Source: a virus
DNA length: 39,417 nt
Strand: one strand, 5' to 3'
IMG/VR virus record: IMGVR_UViG_3300025598_000081
Coordinates: 1 to 39,417 of that record
Shown one piece after another: positions 1 to 39,417 of this stretch. The translations under genes were made by a program, and so were the position numbers. Under the pieces are notes generated by a model. The model saw nothing but the letters and a program-made list of their open reading frames with translations. It was not told the DNA's origin and did no database searches. Each line of letters opens with the position of its first letter. The first letter of the stretch is position 1.

Positions 1-2
1 TC

Positions 3-662
3 AATTTAGATAGAGTAACCATCATTTCTGTTACCGGAGTAGATCCACAAGATTCTTTATGGGCTTTAGAACATTCTTGTAAAGACATAAAATTTGCAGC
101 AGCAAAATTAATAACTCCACACGATATAAAATCTAATAAAGGAGTAGAAATAATAAAATCTGGTCCAATAGATTACATAGAATATAGTAGATTTTTAGTT
201 TACGATTTATGGAAATATATTGATTCTGAATTTGTTTTAATAATTCAATCTGATGGGTTTGTTGTAAATCCATATCATTGGACTGATGAATTTTATAATT
301 ACGATTACATAGGCGCACCATGGCCAAATCCTACTGATGATTTTTCTTATAGAGATGAAAAAGGAAATGTTAGATCAGTTGGAAATGGAGGATTTAGCTT
401 AAGATCAAAAAAACTATGCGAAGCTCCTACTAAATTAGAAATTCCTTGGAAATCTTATTTTGGATTTTATAATGAAGATGGATTTTTTTGTGTGCATCAC
501 AGATGTCTTTTTGAAAGTTTAGGATTTAATTACGCACCTAAAGAAATTGCATGGAAATTTTCTCAAGAAGTTCCTATGGATGATTTAGATTTTGAAATGC
601 CTTTTGGATTTCATGGAAAAAATCATTATTATTATAATTACTATAAAAATAAAAAAATATGA
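3..662 (+). CDS. DUF5672 family protein, probable glycosyltransferase (5' end cut by window)
   Basis: The reading frame is open from the window edge and carries 219 residues of the C-terminal part. Visible DUF5672 hallmarks are LDRVTIISVTGVDP at the start, EYSRFLVYDLWKYI, the acidic DGF inside IIQSDGFVVNP, DYIGAPWP, and the glycine-rich VGNGGFSLRS. The family is known from phages and bacterial polysaccharide loci and is thought to be a GT-A-like sugar transferase; the activity here is inferred. The stop overlaps the start of the next gene (ATGA), so the two are probably translationally coupled. It heads a run of five predicted glycosyltransferases. Confidence 0.85.
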   Translation, partial: NLDRVTIISVTGVDPQDSLWALEHSCKDIKFAAAKLITPHDIKSNKGVEIIKSGPIDYIEYSRFLVYDLWKYIDSEFVLIIQSDGFVVNPYHWTDEFYNYDYIGAPWPNPTDDFSYRDEKGNVRSVGNGGFSLRSKKLCEAPTKLEIPWKSYFGFYNEDGFFCVHHRCLFESLGFNYAPKEIAWKFSQEVPMDDLDFEMPFGFHGKNHYYYNYYKNKKI

Positions 663-1570
663 TAGCTACTGAAATGTATAAAGGACAAGGTTTAGGAAAT
701 CAATTATTTTGTTACGTTACAACCAGATGTATAGCTGCAGATAGAAATTTAGATTTTGGTGTCATTTCTCCAGAAAATATCGCAAATAACATTCACTCTT
801 CTCATGGAATATATTTTATGAATTTGTATTTAGGAGAAAAAATAGAACCTATTTCACTAATCAATAGTTATCAAGAAAAAGAGGTGAGAATGTTAATACA
901 TGATAAACCAAATGGTCATGATGAAATTATTGGATGTGATATAAGACTTTTTGACGAAGATTTATTAAGAGTACCTGACAACTGCAAAATAGATGGATTG
1001 ATGCAATCAGAAGATTATTTCTATCATAGAAAAGAAGAAATAAAACAGTGGCTAAAAGTTAAACCAGAACACGATTGTTACGATTATAGTAGTGACGATA
1101 TATGTGTATTGCACATGAGATATTATGGGAATGATCCAAATGTTCAACTTCCTAGAGATTATTGGGTTAGATCTATATATCACATGCTAGCCATAAATCC
1201 AAACATGTCTTTTTTAATAATCACTAATGATATTGAGTATACAAAAAATCTACTTCCTGAATTAGCGGATAATGTAATAAGTTTTGATATGGGAAAAGAT
1301 TATTCTATAATAAAAAATGCTAAGTACTTAATATTGGGAAATTCTAGTTTTCCTTTCTTTGCAGCTTGGACAAGTGAAGTAAACAAACTTACTATCGCTC
1401 CTAAATATTGGGCTAGATATAATATATCCGATGGATATTGGTCTCTTGGATGTAATCTATATAGAGATTGGTATTACATGGATAGAAATGGCACTTTACA
1501 AACTTACGATGAGTGTAAAAGAGAATTAGAGCTATATATCGCAGAACACCCAGAAATGTATAAAAAATAA
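659..1570 (+). CDS. GT11-like (alpha-1,2-fucosyltransferase-type) glycosyltransferase
   Basis: 303 residues, the usual length for GT11. The N-terminus has the nucleotide-sugar loop GQGLGNQLF (residues 9-17). The family HxR motif is present as HMRYYGND (152-159), and the C-terminal signature GNSSFPFFAAW (227-237) matches the conserved NSSFSWWAAW block. GT11 enzymes transfer fucose from GDP-fucose to galactose-type acceptors; the donor and acceptor here cannot be told from sequence. The gene overlaps DUF5672 by four bases and precedes a GT17-like gene, so it probably works with them on a shared glycan of virion, DNA or host surface. Confidence 0.8.
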   Translation: MIATEMYKGQGLGNQLFCYVTTRCIAADRNLDFGVISPENIANNIHSSHGIYFMNLYLGEKIEPISLINSYQEKEVRMLIHDKPNGHDEIIGCDIRLFDEDLLRVPDNCKIDGLMQSEDYFYHRKEEIKQWLKVKPEHDCYDYSSDDICVLHMRYYGNDPNVQLPRDYWVRSIYHMLAINPNMSFLIITNDIEYTKNLLPELADNVISFDMGKDYSIIKNAKYLILGNSSFPFFAAWTSEVNKLTIAPKYWARYNISDGYWSLGCNLYRDWYYMDRNGTLQTYDECKRELELYIAEHPEMYKK

Positions 1571-1580
1571 AATTAAACTA

Positions 1581-2432
1581 ATGAAAGTAATAGACTCATT
1601 TATATTTTTTAATGAACTTGATTTGTTAGATATAAGACTTAATATATTAAATGATAAAGTTGATAAATTTTTATTGGTAGAATCTACCGTCAGTCATGTA
1701 GGTAAAGAAAAACCACTTTACTACAACGATAATAAACATCTATTTGAAAAGTTTAATCATAAAATAGTTCACTGTATTATAGACGATACTCCGAATTCTT
1801 TTGATGAAGTAAGAAAAAGGTTTCAATCTCCAAAAGATGAATTAGAAAAAAACATATTGATTCAATGTTTAACAACTTCAAACATGAATCATACAGAAGA
1901 TCAATGGTTAAGAGAATTCTATCAACATGAAAGTGTAAGAAGAGCAATGTTAATGGCTAATTTAGAAGATGAAGATGTGTGTTTTGTGTCTGATCTAGAT
2001 GAAATTTGGAATCCTGACAGAGAATATACAATTGATCCTTATAACGTAATTAAACTTAAACAACACGTTTATACATCTTTCTTAAATTTAAGAAGCGAAG
2101 AAGAGTGGTACGGAACTTATTATACTAGATATAAAAATATAAAAAATGCAAGCGCAAATCATTTAGACACAACGTCAAAAACTAAACATGTGTTTTTAGA
2201 CAACGGAGGTTGGCACTTTACTTTTCAAGGAGGATTAGACAAAGTAAAAATTAAAATAGAAAATTATGGTCACCAAGAATTTAATAATGATGATGTCAAA
2301 AATTTAATTCAATATAGATTAGATAATGGAATGGACGTATTAGGTCGACCACTTAAATGTGAAATAAGAGAAGATTTATTACCTAAATACTTAATAGATA
2401 ACAAAAAAAAATATACACACCTTTTTAAATGA
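1581..2432 (+). CDS. GT17-like glycosyltransferase
   Basis: 283 residues resembling glycosyltransferase family 17 (the beta-1,4-mannosyl-glycoprotein GlcNAc-transferase family). Visible marks are the N-terminal DSFIFFNELDLLDIRLNIL (residues 5-23), the VEST block (33-36), KPLYY, a QWLREFYQHESVRRAML helix, and the putative metal-binding SDLDEI (137-142). It begins ten bases after the GT11-like gene and overlaps the next GT2 gene by four bases. The sugar specificity is unknown. Bacterial and viral GT17 homologues are usually found in polysaccharide clusters, which fits this context. Confidence 0.85.
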   Translation: MKVIDSFIFFNELDLLDIRLNILNDKVDKFLLVESTVSHVGKEKPLYYNDNKHLFEKFNHKIVHCIIDDTPNSFDEVRKRFQSPKDELEKNILIQCLTTSNMNHTEDQWLREFYQHESVRRAMLMANLEDEDVCFVSDLDEIWNPDREYTIDPYNVIKLKQHVYTSFLNLRSEEEWYGTYYTRYKNIKNASANHLDTTSKTKHVFLDNGGWHFTFQGGLDKVKIKIENYGHQEFNNDDVKNLIQYRLDNGMDVLGRPLKCEIREDLLPKYLIDNKKKYTHLFK

Positions 2433-3568
2433 TAACATTTTGCATCCCTTCGAAAAATAATTTAAGGTATTTAAAACCTTGTATACAATCTATTAAAGAT
2501 AATTCTTATTACAAAGATAATGAAATATTAGTTTACGTAGATCAAGATAATGACGGAACTTGTGATTGGTTAAAGGATCAAGGAATTAGATTCATTAAAC
2601 ATGGTTATATTCATCCATTGGGAATCGGGCATGCTTATGATGAAATGTTTTTAGAAGCTAAATACGATTACGTAATCGCATTCCACGCAGACATGATATT
2701 AGGTCCAAATGCAGATAAACATTTACTAGATTTAAAAACTGATAATAATGTTGTATGCGCCACGCGAATAGAACCACCTCTCCATCCAGAAGGAATAGAA
2801 AAAATAGTTAAAGATTTTGGTATGTGGCCAGAGGATTTAAAAATTGAAGAATTTAATCAATTTGTAAAAGAGAATGGTAGTGATAAGATAACTAAAAGTA
2901 TCTTTGCTCCGTGGCTAATACATCGTGATCAGCATTTAGGACACGATCCCATATTCTTGTCTGTTTTTGAAGACGCAGACTTATTTAGAAGAATGAAATT
3001 AGCCGGATATGATCTAATTCAATCTTGGAATGCCATGGTATACCATCTAACTTGTAGAGGAGGTCAATTTGCTCACGCAGAAAAAATGGAAGATTTTCAA
3101 AAGAAGAGTGATGATTGGAATCAAAACAATACGATTTCAATGTACGAATATATTAGGAAATGGGGTGCATTTATTCAACACTCTAGCACATTAGATCCAA
3201 TACCAAATATTAAATACAATATAGGACTTGAAATAAAAAATTGTACTAATGAACAAGTGTTAAGTGTTGAACCGTATTTTGATCACATTAAAGTTAACAT
3301 AGATACTGAAGCTTATTGTAAGTATGTTAAACCATATACTTCATTTAATATACCATCTAAATTTGTAAATGAATTAACTGATGATATTATATTAACTGTT
3401 GATTATAATGATATGATCAAACCTGAAAATATGTTTCAAGCTTTAATAGGAAACTTACAAAGTCTAATTCATCATGATGCAGACGATTTAGGAATATATG
3501 AATTAGGACCATTTAAATTAAACATAAAGAAAAAAGAACCACAACAACTAAGATTAAAATTATGTTAA
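2429..3568 (+). CDS. GT2 family glycosyltransferase A, with extra C-terminal domain
   Basis: 379 residues. The N-terminal GT-A fold starts with ITFCIPSKNNLRYLKPCIQS. The usual DDGSxDGT becomes VDQDNDGT (residues 37-44), and HADM (86-89) is the DxD-type metal site. Conserved acidic and aromatic motifs follow (FEDADLFRRM, VYHLTCRGG). Residues beyond about 260 form a further domain shared with the next gene. This gene and the following one are clearly paralogous: both carry TRIEPPLHPEG and AGYxLIQS. The 3' end overlaps the next gene by seven bases. Confidence 0.88.
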   Translation: MITFCIPSKNNLRYLKPCIQSIKDNSYYKDNEILVYVDQDNDGTCDWLKDQGIRFIKHGYIHPLGIGHAYDEMFLEAKYDYVIAFHADMILGPNADKHLLDLKTDNNVVCATRIEPPLHPEGIEKIVKDFGMWPEDLKIEEFNQFVKENGSDKITKSIFAPWLIHRDQHLGHDPIFLSVFEDADLFRRMKLAGYDLIQSWNAMVYHLTCRGGQFAHAEKMEDFQKKSDDWNQNNTISMYEYIRKWGAFIQHSSTLDPIPNIKYNIGLEIKNCTNEQVLSVEPYFDHIKVNIDTEAYCKYVKPYTSFNIPSKFVNELTDDIILTVDYNDMIKPENMFQALIGNLQSLIHHDADDLGIYELGPFKLNIKKKEPQQLRLKLC

Positions 3569-4764
3569 CACAAAAAGACGTTACATTAGTTATACCTGCT
3601 TACAATAATTTAAGACATTTAAAAAATGCGTATGATAGTATTAAAAGAAACGCACCAGAAGTAAAAGTAATTTTATTAGATGATGGATCTACAGACGGTA
3701 CATTTGAATGGTTAAAATCTTTAGAACTCGATAAACAAATCAGTGTAATTTATAGATCAGAAGAAAGAGTAGGTCACACAATTTTATACGATAAAGGTAT
3801 GGTATTAGCTAGAACTTTAATTGTAGGAGTATTACATGCAGATATGATCATAGGTCCAAACTATATAGAGAACATACTTAAGCATTTAAAACCTGGTATG
3901 GTAGTATGTGGAACTAGAATAGAACCTCCTTTACATCCAGAAGGAAAAGAAAAAATTATTAAAGACTTCGGCATGGATTTCGATTCCTTAAATATTCCAG
4001 AGTTTGAAGAGTTTGTAATAAAATATCAAACAATGGTACAAGATAGTTTTTTTGATAATGGAATAAAAACTACTAAAGGCATGTTTGCTCCTTGGATTTT
4101 ATATAGGAAAGATTTTGATATGGTGGGAGGACATGATAGAATATTCGCACCTTTTCCTTACGAAGATTCTGATATATTCCAAAGATGGATGTTAGCGGGT
4201 TACGAATTAATTCAATCAAGAGATGCTCTTGTATACCATTTAACTTGTAGAGGACATCGATGGACAGAAAAAATAGGTCAAGACGACGCATATTTTCAAA
4301 ATGCTAGTAACAAATCCGCTAGAAACTATCTTAGAAAATGGGGAAGTTGGATTCAAAATGATGAATATCAACTACCCATTATTCCAAAGAAATATGATAT
4401 TGGAATTGTTTTACAAGGATCCAGTTATAATACTCTATTAATGGACATATTAGAACCATGGTGTTCGAACATTTACATAAGCGATGAAGATATAGTTTCT
4501 GAATATATTAAAAATGAGCAACCAAATACATTAATAGATCTAAAGAGTAAGTTCAAAATAAATGAAGAGCCTACAAACGACGTACTTCTTGTTATATCAA
4601 TAAATGAATTTGATAACAAATCAGCAGAAATGCTAAAGTATTTACAATTTACTATTGCGCAAGTTGATGAAATTGGAGATTATCAATTAGGAAGCATGAT
4701 TCTTAGTATTAGAAAAATGAATCCAATACAAATACCTATTGAACCACTATTTCCTACCACTTAA
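3562..4764 (+). CDS. GT2 family glycosyltransferase B (paralogue of the preceding gene)
   Basis: 400 residues. A canonical GT2 start TLVIPAYNNLRHLKNAYDSI is followed by LLDDGSTDGTFEWL (DDGSTDGT at 40-47) and HADM (92-95). It shares CGTRIEPPLHPEGKEK, APW, and VYHLTCRG with the upstream paralogue, and also its unusual C-terminal domain of about 110 residues. The pair probably arose by tandem duplication and then diverged. It overlaps the previous gene by seven bases and closes the glycosyltransferase cluster. Donor and acceptor are unknown. Confidence 0.88.
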   Translation: MLTQKDVTLVIPAYNNLRHLKNAYDSIKRNAPEVKVILLDDGSTDGTFEWLKSLELDKQISVIYRSEERVGHTILYDKGMVLARTLIVGVLHADMIIGPNYIENILKHLKPGMVVCGTRIEPPLHPEGKEKIIKDFGMDFDSLNIPEFEEFVIKYQTMVQDSFFDNGIKTTKGMFAPWILYRKDFDMVGGHDRIFAPFPYEDSDIFQRWMLAGYELIQSRDALVYHLTCRGHRWTEKIGQDDAYFQNASNKSARNYLRKWGSWIQNDEYQLPIIPKKYDIGIVLQGSSYNTLLMDILEPWCSNIYISDEDIVSEYIKNEQPNTLIDLKSKFKINEEPTNDVLLVISINEFDNKSAEMLKYLQFTIAQVDEIGDYQLGSMILSIRKMNPIQIPIEPLFPTT

Positions 4765-4794
4765 TTTGATATTTATTACCAAAGATTATTTAGA

Positions 4795-5124
4795 ATGGCA
4801 AATATACTTTCAACTCCAAGATATTCGGTTAGCTTAACAGTTGACGGAGAAAAGGTTAGCATACCCTTACAATTTGATTTATCTTCTGCAGATTCAAAGA
4901 AAGGCATAAATATGCAATTCATTTTGCCTAAAGAAAAGATACAAGATCCAAGAAAAAAACAAGAGTATGCAAATAAGATTTCGGTAGCATTACAAAAGAA
5001 ATTCGGTGAAGCAGGAATTCCTATAGATTATAATGAAAGAAATGCATATTTAAACGTGGCTTCTTTTATAGTTCCCCTTAACGCCATATCTAGTTGGTTA
5101 ATGAAAACTTTAAAAGGTGAGTAG
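4795..5124 (+). CDS. Hypothetical protein, possibly structural
   Basis: 109 residues, not recognised. The protein is mixed alpha/beta: a beta-rich N-terminal part (RYSVSLTVDGEKVSIPLQFDL) is followed by a charged helix (QDPRKKQEYANKIS) and a hydrophobic C-terminus. It starts 30 bases after the glycosyltransferase cluster and overlaps the next gene by eight bases, which places it in the virion-appendage module leading to the tail-fibre-like gene. No catalytic motif is visible. Confidence 0.7.
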   Translation: MANILSTPRYSVSLTVDGEKVSIPLQFDLSSADSKKGINMQFILPKEKIQDPRKKQEYANKISVALQKKFGEAGIPIDYNERNAYLNVASFIVPLNAISSWLMKTLKGE

Positions 5125-5380
5125 TAAATTCTTATTAGACTTATTTAAAAAAAATCTTACCAACGGTAAAGGAAGTACATTTTCTATTCAACAAAACCCT
5201 ACTAATTATATAGAAAAAATGAGGGGATCTATAGATCCAAATTTATTATTTTCCTCTCAAAAAAATTCAAGTGGAACAAATATACCTACTAATCCACCTA
5301 CAATACCAACTTTTTATTTACTTGACTCTTTAGGTAGAATATTAACAACAGAAAATGGTTCAACTATATCAACACAATAA
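5117..5380 (+). CDS. Small hypothetical protein with GTG start
   Basis: 87 residues starting with GTG, which overlaps the 3' end of the previous gene. The sequence is rich in Asn, Ser, Thr and Pro (for example NIPTNPPTIPTFYLLD) and ends with a short segment DSLGRILTTENGSTISTQ that looks like a fibre tip or linker. The composition suits a virion appendage or baseplate-associated peptide. Function not recognised. Confidence 0.6.
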   Translation: MSSKFLLDLFKKNLTNGKGSTFSIQQNPTNYIEKMRGSIDPNLLFSSQKNSSGTNIPTNPPTIPTFYLLDSLGRILTTENGSTISTQ

Positions 5381-5386
5381 TTAAAT

Positions 5387-6187
5387 ATGTCAAACGTAAC
5401 AATATCTCAACTTCCAGTAGTAACATCAGTATTAAATATAGATGTTGTTCCTATAGTGGCATCAAATAACACATCTCAAATTTCTATAGCAAATTTAGCA
5501 AATTCTTTAAGTGGATCTTTTAATTTTGCAACCACTGGATCAAATACTTTTACAGGTCCAATAACTATTAATACACCGGCAACTTTAGATTTGATTGTTT
5601 CAGGGTCTTCAGCTGTAATAGGCGGTTTCTTAGTTACAGGTAGTGTTGATATAACTGGATCAATCAGAATTACTAATGGGTTAAATTTAACGGGATCTAT
5701 TAATGTAATAACTAGTTTAACTGGATCATTAGTATTTTCTCCCGGAAGTTTAGTAGTTCAAACTACCGCTTCTGCAGCGTCAGGACCTTTAAAACATTAT
5801 GCGTCTATTGGATCTTTTGCTGGTAGTATGAATGATATGTCGGGCTCTACTGGAAATAGATTTATTCCTTCTGGAAATAAATTATATTATATAACTTGCA
5901 ATGAATCAAGTAATTCAAAAACAAGTTTATATTTATATGATTTAACTAGTAATGGTACAACACCAATAAGTCCGATATATTCAGAAGAAATTATTATAAT
6001 TAACACAGTTGGAAGTAATGCTGCTCAAATAATACCAAGTCCAAAAGATTCAGCCACATCTATTAATACACTTGGAGGAGCTTTTACTTCTAGATCATTA
6101 GCACCGGGCGCTTATATGAGATTATTTGTTGAGTATGCTTCTTTTGCACCACAGTGGCACATCTTAGCATCAGGATCATTATTTTAA
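5387..6187 (+). CDS. Tail-fibre / virion appendage-like protein
   Basis: 266 residues. The N-terminus (VTISQLPVVTSVLNIDVVPIV followed by ISIANLANSLSGS) matches the particle-attachment region common in fibre and appendage proteins of marine and Bacteroidota phages. A low-complexity beta-repeat region follows with recurrent TGS/SGS turns (TGPITI, VTGSVDITGSIRITNGLNLTGSI). The last 130 residues form a globular C-terminal domain with aromatic residues (HYASIGSFAG, ISPIYSEE, APQWHILASGS). Likely a trimeric beta-helical appendage; receptor binding is inferred. Confidence 0.7.
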   Translation: MSNVTISQLPVVTSVLNIDVVPIVASNNTSQISIANLANSLSGSFNFATTGSNTFTGPITINTPATLDLIVSGSSAVIGGFLVTGSVDITGSIRITNGLNLTGSINVITSLTGSLVFSPGSLVVQTTASAASGPLKHYASIGSFAGSMNDMSGSTGNRFIPSGNKLYYITCNESSNSKTSLYLYDLTSNGTTPISPIYSEEIIIINTVGSNAAQIIPSPKDSATSINTLGGAFTSRSLAPGAYMRLFVEYASFAPQWHILASGSLF

Positions 6188-6205
6188 TAATTTATACTAA
6201 AAGTT

Positions 6206-6529
6206 ATGAAAAAAAGAAAAACTACACGCGCTATCTTTGATAACATAGATCAATTAACAGCAGATCAAATAAAAGATTCTAATATACTTAAAACACTTCT
6301 TAAAACTGAGGTACCTAAAGCAATAGAAGACGCATTAACAAGTAAAAAAACTTTTGCTTCCATATTTGAAATAAACAGTTCTAACAACTATGTAGAATTA
6401 CATAAACATTATTGGGTAGATGCACTTACAGTATGTCTTAATTGGTATATTGAAGATCCTGCAGAAGATTATGAAATGTGCATCCACATATCAAAAATGA
6501 TTGAAACATTGAAAAACTCTAAAAAGTAA
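6206..6529 (+). CDS. Hypothetical protein
   Basis: 107 residues, largely helical, with a Lys/Arg-rich start (MKKRKTTRAIFDNIDQL) and an acidic, aromatic C-terminal half (HKHYWVDALTVCLNWYIEDPAEDYE). The start is preceded by the recurrent leader ACTAAAAGTTATG. It lies two bases upstream of the next gene. No family recognised. Confidence 0.7.
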   Translation: MKKRKTTRAIFDNIDQLTADQIKDSNILKTLLKTEVPKAIEDALTSKKTFASIFEINSSNNYVELHKHYWVDALTVCLNWYIEDPAEDYEMCIHISKMIETLKNSKK

Positions 6530-6531
6530 AA

Positions 6532-6942
6532 ATGGCAGACGAATATAAAGAAATACAATCAGCAGTAGATTCGTTATTAGGAGCAAAATCATCGATAAGA
6601 AGAAAAAAAAGAACTCAATCAGAAAGACGAAGAGAATTATTCTTCACATTAATAAATACCTTAGAAGAAACAATAGTAAGATCTAACATCGCGTACCAAG
6701 AGCTCCAGATCGATCTATTTAAATACGAAGATAAGTATATTCAGACAATAGATATGTTAATGATCTTGAGCTTTGGAGAAGCTTGCACAGACGTTATTAG
6801 TTTTTATCTATATGATAGGATGAATGATGATGGTACACTAAATGCCATGAAAACTACAGATGGCCAAGAAATATTGTTACAGAATCCTTACGATCTTTGG
6901 AATTTATTAGTTATGATGAACCCAAAAATAGATGAAGGGTAG
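6532..6942 (+). CDS. Hypothetical protein, helical, basic N-terminus
   Basis: 136 residues. An Arg/Lys patch (SSIRRKKRTQSERRRELFF, residues 25-43) is followed by long amphipathic helices. Its 3' end overlaps the HNH-type gene by 11 bases in another frame, so the two are likely translationally coupled. The basic patch could contact nucleic acid, but I do not recognise a family. Confidence 0.7.
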   Translation: MADEYKEIQSAVDSLLGAKSSIRRKKRTQSERRRELFFTLINTLEETIVRSNIAYQELQIDLFKYEDKYIQTIDMLMILSFGEACTDVISFYLYDRMNDDGTLNAMKTTDGQEILLQNPYDLWNLLVMMNPKIDEG

Positions 6943-7777
6943 GAGGAAGAAATACCAGAAGAAATTACCGTGGGAACAAAGTAAGGCATTAGGATTTCCC
7001 CATTTAGGTTTACAATTGACCGAAGACGAGATTAGGGATTCCATGGCCAATTCTCGTACTATAGCCGAAGCTTGTCGATACATGGGAATTAACTTCAAAA
7101 CTTGGGTTAAGTACGCAAGCATGTACATTGACCTTGAGACAGGAAAAACTCTCTACGAAATTCACAGAAAGTACGGCAATCCCAATGCACAAAGACCTAG
7201 AAAACACAAAGAAAATCTACCAAGACTTTATCAAAAACAAATAGACAATCTACTTACTTACAGAAAGTGGACTAGTCCTGCAAGGGTGGTGATTTTAAAG
7301 AAGATGCTAATCCTACACGGATTGCACAAAGAAGAGTGCGAACACTGTGGTTATCACGAAAAAAGAGTAAAAGACGGAAAGCAACCACTATTATTACACT
7401 TTGTTGACGGTGACCGCAGAAACTGGCAAATAGAAAATATCAGGTGGCTTTGTTACAATTGCTACTTCATTAATGTGTTTGACAGTTTTAGTGGACGAGT
7501 ACTAAGAAATATCCAATCGAGTCCACTTGTTGGTGATGAAACTTCTTTCGAGTCCAATTTACTATTCTACAATATAGACGAAAATGTGTTAAAAGAGATA
7601 GAAAAGATGCAAGCTTTCTTAGACGAAGGAAGATATAAACACGAAGAAGATTTAATCGATTATAAAAACCAAGAAGATCAAGATCTAATCGATTTACAAA
7701 ATATGGTACGCGAAATAAAGTACGAAAAACCCGATTTAGGTGACGATGAGAACCTACTTATAGATAGAAAAATTTAA
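6932..7777 (+). CDS. HNH-type zinc protein with N-terminal HTH-like region
   Basis: 281 residues. A basic N-terminus and an HTH-like helix pair (TIAEACRYMGINFKTWVK, residues 43-60) precede a zinc/HNH core: CEHCG (136-140), LHFVDGDRRNW (155-165), and CYNC (174-177). In typical HNH proteins this reads LHHxDGD and CxxCH. Here only one His remains in the first motif (H156, followed by Phe) and Tyr178 replaces the last His, so nuclease activity is uncertain. The C-terminal 70 residues are acidic and helical. It could be a homing-type nuclease or a DNA-binding protein with a degenerate HNH fold. Confidence 0.75.
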   Translation: MKGRRKKYQKKLPWEQSKALGFPHLGLQLTEDEIRDSMANSRTIAEACRYMGINFKTWVKYASMYIDLETGKTLYEIHRKYGNPNAQRPRKHKENLPRLYQKQIDNLLTYRKWTSPARVVILKKMLILHGLHKEECEHCGYHEKRVKDGKQPLLLHFVDGDRRNWQIENIRWLCYNCYFINVFDSFSGRVLRNIQSSPLVGDETSFESNLLFYNIDENVLKEIEKMQAFLDEGRYKHEEDLIDYKNQEDQDLIDLQNMVREIKYEKPDLGDDENLLIDRKI

Positions 7778-7810
7778 ATACGTAACTGGCTGATCCCCAA
7801 AGCCTGACTC

Positions 7811-7909
7811 ATAACTGATTGGTTTCCAATAAAAAAGTTCTCCATTGATAACCAACGAGTTATGATTGCTCCCTGCTTACATTCTGGCACAACTGATTGA
7901 TTTCCAATA
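7811..7909. promoter_or_regulatory. Operator-like repeat array 1 (three sites)
   Basis: Three copies of one motif occur here: minus orientation at 7811-7831 (ATAACTGATTGGTTTCCAAT), plus at 7843-7865 (CATTGATAACCAACGAGTTA and on), and minus at 7891-7909 (AACTGATTGATTTCCAATA). Each half contains the near-dyad ATTGGnAACCAAT. The shared block GCTCCCTGCTTAC (7868-7880) recurs at 30025-30037. The array lies directly upstream of the promoter at 7928-7960 in a 203-base gap without genes. Probably binding sites for a phage or host transcription factor. Confidence 0.65.
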
Positions 7910-7927
7910 GGCTTTTTTCTATTTGGA

Positions 7928-7960
7928 TTTTTTTATGTCAATATTGTGTCGTATATTTAC
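7928..7960 (+). promoter_or_regulatory. Promoter P1 (T-run to TATATTTAC)
   Basis: The element runs from a seven-T tract at the -33 position to TATATTTAC at 7952-7960. It matches the element at 15149-15181 in 32 of 33 positions. The spacing between the T tract and the TAnnTTT box fits Bacteroidota promoters. The downstream sequence TATATTCAATTA also recurs after other promoters in this window. It would drive the operon beginning with the GIY-YIG gene. Confidence 0.65.
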
Positions 7961-7980
7961 TATATTCAATTACCATCCAC

Positions 7981-8301
7981 ATGAGCAAAAAACGCACAGA
8001 TCGCAACCACATTATCTACGAAATCGTTAACACCGTTAATGGTAAACGTTACATAGGATTGACAGTTGCACGTGGAAGAGCATACAAAAAGAGTGTGTTA
8101 ATTCGTTTTCACCAACATTGTATGCGAGCGTTAACTGAAAATAAAGATTGGGCATTATACAATGATATGCGTAAGTACGGACACGATGTGTACGACGTAT
8201 CAATAATAGATATCATATGTGGTAAAGCTGAAGCACATCGTATAGAAACTAATCTTATTCATAGTTACGAATATAAATTAAATTCAACCATTAAAAAATA
8301 A
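7981..8301 (+). CDS. GIY-YIG endonuclease domain protein
   Basis: 106 residues from ATG 7981. A longer frame from TTG 7897 would run through the promoter and is rejected. The GIY-YIG core is visible: HIIYEIVN (10-17) supplies the GIY-type strand, KRYIGLT (22-28) the YIG strand, Arg42 the catalytic-Arg position, and Glu89 in HRIETNLI the metal-binding Glu. Such stand-alone domains act as homing or DNA-degrading nucleases in phages. It is the first gene after promoter P1, so it is probably expressed early. Confidence 0.85.
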   Translation: MSKKRTDRNHIIYEIVNTVNGKRYIGLTVARGRAYKKSVLIRFHQHCMRALTENKDWALYNDMRKYGHDVYDVSIIDIICGKAEAHRIETNLIHSYEYKLNSTIKK

Positions 8302-8306
8302 AAGTT

Positions 8307-8768
8307 ATGACAAACTCAAGAAATTTTCAAGTAAACGATTTTATATCAATTAAGTACAATTACAATTATGGTATGGGCTCAGGATCTCAAGGATCTGTGG
8401 AAATTACAGGTATTGTTAAAAGCATAGATCTATCAAAGATGACGTTTGAATTGTTAGCTACAGGTAAAAGAAAAGCTGAGAGCTATTATTTTTCTAGTAT
8501 TAGCAGTATTACCATTCTTGAAAAACCCAAAGTGCCAGTAGAAAATGCACTAGCTGAAATAACAAAAATAGGTGAAGGTCGCTACGTAATTTCTTTTAAA
8601 GGTAAAGAATACGAAGCTGCAAAAATCGCCTACGCAGGTAGATTAAGAGTGTTTAATAGAGTTAAAGGCGCGAGAGGTATGAAACGTGGAAATATTATTT
8701 GTAACGAGTATATGTTAGGAATTAAAAGTCTTCGTAGAGACATAGAAATGGGTAAAAAAATTGCGTAA
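8307..8768 (+). CDS. Hypothetical protein, SH3-like beta-rich
   Basis: 153 residues beginning five bases after the GIY-YIG stop, with the leader AATAAAAGTTATG. The N-terminal half (FQVNDFISIKYNYNYG, VEITGIVKSIDLSKMTFELL) looks like a small beta-barrel of the SH3/KOW type. The C-terminal half is basic. A nucleic-acid or ribosome-related role is possible but unproven. Confidence 0.7.
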   Translation: MTNSRNFQVNDFISIKYNYNYGMGSGSQGSVEITGIVKSIDLSKMTFELLATGKRKAESYYFSSISSITILEKPKVPVENALAEITKIGEGRYVISFKGKEYEAAKIAYAGRLRVFNRVKGARGMKRGNIICNEYMLGIKSLRRDIEMGKKIA

Positions 8769-8788
8769 TAAAATTAAAAATAAAAATT

Positions 8789-8998
8789 ATGACAAACACA
8801 CAAATCGAATTGTTTAGCAAAGTTTTAGATACTAATTGGGAATTAAAAGAAGCAGTTGACAATGAGAAGTATTTTCAAGCTGTGTCTTTAAAAGATCAAT
8901 TAGATCAGTTCATTGAAGAGTTAAGAGAATCTATGGGTGTAGAGGCATACGATACATTCATGAGTAACGGTAGAAAAATGTTTGCTTCAAAAAACTAA
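8789..8998 (+). CDS. Small hypothetical protein
   Basis: 69 residues, predicted all-helical (KVLDTNWELKEAVDNEKYFQ, LKDQLDQFIEELRE). The charge pattern and the AVSLKDQLDQ segment resemble a UvrB/UvrC-motif-like helical hairpin, but the match is weak. Leader AAAAATTATG. Member of the P1 operon. Confidence 0.65.
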   Translation: MTNTQIELFSKVLDTNWELKEAVDNEKYFQAVSLKDQLDQFIEELRESMGVEAYDTFMSNGRKMFASKN

Positions 8999-9009
8999 AA
9001 AATAAAAAT

Positions 9010-9102
9010 GTGTTTACAGTCTATCTTATTATTTGTTTTGTATCGCTTGCGATATTAGCAGTGTGTTACATTAAAGCAGAACACCATCAAGATTGGGATT
9101 AA
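9010..9102 (+). CDS. Putative single-pass membrane peptide
   Basis: 30 codons from GTG 9010: a hydrophobic helix (FTVYLIICFVSLAILAVCYI) followed by a charged tail ending HHQDWD. An overlapping ATG at 9008 gives only a short closed frame. The GTG start and small size keep confidence low, but the membrane-helix plus polar-tail layout is typical of small phage membrane genes in this window. Confidence 0.4.
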   Translation: MFTVYLIICFVSLAILAVCYIKAEHHQDWD

Positions 9103-9122
9103 TAAAATTAAAAATTAAAGTT

Positions 9123-9344
9123 ATGACAATACAAGTACCAAAATCAGTAAAAAGTTATTCAGAATTAGATAGTATAAAGAACGATATCAAGTGTCAAATG
9201 ATCGGTTCTTTTAGAGGTCATTTAAAAGGTATTCTATATTCAGGATTATTAGACAAAAATGAAATTTCAAAAAAACGAACAGAACAGTTTTTAATCGAAA
9301 TGGAAGAAATATGGAACGCTCAGTACGAGATTATCGTTAGTTGA
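9123..9344 (+). CDS. Small hypothetical protein upstream of a hammerhead ribozyme
   Basis: 73 residues from ATG 9123, which carries the strong local leader AAATTAAAGTTATG. An in-frame TTG at 9093 is less likely. The protein is helical and charged with no recognised domain. Its TGA stop lies five bases before the hammerhead ribozyme, so self-cleavage would leave this gene at the 3' end of the upstream RNA fragment. Confidence 0.65.
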   Translation: MTIQVPKSVKSYSELDSIKNDIKCQMIGSFRGHLKGILYSGLLDKNEISKKRTEQFLIEMEEIWNAQYEIIVS

Positions 9345-9348
9345 CATA

Positions 9349-9400
9349 GGTTAACTGATGAGACTTCAATAGTCGAAACCGCTATCACGCGGTATTAACC
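9349..9400 (+). ncRNA. Hammerhead ribozyme (type I, open stem I)
   Basis: All conserved parts are present in order. Stem I is GGTTAA (9349-9354) pairing with TTAACC (9395-9400). The core is CTGATGA (9355-9361). Stem II is GACT (9362-9365) with AGTC (9371-9374) around loop TCAAT. The second core is GAAA (9375-9378). Stem III is CCGC (9379-9382) with GCGG (9389-9392) around loop TATCAC, extended by A9378-T9393. The nucleotide before cleavage is A9394, so the site is GUA with cleavage between 9394 and 9395. Every stem is fully complementary. It lies entirely between two genes, 5 bases after one stop and 15 bases before the next ATG. Confidence 0.9.
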
Positions 9401-9415
9401 AATAAAATTAAAGTT

Positions 9416-10381
9416 ATGAATTTATTTCAATCAGTCAAGTCATTTATCAATAGTCGTGAAGTGAATAGCACGTTTACTACAAAAGAATTACATGCTGCTA
9501 TGAACGGTATTGAAAGTGTAACAGCATGGAAAAGACACGGTAACGAATTCTACAGAACAAATACTTACAGATCTTATTTAAGACGTTTAGGTTTTGTTAA
9601 TAGAATTAAGAACGGTCTTTGGATGGTAGTAGCACCGATACCAAATTGGTTCGATAGTGGCACTGCAAACTTTTTATTATTTCCAGCCTATAGATTTGAA
9701 AACGGAAAAACAATAAGACAGTCTGAATACAATGGAGAAACTAGAGCTCAGATCGAATTGAAATTAGAAAATCATTTTAAACATTATAAAAATATGAAAC
9801 AAAAGTTGGAATTCAAAGTAGGCGACAAAGTAAAAATAGTTGGAAAGACAGGTTATCACGGATTTGAAATGCAAGAAATTGTAGAAGTTGTTTTCGTTGA
9901 TGATGAAACTTTAGAGTGCAAAGGAAATGGTGGTGGAAAAAATATATTTCAACAAACAATAGATAAAAATGATGTGGTACTGTACGACGAAGTAAACATT
10001 CCAGAACCCTTTGAGAAAGAAGTACGACTATCTAGCGCCGAGGAATTGGCAAGAGAATTGGTAGGTGACGGTAAAACTCCTAACGTGTGGTTCGTTACTT
10101 GTGGCGCTTACATAATGATTAGAGAAGATTTTGATTGTAGCGACTACGAATTATTGGAAGGTTATTCAGAAAAAGATTCAGAAACTTTTGGACCTTTTTA
10201 TTCTTACCAAGAAGCTTGCGATAAATACGATGATATAGATTTGGATCCACACGATGGCATTGGTCAAGTGTTTATTGAAGACAGATTAATTGGTACAGTT
10301 AAAGAGAAGTGCCTAGAAAAGGTAATTAAAGTAGATTATAGTTATAACGAACACGATGATTCAAAATTATATAAAAAATAA
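9416..10381 (+). CDS. wHTH + KOW/SH3-like domain protein
   Basis: 321 residues. Residues 1-75 look like the winged-helix domain seen in many phage proteins (SFINSREVNSTFTTKELHAA, TYRSYLRRLGFVNRIKNGLW). Residues about 131-175 form a KOW/SH3-like barrel (FKVGDKVKIVGKTGYHGFEM). The C-terminal 120 residues are acidic, with a segment typical of counter-defence or regulator proteins of unknown fold. Its start lies 22 bases downstream of the ribozyme cleavage site, so a processed mRNA would begin with a short A-rich leader. The domain order resembles the protein at 16178-17125. Confidence 0.7.
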   Translation: MNLFQSVKSFINSREVNSTFTTKELHAAMNGIESVTAWKRHGNEFYRTNTYRSYLRRLGFVNRIKNGLWMVVAPIPNWFDSGTANFLLFPAYRFENGKTIRQSEYNGETRAQIELKLENHFKHYKNMKQKLEFKVGDKVKIVGKTGYHGFEMQEIVEVVFVDDETLECKGNGGGKNIFQQTIDKNDVVLYDEVNIPEPFEKEVRLSSAEELARELVGDGKTPNVWFVTCGAYIMIREDFDCSDYELLEGYSEKDSETFGPFYSYQEACDKYDDIDLDPHDGIGQVFIEDRLIGTVKEKCLEKVIKVDYSYNEHDDSKLYKK

Positions 10382-10439
10382 ATTACACAAAATTAAGATC
10401 GAAAAAATAAAGTAATCATAAAAATTAAAAATTAAAGTT

Positions 10440-10913
10440 ATGGGATTAGACATGTATTTACACAAGAAAACTAACGTTAAGAACTACAGCTTTTATTCAG
10501 ACAAAGAAACTACGTTAGTAACAGTTACAAGAAACGGAGAATCGGTAAAGTCTATCGATCCTTCAAAAGTATCAATGATAGAGCAAGAAGTTGGGTATTG
10601 GAGAAAGTTCAATGCTCTTCATTTGTGGTTCGTTAATAATGTACAAGGAGGTAAAGACGATTGTGCAGAGTACTACGTTAAGAAAGATAAAATGGAAGAA
10701 TTACTACAAGTATTAAAAGAAGTAAGTAACGATCATTCAAAAGCACCAGAATTATTGCCTACTGGAAATGGATTCTTTTTTGGAAATACAGATTATGATG
10801 AGTGGTATTTCAATGACGTTAATAGATCAATAATGATATTTGAAGACATATTGAAGACTTCCATTAGTGAAGACGATTTGTATTCTTCTTATCACTATCA
10901 AGCAAGTTGGTAA
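10440..10913 (+). CDS. Conserved phage protein (MGLDMYL family)
   Basis: 157 residues of a protein type that recurs widely in phages: it starts MGLDMYLHKK and contains EVGYWRKFNALHLWFVNNVQ, the acidic CAEYYV, and LLPTGNGFFFGNTDYDEWYF. No biochemical function is established as far as I know. The conserved aromatic and acidic residues suggest an enzyme or nucleotide-binding protein. Leader AAATTAAAGTTATG. Confidence 0.8.
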   Translation: MGLDMYLHKKTNVKNYSFYSDKETTLVTVTRNGESVKSIDPSKVSMIEQEVGYWRKFNALHLWFVNNVQGGKDDCAEYYVKKDKMEELLQVLKEVSNDHSKAPELLPTGNGFFFGNTDYDEWYFNDVNRSIMIFEDILKTSISEDDLYSSYHYQASW

Positions 10914-10942
10914 AATATTTTAATAAACTAATAAAAATAATT

Positions 10943-11263
10943 ATGCAATTTAAATCTTTATACCCACCCATTTGCTTTACTAGTCCAAGTACGAATATCA
11001 TCTACATTGTGGCAGGAGGAATTTATCAACAAGTGGACAGACTGTACGATTGGTTAGAACTAAAAGAAATGTGGACTCCAATTGTGTACGATAAACCTTA
11101 TCAGAAACCTGTGATAGTAGTAGAACCTATCGAGTATTTTGTTGAAGGTACTAAAGGCAACAAGTACGAAGTTGTAAATGATAATGGAGTGTGGACGTGT
11201 TCGTGTCCTGCACACGGATTTGGAAGAGGCAAAGATTGCAAACATATAAAATCTTTAAAATAA
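10943..11263 (+). CDS. SWIM-type zinc-finger protein
   Basis: 106 residues from ATG 10943. A longer frame from TTG 10907 would overlap the preceding gene. The C-terminus has a SWIM-like CxCx(n)CxH zinc motif: Cys86, Cys88, Cys99 and His101 in WTCSCPAHGFGRGKDCKHIK. The N-terminal half is uncharacterised. SWIM domains bind DNA or proteins; here it is probably a small nucleic-acid-binding accessory protein. Confidence 0.75.
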   Translation: MQFKSLYPPICFTSPSTNIIYIVAGGIYQQVDRLYDWLELKEMWTPIVYDKPYQKPVIVVEPIEYFVEGTKGNKYEVVNDNGVWTCSCPAHGFGRGKDCKHIKSLK

Positions 11264-11269
11264 AAAGTA

Positions 11270-11689
11270 ATGAATAAAGAATTTATACCATACGAACAAG
11301 CATTATCTTTAAAAGAATTAGGTTTTGATGAACCTTGTTTTGGTTGGTATCGGTCGTCACTAATACCAAGTAATTTTACCGAGTATTTTTTAGAGACAGA
11401 ATTTGGTATGAATGAAAGTCCAAGTGATTGGGTCAATAGTAATTTTTTAGATAAAGCGTGTAGTTCTCCACTATATCAACAAGCATTCAGATGGTTTAGA
11501 GAGAAGTATGGACTATATTCATACATAGAAACAGTTTTTGTAGTAGGTGCAGCTTCTCCTATAAAATATGATTACGTCATATTAGAAAATAATGAGGAAG
11601 AAGTATTTTATACAAATATGCCATACCATTCCCATGAAGAAGCAGAACTTGCTTGTCTTAAAAAATTAATTAAAATAGTAAAACAATAG
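11270..11689 (+). CDS. Conserved phage protein, tandem copy 1
   Basis: 139 residues, beginning MNKEFIPYEQALSLKELGFD and containing PLYQQAFRWFREKYGL. The C-terminal EEAELACLKKLIKIVK helix is shared with the next gene. This protein type is frequent in phages of Bacteroidota; its function is unknown. The next gene is a diverged tandem duplicate two bases away. Confidence 0.75.
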   Translation: MNKEFIPYEQALSLKELGFDEPCFGWYRSSLIPSNFTEYFLETEFGMNESPSDWVNSNFLDKACSSPLYQQAFRWFREKYGLYSYIETVFVVGAASPIKYDYVILENNEEEVFYTNMPYHSHEEAELACLKKLIKIVKQ

Positions 11690-11691
11690 TT

Positions 11692-12102
11692 ATGAATAAA
11701 GAATTTATACCATACGAACAAGTATTAGCGCTAAAAGAGTTAGGTTATGATGAAGAGTGTTTTGCATATTATTTTACTACTAATGGTAAAAATTGGGAGT
11801 TTGCGACTAAAAGCGAATTTGATGGAATAAATGAAACATTAGTTATTGGTGATAAGTTTATATTATCTGCACCACTATACCAACAAGCATTTAGATGGTT
11901 TAGAGAGAAGCATAAGTTAAGGAGTTTCGTAGATGTTAGAGTTTATGATGTGGATAGCCCTAATGAATGGATATATGATTATACAATGAAGATGGGTAAT
12001 GGAGTAGATACTCAACCTTTTTTCAGCAGAGACTTTGATACCTACGAAGAAGCAGAACTAGCTTGTCTTAATAAATTAATTGAATTAATAAAAAAGAAAT
12101 AA
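11692..12102 (+). CDS. Conserved phage protein, tandem copy 2
   Basis: 136 residues. Same family as the previous gene: FIPYEQVLALKELGYDEECF, PLYQQAFRWFREKHKL and YEEAELACLNKLIELIK align directly, while the middle region has diverged. The stop overlaps the next ATG by one base (TAATG). Confidence 0.75.
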   Translation: MNKEFIPYEQVLALKELGYDEECFAYYFTTNGKNWEFATKSEFDGINETLVIGDKFILSAPLYQQAFRWFREKHKLRSFVDVRVYDVDSPNEWIYDYTMKMGNGVDTQPFFSRDFDTYEEAELACLNKLIELIKKK

Positions 12103-12341
12103 TGGCAAATCCACAAGAAGGAAAACCGATCTGGGTAGAAAGTATCTTAACAGACGAAGAATACAGAGAGTGTTCCAAAAAGTACCCAAATACATTTACG
12201 AAAGGACCAATTAAACCCGCATTTTTTCATTGCGAATTTAGATGGAGATATAGAATGGGTGCTGGTATGACATCTGAAGAATTGAAGGTTTATAATAAGA
12301 GAATTGCTTCTTTGGAAGAGATGCTTAAACAATTAAAATAA
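12102..12341 (+). CDS. Small hypothetical protein
   Basis: 79 residues. A polar N-terminus with WVESILTDEEYRECSKKYP is followed by aromatic and basic residues (HCEFRWRYRMGAG) and a C-terminal coiled helix. It overlaps the stop of the preceding duplicate by one base. No family recognised. Confidence 0.65.
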   Translation: MANPQEGKPIWVESILTDEEYRECSKKYPNTFTKGPIKPAFFHCEFRWRYRMGAGMTSEELKVYNKRIASLEEMLKQLK

Positions 12342-12346
12342 ATATT

Positions 12347-12919
12347 ATGATATTATTTAAAGGTAAAAAGGCAAAAGTAGGCCCAGTGCATACTAAAGAT
12401 ATTACATTAGAGGATCTAAGAGTAGTATTCTTTCCCAAAACATTTTACGAGAAGTACGGTTATTTAGGTTCAGTTCCATGGAGAGAGGAAGGTCCAATAT
12501 TCAAAGCGATGGAACCTTTAGTAATTTACATGGACTACAAAGCAAAACCTTTTTGGTGTCCACGGTGGTTAATTAGATTGTTGCATTTATTCGGTTCTGA
12601 TAATTCTATTGTTAGAGTGAGAAATAGAAAGCTACACAATCTAAAAAACAACCTCACTAAAGGTTGTTTGATATGGGATTATAAAACTAAATGGTCTGAC
12701 TATGATCTTAGAATAAGTGTAACTGGTACAAATGAAATGCAATTCTTAGCTGATGCCATTGAAACTGAATTCTATGATAGAGGGTATAGAATAGATTTAG
12801 CTGAGCAGATTAAGGAACTAGATCCTGACACTAGATATCATAAAGGTGATACTCCTACTATGTTAAAAAAAGAATTACACAGATTACAAGATAGTTTAGA
12901 TTTGGACGAATTAAATTAA
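12347..12919 (+). CDS. Hypothetical protein with an internal 9-bp hairpin
   Basis: 190 residues, unrecognised. The middle has an amphipathic, Trp-rich segment (PFWCPRWLIRLLHLFG) that could associate with a membrane. The C-terminal 80 residues are charged and helical. The gene contains a perfect 9-bp inverted repeat AAACAACCT/AGGTTGTTT at 12646-12654 and 12661-12669, which may be chance or an RNA element. Confidence 0.65.
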   Translation: MILFKGKKAKVGPVHTKDITLEDLRVVFFPKTFYEKYGYLGSVPWREEGPIFKAMEPLVIYMDYKAKPFWCPRWLIRLLHLFGSDNSIVRVRNRKLHNLKNNLTKGCLIWDYKTKWSDYDLRISVTGTNEMQFLADAIETEFYDRGYRIDLAEQIKELDPDTRYHKGDTPTMLKKELHRLQDSLDLDELN

Positions 12920-12926
12920 TTATATC

Positions 12927-13052
12927 ATGTTAATAATAGAAGATCAAATAATTACAGCATATTCCGTATTTTTAGGATCCGCTTGTATATTATCATTTGC
13001 AGCATATTTAATACACGAATTTTTTAAAAAAGATCAAGATGGAAATGATTAA
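12927..13052 (+). CDS. Small single-pass membrane protein
   Basis: 41 residues: a short acidic N-terminus (MLIIEDQIITAY), one hydrophobic helix (SVFLGSACILSFAAYLIHEF) and a charged tail (KKDQDGND). It begins seven bases after the previous stop and overlaps the GNAT gene by 14 bases. Not recognised further. Confidence 0.55.
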   Translation: MLIIEDQIITAYSVFLGSACILSFAAYLIHEFFKKDQDGND

Positions 13053-13476
13053 TAGTAAAAAACCGGCTGATTCAATCCTTCAGAAATTCGAAGATCAGCA
13101 TCCAGGAAATTTAGGTTGGGACTTAGAAGTTAAAAAAGCTTTCATACGTGAGAAAAATTCAAAGGCATTTTATTTAAAAATTAACAATCGTTGTATAGCA
13201 GAATTACTAATATCTTGGAATTCTGACAACGTATTTTTAGTGAATAGTATTACAGTTCTTCCAGAATACAGAAATAATGGCTATTCAAAAAAATTACTTA
13301 AACATGGTTTTGAATGGGCTTTAGATAATGGGTTTGAATTATGTATAGGAGAAGCGAGAATAGGAGCAAGTTGGAATGCATTTAAATCTTTTGGAGCAAA
13401 ATCTATATTCATTCACAAAAATTGGTGTAAGTCAAAGGAAAACTATGTGAGCTTTTTAATTAAATTAAAAAAATAA
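13039..13476 (+). CDS. GNAT family N-acetyltransferase
   Basis: 145 residues. The acetyl-CoA-binding motif A is visible at ITVLPEYRNNGYSKKLLKHG (71-90), where RNNGYS matches the Q/RxxGxG/A pattern. A motif-B-like stretch SWNAFKSFGAKSI (111-123) follows. Phage GNATs acetylate small molecules, antibiotics or host proteins; the substrate is not evident. ATG 13039 is used here; a second in-frame ATG lies two codons later. Confidence 0.8.
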   Translation: MEMINSKKPADSILQKFEDQHPGNLGWDLEVKKAFIREKNSKAFYLKINNRCIAELLISWNSDNVFLVNSITVLPEYRNNGYSKKLLKHGFEWALDNGFELCIGEARIGASWNAFKSFGAKSIFIHKNWCKSKENYVSFLIKLKK

Positions 13477-13480
13477 AGTT

Positions 13481-13669
13481 ATGTTTGAAGAACTAGAAAA
13501 AGAAAGACAAAAAGTTATGGGAGATCCTAAATTTCAAGAATGGTGTAAAGAGTTTAGAGTATCTATAAATACAAGAATTCCTGAAGTAGAGTACAGAGCA
13601 ATGGAGATTATGAAGCAATACGAATCACAAGATTTATTTTATTCTAAACTAATTAAAATGGTTAACTAA
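13481..13669 (+). CDS. Small hypothetical protein
   Basis: 62 residues, strongly charged and helical (FEELEKERQKVMGDPKFQEW), with leader AATAAAGTTATG. It sits between the GNAT and metallopeptidase genes. No family recognised. Confidence 0.6.
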   Translation: MFEELEKERQKVMGDPKFQEWCKEFRVSINTRIPEVEYRAMEIMKQYESQDLFYSKLIKMVN

Positions 13670-13673
13670 AATC

Positions 13674-14078
13674 ATGGAGGAAAAAAAGAAAAAGAGCGTA
13701 GTATCTAGAGCAACTGCGTACAAAATTCTTTGGTGGTGTATAAGCGAGTACGGAAGGTCCAAACTTAATGGACCTTACCCATATCTTGAATACAGAAAAG
13801 CTGATTATTATACGGGAGAGGATTGTGGATACTACGATGAAATAGAACAGGTGATCTTTATTAATAAAGACGCTCATCTAACATTAGAAGATCTTGTTAA
13901 AACTATTATACATGAATACACGCACTATGTTAAACATAGTATGCATGAATATAAAATACTGTCAAAGTACTTAAGTCATCATAGAAACCCATTAGAAATA
14001 GATGCAAGAAGGACAGAGAATAGAGATTATAAAAAGTGTCTTAAATTTTTAAAGAAGGAATACAATATTTTCGAATAA
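13674..14078 (+). CDS. Zinc metallopeptidase-like protein (HExxH)
   Basis: 134 residues. The zinc-binding HEYTH is at 80-84 within LVKTIIHEYTHYVKH, and a candidate third ligand Glu108 lies in NPLEIDARR, the layout of short gluzincin/SprT-like or M78-like peptidases. The N-terminus is basic. Intact catalytic residues suggest an active enzyme; its target is unknown. Confidence 0.75.
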   Translation: MEEKKKKSVVSRATAYKILWWCISEYGRSKLNGPYPYLEYRKADYYTGEDCGYYDEIEQVIFINKDAHLTLEDLVKTIIHEYTHYVKHSMHEYKILSKYLSHHRNPLEIDARRTENRDYKKCLKFLKKEYNIFE

Positions 14079-14099
14079 ACACAAATATTTATACTCAGA

Positions 14100-14318
14100 A
14101 TGAAAGAATTGGTATACGATATGTTAGAAAAGATGGTCGAATCAAAAATACCCGATAAGACTCATCATCTTCTACACATTAACTGTAGACACGCGTTTTT
14201 GGAAGCATCAGTGGATCTAATAGAAAGAAAAATCATTAAACCCACTGCTAGTAATATAAAGTTTTTGACAGATAATTGGGAACATATCCTTTATACTAAA
14301 TATTCAATGCTTAATTAA
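14100..14318 (+). CDS. Small hypothetical protein
   Basis: 72 residues, helical, with several His and Cys (KTHHLLHINCRHAF) that could bind metal. The stop lies one base before the next ATG. Function unknown. Confidence 0.6.
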   Translation: MKELVYDMLEKMVESKIPDKTHHLLHINCRHAFLEASVDLIERKIIKPTASNIKFLTDNWEHILYTKYSMLN

Positions 14319-14319
14319 C

Positions 14320-14610
14320 ATGAATCCAACAGTACCTCAAGTAGTAAGTACATCTCTTTTGCAATACGGCGTAGTAGGTTTAATAGCTCTTTTATTGGGT
14401 TATTTTGCGTGGATCCAATATAAAAGATTAGTAGAAAAAAACGATAAATTAGAAGAGAAAGTTGATAAATTACAACAAGAGATGATGGAAATCTTAGTTG
14501 AAGAAAGAGACAGAATGTCAAAATTAATTACAGATAATACACAAGCACTAGCTGATTTACAGAAAACAATATATAAATTTTTAATATCTTCTACTAAAGA
14601 TATTTCTTAG
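14320..14610 (+). CDS. Holin-like membrane protein with coiled coil
   Basis: 96 residues. One N-terminal transmembrane helix (GVVGLIALLLGYFAWIQY, about 17-34) is followed by a long heptad-patterned coiled coil (KNDKLEEKVDKLQQEM). This architecture matches BhlA/UviB-type holin-like proteins. No endolysin is visible next to it, so a lysis role is inferred from architecture only. Confidence 0.6.
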   Translation: MNPTVPQVVSTSLLQYGVVGLIALLLGYFAWIQYKRLVEKNDKLEEKVDKLQQEMMEILVEERDRMSKLITDNTQALADLQKTIYKFLISSTKDIS

Positions 14611-14673
14611 ATTTTCAATACTTTGAAATTAATTAAAATGTATGTAAAAAAATTACCTAATAATTCTTTATAA

Positions 14674-14844
14674 GTGGATCCCAAAAGAAGGAAGCTAGAA
14701 CAACAAGCTACAAGAATATTAAAAGCTTACGAAGTACTCGAAAAGTGGAAACAATATAAAGAGGACGAAAAATATAAATCAAATGTTACGAAACCAAAAA
14801 AGAAGATTTTCTCCAAAAAAGATTCAAGTAAAGACTTGCAATAA
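14674..14844 (+). CDS. Small basic hypothetical protein (GTG start)
   Basis: 56 residues from GTG 14674, Lys/Arg-rich and helical (DPKRRKLEQQATRILKAYEV) with a basic Ser/Lys tail. No SD is visible. Its last 62 bases overlap the next predicted gene in another frame. Nucleic-acid binding is possible from composition only. Confidence 0.45.
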   Translation: MDPKRRKLEQQATRILKAYEVLEKWKQYKEDEKYKSNVTKPKKKIFSKKDSSKDLQ

Positions 14845-14962
14845 AAATGAATCGAGTTGTGATTATTACCTTTCCATTTATGGAAATTTGTGTGACAACT
14901 GTCCACAGGCCCCCAAACCTGTAAAGTCAACCAATCTAATACGTAAATTGTTCAAATTCTGA
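14783..14962 (+). CDS. Small Cys-rich protein, possible zinc ribbon
   Basis: 59 residues with a basic N-terminus (MLRNQKRRFSPKKIQVK) and four cysteines, of which the last two form CDNC (37-40); Cys19 and Cys26 could complete a zinc site. It overlaps the preceding small gene and ends at the hairpin at 14966-14982. It is the last gene of the P1 operon. Confidence 0.45.
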   Translation: MLRNQKRRFSPKKIQVKTCNKNESSCDYYLSIYGNLCDNCPQAPKPVKSTNLIRKLFKF

Positions 14963-14965
14963 GCT

Positions 14966-14982
14966 ATTGGGAGTGTCCCAAT
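14966..14982 (+). terminator. Hairpin terminator-like element
   Basis: Perfect 7-bp stem ATTGGGA/TCCCAAT with loop GTG, flanked by AGCT on both sides that extends it after a one-base bulge. A U-rich stretch (TTACTTTTTATAG) follows about ten bases later. It sits right after the last gene of the operon, so termination is the likely role. Confidence 0.55.
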
Positions 14983-15033
14983 GAGCTAAAATCTTACTTT
15001 TTATAGAAATATAAGCAATAAAGCTGATGCTGG

Positions 15034-15130
15034 CCATGAGCTCCCCATGCGCCCAAAATTCTCTATTGGAAACCAATCAATTGCACATATTGGTAACCAA
15101 CTAGTTATCATAACTGATTGATAATCAATA
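15034..15130. promoter_or_regulatory. Operator-like repeat array 2
   Basis: Two plus-orientation motif copies at 15064-15083 (TATTGGAAACCAATCAATTG) and 15088-15110 (TATTGGTAACCAACTAGTTA and on) are followed by a minus-orientation copy at 15110-15130 (starting ATAACTGATTGATAATCAAT). Upstream, CCATGAGCTCCCCAT at 15034-15048 is shared with 29917-29931. The promoter at 15149-15181 begins 18 bases after the last site. Confidence 0.65.
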
Positions 15131-15148
15131 AAGAATCTTTTAAAAGAA

Positions 15149-15181
15149 TTTTTTTATGTCAATATAGTGTCGTATATTTAC
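15149..15181 (+). promoter_or_regulatory. Promoter P2 (T-run to TATATTTAC)
   Basis: It differs from P1 (7928-7960) by one base in 33. Such conservation between two non-coding regions in an AT-rich genome indicates function. It would drive the operon starting at 15240, leaving a leader of about 50 bases that ends in AATAAAAGTTATG. Confidence 0.65.
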
Positions 15182-15239
15182 CCTGATCGAGCAAAATAGC
15201 AGCTCATATATACATTTTTTTAATATATAAATAAAAGTT

Positions 15240-16148
15240 ATGAATACATTACACACCACATTGACAGCTTTAGAAGCACAGTTAGAATCTCAAAAAGCAG
15301 ATTGTATCGAATACGAAACCAACGTCTACGATAAGCAATTCGATACCTTACGAGAAAAAGTATCTAATTTCTTTGTTAGTATCGGTATTGCTAAAAAAAT
15401 TATTTTTAGTGGTACGAACATTAGAATTATGATTAACGAAAATTCTAGTTATAGTACTGCTAAGATCGAATTGTACTACGAATTACCGTGGAGACTTGAA
15501 AAAGAAAATCGTACAGGTTACGTTGAATTAAGTTGGTACGGAAGTAGATGCAAATCTACCGAATCAGAAGATCTAGAATATCTTAAATGCTTAGGTGAAA
15601 TAGCCACCTTATTACCTACGATCGAAGCAGAATGGCACAAGTGGTACGAAGACTATAAAGAATATGATAGCGCTAAACGCGTTTACTATTCTGCGATTGA
15701 TACTACGAATCGTGCAATTTACGATACTAAGAATTTAATTGGGAAAGCAGAAATCGAACAATACAAAAAAGTTGGTTTTAAGTGTGAGCTTAAACCTAAA
15801 ATTGAATGTAAGAGAGATTGGGACGTTGAACGCGGTACTTTTGGAGATTATAAATTATATGAAGAACCAGCATCAATAAGATTAGAGCACGGATATGGAA
15901 AATGGGATTATACATACATCGATTCTTTCGAAATTGTAAAAGAGTTGAAGAGAAGTAAAATGTTGGTTAGAATAAAACCTACTAATTACACCACAGAAAT
16001 GGAGTACGAATTAACACCTAAGTTCTTCGAACCTTTCATTCAAGACGTGTACAATTGGCAGACTTCTGGCGCAGAAGAAAAATCTCTTAATACGTATAAA
16101 TTTTTCGATAATCAGGCCACAAAACAAGTAGCAGAAATTGCTGAATAA
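15240..16148 (+). CDS. Hypothetical protein, N-terminal coiled coil
   Basis: 302 residues. A helical N-terminus (TLTALEAQLESQKADCIEYE) leads into a mixed alpha/beta middle with many Tyr and Trp (KIELYYELPWRLEKENRTGY). It is the first gene behind P2 and the second operator array, so probably among the first products made from this operon. No catalytic motif recognised. Confidence 0.7.
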   Translation: MNTLHTTLTALEAQLESQKADCIEYETNVYDKQFDTLREKVSNFFVSIGIAKKIIFSGTNIRIMINENSSYSTAKIELYYELPWRLEKENRTGYVELSWYGSRCKSTESEDLEYLKCLGEIATLLPTIEAEWHKWYEDYKEYDSAKRVYYSAIDTTNRAIYDTKNLIGKAEIEQYKKVGFKCELKPKIECKRDWDVERGTFGDYKLYEEPASIRLEHGYGKWDYTYIDSFEIVKELKRSKMLVRIKPTNYTTEMEYELTPKFFEPFIQDVYNWQTSGAEEKSLNTYKFFDNQATKQVAEIAE

Positions 16149-16177
16149 TTTAATAATACTAAAATAAAATAAAAGTT

Positions 16178-17125
16178 ATGAATACGAAATTACACAAAGT
16201 TACTAATAAAGAATTGCTATTTAGATTCATTGAGAGTAAGCCAAATAAAAGAGTTACTTATTCAGAAATGCAAAAATTCTTATTCGAACTCAATCGTCCA
16301 AGTGAAACGTTTAATAGCTACCTAAATCGTGGATACCAGTCTACGAATTTGGTTCCTGGATCTGGATACATGTACAAAGACGTTGGTTACGGAAAATTAG
16401 TTAAGTTAGTGGACAATTATGGAAAAGCTACATATACAATAGTAAGACCTCGTAGATACAAAGAAACGTACAAATTTAAAAACGAAAATAAAATAAATGT
16501 TATGAGCACAAATAAAAAATTTAAAGTGGGAGATACAGTAATTGGTAATTCAAAAGCGAATGATCGATATGAAGTTACAGTTGAAAATTGGTTAGGTACA
16601 ATAATTAATATTAACAGTGATGGACATATTCAAATTAAAGGGACATACGGTGGACAATTTTGGGTAGATTCTGATTGTTTTGATTTAGTACCTAAAAGAA
16701 AGAAAGCGCAAGAAGTAGCTACTAAAGAACATTACGAAGTTGATGTTCCCTTTATTAAAGCAGCTCATAGTGCAGCTTGTTCTGAATGGAAGAAAAAATT
16801 GGAAGATAAATTTCCAGACGTGTTTCCTAAATTAACACCGATTGAATTAGCCTTAAAGAAATTTGGTAGAGATACTGTATATGGTGGCTTTAAAAAAGTA
16901 ATAGTATACTATGATCATATATTCATTCCATTACCTAACGCTAATACTCCGTGGACAATGAGTGCGTTTGAGTTTGCAAAAGAATTCATTGAGCAGAATC
17001 CAAATTCTTACATTGTTCATAATGCTGTACGTACATTCGAATCATTGAAAAACTCTGATAAGTTTGATGAATCCAATCATGGCAAAGAATTATACAATTA
17101 TTTAGTTATCAACTTTAATGAATAG
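16178..17125 (+). CDS. wHTH + SH3-like domain protein
   Basis: 315 residues. Residues 1-85 resemble the wHTH at the start of the protein at 9416-10381. A small beta-barrel follows (KKFKVGDTVIGNS, about 115-170). Then comes the helical motif FIKAAHSAACSEWKKKLEDK, also found in the protein at 31464-32093. The C-terminal part is unassigned. The shared modules suggest a family of phage DNA- or RNA-binding adaptor proteins. Confidence 0.7.
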   Translation: MNTKLHKVTNKELLFRFIESKPNKRVTYSEMQKFLFELNRPSETFNSYLNRGYQSTNLVPGSGYMYKDVGYGKLVKLVDNYGKATYTIVRPRRYKETYKFKNENKINVMSTNKKFKVGDTVIGNSKANDRYEVTVENWLGTIININSDGHIQIKGTYGGQFWVDSDCFDLVPKRKKAQEVATKEHYEVDVPFIKAAHSAACSEWKKKLEDKFPDVFPKLTPIELALKKFGRDTVYGGFKKVIVYYDHIFIPLPNANTPWTMSAFEFAKEFIEQNPNSYIVHNAVRTFESLKNSDKFDESNHGKELYNYLVINFNE

Positions 17126-17166
17126 TGATTCTTATTAAACAATATTAAAAACACTTAAATAAAAAT

Positions 17167-17829
17167 ATGAAGTTAAAATTAGAAAAAGGTCAAAAGTTGT
17201 GGTTCACTAGCGATACTCACTACAATCATTCTAACATTTGTAAAGCGACCACTGAGTGGACCAACGCAACTACTCTTAGAGATTTTGATAGTTTAGAGCG
17301 TATGAACCAAACTTTAGTTGATAATATCAATAAAGTAGTTGGTCAAAATGATATATTATTTCACTTAGGTGATTGGAGTTTCGGTGGATTTGAACAGATT
17401 GAAAAGTTTAGAAATAAGATTGTGTGTAAGAACGTTCACATTATTACCGGTAATCACGATCACCACATTGAAAGCAACCGAGAAGACTGTCGAATGCTAT
17501 TTAGTTCTGTAAATAAGTACTTAGAACTAAGTGTTAAGTGGAATATTGGAATTCCTTTACTTAACGAACGATGTGAACAAAATTTTATATTAATGCATTT
17601 TCCTATTGCGAGCTGGAATAACATGTCAAGAGGATCAATTCATTTACACGGTCACGTTCACTTAACTAAAAACCAACGTATAGGTAAAGGTAGAATGATG
17701 GACGTAGGAGTTGAAGGTAACGATTTTAGTCCCATCGAATTAAGAGACGTGTTATCGTTATTACGTAAGCGTCCAATTAAATCTTTGTTAGAAGAAGATC
17801 ATCACGAAATTATAGAACGGTATCAATAA
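17167..17829 (+). CDS. Calcineurin-like metallophosphoesterase
   Basis: 220 residues with the five metallophosphoesterase motifs: DTH (16-18), GD (68-69), GNHD (95-98, followed by HH), His144, and GHVH (162-165). All metal ligands are present. This type occurs in many phages; candidate activities are phosphodiesterase or phosphatase on nucleotides or RNA ends. A second enzyme of the same superfamily is encoded at 19164-19925. Confidence 0.88.
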   Translation: MKLKLEKGQKLWFTSDTHYNHSNICKATTEWTNATTLRDFDSLERMNQTLVDNINKVVGQNDILFHLGDWSFGGFEQIEKFRNKIVCKNVHIITGNHDHHIESNREDCRMLFSSVNKYLELSVKWNIGIPLLNERCEQNFILMHFPIASWNNMSRGSIHLHGHVHLTKNQRIGKGRMMDVGVEGNDFSPIELRDVLSLLRKRPIKSLLEEDHHEIIERYQ

Positions 17830-17830
17830 T

Positions 17831-18040
17831 ATGAAGTACATTTTTAGAGGTTACACAATATTTGAGTACGACAAAGAAAAGAAAACTGTTGCACAAGGTA
17901 AAGTCAGTGGAGTAATTCCTGCTTTCGATTTTTGTCACATGATACCTGAAGACTACATGTTATTGGGAGAATTCTTTAATACAGTTTATCGTCACACACA
18001 AGGAGAACAAATAGAATTAAAAAACATTGAAGTTAACTAA
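17831..18040 (+). CDS. Small hypothetical protein
   Basis: 69 residues, one base after the phosphoesterase stop. Beta-rich N-terminus (YIFRGYTIFEYDKEKKTVAQ) and helical C-terminus. No family recognised; the spacing suggests co-translation with the phosphoesterase. Confidence 0.6.
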   Translation: MKYIFRGYTIFEYDKEKKTVAQGKVSGVIPAFDFCHMIPEDYMLLGEFFNTVYRHTQGEQIELKNIEVN

Positions 18041-18053
18041 ATAAAAATAAATT

Positions 18054-18257
18054 ATGGCAAAGTGTAAAGTATGTCAAGAAGAAATTCACCCAAAACGCGT
18101 AGCTTTAGGATATAAAACAACATGTCCTAAACATTCAACAGCTGAAAAATACAGTGGAATCATATCCACAACAGGAAAATCCGATTATGAATTAAACATA
18201 ATTAAAGATCCTGAATTGGCAAGACAGTTGAAAGAGCTATCTCCAGTGTATGAGTAG
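18054..18257 (+). CDS. Small zinc-binding protein
   Basis: 67 residues. CKVC (4-7) and CPKH (24-27 region) around HPKRVALGYKTT suggest a zinc ribbon. Similar small proteins with a CxxC and a TTCxxH motif occur in many phages. The C-terminal helix (DPELARQLKEL) is probably an interaction segment. Confidence 0.65.
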   Translation: MAKCKVCQEEIHPKRVALGYKTTCPKHSTAEKYSGIISTTGKSDYELNIIKDPELARQLKELSPVYE

Positions 18258-18283
18258 CATATTTATAGATAGAATAAATCAAT

Positions 18284-18754
18284 ATGAATTACATTAGTCC
18301 AATAGCGTACGCGAATACTCTAAATACTTTTAGAGGAAATTATACCAATTTACAAGAATCAGAAGACGAAATCTGTCCTGATAATACTCATCATGAGTGG
18401 AAGAAAATTGGCAAAGAAAAAGCCAAGTGCGCCCATTGTGGTATGACCAAAGCAATAGCTTATGGATACGATCCAGAGCAATCATTTAAATCAGGTGAAG
18501 GTAATAAAATGAGAGAGGGTAGAATGAGTGAATCAAGAATGGAAATAGAGAGACTAAAACAAGGACTTTCTCCTGATGATGCTGAACAATTAGAAGAGTA
18601 TTTGGACGCAATGGTTGAGATTAAAAAATCTATAAAGGAATTACTATTAAAAGGATCAAAAGCGCCTGAAGAGCATGAAATGGGAATGGATGAAGTTGGT
18701 GGAGATATGATGCATAAGTATATGAATGAGACCAAAAAGAAAAAGAAAAAATAA
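18284..18754 (+). CDS. Hypothetical protein with Cys/His zinc motif and charged tail
   Basis: 156 residues. CPDNTHHEWKKIGKEKAKC followed by AHCG gives a CxnHHx(n)CxxC zinc site (about residues 31-52). A long acidic helical region and a poly-Lys C-terminus (NETKKKKKK) follow. Function unknown; DNA or ribosome association is possible. A clear terminator follows. Confidence 0.65.
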   Translation: MNYISPIAYANTLNTFRGNYTNLQESEDEICPDNTHHEWKKIGKEKAKCAHCGMTKAIAYGYDPEQSFKSGEGNKMREGRMSESRMEIERLKQGLSPDDAEQLEEYLDAMVEIKKSIKELLLKGSKAPEEHEMGMDEVGGDMMHKYMNETKKKKKK

Positions 18755-18774
18755 TCAAATAAAAGAATTAAATT

Positions 18775-18797
18775 TGGCCTCCAACGAGGCCATTTTT
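18775..18797 (+). terminator. Rho-independent terminator
   Basis: 7-bp stem TGGCCTC/GAGGCCA with loop CAAC and a T5 tract (18793-18797), located 21 bases after a stop codon. The GC-rich stem stands out from the AT-rich surroundings. An A-rich 5' flank may allow bidirectional activity. Confidence 0.85.
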
Positions 18798-18811
18798 ATG
18801 TAACAAAAATC

Positions 18812-19159
18812 ATGAAAATAGCACTAGCAATTTTATATTCTTTTATTGGTCAAGTAATATCTTTTGTGGCACTTCAAGGATCCACTAGATACGAATTTGT
18901 AAAAAATAATCAATGGTTAGCATGGATATCAGGAATGATAAGCACAATGTTATTCATAAAAAGCGTCGGTTATTTTGTAGAGTATTATAACGGTCAAGTG
19001 TGGCCATCAAGAATATTTGGATTCGTCATTGGTTTAGTCGTATTTTCTTTGATGAGTTACTTCTTATTCAACGAGAAAATATCGTTAAAAACGGCAATTT
19101 GTTTAGGACTGTGTATAGTAATTACATTGGTTCAATTATTGTGGAAAAATAAAAATTAA
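18812..19159 (+). CDS. Four-helix membrane protein (SMR-like topology)
   Basis: 115 residues with four hydrophobic segments (IALAILYSFIGQVISFVAL, WLAWISGMISTMLFI, IFGFVIGLVVFSLMSYFL, AICLGLCIVITLVQLLW). Length and topology resemble small multidrug resistance/EamA-half proteins, without the diagnostic Glu14. Phage versions of this kind exist; the transport role is only suggested. Confidence 0.65.
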   Translation: MKIALAILYSFIGQVISFVALQGSTRYEFVKNNQWLAWISGMISTMLFIKSVGYFVEYYNGQVWPSRIFGFVIGLVVFSLMSYFLFNEKISLKTAICLGLCIVITLVQLLWKNKN

Positions 19160-19163
19160 GATT

Positions 19164-19925
19164 ATGAAAACAGTAGTTATTTCTGACGTACACGGTAGAT
19201 CTGTATGGAAATTAATCACTCGCATGGAAAATGCAGATAGAGTTATTTTCTTAGGTGATTATTTTGATTCATACGAAATTTCAGCAGCCGAACAAATATA
19301 CAATTTTCAAGAGATTATTAATTTTAAAGAAACTTCGTTTACAAATTCAGGAAAATCTGATCAACATAAAACAAAAGTTATCTTATTAATCGGTAATCAT
19401 GATTATGGGTATTTTAGTGGAATCGATGGTACTAAAACTTCAGGCTATCAAATTAACTTAGCTCCAAGCATTAATATTGTACTAGAAGAGAATAAGCATC
19501 ACATGCAAATGGCTTATCAATTTGATAAGTTCTTATTCACACACGCAGGTGTCAGTGAAGTGTTTATGAATGACATATTTGGAATAAATGAATGGAAGAT
19601 TGAGAATCTTGTATCAGATCTTAACGATTTGTTCAAGTACAAACCCCAATCATTTATGTTTAATACGGCAGACAGGATGGGTTTTGGAGATTATGAACAT
19701 CAATCACCAATTTGGATTAGACCAAGAAGTTTAATGAAAGCTGGTAAATTGGACAGAGAATTAAAGAAGCATGTTATTCAAATTGTTGGACACACGAAAC
19801 AAGACAAAATAGATATTAAAGGTAAAGCAACTGGAAATAGATATTATTTTACTGACACACAAGAAACATCGGGAGAATATTTAGTTATCGAAAACGGTGT
19901 TGTAAAAATCGGCAATACTAGATAA
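19164..19925 (+). CDS. Metallophosphoesterase (calcineurin-like)
   Basis: 253 residues with DVHG (8-11), GDYFDS (31-36), GNHD (77-80), a later LFTHAG and GHTKQ (C-terminal). This arrangement is close to serine/threonine-phosphatase-like and ApaH-like phage phosphatases. Starts four bases after the membrane protein. Substrate unknown. Confidence 0.87.
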   Translation: MKTVVISDVHGRSVWKLITRMENADRVIFLGDYFDSYEISAAEQIYNFQEIINFKETSFTNSGKSDQHKTKVILLIGNHDYGYFSGIDGTKTSGYQINLAPSINIVLEENKHHMQMAYQFDKFLFTHAGVSEVFMNDIFGINEWKIENLVSDLNDLFKYKPQSFMFNTADRMGFGDYEHQSPIWIRPRSLMKAGKLDRELKKHVIQIVGHTKQDKIDIKGKATGNRYYFTDTQETSGEYLVIENGVVKIGNTR

Positions 19926-19930
19926 TTAAA

Positions 19931-19963
19931 TTTTACCATTTCAAAAGGATTACGTATATTTAC
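19931..19963 (+). promoter_or_regulatory. Promoter P3 (TTTTACC to TATATTTAC)
   Basis: 33-base element with the same outline as P1, P2 and the element at 30086-30118: a T-rich -33 region, then TATATTTAC (19955-19963). The following TTATAATCAATTATC is the same initial-transcribed sequence seen after P1 and 32100-32132. There is no operator motif here, so regulation differs. Drives the gene at 19990. Confidence 0.6.
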
Positions 19964-19989
19964 TTATAATCAATTATCAAAATATAGTT

Positions 19990-20442
19990 ATGAAATTAGC
20001 AAAAGCACTAAAGCTTAAAAACAAAAAAGTATCAGAGTATAACTCCACTGTAGAAAAGATGGCTAACTCTAATACAATAGAAAAAGACAGCAAGAAACAC
20101 TACAATTCAAAAGAGTTGTCTGTATTAGCAGAATCCCAAATGCAGAATTTAATTCAATTAAAGACTGCGATTCACAACACATCTGCACCGATTAGAGAGA
20201 AGATCTTTCGTATTGGTGAATTGAAATCCTATTTAGGATATATCAATAGATTAAATACAACTGAAGGTGTTGTAAAACAATCATATCGTGGAGCAGATTC
20301 AACGCCTCTTGTTTATGTAGTTGATTTTTCTGAAGCAGAAAAAGTGGCCAAAGCAAAAGAAATCCAAGATCAAATTGAAGTATTGCAAGAAGAATTAGAT
20401 TCTTTTAACGCGACTACAAATTTGAAAGGATACACAGAATAA
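19990..20442 (+). CDS. Helical protein, DIP1984-like
   Basis: 150 residues, mostly helical: MKLAKALKLKNKKVSEYNST, a central LIQLKTAIHNTSAPIREKIF, and a C-terminal coiled segment. The pattern (paired helices with INxTN-like core and a middle beta stretch YVVDFSEA) recalls the DIP1984/septicolysin-like family, but this is a weak reading. First gene after P3. Confidence 0.55.
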   Translation: MKLAKALKLKNKKVSEYNSTVEKMANSNTIEKDSKKHYNSKELSVLAESQMQNLIQLKTAIHNTSAPIREKIFRIGELKSYLGYINRLNTTEGVVKQSYRGADSTPLVYVVDFSEAEKVAKAKEIQDQIEVLQEELDSFNATTNLKGYTE

Positions 20443-20445
20443 ATT

Positions 20446-20626
20446 AAAAGTGCCGAGTAGTAAATTGAAAAATAGTAGGCTGAAATTCATCATTAAACTC
20501 AGACATTGATATCGTCACTGAACTTCAAGGTTTAAGATTCAAGGATTCAAAATGCAATCATTAATACCTTCAAAACTCATCATCGAATTACAGGTATTAT
20601 TTGGATATTTACGAAAGGCACTTTTT
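20446..20626 (+). ncRNA. Structured non-coding region with closing stem, possible sRNA or leader
   Basis: A gap of about 216 bases without a plausible gene. Its two ends pair perfectly: AAAAGTGCC (20446-20454) with GGCACTTTT (20617-20625). An internal 7-bp stem AATACCT/AGGTATT encloses a 22-base stretch. A TTGGATATTTAC promoter-like box (20601-20612) lies near the 3' end and a T5 run follows the closing stem. Either a processed or terminated RNA or the leader of the lipoprotein gene; no known riboswitch recognised. Confidence 0.4.
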
Positions 20627-20658
20627 ATTATATAAAACAAAAAAATAAAAAACAAGTT

Positions 20659-21150
20659 ATGAAAAAAGTATTATTAGCATTAGTATTAGTAATGTCATTA
20701 GTTAGTTGTAAGTATGAACCAACTGCTGATGAAATAGATAGACAAAAACAAGAGAAGATCTTACAAGAAGGTCAAAGACAGACTGGTATGCCAGCGATTG
20801 TTAATTACCAAGAAAAGAAGAACCTTAAAACTATTTACGAATTAAGGGATAATAACAAGTTAATTAATTACGCATATCTGTTTAACAACATGACTGGTAA
20901 ATTGATCTTTATTGGTAAGTGCATTGGTTATGGTATTCCTTACGCAACGCAATATTCGAACCCACAGAAAGTATATCATGAGGGAAGTCAATATGGTTTA
21001 ATCTTACCTCAAGCAGAACCAAATGGTTTATTCATGCCAGCAGATGCACGAGGAACCTGGGTATTATTATTAGACAAAGACGGTCAACCTCATCCAGTGT
21101 ACATTGAACCTGATGTTATAGTATCACCATTTCCTTTAACAATTAATTAA
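20659..21150 (+). CDS. Phage-encoded lipoprotein
   Basis: 163 residues with a signal peptide (MKKVLLALVLVMSLVSC) and lipobox LVSC with Cys17 as the lipidation site. The mature part carries KCIGYGIPYATQYSNPQK and LPQAEPNGLFMPADARGTWV, blocks recurring in uncharacterised lipoproteins of Bacteroidota and their phages. It should sit in a host membrane; superinfection exclusion is one possible role, not shown by sequence. Confidence 0.8.
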   Translation: MKKVLLALVLVMSLVSCKYEPTADEIDRQKQEKILQEGQRQTGMPAIVNYQEKKNLKTIYELRDNNKLINYAYLFNNMTGKLIFIGKCIGYGIPYATQYSNPQKVYHEGSQYGLILPQAEPNGLFMPADARGTWVLLLDKDGQPHPVYIEPDVIVSPFPLTIN

Positions 21151-21161
21151 TATAAAAATAT

Positions 21162-21500
21162 ATGAAACAAGTATTTATCGGTTTAGGAATTTTAGCTGGA
21201 TTTGTAATATTAATAATGGGGCTTTCGTTAGCATTTGGATGGTTCGGAGTTGGCTACACAAAAACTGTTGGTAAAGCACAACAAAATGCAGAACGTTCAG
21301 TGTTTGAAGAAACTCAATCGTATGTGGAAGGTAAACGCCAAGAAGTAACTAAGTTACGTTTTGAATATCTTAAAACAAAAGATAGAGACGAGAAAGAGGC
21401 TATTAAAGCTACGTTAAGAACTTCGTTAGCAAACTTTGATCGTTCAAAATTAGATAATGATTTAAAATCATTTTTAGATTCAACAGTTTATTCTTATTAG
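21162..21500 (+). CDS. Membrane-anchored helical protein
   Basis: 112 residues: one N-terminal transmembrane helix (FIGLGILAGFVILIMGLSLAF), then a charged helical domain (QSYVEGKRQEVTKLRFEYLK). Such membrane-anchored proteins are frequent in phages; function unknown. It follows the lipoprotein by 11 bases, and the two may act together at the envelope. Confidence 0.65.
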   Translation: MKQVFIGLGILAGFVILIMGLSLAFGWFGVGYTKTVGKAQQNAERSVFEETQSYVEGKRQEVTKLRFEYLKTKDRDEKEAIKATLRTSLANFDRSKLDNDLKSFLDSTVYSY

Positions 21501-21503
21501 TAT

Positions 21504-21683
21504 ATGATACAAATACCTAATCATCTTATGATACCTATGAAACTAATCTTAGAAACACCCAACGATTCAGAGTTGGGTGCTAAGGTTAGAGAATCTTATT
21601 GGAAAAAAATAGATAGATTAAAAAAACTTAAAGAAAAAAGAGAGCATGAAAGTAACACTAATGCAAAGGGACTTCCTATATAA
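21504..21683 (+). CDS. Small hypothetical protein
   Basis: 59 residues containing LETPNDSELGAKVRESYWKK, a motif common to a family of small phage proteins (NDxxLGxKVR). It overlaps the next gene by 38 bases. The segment encoding it includes an 8-bp inverted repeat CACCCAAC/GTTGGGTG (21556-21579). Confidence 0.55.
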   Translation: MIQIPNHLMIPMKLILETPNDSELGAKVRESYWKKIDRLKKLKEKREHESNTNAKGLPI

Positions 21684-21852
21684 TGTAGAAGATACTGAAA
21701 ATAATACAGAATATACTGTTGCTATGATGGAAGATATCAACATAGAATCTCAATATATGAGTTATGATATTTATGATGATGATGGTGAAATTGTAAAAGA
21801 CGAAGACACAATTATTAGAATAATGTCAGCTATAGAATCAACAAGAAATTAA
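21646..21852 (+). CDS. Small acidic hypothetical protein
   Basis: 68 residues, very acidic (YDIYDDDGEIVKDEDTIIR), beta-rich N-terminus. The acidity suits a DNA-mimic or nucleoid-binding inhibitor, but that is speculation. Overlaps the previous gene. Confidence 0.6.
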   Translation: MKVTLMQRDFLYNVEDTENNTEYTVAMMEDINIESQYMSYDIYDDDGEIVKDEDTIIRIMSAIESTRN

Positions 21853-21863
21853 AATTAAAAATT

Positions 21864-22130
21864 ATGCCGTATTTTACTTATGATGTTTGTGAAGAAATGG
21901 AAGTATCAATTAACGATTTTTTATCTGAATGTAGTGGTACTGAAATTGATGAACTCATTGATTGTTTGATCGAAGATGGATATATCAAAGATAGTGATCG
22001 TATATATACAGAACAAATGTCAGTATCAGAATCAGAATTTGAAGACGCATTAAATAAATTACACAAAAAATGGAATCGTTTATCAAAAGAAGACGAATTG
22101 GCCATTATAGAAATAGCAAAGAAATTTTAA
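21864..22130 (+). CDS. Conserved small phage protein
   Basis: 88 residues, helical, acidic first half (FLSECSGTEIDELIDCLIED), then EFEDALNKLHKKWNRLSKED. The pattern recurs in small phage proteins of Bacteroidota. No function known to me. Leader AAAAATTATG. Confidence 0.65.
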   Translation: MPYFTYDVCEEMEVSINDFLSECSGTEIDELIDCLIEDGYIKDSDRIYTEQMSVSESEFEDALNKLHKKWNRLSKEDELAIIEIAKKF

Positions 22131-22146
22131 ACCAAAAAATAAACCA

Positions 22147-22425
22147 ATGAAGTGCATCAAAGCAATTAAAAAGCTAAAGAACATGGAGGTAGGAACTATC
22201 GTTAGAGTAGATGACGTAGAAGCCGAATCTAAAGTTAGAAGTGGATATTATAAGTACGTACCAAAATCTGAGTACAAAGTATCTAAACCAAAGGAAGAAA
22301 TTGTTGTGAATCCTAATCACGAAGAAGATAAAAAGCTCATTAAAATAGCTAGTGAAATATCTATACAATCTACAATGACAATTTCAGAAAAACAATTAAA
22401 ACGTGGCAAAACAAAAACTAAGTAA
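22147..22425 (+). CDS. Hypothetical protein
   Basis: 92 residues. N-terminal KAIKKLKNMEVGTIVRVDDV and KVRSGYYKYVPKSEYK suggest a small basic beta-barrel. The C-terminus is basic. Its end overlaps the next gene by 23 bases in another frame. Confidence 0.65.
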   Translation: MKCIKAIKKLKNMEVGTIVRVDDVEAESKVRSGYYKYVPKSEYKVSKPKEEIVVNPNHEEDKKLIKIASEISIQSTMTISEKQLKRGKTKTK

Positions 22426-22594
22426 GAGTGGAAAACCCGTTGGTCATCTTATTCTAGAAATAGAAGAATTGTTCGATAAAAAACCTGACGGAAGACAAAA
22501 GAAAGAAGTTTTAATTTGGAAACAATCACTTAATCCAATAATAAAAGAAATAAACCTCTTGTCAGGTTTTAAAATGTACAATCCAATTAAATAA
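22403..22594 (+). CDS. Small basic hypothetical protein (GTG start)
   Basis: 63 residues from GTG 22403, which overlaps the preceding gene. Basic start (AKQKLSKSGKPVGHLILEIE) and a helical remainder. The GTG start and overlap make the exact start uncertain. Confidence 0.55.
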   Translation: MAKQKLSKSGKPVGHLILEIEELFDKKPDGRQKKEVLIWKQSLNPIIKEINLLSGFKMYNPIK

Positions 22595-22597
22595 AAA

Positions 22598-23236
22598 ATG
22601 AAAACAAAATTTAAAATTAATTTAATTCAAAAATTAAAAGCACAATTAATTATTTTCTATTACGAAAATATTTTTTCTATTTTTTCTAATCGTTTAGAAA
22701 TTGAAAGACTTCAAATAAGAAGTCGTATTAAAAATATAGATGATTGTAAACACACTAAAAGAGTAAGTGAAGCTTCTAAATTTTTACATAGTATTAAGAA
22801 AAAAAGTAAGTCAATAAATAGTTTGTCTGATTATTTAGAATCTTTACCGAAAACTGATATGTCTAAAAAATTAGAAACTCGTCAAGTTGACGCACAAGAG
22901 GCTGCTAAAAAAATAGAACAATTAAGAAAAGATCTTGAAGATGAAGCTGCTCGTAGAAAAGAAGAAGAAGAAATAGAAGCTGCTTATTTAGAACACAAAT
23001 ATGAAGAACAACGTCGTGCTCATTTAATAAATGTAGTTCAATCTGTAAATGATAATCTACAAAATAGCGAATTAAAAGAAGAAGTATCTCGAGTTACAAA
23101 TGAGATTTTAGAGTCTAAAAAGAAAAGCAAATCAAAAACAAAAAAACAGAATGAAAAATCTAATAGCGAACCTAAAAAGAAATCTGTTACTAAAGATAAA
23201 CCCACTCCTACTAGGAAAAAAGCTAAAAAGGATTAG
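22598..23236 (+). CDS. Coiled-coil protein with Lys-rich tail
   Basis: 212 residues. A central long coiled coil (about 95-185) rich in E, K and A includes EAAKKIEQLRKDLEDEAARR. The C-terminal 40 residues are lysine and serine rich and likely disordered. An architecture like scaffolding or nucleic-acid-binding proteins; no family assigned. Confidence 0.65.
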   Translation: MKTKFKINLIQKLKAQLIIFYYENIFSIFSNRLEIERLQIRSRIKNIDDCKHTKRVSEASKFLHSIKKKSKSINSLSDYLESLPKTDMSKKLETRQVDAQEAAKKIEQLRKDLEDEAARRKEEEEIEAAYLEHKYEEQRRAHLINVVQSVNDNLQNSELKEEVSRVTNEILESKKKSKSKTKKQNEKSNSEPKKKSVTKDKPTPTRKKAKKD

Positions 23237-23246
23237 AGAAGATATA

Positions 23247-23429
23247 TTGCATGTACATGAGTGGATAGAGATCGCTGTATATTCTAATAAAGATCGTTTG
23301 TATAGACATGAAAAATATCATTGCAAAAGTTGTAATAAACAAATGCACATTGTTAGACACTGGGATAGAATTCCTAAAATATCCATAACAGACATATATG
23401 ACTCGTATCAATACAATACCTCCAAATAA
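23247..23429 (+). CDS. Small zinc-finger protein (start uncertain)
   Basis: 60 residues if TTG 23247 is used; the only in-frame ATG (23151) would overlap the upstream gene by 86 bases. HVHEWIEIAVYSNKDRLYRH is followed by KYHCKSCNKQMH, giving His and CxxC zinc ligands. It overlaps the DenV-like gene by 32 bases. Confidence 0.5.
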   Translation: MHVHEWIEIAVYSNKDRLYRHEKYHCKSCNKQMHIVRHWDRIPKISITDIYDSYQYNTSK

Positions 23430-23811
23430 ATTGTGTGATTCTCATTTGATTGCAGAATATAGAGAGATATTACGAGTATTTAAATTGGCAAAACATGATG
23501 AGAAAGCTCCTAAAGAGTTTACATTAGGTCGTGGTCACGTAAAATTTTTCTTTAATAAGTTACAATACACTCACGAAAGATTTAATTCATTAAGACAAGA
23601 AATATTAGATAGAGGATTTAAACCTAAAATGGAGTTTGATTCAGAAATTTTAGAATCTAAAAGATATTTATATAACCCATGGGAAACAACAGAAATATCC
23701 AAAGAATTAATTCGACAAAGGATATTAGAACGAGCATTAACCATGAAGAATATAAGATATCGAGGGGAACTAATAACATTTGATCAATACAAACAATTAC
23801 TGTATGATTAG
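23398..23811 (+). CDS. denV: Pyrimidine-dimer DNA glycosylase (T4 endonuclease V family)
   Basis: 137 residues, the family length. The N-terminus MTRIN puts the nucleophile Thr2 in place after Met removal, Arg3 follows, and LIAEYREILRVF carries Arg22, Glu23 (the catalytic acid) and Arg26. GRGHVKFFFNKLQYTHERFN matches the GAGHVTFFYDKLEFL block of the T4 enzyme. The enzyme removes UV-induced cyclobutane pyrimidine dimers and nicks DNA. This would let the phage repair its genome in sunlit habitats. The C-terminus lacks the T4 WYKYY motif. Confidence 0.9.
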   Translation: MTRINTIPPNKLCDSHLIAEYREILRVFKLAKHDEKAPKEFTLGRGHVKFFFNKLQYTHERFNSLRQEILDRGFKPKMEFDSEILESKRYLYNPWETTEISKELIRQRILERALTMKNIRYRGELITFDQYKQLLYD

Positions 23812-24040
23812 CGTAAAAAGAGAAGAACTATATGACATTTACATGAAACAAGTAGATGAAATATGCGAAATATTAGATTGGAAGACACAGTTTGGACCTC
23901 AAGAAATTGTAAATATAATTGCCAACATAATAGAAAAAGAATCAAGCGTTACTGTAAATAACGATTTAATAGAAGCTCAATCTAAAATCGCCAGCCTTCA
24001 AGCAAGATTGGAAAGGTGCATAGAAAAATCTTACTATTAG
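23804..24040 (+). CDS. Small hypothetical protein
   Basis: 78 residues from ATG 23804, which overlaps the denV stop by eight bases; a longer frame starting at 23780 lies inside denV. Helical, C-terminal coiled-coil (NDLIEAQSKIASLQARLERC). Function unknown. Confidence 0.6.
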   Translation: MISVKREELYDIYMKQVDEICEILDWKTQFGPQEIVNIIANIIEKESSVTVNNDLIEAQSKIASLQARLERCIEKSYY

Positions 24041-24042
24041 AA

Positions 24043-24249
24043 ATGAAAATTTTCTATACAATTTTACTGTATGTAACCTCGTGGATTATGCGAGTGAGTG
24101 TACGTAAAAGATGGTGGAAAGTATCATATAAAGTCGGTGAGTTTAGAAAACATATGTTATCACCTAAATTAAGGTCACTAATAAAAAAAAGTAATGAGAG
24201 AAAAAGACATTCCACTCGACAGTTATCATTATCACGAAATATTGGATAG
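24043..24249 (+). CDS. Small membrane-associated basic protein
   Basis: 68 residues from ATG 24043: a hydrophobic N-terminus (KIFYTILLYVTSWIMRVSV) followed by a strongly basic region. A GTG at 24016 is an alternative start. The last 56 bases overlap the following gene in another frame, so this call is tentative. Confidence 0.45.
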   Translation: MKIFYTILLYVTSWIMRVSVRKRWWKVSYKVGEFRKHMLSPKLRSLIKKSNERKRHSTRQLSLSRNIG

Positions 24250-24511
24250 ATTAGCTATATTCACAGACATAATTGATAGATATGTATATAAGCATCCTGT
24301 TTCAAAACATCACCCTGAGCTCTCAGATCTTATTGAGGAAGCATTAAATAAATTAGTTGATGCATATCAAATAGTTGCAAATTTACCTGTTTTAGATGAT
24401 TCTAATGACGATAAATTTAAACCTAATTATAGTCAATTTGAAGACTCAACATTTAGTCAAATTCCACCTGAATTCTCAGAACCTACTCGCACTGATGATT
24501 TAAATATCTAA
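24194..24511 (+). CDS. Conserved phage protein (HYHE type)
   Basis: 105 residues. The helical N-terminus SYHYHEILDRLAIFTDIIDR and SDLIEEALNKLVDAYQIVAN match a small protein type common in T4-like and other large phages (family name not known to me). The C-terminal 35 residues are Pro/Ser/Asp rich and likely disordered. Confidence 0.7.
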   Translation: MREKDIPLDSYHYHEILDRLAIFTDIIDRYVYKHPVSKHHPELSDLIEEALNKLVDAYQIVANLPVLDDSNDDKFKPNYSQFEDSTFSQIPPEFSEPTRTDDLNI

Positions 24512-24554
24512 TTAATCAAAAGATTTGTTATTTTTAATTAGAAATTAAGAAGAT

Positions 24555-24839
24555 ATGCCCGATAACTATGAATTAGGTAAAGATCATATTAGTGTTAAAT
24601 CAGCGACAATAGTACAATTAAAAGAATACTTTGTGATCAATACATTAGATGGACCTATAGATATGATAGTTAATATTCAAACAGATTTCGAAGGTATACC
24701 AGAAGAATATCACGAAGTTTGTTTAAATGTATTAACTTCAAAATACTTAAATAAAGTTGATTTTTCAAATAATTCATTTTCTGATTGTAAATCAATCAAG
24801 AAAAAAAAGTGGTATCAATTTTGGAAACATTTAAAATAA
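24555..24839 (+). CDS. Conserved phage protein (NYELGKDHISVK type)
   Basis: 94 residues: NYELGKDHISVKSATIVQLK, PEEYHEVCLNVLTSKYLN, and a basic aromatic C-terminus KKKKWYQFWKHLK. I recall the same pattern from other Bacteroidota-phage hypothetical proteins. Beta strands alternate with helices; function unknown. Confidence 0.7.
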   Translation: MPDNYELGKDHISVKSATIVQLKEYFVINTLDGPIDMIVNIQTDFEGIPEEYHEVCLNVLTSKYLNKVDFSNNSFSDCKSIKKKKWYQFWKHLK

Positions 24840-24856
24840 ATAATAAACAATAAATT

Positions 24857-25501
24857 ATGATAAGGTTAGTAAGATTTGTAATTGTATTCGCGTTATTAAC
24901 GCAAGTTACTCATGCTGCATGGGTATTTGAGAATATATCTCGAACAAAAGGTAATCAATGGGACTTTCTTATGTCTTATGTTTTTGCTGTTAGTTTAGAA
25001 ACAAGTATCTTCATCTTTACGATGGAAGCTAAAATAAGAACAGCTGTATTTTTTGCGGTTGTTTCTACATTGATTAATCTATTGTACTATTGGATTCAAG
25101 TTGGATTCACATTAGAATTCTGGTCAATGGTAGTTATTTCTCCTATTATACCTATAACTATTTACTATTACTCAGAACTAATTACAGAAGATAATAATAA
25201 AAAGGACACAGATTTAATACCCGTTTTAAATAATAATGATTACATACCTGTACAAAATGTTGCACCAACTCCTCAACCAGTTGTATATGACACTACAACA
25301 GAGCAAATTAAAGAAGTAGAACCAATTCTACAAACATTTGAAAATGGAGAACCAGTGAATCCTCTTAGAGAACAAATTAAACCTCTAGCAGATTCTGCAC
25401 AAGAATACGATTTTATTGATCGTATAGAACCTACCCCTCCAGGTGCATGGGGAATGCCAAAAATATCTAACAAAAAAATGGGTAAAACAAAAAATAAATA
25501 A
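24857..25501 (+). CDS. Multi-pass membrane protein with disordered tail
   Basis: 214 residues. Four hydrophobic helices occupy residues 1-115 (VRFVIVFALLTQVTHAAWVF, YVFAVSLETSIFIFTM, TAVFFAVVSTLINLLYYWIQ, MVVISPIIPITIYYY). A polar, Pro-rich tail of about 95 residues follows. Probably in the host inner membrane with the tail in the cytoplasm. Function unknown. Confidence 0.7.
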   Translation: MIRLVRFVIVFALLTQVTHAAWVFENISRTKGNQWDFLMSYVFAVSLETSIFIFTMEAKIRTAVFFAVVSTLINLLYYWIQVGFTLEFWSMVVISPIIPITIYYYSELITEDNNKKDTDLIPVLNNNDYIPVQNVAPTPQPVVYDTTTEQIKEVEPILQTFENGEPVNPLREQIKPLADSAQEYDFIDRIEPTPPGAWGMPKISNKKMGKTKNK

Positions 25502-25510
25502 TATATAACC

Positions 25511-25864
25511 ATGGACATGTCAGTAGCACAAATCGCTCAAGTAGCGCACGAAATTAATAAAGCATTTTGTGAAAGTATCGGAGATAATAGTCAACCAGAA
25601 TGGACAGATGCACCAGAATGGCAGAAATCTTCTGCAATCAAAGGAGTTGAATTTCATTTAGTCAATCCAAACGCTAGTCCTTCAGCGTCTCATGACAGCT
25701 GGTTAAAGCAAAAGCAAGCGGATGGATGGAAATACGGACCAATTAAAGACGCTGATAAGAAAGAACATCCTTGCTTCGTACCTTATGATGAGTTACCAAT
25801 AGAACAAAGATCTAAAGATTTTCTCTTTAAACAAGTAGTACACAGTTTAAAAAATTACCTATAA
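25511..25864 (+). CDS. RyR-domain protein
   Basis: 117 residues matching the RyR domain over nearly the whole length: VAQIAQVAHEINKAFCESIG, APEWQKSSAIKGVEFHL, ASHDSWLKQKQADGWKYGP, HPCFVPYDELP and KDFLFKQVV. The domain was named from ryanodine receptors and is common in phages, where its role is not settled. It is followed two bases later by a small zinc protein. Confidence 0.9.
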   Translation: MDMSVAQIAQVAHEINKAFCESIGDNSQPEWTDAPEWQKSSAIKGVEFHLVNPNASPSASHDSWLKQKQADGWKYGPIKDADKKEHPCFVPYDELPIEQRSKDFLFKQVVHSLKNYL

Positions 25865-25865
25865 T

Positions 25866-26048
25866 ATGTTCCAAGTACGTAAAACCAAAGGCGAATGCAA
25901 AGATCATGTTTGGGGTTTTTTAGAAGTTACTACTGTTAGTACAACTGGAGAAAAGAGTGCTTACACAATAAAACAATGCAAGAAATGTTTTAAAGTCATT
26001 GAAGATACAGTTAAAAACGATAAACAATTTATTAAGCATGAAAATTAA
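25866..26048 (+). CDS. Small zinc-ribbon-like protein
   Basis: 60 residues with GECKDHVWGF and QCKKCFKVIED, placing Cys/His and CxxC ligands about 28 residues apart. Similar to the small zinc proteins at 18054 and 23247. Overlaps the next gene by 11 bases. Confidence 0.6.
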   Translation: MFQVRKTKGECKDHVWGFLEVTTVSTTGEKSAYTIKQCKKCFKVIEDTVKNDKQFIKHEN

Positions 26049-26289
26049 TTACGCAGTTATATGTTTTAAAGAGTTGGACACTAATCACATGAAACTTAAG
26101 CATAAATGTCTATACGAAGAAGAGCCAGATGATATGGATCTTGCAATATTAGTAAAGGAATTAGAAACGGATCCTTCTTTTGACATGATAGGTGATGATG
26201 ATTACGAAATGATAGTATTGAGTAGAGAACGTGATGCTGAATTCATGGATCAATTAGATATTCCAGAAGAAATACAAGATACTGTATAG
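26038..26289 (+). CDS. Small acidic hypothetical protein
   Basis: 83 residues from ATG 26038 (longer frames begin inside the preceding gene). Strongly acidic, with YEEEPDDMDLAILVKELETD. Starts with a short beta strand. No family recognised. Confidence 0.6.
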   Translation: MKINYAVICFKELDTNHMKLKHKCLYEEEPDDMDLAILVKELETDPSFDMIGDDDYEMIVLSRERDAEFMDQLDIPEEIQDTV

Positions 26290-26290
26290 C

Positions 26291-26386
26291 ATGATAACAG
26301 AAATATCACAAACAACTCTATTGTTAATATTAGTATTACTAATAATGTTAATAATTAAGCATGATAATAAAAACAAAAAGTTATGA
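26291..26386 (+). CDS. Tiny membrane peptide
   Basis: 31 residues: a nearly pure Leu/Ile helix (TLLLILVLLIMLII) with a charged KHDNKNKK tail. It starts one base after the previous stop and overlaps the next start (ATGA), so translational coupling supports it. Confidence 0.5.
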   Translation: MITEISQTTLLLILVLLIMLIIKHDNKNKKL

Positions 26387-26628
26387 CACCACAAGAAAAA
26401 GCTAAAGAGTTAGTAGAAAAGTATTATCAATCTTATTTGGATAATGATGTATATGGTGATTATACTAACGGACCAAAAGACGGTGCATTAATAGCAGTAG
26501 ATGAAATATTAAATGAACTTCCAGAAGGTAGTATTGATTATGGGGTATCTGCTAGAAGAAGATTTTTTGAAGAAGTTAAACAAGAAATAGAAAAGCTAAG
26601 AAGAGACTACAAAAAATTAGAAATATGA
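26383..26628 (+). CDS. Conserved small phage protein (TPQEKAKELVEKYY type)
   Basis: 81 residues: TPQEKAKELVEKYYQSYLDN and KDGALIAVDEILNELP form a pattern seen in many Bacteroidota phage hypothetical proteins. Helical; function unknown. Leader AAAAAGTTATG; ends four bases into the next gene. Confidence 0.65.
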   Translation: MTPQEKAKELVEKYYQSYLDNDVYGDYTNGPKDGALIAVDEILNELPEGSIDYGVSARRRFFEEVKQEIEKLRRDYKKLEI

Positions 26629-26777
26629 AAAAAATAAGACAATTCTTAGAAGGCTGGTTAATGGGACTTGTTATAACAGGATCTGTATTGTATTCATTAA
26701 TAGTAGTATCAACTTATTGTATTATCGTATTAGGTATTGCTTACTTAATAATGTCAATAATTAATTTAAATAAATAA
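26625..26777 (+). CDS. Small two-helix membrane protein
   Basis: 50 residues with hydrophobic segments WLMGLVITGSVLYSLIVVS and YCIIVLGIAYLIMSII. It overlaps the preceding stop (ATGA), supporting expression. No family assigned. Confidence 0.5.
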   Translation: MKKIRQFLEGWLMGLVITGSVLYSLIVVSTYCIIVLGIAYLIMSIINLNK

Positions 26778-26780
26778 GAT

Positions 26781-27392
26781 ATGAAAAAAGAAATCAAAAA
26801 AGGAAATCTAAATTACGACGGATCAGGTAGAGCATACCCCGATAATCCACAAATAAAAGAAAATTGGAATTGTATTTGGGAAAATAATGGTAAGTACTAT
26901 AAGTTAGTTGGTGATAACGAACATAAAGAATGGAGCGAAATAAATATTAATAACTTTGAACCAATATTTGAACCAACAAAAAACAGATTTATGATAGTAG
27001 AAATGCTTGGACTTCCTCCTTATGTTGTGAAGTCAATGTCCAATTTAATGAATTATGGATCCGCAGGGAACATCGGACCAATTGGTTGGAGTCCTGTTGA
27101 ATTTGAACTGTATTCTGTATCTGGTATACTAAAAAGTGAACATGAAGTTGTGTCTGCGGATTTTAATGTGGAACACAGATTAATAAACTATGTAAACAAT
27201 CATAAAGATATAGAGTTAAACATAGGAGTCAAGATCTTAGATGCCACAGGAAAAGAAGTTGTAACCATGATATTATCAGAGTGTGATTTTATACGTCTTG
27301 ATCTTGGATCCAAGAATTGGAGCTCAGACGACATAACAAAGATTAAATTTATTGTTAAACCAAAGAGTGTAAGTTCTTATACAAACCTCTAA
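26781..27392 (+). CDS. Hypothetical protein, beta-rich
   Basis: 203 residues. The first 70 residues are polar and Trp-rich (ENWNCIWENNGKYYKLVGD). The remainder is mixed beta with PIGWSPVEFELYSVSGILKS. Probably a two-domain protein. No family recognised. Confidence 0.65.
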   Translation: MKKEIKKGNLNYDGSGRAYPDNPQIKENWNCIWENNGKYYKLVGDNEHKEWSEININNFEPIFEPTKNRFMIVEMLGLPPYVVKSMSNLMNYGSAGNIGPIGWSPVEFELYSVSGILKSEHEVVSADFNVEHRLINYVNNHKDIELNIGVKILDATGKEVVTMILSECDFIRLDLGSKNWSSDDITKIKFIVKPKSVSSYTNL

Positions 27393-27407
27393 TAAAATAA
27401 ATAAGTT

Positions 27408-27656
27408 ATGAATATAACAGCGATGCAAATGCTGAGGAGTTTTACTTACACTTTAGAGGACAGAATGATAAAAGAGGACATAAGTCCCTTTGAAGTAATA
27501 AGACTCATATCAACAGAGATTAATTACCAACTTTTATCAGAAAGGGACCAGATCATAGAAGCTTGGGTTGATGGTAATATGTTGGGTAGAAATGGAAATA
27601 TAATAGAAGAATACGACACAGGAATCGGATACTATAAAGAAATGTATAATAAATAA
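27408..27656 (+). CDS. Small hypothetical protein
   Basis: 82 residues, helical (TAMQMLRSFTYTLEDRMIKE), acidic C-terminus. Leader AAATAAGTTATG. Immediately followed by a gene of the repeated SPLDAPSAHP family. Confidence 0.6.
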   Translation: MNITAMQMLRSFTYTLEDRMIKEDISPFEVIRLISTEINYQLLSERDQIIEAWVDGNMLGRNGNIIEEYDTGIGYYKEMYNK

Positions 27657-27836
27657 ATGGAAGTACTATTCGTAAACACTCCGCAACAAGCTAAAGAACA
27701 AGAAAATATTAGTCCACTTGATGCACCATCAGCACACCCTTTAGATGTTCTATTGCGTGAACTTAAATGGGGTAGAAAAGCTGCACAACAACATTTAATT
27801 GACAAATGGATTGCAGAGTTGACAGTAGAAGATTAA
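27657..27836 (+). CDS. SPLDAPSAHP-family small protein, copy 1
   Basis: 59 residues. The last 40 residues (SPLDAPSAHPLDVLLREL, then KWGRKAAQQHLIDKWIAEL) are almost identical in protein and DNA to residues 73-111 of the protein at 38122-38550. A hairpin with the same GCACACTA stem follows both copies, so the C-terminal segment and terminator look like a mobile or recombining cassette. Function unknown. Confidence 0.6.
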   Translation: MEVLFVNTPQQAKEQENISPLDAPSAHPLDVLLRELKWGRKAAQQHLIDKWIAELTVED

Positions 27837-27843
27837 CCAATCA

Positions 27844-27875
27844 AAGCACACTATCTAATAATGGGTAGTGTGCTT
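27844..27875 (+). terminator. Hairpin after copy 1 of the repeated cassette
   Basis: Perfect 10-bp stem AAGCACACTA (27844-27853) with TAGTGTGCTT (27866-27875), extendable by two pairs into the loop. No long T tract follows, so termination may be partial. The same stem core recurs at 38560-38588. Confidence 0.6.
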
Positions 27876-27889
27876 ACTAAAGTATTATT

Positions 27890-28213
27890 ATGAAACCATT
27901 TAAAGAAATAATAACAGAAATAGAATCTAATGTTGAAAAGCCATTTATAACCGCAACATTTGGTGATAATTGGAAAGAACACGCTATAAAGAATTACCCA
28001 CTAGAAATAATAGTTGATATAGCTTGGAAAAATGGCAGGAAAGCTATACTACTTGAAAGGGCATTGAAAGATTATACCAATGAACCATTTTTTGTTGAAC
28101 AAGCAAAATTTGCTAAAGATATAACTTCAAAATATAGTTATCCCGAAGAACTTGATTCATCAAGATATATCCCAACTACCGAAAGTAATGAGGAATGTAA
28201 TGCAGTCTTATAG
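27890..28213 (+). CDS. Hypothetical protein
   Basis: 107 residues, helical, with FKEIITEIESNVEKPFITAT and EIIVDIAWKNGRKAILLERA. Overlaps the next gene by 26 bases in a different frame. No family recognised. Confidence 0.6.
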   Translation: MKPFKEIITEIESNVEKPFITATFGDNWKEHAIKNYPLEIIVDIAWKNGRKAILLERALKDYTNEPFFVEQAKFAKDITSKYSYPEELDSSRYIPTTESNEECNAVL

Positions 28214-28388
28214 AACAAGACAAAGGTTATTGAATAATGAAATTTATGCACTCAAAAAAGAAATAGCACAACTCAAATCTAATAACTCCTTGGAAGAATT
28301 AGAGAAGTGGATGTTGAAAGATAAAGATATGATATCAGTAAATGAGATGTTTATTCTAGAAAAAATCCAACAACTTAAAAACAAATAG
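28188..28388 (+). CDS. Coiled-coil protein with ELEKW...IQQLK tail
   Basis: 66 residues from ATG 28188. A basic coiled coil leads to LEELEKWMLKDKDM and a C-terminal KIQQLKNK, the same C-terminal module seen in the protein at 37287-38078 (ELEKWVNESK, KIQELKTK). Supports a modular, recombining gene family. Confidence 0.6.
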   Translation: MRNVMQSYRTRQRLLNNEIYALKKEIAQLKSNNSLEELEKWMLKDKDMISVNEMFILEKIQQLKNK

Positions 28389-28391
28389 ACA

Positions 28392-28622
28392 ATGAGAAAT
28401 ATATTAAAATGGCTTTTTATTATTCAGGAAGTTGATAATGATTGGCGTAATGAAAATGGGTATAAAAGACTTGGCAAAGGGTATAGTAAAGCATATCGAC
28501 TAAACCCATATAATCCATTAAGTTACTTAACTATTATTGTAGTATTGATTGTTGGAGTATTAATGTTTGGGGTTATTGGCATATGGAATGAAGTTGATTC
28601 AAAACCATTTCGTTGGAGTTAA
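28392..28622 (+). CDS. Single-pass membrane protein
   Basis: 76 residues: aromatic, charged N-terminus (NILKWLFIIQEVDNDWRNEN), then a transmembrane helix (SYLTIIVVLIVGVLMFGVIG). Begins three bases after the previous stop. Function unknown. Confidence 0.6.
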   Translation: MRNILKWLFIIQEVDNDWRNENGYKRLGKGYSKAYRLNPYNPLSYLTIIVVLIVGVLMFGVIGIWNEVDSKPFRWS

Positions 28623-28654
28623 CAATATGGTCTAAATAATAAAAAAAGTAACAA

Positions 28655-29053
28655 ATGAGAGAGATAAAATTTAGAGCATGGCAAGATGGAGAGTTTCTAA
28701 TATCTCCTTTATCATCAAACTATGGGCTTAATAGGTTTTTTGGTATGCTATATGAAGATGCCCCAATATTGCAATACACAGGCTTAAAAGACAAGAACGG
28801 TAAAGAGATTTATGAAGGGGATATAGTTACTAGAAAGACAATTAAGTATGATTTTGAACTTCCTGATGGCGAAGACACTAGAGAGGTGGTAGAAACTTCA
28901 ACAATAGTGTATAGGCATAAAGGATTTTGGGTTAATTCGGAATCTTTTGGTTGGGAAGGAGAAGGTTTATGGAATTGGGAAGAAATAGAAGTAATAGGAA
29001 ACATATACGAGAACCCTGAATTGCTAATCAAATCAAAAACAAAAGAGTTATGA
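28655..29053 (+). CDS. YopX domain protein
   Basis: 132 residues spanning the whole YopX domain: MREIKFRAWQDGEF at the start, ILQYTGLKDKNGKEIYEGDI in the middle (with DIV following), and EVIGNIYENPELL at the end. YopX proteins are widespread in phages and plasmids; their role is unknown. ATGA overlap with the next gene. Confidence 0.9.
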   Translation: MREIKFRAWQDGEFLISPLSSNYGLNRFFGMLYEDAPILQYTGLKDKNGKEIYEGDIVTRKTIKYDFELPDGEDTREVVETSTIVYRHKGFWVNSESFGWEGEGLWNWEEIEVIGNIYENPELLIKSKTKEL

Positions 29054-29241
29054 CACCACTAGAAGCAGCAAACGAATACCATAAAGAGAAAGGAGTATTG
29101 CCACCCAATGACGAACATTCTTGGTATGTAATAGCAGTCAATGACTACCTAAAAAGAACTAAGACATATACACAAGAGGAAATGGATAAGGCAATAGAAC
29201 AAGCATGGATTAAAGGTCAGCAAAGTATGCTAGAATTTTAA
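29050..29241 (+). CDS. Small hypothetical protein
   Basis: 63 residues: TPLEAANEYHKEKGVLPPND followed by a helical AIEQAWIKGQQSMLEF. The TYTQEEMDKAIEQAWIKGQ pattern recurs in many small phage proteins. Leader AAAAGAGTTATG, overlapping the YopX stop. Confidence 0.65.
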   Translation: MTPLEAANEYHKEKGVLPPNDEHSWYVIAVNDYLKRTKTYTQEEMDKAIEQAWIKGQQSMLEF

Positions 29242-29326
29242 CCCACCTAAAACAGCATATATGCTCAAATACCTAATCTTAAAACTGAATATAGAAGTTT
29301 TCTAAAGGGATTAGGAGAATTACCTC

Positions 29327-29407
29327 ATGGATGGATCTTATAGGAATAGAAGAAACTTTAGGAGATATGCTAGTAAATTACCAAGTAATATAAAGAAAAG
29401 AAAATAA
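29327..29407 (+). CDS. Possible tiny basic peptide
   Basis: 26 codons, almost all Arg, Lys, Asn and Ser (YRNRRNFRRYASKLPSNIKK). The composition could bind RNA. Short length and weak start context give low confidence; the surrounding 29242-29412 otherwise shows only broken frames. Confidence 0.3.
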   Translation: MDGSYRNRRNFRRYASKLPSNIKKRK

Positions 29408-29412
29408 AGATT

Positions 29413-29598
29413 ATGCAACATACATTTAGTTTACCATATATTAATATTTGGTATTGTCAAGGTACATTCATTATTTGGATTTATAAATCTTGTTCAACTA
29501 ATATGCCATTTGGTTATACAATTTGGAATACAAATATTTGGCGTACAATTGATAATATTGGAGGTAAATTTAAAATAGAAAAACCTGAACCATGGTAA
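29413..29598 (+). CDS. Small aromatic hypothetical protein
   Basis: 61 residues, unusually rich in Trp, Tyr, Ile and Asn (YINIWYCQGTFIIWIYKSC). Possibly beta-structured or membrane-associated. Leader AAATAAAGATTATG. No family recognised. Confidence 0.5.
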   Translation: MQHTFSLPYINIWYCQGTFIIWIYKSCSTNMPFGYTIWNTNIWRTIDNIGGKFKIEKPEPW

Positions 29599-29678
29599 AC
29601 AAAAAATTAACATCAGGATTTGCAGTACAACCACCTCACACGTATTATATTGGTAGTAACAGTCATTTTATCGACTAA
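29592..29678 (+). CDS. Possible short peptide gene
   Basis: 28 codons overlapping the previous stop by seven bases (VNKKLTSGFAVQPPHTYYIG). No recognised motif; kept because the coupled overlap mirrors other genes here. Low confidence. Confidence 0.3.
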   Translation: MVNKKLTSGFAVQPPHTYYIGSNSHFID

Positions 29679-29916
29679 TCACTTTTATAATCAAGACGAT
29701 TGGTATTGGAAAGGAAACAAGGATTAAAGGTCTATAACTAAATTTATAGTTTGATAACTAATTCTTTAGTTGTAAAATTCCACCCACATAAAGAGTAGAA
29801 TTGTTCAAGATCAGATGCTACCAAGGGGAGAACCATCCCCCAGATTGCACACGTTCTCACCACCAAACGATATCCAAAAATACGTATACAAACTAACCAA
29901 AAGTTGTAAAAGCTGC

Positions 29917-30067
29917 CCATGAGCTCCCCATACGATGGTCTTTTATCTGCTTGGTACGGCCCCCACCCGTTCCAACCCTGCTTGGATTCTAAAATTCTCC
30001 ATTGGTAACCAATCAGTTATGAACGCTCCCTGCTTACGTTTGGTGATAAAGCGTTGATTTCCAACCA
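29917..30067. promoter_or_regulatory. Operator-like repeat array 3
   Basis: CCATGAGCTCCCCAT (29917-29931) as in array 2. A plus-orientation motif at 30000-30022 (CATTGGTAACCAATCAGTTA and on) is followed by GCTCCCTGCTTAC (30025-30037), as in array 1. A degenerate minus copy GCGTTGATTTCCAACCAG lies at about 30050-30067. It lies 18 bases upstream of the promoter at 30086-30118. Confidence 0.62.
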
Positions 30068-30085
30068 GTTGCGGTTTAAAATAAA

Positions 30086-30118
30086 TTTTTTACTTTGACA
30101 GGATTGTTATACATTTAC
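30086..30118 (+). promoter_or_regulatory. Promoter P4 (T-run to TACATTTAC)
   Basis: Same architecture and length as P1 and P2: TTTTTTAC, TTGACA, then TACATTTAC, followed by TTATATTCATCACC, which parallels the TATATTCAATTACC after P1. Drives the gene at 30152. Confidence 0.62.
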
Positions 30119-30151
30119 TTATATTCATCACCACACCTAAAACCGCCTACT

Positions 30152-30505
30152 ATGTATAAAGCAATGGAATTCAATGAGTTAAGATATAACACCAGTCGTA
30201 CAGAGCAAACCGTATATAACGCGTTCTCTGCCAGTAAGTTACACGAGCCCAAATCAGGCAGTATGACAGTAGAGTGTACAGATTTTTTAGGAAGACGCAT
30301 ATTGATGCACGCTAAGAATCGTCCACAACTGTTACAGGCCAACGCTTTCATGGCTCAGTTCAGAAAAGAAAGCAATATTATTAACGAGATCAAGGCGCAA
30401 TACGCAGTTAAGAACGGTAAGTACATGCGCGTTAGACAGTTGAAGGCTGATTTAATCCAAGCAGGCCTTACGCCACAGACTGCTGAGTTGGTAATCAATT
30501 CGTAG
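30152..30505 (+). CDS. Hypothetical protein, first gene of the third operon
   Basis: 117 residues from ATG 30152; the upstream TTG frame crosses the promoter and is rejected. Mixed composition with basic C-terminal helices (VRQLKADLIQAGLTPQTAEL). Codons are more GC-rich than in earlier genes. Its position behind the operator array suggests early expression. No family recognised. Confidence 0.65.
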   Translation: MYKAMEFNELRYNTSRTEQTVYNAFSASKLHEPKSGSMTVECTDFLGRRILMHAKNRPQLLQANAFMAQFRKESNIINEIKAQYAVKNGKYMRVRQLKADLIQAGLTPQTAELVINS

Positions 30506-30554
30506 ACAATACCCAATGATTGTAGTTCACCAGTGCTCATTCGTAGATTATTTA

Positions 30555-30582
30555 TAACATTTTAATACTTTTATTTATGCCA
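30555..30582 (+). repeat. Duplicated leader, copy 1
   Basis: 28-base sequence starting TAACATTTTAATACTTTTAT and ending in the start codon plus CCA of the gene at 30577. An identical copy lies at 30844-30871 in front of the next gene. It may be a translation or transcription start element shared by both genes. Confidence 0.7.
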
Positions 30583-30822
30583 AAAAAACAGCTTAATCCT
30601 AAGGATACTGCAAAAGCTATCTTTAATAAAATGCTTGACGGTATTGGATCTAATCGATGGGACTATTGTTGGAATGCGTGGAAAGGTACAGTTGCATTAA
30701 GGAATACTAAATTCTGTATTAAACAAATATTAGCTGCTCAACCAAATGATATCGTTTATTGGGAAGCTGTTCTATTGGAAGTTACTAAAGAGAATTGCTA
30801 TCCTCAGCTTATGAAGAAGTAA
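30577..30822 (+). CDS. Hypothetical protein with duplicated leader
   Basis: 81 residues. KKQLNPKDTAKAIFNKMLDG, then WDYCWNAWKGTVALRN and a helical C-terminus. Not related in sequence to the next gene, with which it shares its leader. No family recognised. Confidence 0.6.
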   Translation: MPKKQLNPKDTAKAIFNKMLDGIGSNRWDYCWNAWKGTVALRNTKFCIKQILAAQPNDIVYWEAVLLEVTKENCYPQLMKK

Positions 30823-30843
30823 TTGAATTCCTATTATTTTTAT

Positions 30844-30871
30844 TAACATTTTAATACTTTTATTTATGCCA
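30844..30871 (+). repeat. Duplicated leader, copy 2
   Basis: Identical to 30555-30582 over all 28 bases, including the start codon. Downstream coding sequences differ, which argues for functional constraint or recent local copying rather than gene duplication. Confidence 0.7.
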
Positions 30872-31264
30872 TTAGCTAAGTTAATTATCGTTGATCGTTT
30901 TGGTAGTACAGTATTGTCTAAGACGTACATGTGTAACGATATTGAAGCAGCGAGTAAGAAGTTCGAAGCCAAATACCCGCAGTGTTGGGTGACCATCGTA
31001 CAAGTAGATACCAAAGGTAATGCTATTGTCAATGGTGATTTTTGCAGTCTGTGTCCATTGGATATATGGAAGGACGAAGAGAAAGTAAACATTGGACAAA
31101 TGACGTTCGACGAGTACAGAGCGTATTGGTATCCAGAAAGACAGAAGGTACAGGACGCGCTGAATCAGGAATTGACCAAAGCTGAGTTAGAGATATTGGC
31201 GGAATTGGAAGCAGCTGACGATCAATACAACCCATTCGCGGACGTATACGATGAAGAAGAATAG
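30866..31264 (+). CDS. Hypothetical acidic-tailed protein
   Basis: 132 residues. Beta strands at the N-terminus (AKLIIVDRFGSTVLSKTYMC), a helical middle (DEYRAYWYPERQKVQDALNQ) and an acidic tail ending VYDEEE. Followed by two hairpins and the tRNA gene. No family recognised. Confidence 0.65.
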   Translation: MPLAKLIIVDRFGSTVLSKTYMCNDIEAASKKFEAKYPQCWVTIVQVDTKGNAIVNGDFCSLCPLDIWKDEEKVNIGQMTFDEYRAYWYPERQKVQDALNQELTKAELEILAELEAADDQYNPFADVYDEEE

Positions 31265-31282
31265 TCGTTGCTTAGCAACTTA

Positions 31283-31329
31283 GTAAGGCGCAGGATATCC
31301 AAAAGGTATTATTAAGAAGCGCCTTACTT
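31283..31329 (+). terminator. Long-loop hairpin upstream of tRNA
   Basis: GTAAGGCGC (31283-31291) and GCGCCTTAC (31321-31329) are perfectly complementary over nine bases with a 29-base loop, and a smaller GTTGC/GCAAC hairpin (31267-31279) precedes. Only TTTAC follows. Could be a terminator or a tRNA-processing structure. Confidence 0.45.
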
Positions 31330-31362
31330 TACATTCGAATCCTACCTCCACAGCATACAAGC

Positions 31363-31433
31363 ACCTGTAGCCCAACGGGAGAGGCAATAGACTTAGAATC
31401 TATTCAGTGTCGGTTCGAATCCGACTAGGTGTA
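31363..31433 (+). tRNA. tRNA with anticodon UAG (nominal Leu), short variable loop
   Basis: A full cloverleaf is visible. The acceptor GCACCTG pairs with TAGGTGT (two G-U pairs), and the D stem is GCC/GGC. The anticodon stem ATAGA/TCTAT encloses loop CTTAGAA (anticodon TAG, reading CUA). The T arm is GTCGG-TTCGAAT-CCGAC, with discriminator A and no encoded CCA. The variable loop is only five bases, whereas bacterial tRNA-Leu normally has a long variable arm. The amino acid charged is therefore uncertain. Confidence 0.85.
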
Positions 31434-31463
31434 CATTTACATCATTTAAACAAATAATAAGTT

Positions 31464-32093
31464 ATGAATCCTTTAGCAGTTGGTACAATAGTTAGATTAT
31501 CAGAGTACGGTAGAAACCAATATCCTAATAATCCAAATGGTATAGATAGTGATAATCCTCACTACATGAATGGTACTATTAAAAAATCCTATATTTTATG
31601 GACCGGCGGAACGCGTTACAAAGTGGATTGGGAAAACGGCCAACGCAATGATTACTATCAAGCTGATCTTGAGATCGTGTACGAGGGCAAATTGAAACGT
31701 TCTGAATCTTTGGTAGTGGATCCTAAATTTGCAAGAGCTGCTTACAAAGCTGCGTGTTCGAATTGGAAAGCTAAGCTACGTGAGGAATTTCCTAACTTTG
31801 AATTCGAACCCAAACCCCTTAGATTTGGTTCTATCATCAAGATCATGTGCAATTCTAGATCCGGTTATCATTCTGAAGGATTGTACAGAATCGTTAATTT
31901 AGCCGCCAATAAGATCATGTTGATTGGCATCGAATCTCATACAGCGTGGAAGACAGAACCAATAAAAGTACCTAATTCGTGTAACATTGACAAAGAAGTA
32001 CTTGGAAAATACATTTCGCTTGACATCACAGGTGAAGATCCTAATTATTCTTTGGTGTGTACGTTTGAAGTGGTTGAGTACTTTACACCATAA
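31464..32093 (+). CDS. SH3-like plus helical-motif protein
   Basis: 209 residues. N-terminal beta-barrel (VGTIVRLSEYGRNQ, RYKVDWENGQRNDYYQADLE). Then FARAAYKAACSNWKAKLREE, a helical motif shared with the protein at 16178-17125 (FIKAAHSAACSEWKKKLEDK). A second beta-barrel follows (GSIIKIMCNSRSGYHSEGLY). Likely a nucleic-acid or ribosome-associated phage protein; inferred only. Confidence 0.65.
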   Translation: MNPLAVGTIVRLSEYGRNQYPNNPNGIDSDNPHYMNGTIKKSYILWTGGTRYKVDWENGQRNDYYQADLEIVYEGKLKRSESLVVDPKFARAAYKAACSNWKAKLREEFPNFEFEPKPLRFGSIIKIMCNSRSGYHSEGLYRIVNLAANKIMLIGIESHTAWKTEPIKVPNSCNIDKEVLGKYISLDITGEDPNYSLVCTFEVVEYFTP

Positions 32094-32099
32094 AATTAA

Positions 32100-32132
32100 A
32101 TTTCTCCAGCATCCAGGATTGATTATATTTAT
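32100..32132 (+). promoter_or_regulatory. Putative promoter P5
   Basis: TATATTTAT (32124-32132) lies at the same distance from an upstream TTTC as in the other elements, and the downstream CTATTCAATTACATAA parallels the initial-transcribed sequence after P1 and P3. It precedes the HTH regulator gene by about 50 bases. A GGCA/TGCC mini-hairpin lies in the leader. Confidence 0.5.
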
Positions 32133-32183
32133 ATCCTATTCAATTACATAAAGGCAGTATTGCCAACACTAGAAATTTAAGTT

Positions 32184-32435
32184 ATGAACGTTACATTCAC
32201 AGAGAACAACAGACCAAGTACGTACAACAAATTGTCGTACACCCAAAAGATCAGCCGCATCAACCGTAAGTTGAGAGTAGGTGATATCACCAAAGTGGCC
32301 GATATGACAGGCTACAGTACTACCCACGTATCAGACGTGATTAGCGGTAAGTACAGCAACGAGCGCATCGTCAATGAAGCTTACGACGTTACTCGTGGTA
32401 GAATCTCTAATGCAGAGAAGCTAGCAACAGTTTAA
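32184..32435 (+). CDS. Helix-turn-helix DNA-binding protein
   Basis: 83 residues. The HTH occupies roughly 34-60: DITKVADMTGYSTTHVSDVI with a following GKYSNERIV wing or helix. It resembles LacI/XRE-type HTH units. It has its own promoter-like element and terminator, i.e. it is transcribed as a single gene. A candidate for the factor that binds the operator arrays, but this is inference. Confidence 0.75.
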   Translation: MNVTFTENNRPSTYNKLSYTQKISRINRKLRVGDITKVADMTGYSTTHVSDVISGKYSNERIVNEAYDVTRGRISNAEKLATV

Positions 32436-32458
32436 GTAGTTGCGGATTTATTGGTTAG

Positions 32459-32484
32459 AAAGGAGACAGTTGTCTCCTTTTTTT
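32459..32484 (+). terminator. Rho-independent terminator
   Basis: Stem AAAGGAGAC/GTCTCCTTT with a four-base loop (AGTT) followed by TTTT, 24 bases after the HTH gene stop. One of the clearest terminators in the window. Confidence 0.88.
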
Positions 32485-32526
32485 AGGAGCGCTATACATC
32501 ACAAATAAATTATAAAAATCAAAGTT

Positions 32527-33333
32527 ATGACAAAGTTATCACAGCCTACAGAAATTAAAGTATTAGATCTTAAGAAAGCAAAGGAACTTGCACCTGCAAT
32601 CTTTGCTACTGAGCCCGCATCGTACATCAATTTGAACCGTTACAAGTTCACACCGACCACGGACATCATCAACCACATGGATCAATTGGGTTGGAAGTTA
32701 ACCAACGCAAAACAATCAAGGACAAAGGTGCCATTGAGACAGAATTACGGCGTACACATCACAGAGTTCCAACACCCTGATCTGTACATCAAGGACACAA
32801 CAGGTGCGATAGAGGCAAGACCTACTGTAGTACTGTTGAACAGCCACGATGGATCTAGGCCAATTAACTTTGAGATGGGGTTATTCAGATTGGTATGTTC
32901 TAATGGTCTAATGGTTAAGGACAGGGACTTCGGAGGATTCAAAGAGAGACACACCAAGTATACACTACAGGAAGTACAGAACATGATTGATCAGAAGATG
33001 GAGGGATTGAATGGTACAGTAGAGAAGATTAACAGATGGACAGGTATAGAGATGAGTGCTAAAGACAGACGCGCCTTTGCAATAGAAGCCTTAGCATTAA
33101 GGATCGGAGAGGACAGACAAGCAGAGGACTACGAGATCATGGAGATATTAAACCCACGCAGAGAGGCCGATGCACCCAACACCCTATGGCATACGTTCAA
33201 CAGGGTACAGGAGAACATCATCAGAGGTGGGTACCAGATGAACAACCGTACAGCGCGCCCAATCACCAACCCTATACAGGACATGGTATTGAACCAAGGT
33301 CTGTGGCAGTTGGCCGATGTGTACGCGTCGTAA
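32527..33333 (+). CDS. DUF932 family protein
   Basis: 268 residues with the DUF932 hallmarks: VVLLNSHDGSRPINFEMGLF, RLVCSNGLMV, NTLWHTFNRVQENIIRGGY and a C-terminal LWQLADVYAS. The family (also known as phage/plasmid-related TIGR03299) is carried by large phages and plasmids, role unknown. Leader ATCAAAGTTATG. GC content is higher than in most genes here. Confidence 0.9.
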   Translation: MTKLSQPTEIKVLDLKKAKELAPAIFATEPASYINLNRYKFTPTTDIINHMDQLGWKLTNAKQSRTKVPLRQNYGVHITEFQHPDLYIKDTTGAIEARPTVVLLNSHDGSRPINFEMGLFRLVCSNGLMVKDRDFGGFKERHTKYTLQEVQNMIDQKMEGLNGTVEKINRWTGIEMSAKDRRAFAIEALALRIGEDRQAEDYEIMEILNPRREADAPNTLWHTFNRVQENIIRGGYQMNNRTARPITNPIQDMVLNQGLWQLADVYAS

Positions 33334-33353
33334 GGCAAATTGCAAGTGACTCA

Positions 33354-33442
33354 CTAGTTTCTTGCTAGCATCTCGCTAGCAAGGCGCTAGCGTCCAGCAA
33401 AGTACTAGGTTGTTGTAGCTAGCGAGGGGGCCTAGGGGGCCC
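33354..33442. repeat. CTAG-rich repeat and GC hairpins
   Basis: Seven CTAG tetranucleotides occur at 33354, 33365, 33376, 33387, 33405, 33419 and 33432; the first four are exactly 11 bases apart, so they lie on one helix face. CTTGCTAGC/GCTAGCAAG forms a 9-bp hairpin with loop ATCTC (33361-33383), and GGGGCC/GGCCCC forms another around 33427-33442. CTAG is usually rare in bacterial DNA. The region 33334-33514 has no gene. Confidence 0.6.
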
Positions 33443-33514
33443 CTTCACTTAACCCATCTCCGAGAATTCCCCAGTTTTCGCACCATCAAAAAAATATATC
33501 CAAATATACAACTT

Positions 33515-33718
33515 ATGGACATCAATTATTACTTAGACGCCAACAACACAGACAGAACGCAAGAGGTAGAGGACATGTTTGATACCACATTGCAGGACAT
33601 TACAGAGGATCCAGCATTAATCGCAGAACTAGTGAACGATCTGTTGTTTCATTGGATACACGGTACCAGAGAAACTCCTTTAATGGTAATGGTTAAAAAT
33701 AATTTATTAAACAAATAA
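33515..33718 (+). CDS. Small acidic hypothetical protein
   Basis: 67 residues, acidic and helical (RTQEVEDMFDTTLQDITEDP), ending with a hydrophobic LVNDLLFHWIHG stretch. First gene after the CTAG region. No family recognised. Confidence 0.6.
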   Translation: MDINYYLDANNTDRTQEVEDMFDTTLQDITEDPALIAELVNDLLFHWIHGTRETPLMVMVKNNLLNK

Positions 33719-33730
33719 AAAATAAAAGTT

Positions 33731-33892
33731 ATGTCAACAAGAGCAAAAGTAATAGAATTATTAGAAATGTACGAAGTAGATCTATCGCCGATAGCAGAGT
33801 ACGCGTTATACAATTATTTGGACAGTGATACAGCCTACGATATAGTTAAGAGTTATTTAGATGACGAATTAGGACTTGAAATAGAAGATTAA
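33731..33892 (+). CDS. Small acidic helical protein
   Basis: 53 residues with VIELLEMYEVDLSPIAEYAL and DIVKSYLDDELGLEIED. Leader AATAAAAGTTATG exactly as in other genes; stop two bases before the next ATG. Function unknown. Confidence 0.6.
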   Translation: MSTRAKVIELLEMYEVDLSPIAEYALYNYLDSDTAYDIVKSYLDDELGLEIED

Positions 33893-33894
33893 CA

Positions 33895-34095
33895 ATGGAA
33901 ACAATAACAGTTAAATACTACACAGTAACTAGACCGTACTGCAAGCCGAACGTAATTGGAGTGTTTGCGGACAATCAACAAGAGGCCATGGACATTGCCA
34001 ACAAAGCGTTTGGGCACTGTAATAATACCAGTGCAGTTTGCGTACAGGAAAACGTTACAAATCATTTTATAAAAGGAGCAATTATAACACCATGA
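33895..34095 (+). CDS. Small hypothetical protein
   Basis: 66 residues, beta-alpha-beta pattern (ITVKYYTVTRPYCKPNVIGV, DNQQEAMDIANKAFG). Stop overlaps the next start (ATGA). No family recognised. Confidence 0.6.
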   Translation: METITVKYYTVTRPYCKPNVIGVFADNQQEAMDIANKAFGHCNNTSAVCVQENVTNHFIKGAIITP

Positions 34096-34313
34096 ATATA
34101 CATACAGCACAAGAGTTTATACCAGAAATTAATTTTATAATACAAAAAGATAATGAAAGAGCTTTTGTATATCAAATGATGATAGAGTTTGCAAAACTAC
34201 ATGTACACGCTCAAACAGAAGCTATATTAGCCAGACTAGATCTTAGAGGAGAACACAGCACAATAGACAAGAACATTATCGCTAACGCTTACCCGTTATC
34301 AAACATAAAATAA
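34092..34313 (+). CDS. Small helical protein
   Basis: 73 residues from ATG 34092 (an earlier in-frame start lies inside the preceding gene). Helical with AQEFIPEINFIIQKDNERAF and several His. Unknown function. Confidence 0.55.
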   Translation: MNIHTAQEFIPEINFIIQKDNERAFVYQMMIEFAKLHVHAQTEAILARLDLRGEHSTIDKNIIANAYPLSNIK

Positions 34314-34320
34314 ATAAGTT

Positions 34321-34521
34321 ATGAAAGTATCAGAATTAAAACCAAATTTTTACCCATTCGGAAACAAAGGCAACGTGTGGTCAAATACAGCGCACATCTA
34401 CCAATCGGGCAAAGGTAACCTTTGTGGCACTGCGGCATTGTCGTTTAATCACGCACAGGACGCACAGGTCATAGGTTGCAAAGCTTGCTTAGACAAATAT
34501 AACCAAATCAATAAAGCCTAA
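34321..34521 (+). CDS. Small hypothetical protein with Cys pair
   Basis: 66 residues. ELKPNFYPFGNKGNVWSNTA and a C-terminal GCKAC motif. Cys35 plus the CxxC and a His could bind zinc. Leader AAATAAGTTATG. Confidence 0.55.
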   Translation: MKVSELKPNFYPFGNKGNVWSNTAHIYQSGKGNLCGTAALSFNHAQDAQVIGCKACLDKYNQINKA

Positions 34522-34524
34522 AAT

Positions 34525-34737
34525 ATGAAGCACCCGCTATTCAAAAACGCAAACCCACTAGAAAAGATCTGCATTGTATTTTTGTTTGCCATGCTATGGA
34601 GTGTGGTGGTATTTGTTATTGCGGCAGTATTTTTGTTTATGTGGAAATTTATAGACCCAGTAGTTGCCGTACTGTTCACGCTAACACTAGCATCGATCAT
34701 GTATTTAACAAGAAATTCAAATAAAATCTGTAAATAA
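34525..34737 (+). CDS. Two-helix membrane protein
   Basis: 70 residues with hydrophobic helices ICIVFLFAMLWSVVVFVIAA and FIDPVVAVLFTLTLASIMYL, and a short basic tail. Starts three bases after the previous stop. Confidence 0.6.
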   Translation: MKHPLFKNANPLEKICIVFLFAMLWSVVVFVIAAVFLFMWKFIDPVVAVLFTLTLASIMYLTRNSNKICK

Positions 34738-34743
34738 AAAGTT

Positions 34744-35169
34744 ATGCAAAACACATTAGACAAAATTCAAGAGTTGGCAATTGCCACAGAGCTTTCAATT
34801 ACCCAGTCCTTTCCTTCGATCTACAGCAAAGAGAATGTGCTAGTGATCATTAACCAATTGGTAGCCGAAATACAAGAAATCGTTGCGGCCCAAGAAAAAT
34901 CTATAGAGTACACCCTTCCAAAGGAGTTGCAGTTAAAATTAATCGAGACTGTGTGCAAAGACATTGCAGAGGATTTTGATAACGCTGATGCCGACGAGTT
35001 GGTTGATTTCGACTCTGCCGAATTTTCTATCGAGTACAACAACCAAGTTCAATTGGACAGAATCGACCTTAATACAGGAAGGTTCATGCCGATAATCGAA
35101 TCAACTATTAATGGTTCTATTAACCAATTTTTTGAACAACCACAAATTTTGGCCGTAGATCAAAAGTAA
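34744..35169 (+). CDS. Hypothetical acidic helical protein
   Basis: 141 residues. Helical N-terminus (TLDKIQELAIATELSITQSF), central acidic stretch (DNADADELVDFDSAEFSIEY) and a polar C-terminus. Last gene before a strong terminator. No family recognised. Confidence 0.6.
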   Translation: MQNTLDKIQELAIATELSITQSFPSIYSKENVLVIINQLVAEIQEIVAAQEKSIEYTLPKELQLKLIETVCKDIAEDFDNADADELVDFDSAEFSIEYNNQVQLDRIDLNTGRFMPIIESTINGSINQFFEQPQILAVDQK

Positions 35170-35170
35170 C

Positions 35171-35192
35171 TTGGGAGGAATTCCCAATTTTT
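35171..35192 (+). terminator. Rho-independent terminator
   Basis: Stem TTGGGA/TCCCAA with loop GGAAT and a T5 tract, one base after the stop of the preceding gene. Its T-run also forms the -33 region of the promoter that follows, so terminator and promoter overlap. Confidence 0.82.
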
Positions 35193-35219
35193 GGCTTGTA
35201 CCAAATTGGATATTTGTAT
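35188..35219 (+). promoter_or_regulatory. Putative promoter P6
   Basis: TTTTTGG then GATATTTGTA with the same spacing as the other promoters, with ATTTG as in the classic Bacteroidota -7 box. It re-initiates transcription after the terminator. A UUCG-type hairpin TATCC-TTCGG-GGATA (35231-35245) lies just downstream, in the expected 5' leader. Confidence 0.55.
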
Positions 35220-35270
35220 ATACGGTAAGGTATCCTTCGGGGATAATTAAAAACATTTAAAAACAAAAAT

Positions 35271-35516
35271 ATGGAACTATTAATTTGTATTGCAGTTTAT
35301 CTGCTAAGCACACTATTTGTATGGAATTGGCTTAGAATTGCTTATTCCGAAAAGGGCACATGGAGCGTACTTAAGCCCACTAGAGCGGATTTTTTAATGA
35401 CCGTTTGCCCCGTAGTAAATACGTCATCTGTGTTAGTATTGCTTTTCTTAGAAGGACCTTACGATGAAGACTATAGCAGCGAGTTTGTTAACAAATTCTT
35501 TAAAAGTAAAAAATAA
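35271..35516 (+). CDS. Membrane protein
   Basis: 81 residues: two hydrophobic helices (LICIAVYLLSTLFVWNWLRI, MTVCPVVNTSSVLVLLFLEG) and a charged C-terminus. This type (FLxxCPxxNT motif) recurs in phages. First gene of the operon behind P6. Confidence 0.6.
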   Translation: MELLICIAVYLLSTLFVWNWLRIAYSEKGTWSVLKPTRADFLMTVCPVVNTSSVLVLLFLEGPYDEDYSSEFVNKFFKSKK

Positions 35517-35521
35517 TTGAC

Positions 35522-35965
35522 ATGAAAAAATTTCAACTTAACGATAAAGTAAAAGTACTCGATAACGAAGGTAGTATTAATCAAGTCGGTGACATCGGTA
35601 TCATTACAGAAATTGGTGCACATAACGATTATAGGGTTACTGTTAAAGATCGAGTAAACATGGGAAATTGGATATCTGAAAATGCTCTTGAATTGGTCGA
35701 AGCAGCATCACCAGAATTTACTGGATCTGATGTGACACCGAGCAAGGCTAAACACGAGGCCGCTCAGATGGTTCTTGACGCATTAGCTGATGTTGACCAG
35801 AGCTATATAAAAGCTCTTGGGATAGCCATATTCACAGTTGAACAGATTATTAAAGCAATTCCTCCTGATGTGGTTGATGAGTACTGGAGCTCTAACCAAG
35901 AACTAAGACATTGGGACAGAGTGCGATTAGAATTAAAAAATATGAAACAATCATTTAATAGTTAA
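35522..35965 (+). CDS. KOW/SH3-like plus helical domain protein
   Basis: 147 residues. Residues 1-58 are a small beta-barrel (FQLNDKVKVLDNEGSINQVG, DIGIITEIG, NWISENALELVE). The rest is helical with AKHEAAQMVLDALADVDQSY. Likely binds nucleic acid or ribosomes by analogy with KOW domains; inferred. Confidence 0.65.
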   Translation: MKKFQLNDKVKVLDNEGSINQVGDIGIITEIGAHNDYRVTVKDRVNMGNWISENALELVEAASPEFTGSDVTPSKAKHEAAQMVLDALADVDQSYIKALGIAIFTVEQIIKAIPPDVVDEYWSSNQELRHWDRVRLELKNMKQSFNS

Positions 35966-35968
35966 ACT

Positions 35969-36305
35969 ATGACAAAAGAATTGGGTAAAATAGAAAAGGT
36001 TACTTTCGGTCTTGATGGTTACCAAGAGTGTATGTTAGGAATTCACTTTGTATTCTCCGGTGCAGGTTGGGGGTATTAGCGATACTCGATCTGCGTGGGA
36101 CGCTGAACGTATCGAGTGCTCTGAGTACGCCAAGTGGACTGAGGCAGATAGAAGCAAACAGTACGATGAGATCATGCGGTACGTTTCTAAAGTGCTAAGT
36201 GATGCAAAAGTGGATACCATTGATCAACTCAAAGGAAAACCGGTGGAAATTACTTTCGAAGATCGAGTAATAAAAAGTTGGAGAATCTTAACAGAAGTAT
36301 TATAA
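35969..36305 (+). pseudogene. Conserved phage protein split by a frameshift at a G5 run
   Basis: Frame 1 from ATG 35969 encodes MTKELGKIEKVTFGLDGYQE and runs to a TAG at 36077-36079. The downstream frame continues exactly the same family: DTRSAWDAERIECSEYAKWT then QYDEIMRYVSKVLSD to 36305. The break is at GGTTGGGGGTATTAGC: removing one G from the run at 36069-36073 restores GWGISDTRSAW. Either a natural frameshift, a programmed shift, or a sequencing/assembly error. Family function is unknown. Confidence 0.8.
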
Positions 36306-36316
36306 AATTAAAAATT

Positions 36317-36610
36317 ATGTCCAAGTACAGAATTAGACAACACATGCGCTACAACGAAGATGGGGATTGCACCGACACGTGGTATACCGTACAAAAGCAC
36401 AATGGCTTTTGGTGGAGAACATTTAGTACAAATTCATTCAAAGGAGGATTGATACACTGGCATTTTATTAATGAATACGAGGCAGAAACGTTTATAAAAA
36501 AAATGAAAGCTAGCACACCCGTTAACAAAGTTAAAATAATCGTTGTAAAAGAAATAGACGATAAACCTAGCAGACCTACTCATTCCATGAAATCAGCTTG
36601 GCCTGATTAA
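36317..36610 (+). CDS. Small basic hypothetical protein
   Basis: 97 residues from ATG 36317 (an earlier frame starts inside the preceding gene). Basic and Trp-rich (DTWYTVQKHNGFWWRTFSTN), leader AAATTAAAAATTATG. The pattern matches small phage proteins with a beta-sheet core. Function unknown. Confidence 0.6.
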   Translation: MSKYRIRQHMRYNEDGDCTDTWYTVQKHNGFWWRTFSTNSFKGGLIHWHFINEYEAETFIKKMKASTPVNKVKIIVVKEIDDKPSRPTHSMKSAWPD

Positions 36611-36624
36611 TAAAAAAATAATAT

Positions 36625-36906
36625 ATGATACAAGATTTTATAATTTGGACGTCGGTGTTTTTTGTAATGATTGGTATTGTAATTTTGGTGCCCAATCCAC
36701 CTGAAGAAATTACAAATTTTGATAAATTGTACCTTGATGATATAAACGAGATGCTAACGCCTAGGGAAAGGGAAGCATTGATAGACTATATCAATACTTA
36801 CGCGTGGCATTACGGTAGACTCTATCACCTAGGAGATGCAAAGAAAATCCAAGAAGCAGTAAAAGAAAAATTCCAGTTACCAGAAGAAGTATTTAAATCA
36901 ATTTAA
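36625..36906 (+). CDS. Membrane-anchored protein
   Basis: 93 residues: a transmembrane helix (DFIIWTSVFFVMIGIVILV) then a soluble helical domain (LDDINEMLTPREREALIDYI and KIQEAVKEKFQLPEEVF). Unknown function. Confidence 0.6.
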   Translation: MIQDFIIWTSVFFVMIGIVILVPNPPEEITNFDKLYLDDINEMLTPREREALIDYINTYAWHYGRLYHLGDAKKIQEAVKEKFQLPEEVFKSI

Positions 36907-36908
36907 CC

Positions 36909-37064
36909 ATGAAAATATCTGCTTTCTCAATCACCATGATTCTAATGCTATTAAAACTTTCAGGTATCATCCATTGGCCTTGGTTATGGGTGTTTTCACC
37001 ACTGTTATTAGTAGCCGCAATTTGGATTTTTTTCATTATAATTATTAAACTTTTATTAAGCTAA
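36909..37064 (+). CDS. Fragile-X-F-type transmembrane protein
   Basis: 51 residues matching the small transmembrane Fragile-X-F type: LLKLSGIIHWPWLWVFSPLL followed by a second hydrophobic helix ending in KLLLS. These tiny phage proteins typically read LKLTGVIxWxWWWVxAPLW. Starts two bases after the previous stop. Function unknown. Confidence 0.65.
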   Translation: MKISAFSITMILMLLKLSGIIHWPWLWVFSPLLLVAAIWIFFIIIIKLLLS

Positions 37065-37074
37065 AATATATAGC

Positions 37075-37272
37075 ATGCCACTACTATTAAAAATATTATT
37101 TTCTATTTGTATTACAAGTATAATAGGAATTGCTATTTGTTTAGCAATTGCCGCTATGAATCCTTTTGAACCAAGTGTAAAAAAAATTGCAGAAAAATCC
37201 GCTGTTAGACTTTATTATTTAACAATGGCTAGTATTTTGGGTTTAATGATAACTGCAATATGGTATTCATAA
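37075..37272 (+). CDS. Two-helix membrane protein
   Basis: 65 residues with hydrophobic segments ILFSICITSIIGIAICLAIA and LYYLTMASILGLMITAIWYS separated by a charged loop. Likely inner membrane. Function unknown. Confidence 0.55.
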   Translation: MPLLLKILFSICITSIIGIAICLAIAAMNPFEPSVKKIAEKSAVRLYYLTMASILGLMITAIWYS

Positions 37273-37286
37273 TTAAAACAACAACC

Positions 37287-38078
37287 ATGAATAAGCATAA
37301 AGAAGCATTACATAAAATAGTTAAAATAACAAAGAACATTCAGATAATATCAAAGAGTTGTGCAGAAATTTTTATAATAGCCACCGAAGCCCTTCAATCA
37401 GAAAGTGAAATTGATTTTGACTATGAAAGGATAAAGTTAAAAGTAGGTGTTGTAATATCCAATACAATTATGAGTGGAAACGAAAAGGTTGAAGCTATTA
37501 TGAAGTTATTGCAACCTAAATCAGAATCAAGGATGTATAATCAATATACGGATTTTGAAGAATGGGCAAAACGATTTTACGTTGAACTTTCAATAGGTAC
37601 TTGGACAGATAAAGACCAACGACCTAGATTGATTTTTTATACTACTAATGAGCTGAAAGAGAAATTCCAATCCATTCAACCAAAGACAGAAGAAGTAGAA
37701 AGAGGATGGACTATAACAGACAGAACAGTAATTGATAAACAATTAGAAGCTATAAAAACTGTCATGGGTACTATTAAAACTAAAGAACAAGCAATTCAAT
37801 TCCTAAAAGATTCAGGTATTGAATTTGAAGAACAACCTACTTCCCCATCCATAGAGAAGATAATAGAGAAACATTTTATTAAGAACAGGGTATATCTGAC
37901 ATCAAATGAAACACATACGATAAAAGATATTATAGAAGAAATATTAAGCTACAAAGCTAACAACAACTTTGATGAATTAGAGAAGTGGGTGAATGAGAGT
38001 AAACATTTTTTCCCGACATCAGTTGAAATAGAATTACTAAAAAAAATCCAAGAACTAAAAACAAAATTGCAGAACTAA
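37287..38078 (+). CDS. Modular helical protein with ELEKW...IQELK tail
   Basis: 263 residues from ATG 37287; a start at 37260 overlaps the preceding gene and is less likely. N-terminal helical part (HKEALHKIVKITKNIQIISK), a middle with MYNQYTDFEEWAKRFYVELS, then a C-terminal module EEILSYKANNNFDELEKWVN ending KIQELKTKLQN, which is shared with the small protein at 28188-28388. The DNA coding the last residues recurs three more times downstream. Confidence 0.65.
   Translation: MNKHKEALHKIVKITKNIQIISKSCAEIFIIATEALQSESEIDFDYERIKLKVGVVISNTIMSGNEKVEAIMKLLQPKSESRMYNQYTDFEEWAKRFYVELSIGTWTDKDQRPRLIFYTTNELKEKFQSIQPKTEEVERGWTITDRTVIDKQLEAIKTVMGTIKTKEQAIQFLKDSGIEFEEQPTSPSIEKIIEKHFIKNRVYLTSNETHTIKDIIEEILSYKANNNFDELEKWVNESKHFFPTSVEIELLKKIQELKTKLQN
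38046..38065 (+). repeat. Gene-end repeat, copy 1 (coding)
   Basis: ATCCAAGAACTAAAAACAAA encodes IQELKTK at the end of the gene at 37287. Copies at 38598-38617 and 38806-38825 lie in gaps between genes, and GAACTAAAAACAAA at 38994-39007 ends another gene. Together they look like remnants of gene 3' ends left by recombination. Confidence 0.7.
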
Positions 38079-38121
38079 AAACACTAAAACCGTAGACAGG
38101 GTTATCTGAATAACAAAACAC

Positions 38122-38550
38122 ATGAGTACATTTATTGAAAGACTTCTACAAGAAGAGATAGAACTAAATGAGAAGATTTCTAAATTAGAGAAATTCATTG
38201 ATTACACAGAAGAATGGAACACAATTGATAGAGAGCAAAGAGGGTTCTTGCTTATCCAACTAAAAGCAATGAGGACTTATGCCGAGATACTTAATATCAG
38301 ATTAATTGATATTAATGAGAAAGAAGCTGAACAAAAAAATGTTAGTCCACTTGATGCACCATCAGCACACCCACTTGATGTTTTATTGCGTGAACTTAAA
38401 TGGGGTAGAAAAGCTGCTCAACAACATTTAATTGACAAATGGATTGCAGAGTTAGAATCTGACGAACCAATTAGGTTGTACACCCAAGAAGAATACGATA
38501 ATCATGGAAGGGAGATGTATGAGAAAGCAATCAAGAACTACGGGAACTAA
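38122..38550 (+). CDS. SPLDAPSAHP-family protein, copy 2
   Basis: 142 residues. N-terminal coiled coil (FIERLLQEEIELNEKISKLE) precedes the SPLDAPSAHPLDVLLREL and KWGRKAAQQHLIDKWIAEL block that is nearly identical to the small gene at 27657-27836. The C-terminus adds LYTQEEYDNHGREMYEKAIK. A GCACACTA-stem hairpin follows, as after copy 1. Confidence 0.65.
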   Translation: MSTFIERLLQEEIELNEKISKLEKFIDYTEEWNTIDREQRGFLLIQLKAMRTYAEILNIRLIDINEKEAEQKNVSPLDAPSAHPLDVLLRELKWGRKAAQQHLIDKWIAELESDEPIRLYTQEEYDNHGREMYEKAIKNYGN

Positions 38551-38559
38551 CAAAATAAT

Positions 38560-38594
38560 GCACACTAACTAAAAAAATGTTAGTGTGCTATTTT
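38560..38594 (+). terminator. Terminator after copy 2 of the repeated cassette
   Basis: 10-bp stem GCACACTAAC (38560-38569) with GTTAGTGTGC (38579-38588), then TATTTT. The stem core matches the hairpin at 27844-27875, so gene end and terminator were probably duplicated together. Confidence 0.75.
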
Positions 38595-38597
38595 AAA

Positions 38598-38617
38598 ATC
38601 CAAGAACTAAAAACAAA
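38598..38617 (+). repeat. Gene-end repeat, copy 2 (non-coding)
   Basis: Same 20 bases as 38046-38065, here between a terminator and the start at 38624, without an open gene upstream. Reads as the 3' stump of a lost IQELKT gene. Confidence 0.65.
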
Positions 38618-38623
38618 TAGAAA

Positions 38624-38800
38624 ATGAACATTAATAGATTAAAAGTAGGTCAGGGTGTTTGGGTGATGAAAGAATATCCAAAGAGATATTTTATAATTAT
38701 GATAGAAATAGTTCATAATGAAGTTTGGTTAGATGATGGTAATAATTATTCTCCCGATGATTTATATAGCACTGAATACAGATGCCAACAAGCTAACTAA
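38624..38800 (+). CDS. Small hypothetical protein
   Basis: 58 residues: NINRLKVGQGVWVMKEYPKR suggests a small beta-barrel, then EVWLDDGNNYSPDDLYSTEY. Six bases separate its start from the gene-end repeat. No family recognised. Confidence 0.55.
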   Translation: MNINRLKVGQGVWVMKEYPKRYFIIMIEIVHNEVWLDDGNNYSPDDLYSTEYRCQQAN

Positions 38801-38805
38801 CCGAA

Positions 38806-38825
38806 ATCCAAGAACTAAAAACAAA
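38806..38825 (+). repeat. Gene-end repeat, copy 3 (non-coding)
   Basis: Identical 20-base sequence followed by ACAATG, so that an IQELKTKQ frame would end in a TGA overlapping the next ATG (38829), exactly the arrangement of the intact gene end at 38994-39014. Strong hint that a gene was lost here by recombination at conserved 3' ends. Confidence 0.65.
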
Positions 38826-38828
38826 ACA

Positions 38829-39014
38829 ATGAACCTAGATAACAAAGAATTAATAGACTTAGCTGAAAAAGTACAACAACAAGCACATAAAGCAGTTGAT
38901 GGCATCACTCTTGGCAACCCAAACATTTCCCATCAAGATGCTATTAATACCTATTTGTATCTACAATTAGCGTCTTTGCAATTACAAATCAATGAACTAA
39001 AAACAAAACAATGA
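38829..39014 (+). CDS. Small helical protein with NELKTKQ tail
   Basis: 61 residues from ATG 38829. LDNKELIDLAEKVQQQAHKA, HQDAINTYLYLQLASLQLQI and the C-terminal NELKTKQ. Its stop overlaps the next start (ATGA). The tail is the same module as in the repeats upstream. Confidence 0.6.
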   Translation: MNLDNKELIDLAEKVQQQAHKAVDGITLGNPNISHQDAINTYLYLQLASLQLQINELKTKQ

Positions 39015-39417
39015 TAACATTTAAAGAATTATTAATTGATATAAATGCTTGTGAAGAAGCTAGACTGTGGGCTAGTGATAGAACTATTGAAGAAGTTTTA
39101 AGGGATAGTTGGAGAGGAGATTGGTTATTATGGTTGGCTAAAAAATTAGACTTACCACTAAATAAGTTGACGTTAGCTAAAGCTAGATGTGCAAAAACTG
39201 TCATTCACTTAATGAAAGACCAAAGAAGTATAGATGCCGTTAATATAGCAGAAAAATTTGGGCTAGATGAATGTTCTTTAGAAGAACTTAATGCTATTAC
39301 TTCTGCTTCTGCTGCTGATGCTGCTGCTGCTGCTTATGCTTCTGATGCTTATGCTTCTGCTGCTGCTTCTGCTGCTGATGCTGCTGCTGCTGCTTATGCT
39401 TCTGATGCTTATGCTTC
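39011..39417 (+). CDS. Alanine-rich tandem-repeat protein, Imm5-like N-terminus (3' end cut by window)
   Basis: 135 residues visible. The N-terminal half has CEEARLWASD, WRGDWLLWLAKKLDLP and AKTVIHLMKDQRS, the pattern of phage proteins related to the putative immunity domain Imm5. From about residue 99 it becomes SAADAAAAAYASDAYASAAA repeats, each encoded by an exact 60-base unit. The C-terminus lies outside the window. Confidence 0.65.
   Translation, partial: MITFKELLIDINACEEARLWASDRTIEEVLRDSWRGDWLLWLAKKLDLPLNKLTLAKARCAKTVIHLMKDQRSIDAVNIAEKFGLDECSLEELNAITSASAADAAAAAYASDAYASAAASAADAAAAAYASDAYA
39311..39417 (+). repeat. 60-base coding tandem repeat
   Basis: The unit beginning GCTGCTGATGCTGCTGC at 39311 repeats at 39371 without a mismatch up to the window end, in frame (20 residues per unit). 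Codons are nearly all GCT, TCT, GAT and TAT, a sign of recent expansion by slippage or unequal crossing-over. Confidence 0.85.

Follow-up and report, generated by a model that had tools for sequence, protein, structure and literature searches.

A type I hammerhead ribozyme between two phage genes, one of a widespread gene-junction class and predicted to process mRNA

Hammerhead ribozymes that flank genes in prophages and phages were described by Perreault et al. in 2011, together with the idea that they process mRNA, and the prophage ribozymes were found to self-cleave in vitro, while one from Agrobacterium did so in E. coli (PMC3088659). What hammerheads do in bacteria and phages has been described as an open question (PMC6155905). 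The motif that we report here lies at positions 9349 to 9400, on the plus strand, of the window, by which we mean the whole stretch of 39,417 nucleotides of viral DNA that was analyzed. As hammerheads between genes of phages and bacteria and the processing idea itself are already published (PMC3088659, PMC6155905), this motif is an added member. It is like the ribozymes of the 2011 study in kind, in phage setting, and in gene-flanking position, but the emphasis of that study is on prophages with a linked integrase, on type II forms, and on pseudoknots (PMC3088659), whereas the window's phage has one type I copy, in which stem I has 6 bp and ends at an A.A mismatch. An earlier sequence-only reading of this DNA had called an intergenic type I copy unusual; this was too strong, given that gene-flanking prophage hammerheads with a proposed processing role were published in 2011 (PMC3088659) and that at least 120 viral stretches carry the pattern.

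The type I hammerheads of Schistosoma mansoni and of newt satellite DNA have the same strand order, with stem I open and stems II and III closed, and probably share with 9349 to 9400 the region in which stem I would contact loop II, although their host and their role are different (PMC6155905). The theta ribozymes of gut phages are likewise small, self-cleaving, and involved in phage RNA processing, but they have an HDV-like fold and act at tRNA 3' ends, and are thus neither hammerheads nor part of an mRNA leader (PMC10879173).

All elements of a type I hammerhead can be read directly, in order, from the plus strand. Stem I has 6 bp (GGUUAA/UUAACC, 9349 to 9354 with 9395 to 9400) and is followed by the catalytic core box CUGAUGA (9355 to 9361), which the covariance model described below also matches. 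Stem II, taken from the minimum free energy (MFE) fold and the class alignment, has 4 bp (GACU/AGUC, 9362 to 9365 with 9371 to 9374) and the loop UCAAU. The core box GAAA (9375 to 9378), supported by reading, fold, and covariance model, consists of GAA (9375 to 9377) and an A that pairs with U9393, and stem III, supported by the fold and by relatives, has 5 bp (ACCGC/GCGGU, 9378 to 9382 with 9389 to 9393), that is, 4 bp plus the A15.1-U16.1 pair, and the loop UAUCAC. The core residues C3-U-G-A-N-G-A, G-A-A-A, U16.1, and H17 are all present; the stems of 6, 4, and 5 bp surround them with 0 mismatches; and an open stem I with loops closing stems II and III is the type I permutation. The site triplet is GUA (9392 to 9394), with A at H17, and the hammerhead mechanism would place the cleaved bond after A9394 (9394 to 9395), with a 5'-OH at 9395.

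Stem I is bounded on its 5' side by an unpaired A (9348, forming A.A with 9401) and on its 3' side by an unpaired AA (9401 to 9402), both plus strand and conserved in the class. In S. mansoni and newt type I hammerheads, stem I is longer and is interrupted by an internal loop or a bulge. Stem I of 9349 to 9400 ends at 6 bp, and the unpaired A bases that border it probably make the tertiary contact with loop II, a proposal derived from known type I structures (PMC6155905) and compatible with the A.A flank and the U-N-A start of loop II, both of which are class-conserved.

The MFE fold of 9345 to 9405 is exactly the hammerhead fold (-14.7 kcal/mol, z -3.5; 0 of 200 shuffles equal it). A strict type I descriptor finds a single site in the whole window, at 9349 to 9400, and no further type I, II, or III hammerhead was found there, loose settings included; on an order-2 Markov null, both strands, the type I descriptor returned 0 sites in 5.9 Mb. 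Judged by its sequence, 9349 to 9400 is a genuine type I hammerhead of an already known kind. The complete motif that had been proposed, with its two cores, its stems, and its GUA site, is confirmed by direct reading, by the MFE fold, and by an independent covariance model, and its type I identity is also backed by class-wide covariation and by two phage clades in which stems and core are unchanged.

A comparison with the Rfam hammerhead families, suggested earlier as a check in which a missing match would count as refutation, gave no match to the window at the gathering threshold, and permissive thresholds gave no usable match to 9349 to 9400. The core boxes do match RF00008 (Hammerhead_3) at 20.9 bits and RF03152 (RAGATH-1-hammerhead) at 20.6 bits, far below their cut-offs of 48.5 and 56.3, and RF00008 has an open stem III, whereas stem I is open here. 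When Rfam 15 was run at the gathering threshold on 13 loci (100 kb) with many clear hammerheads, there was again no match. As Rfam is silent on the whole class, its failure to match the window is uninformative: Rfam cut-offs miss short phage gene-junction type I hammerheads, and standard annotation consequently overlooks such ribozymes.

A pattern scan of viral contigs, which required the core boxes, two stem I pairs, and GUH, returned at least 120 stretches, compared with 17 in the entire viral collection for a complemented (reversed-order) control pattern. Among the matches listed, 122 of 138 distinct ones have all three stems, and the other 16 are mostly near misses. The covariance model (R1) was built from 51 phage hammerheads, none of the window's family, and matches the window with 65.3 bits (E value, 1.3e-14); the same model has five matches in one contig of 20.6 kb (locus L128) and three in another. 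These data place 9349 to 9400 in a widespread class of phage gene-junction type I hammerheads, defined here by sequence and position. One blast match, to microvirus Dipodfec, lay in the capsid gene, had no covariance-model match, and was dropped.

The class has a uniform anatomy: stem I measures exactly 6 bp in 146 of 167 distinct sites, and in 132 of these 146 an A.A mismatch closes it, although the 5'-flank composition may partly reflect stop codons. H17 is C in 152 sites and A in 15, and loop II mostly starts with U-N-A, its commonest form being UCAAU, as in the window. Stretches of the GGUUAA-stem form are nearly missing from cellular genomes (2 in 257 Gb), and the class is present in cultured Flavobacterium and Pelagibacter phages. 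The Pelagibacter podoviruses Jormungand, Eistla, and HTVC168P (loci L171, L172, and L173) carry type I hammerheads that are unannotated, with two model matches in Eistla.

The stems covary across the class. In the alignment of 51 sequences (A2), two-sided changes occur in 12 of 16 pairs, in all three stems, and the covariation score is 0.771, compared with 0.175 for shuffled and less than 0.1 for slid alignments; the 100% pairing in this alignment is partly circular because the sequences had been selected for paired stems. A less circular set was selected only for sharing stem I, the core, and the GUA site with the window and contains 33 distinct matches, whose stem II and III sequences are highly diverse; stems II and III are both complete in 28 of the 33, and the other 5 are minor variants. 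The A.A flank is present at every one of the 28 full-stem sites, and leaders in this subset are 22 nt at the median. GUA together with the window's stem I also occurs in viral contigs outside the window's family.

This evidence is at the level of the class and does not come from 9349 to 9400 itself, since the stems are invariant within the window's family; the covariation that was to be sought in related phages is thus absent from the closest ones and present in the class, and it is also seen as a double compensatory change in stem II of cultured Flavobacterium elemoviruses. At one orthologous junction of these phages, elemovirus A 7-9A has GACU/AGUC as its stem II, and elemoviruses 14-1A (C) and 15-9B (A) have GGUU/AACC, the double change relative to 7-9A, as does elemovirus B. 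Elemoviruses D and F have GACU/AACC, with two pairs broken (A.C and C.A), a stem II that looks like a recombinant of the two alleles and that suggests that loss of the hammerhead is tolerated in some phages. The broken alleles lie at about 604 to 661 of loci L137 (elemovirus F) and L141 (elemovirus D), and A, B, and C are intact. Since intact and naturally broken ribozymes occupy the same junction in cultured phages, the role of the ribozyme can be tested in the laboratory.

Placement statistics were obtained from the 155 sites with sufficient flank. A reading frame of 50 or more codons ends no more than 30 nt before the ribozyme, or inside it, in 138, a gene starts 14 to 35 nt past the cut in 118, and both stop and start are present in 108, compared with 17%, 9%, and 1.9%, respectively, at random positions and with 8, 5, and 0 for the antisense strand at the identical places. 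Class sites lie on one strand in almost every locus. The leader has a median length of 25 nt (middle half, 22 to 28), and 93 of 149 class leaders contain a Shine-Dalgarno-like motif. In about 91 of 161 cases, the stop codon of the upstream frame falls within the ribozyme, often at the core UGA or the stem I UAA, and it appears from these sequences that the ribozyme body is itself often the gene junction, supplying the upstream stop codon in many class members. The downstream genes are short (median, 78 amino acids) and mostly of unassigned function; ardA is directly downstream in the 2011 study (PMC3088659), and anti-restriction proteins are encoded by 2 of 51 class downstream genes here (anti-restriction PHROG; best E value, 4.6e-58). 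In the literature searched, with subscription papers mostly outside it, we found neither a strict stop-ribozyme-leader-start architecture across a phage class nor the class in cultured Flavobacterium and Pelagibacter phages.

The locus in the window has the same architecture. The upstream gene (9123 to 9344, plus strand, 73 amino acids) probably starts at ATG 9123 and not at TTG 9093, as was first read, and its stop codon, TGA at 9342 to 9344, ends 4 nt ahead of the ribozyme. On the same strand, the downstream gene (9416 to 10381, 321 amino acids) starts at ATG 9416, which leaves the 71-nt gap after the stop at 9344 that had been correctly noted. A cut after A9394 would give the downstream mRNA a leader of 21 nt (9395 to 9415, plus strand), one less than the 22 bases first counted. 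The leader ends in AAAGTT-ATG, a common gene start leader in the window's phage, and its AAAGTTATG is found at 12 further window positions. No intrinsic terminator match was found in 8700 to 10500, and no sigma-70 or Bacteroidota promoter was found on the plus strand of the gap, which suggests that the flanking genes are probably cotranscribed. The 73-amino-acid protein has no Pfam match. The label of winged helix-turn-helix/KOW given to the downstream protein is unconfirmed, with no significant Pfam match and a useless AlphaFold model (pLDDT, 29.5). No homologues of the downstream gene were found in annotated phages, and when viral contigs were searched for distant homologues of each flanking gene, only the same six contigs that carry the downstream gene were returned. 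The next gene, 10440 to 10913, is phrog_7971, a family that also directly follows two other phage hammerheads.

The stop-start placement, the restriction to the sense strand, and the leader of about 25 nt across the class are a strong argument for mRNA processing at the junction. We consider it likely that this type I hammerhead is active and that its target, in cis, is a polycistronic phage mRNA. During transcription of the gene string from about 9123 to 10381, the RNA would fold and cleave its own bond between A9394 and U9395. This would give the upstream message a structured 3' end at a fixed position, with a 2',3'-cyclic phosphate directly behind the stem III hairpin, and would place the 321-amino-acid gene on an mRNA of its own that starts with a 5'-OH and the 21-nt leader containing AAAGTT-ATG. 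RNAs with 5'-OH ends evade decay pathways that begin at a 5' phosphate. The expected effect would be that the two genes become independent of each other in stability and in translation. An mRNA-processing site in an operon, as the sequence-only reading had it, is the best reading of the strand-specific class placement, the leader length, and the gap that is free of plus-strand promoter and terminator matches, while cleavage itself remains a prediction.

With the natural upstream sequence included, the predicted MFE structure is not the hammerhead but a competing 12-bp hairpin (9334 to 9345 with 9350 to 9361, plus strand) that would make stem I and the core inaccessible and is favored by 8.2 kcal/mol, an advantage matched by 1.3% of upstream shuffles. 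The upstream stop codon (9342 to 9344) sits in its 5' arm. This fold prediction may reflect chance, or it may reflect a translation-gated switch, in which the hairpin hides stem I and the core by default and is melted by ribosomes that translate the upstream gene as far as its stop codon, permitting or timing cleavage. If true, this would be a natural translation-gated mRNA switch whose self-cleavage reports translation of the upstream gene. The strength of the hairpin, the stop codon in its 5' arm, and a predicted hairpin of a different register in the second clade, where the upstream sequence differs, speak for such gating, but in that clade the advantage is just 3.6 kcal/mol and is reached by 12% of shuffles. 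Moreover, GUUAAC is self-complementary, so that chance hairpins arise easily, two sequence variants alone are known, and the other 144 class sites have a median competing-fold advantage of 0.5, so that the window is atypical and the hairpin is no rule of the class. We regard ribosome gating as rather unlikely. GUUGA at 9340 to 9344 (plus strand; AUUGA in the second clade), noticed on sequence inspection, is complementary to the loop II UCAAU and could form a pseudoknot, but such complementarity is not enriched class-wide (51 observed versus 40 expected of 128).

A less probable alternative to an active, mRNA-processing ribozyme, and one that we doubt, is an inactive or degenerate relic that has lost cleavage and kept its motif only because the clades are close. 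The six contigs that carry the downstream gene form two clades, in which stems and core are identical letter for letter, and just 5 of 94 4-fold sites of that gene differ between them, so that this perfect conservation is suggestive and, taken alone, not strong; broken alleles also do occur, in elemoviruses D and F. Against a relic, the region 5' of the ribozyme has diverged between the two clades by an indel and substitutions, yet 9341 to 9415 differs at 1 of 75 positions (C9388 to T, in the stem III loop), and core, stems, A.A flank, and leader all agree with the class consensus, at 65 bits.

It is very improbable that the ribozyme yields a small defined or circular RNA, as viroid-like and retrozyme hammerheads do (PMC6155905), because a single copy in the window and in an 83-kb relative leaves no second cut to release a unit, and because the motif lies between two genes, 21 nt ahead of an ATG. 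Two last readings, a fold that arose by chance in AT-rich intergenic sequence and an intrinsic terminator, are refuted for practical purposes, since the missing Rfam match that would favor chance is outweighed by the empty null scan, the class-model E value, and the stem I/GUA subset, and a terminator by the lack of a T-run and of any terminator match.

The window covers part of a larger lake phage. Its 83-kb relative encodes a DNA polymerase, a DnaB-like helicase, a UvsX-like recombinase, a ribonucleotide reductase (RNR), and GroEL. The helicase shares 57% identity with its counterpart in Flavobacterium phage immuto, a myovirus and the nearest cultured relative by this protein, which points to a host that is probably a Flavobacterium-like bacterium; the immutovirus has no hammerhead that matches the covariance model. 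With one hammerhead in the 39 kb of the window and, by the covariance model, only one in the 83-kb relative, there is no genome-wide processing scheme in this phage.

Elsewhere in the window, an HNH endonuclease gene adjoins a GIY-YIG homing endonuclease gene (6932 to 8301), about 1 kb upstream of the ribozyme. Adjacent small genes at 10907 to 12102 are apparently paralogous, and the blast pieces are reordered there relative to the 83-kb relative. A low-complexity GCTTATGCTTCTGATGCT repeat occupies 39332 to 39414, where a sub-threshold match to isrG is meaningless. Two calcineurin-like phosphoesterase genes are present (17167 to 17829 and 19164 to 19925), and four glycosyltransferase-like genes lie in a row at 659 to 4764.
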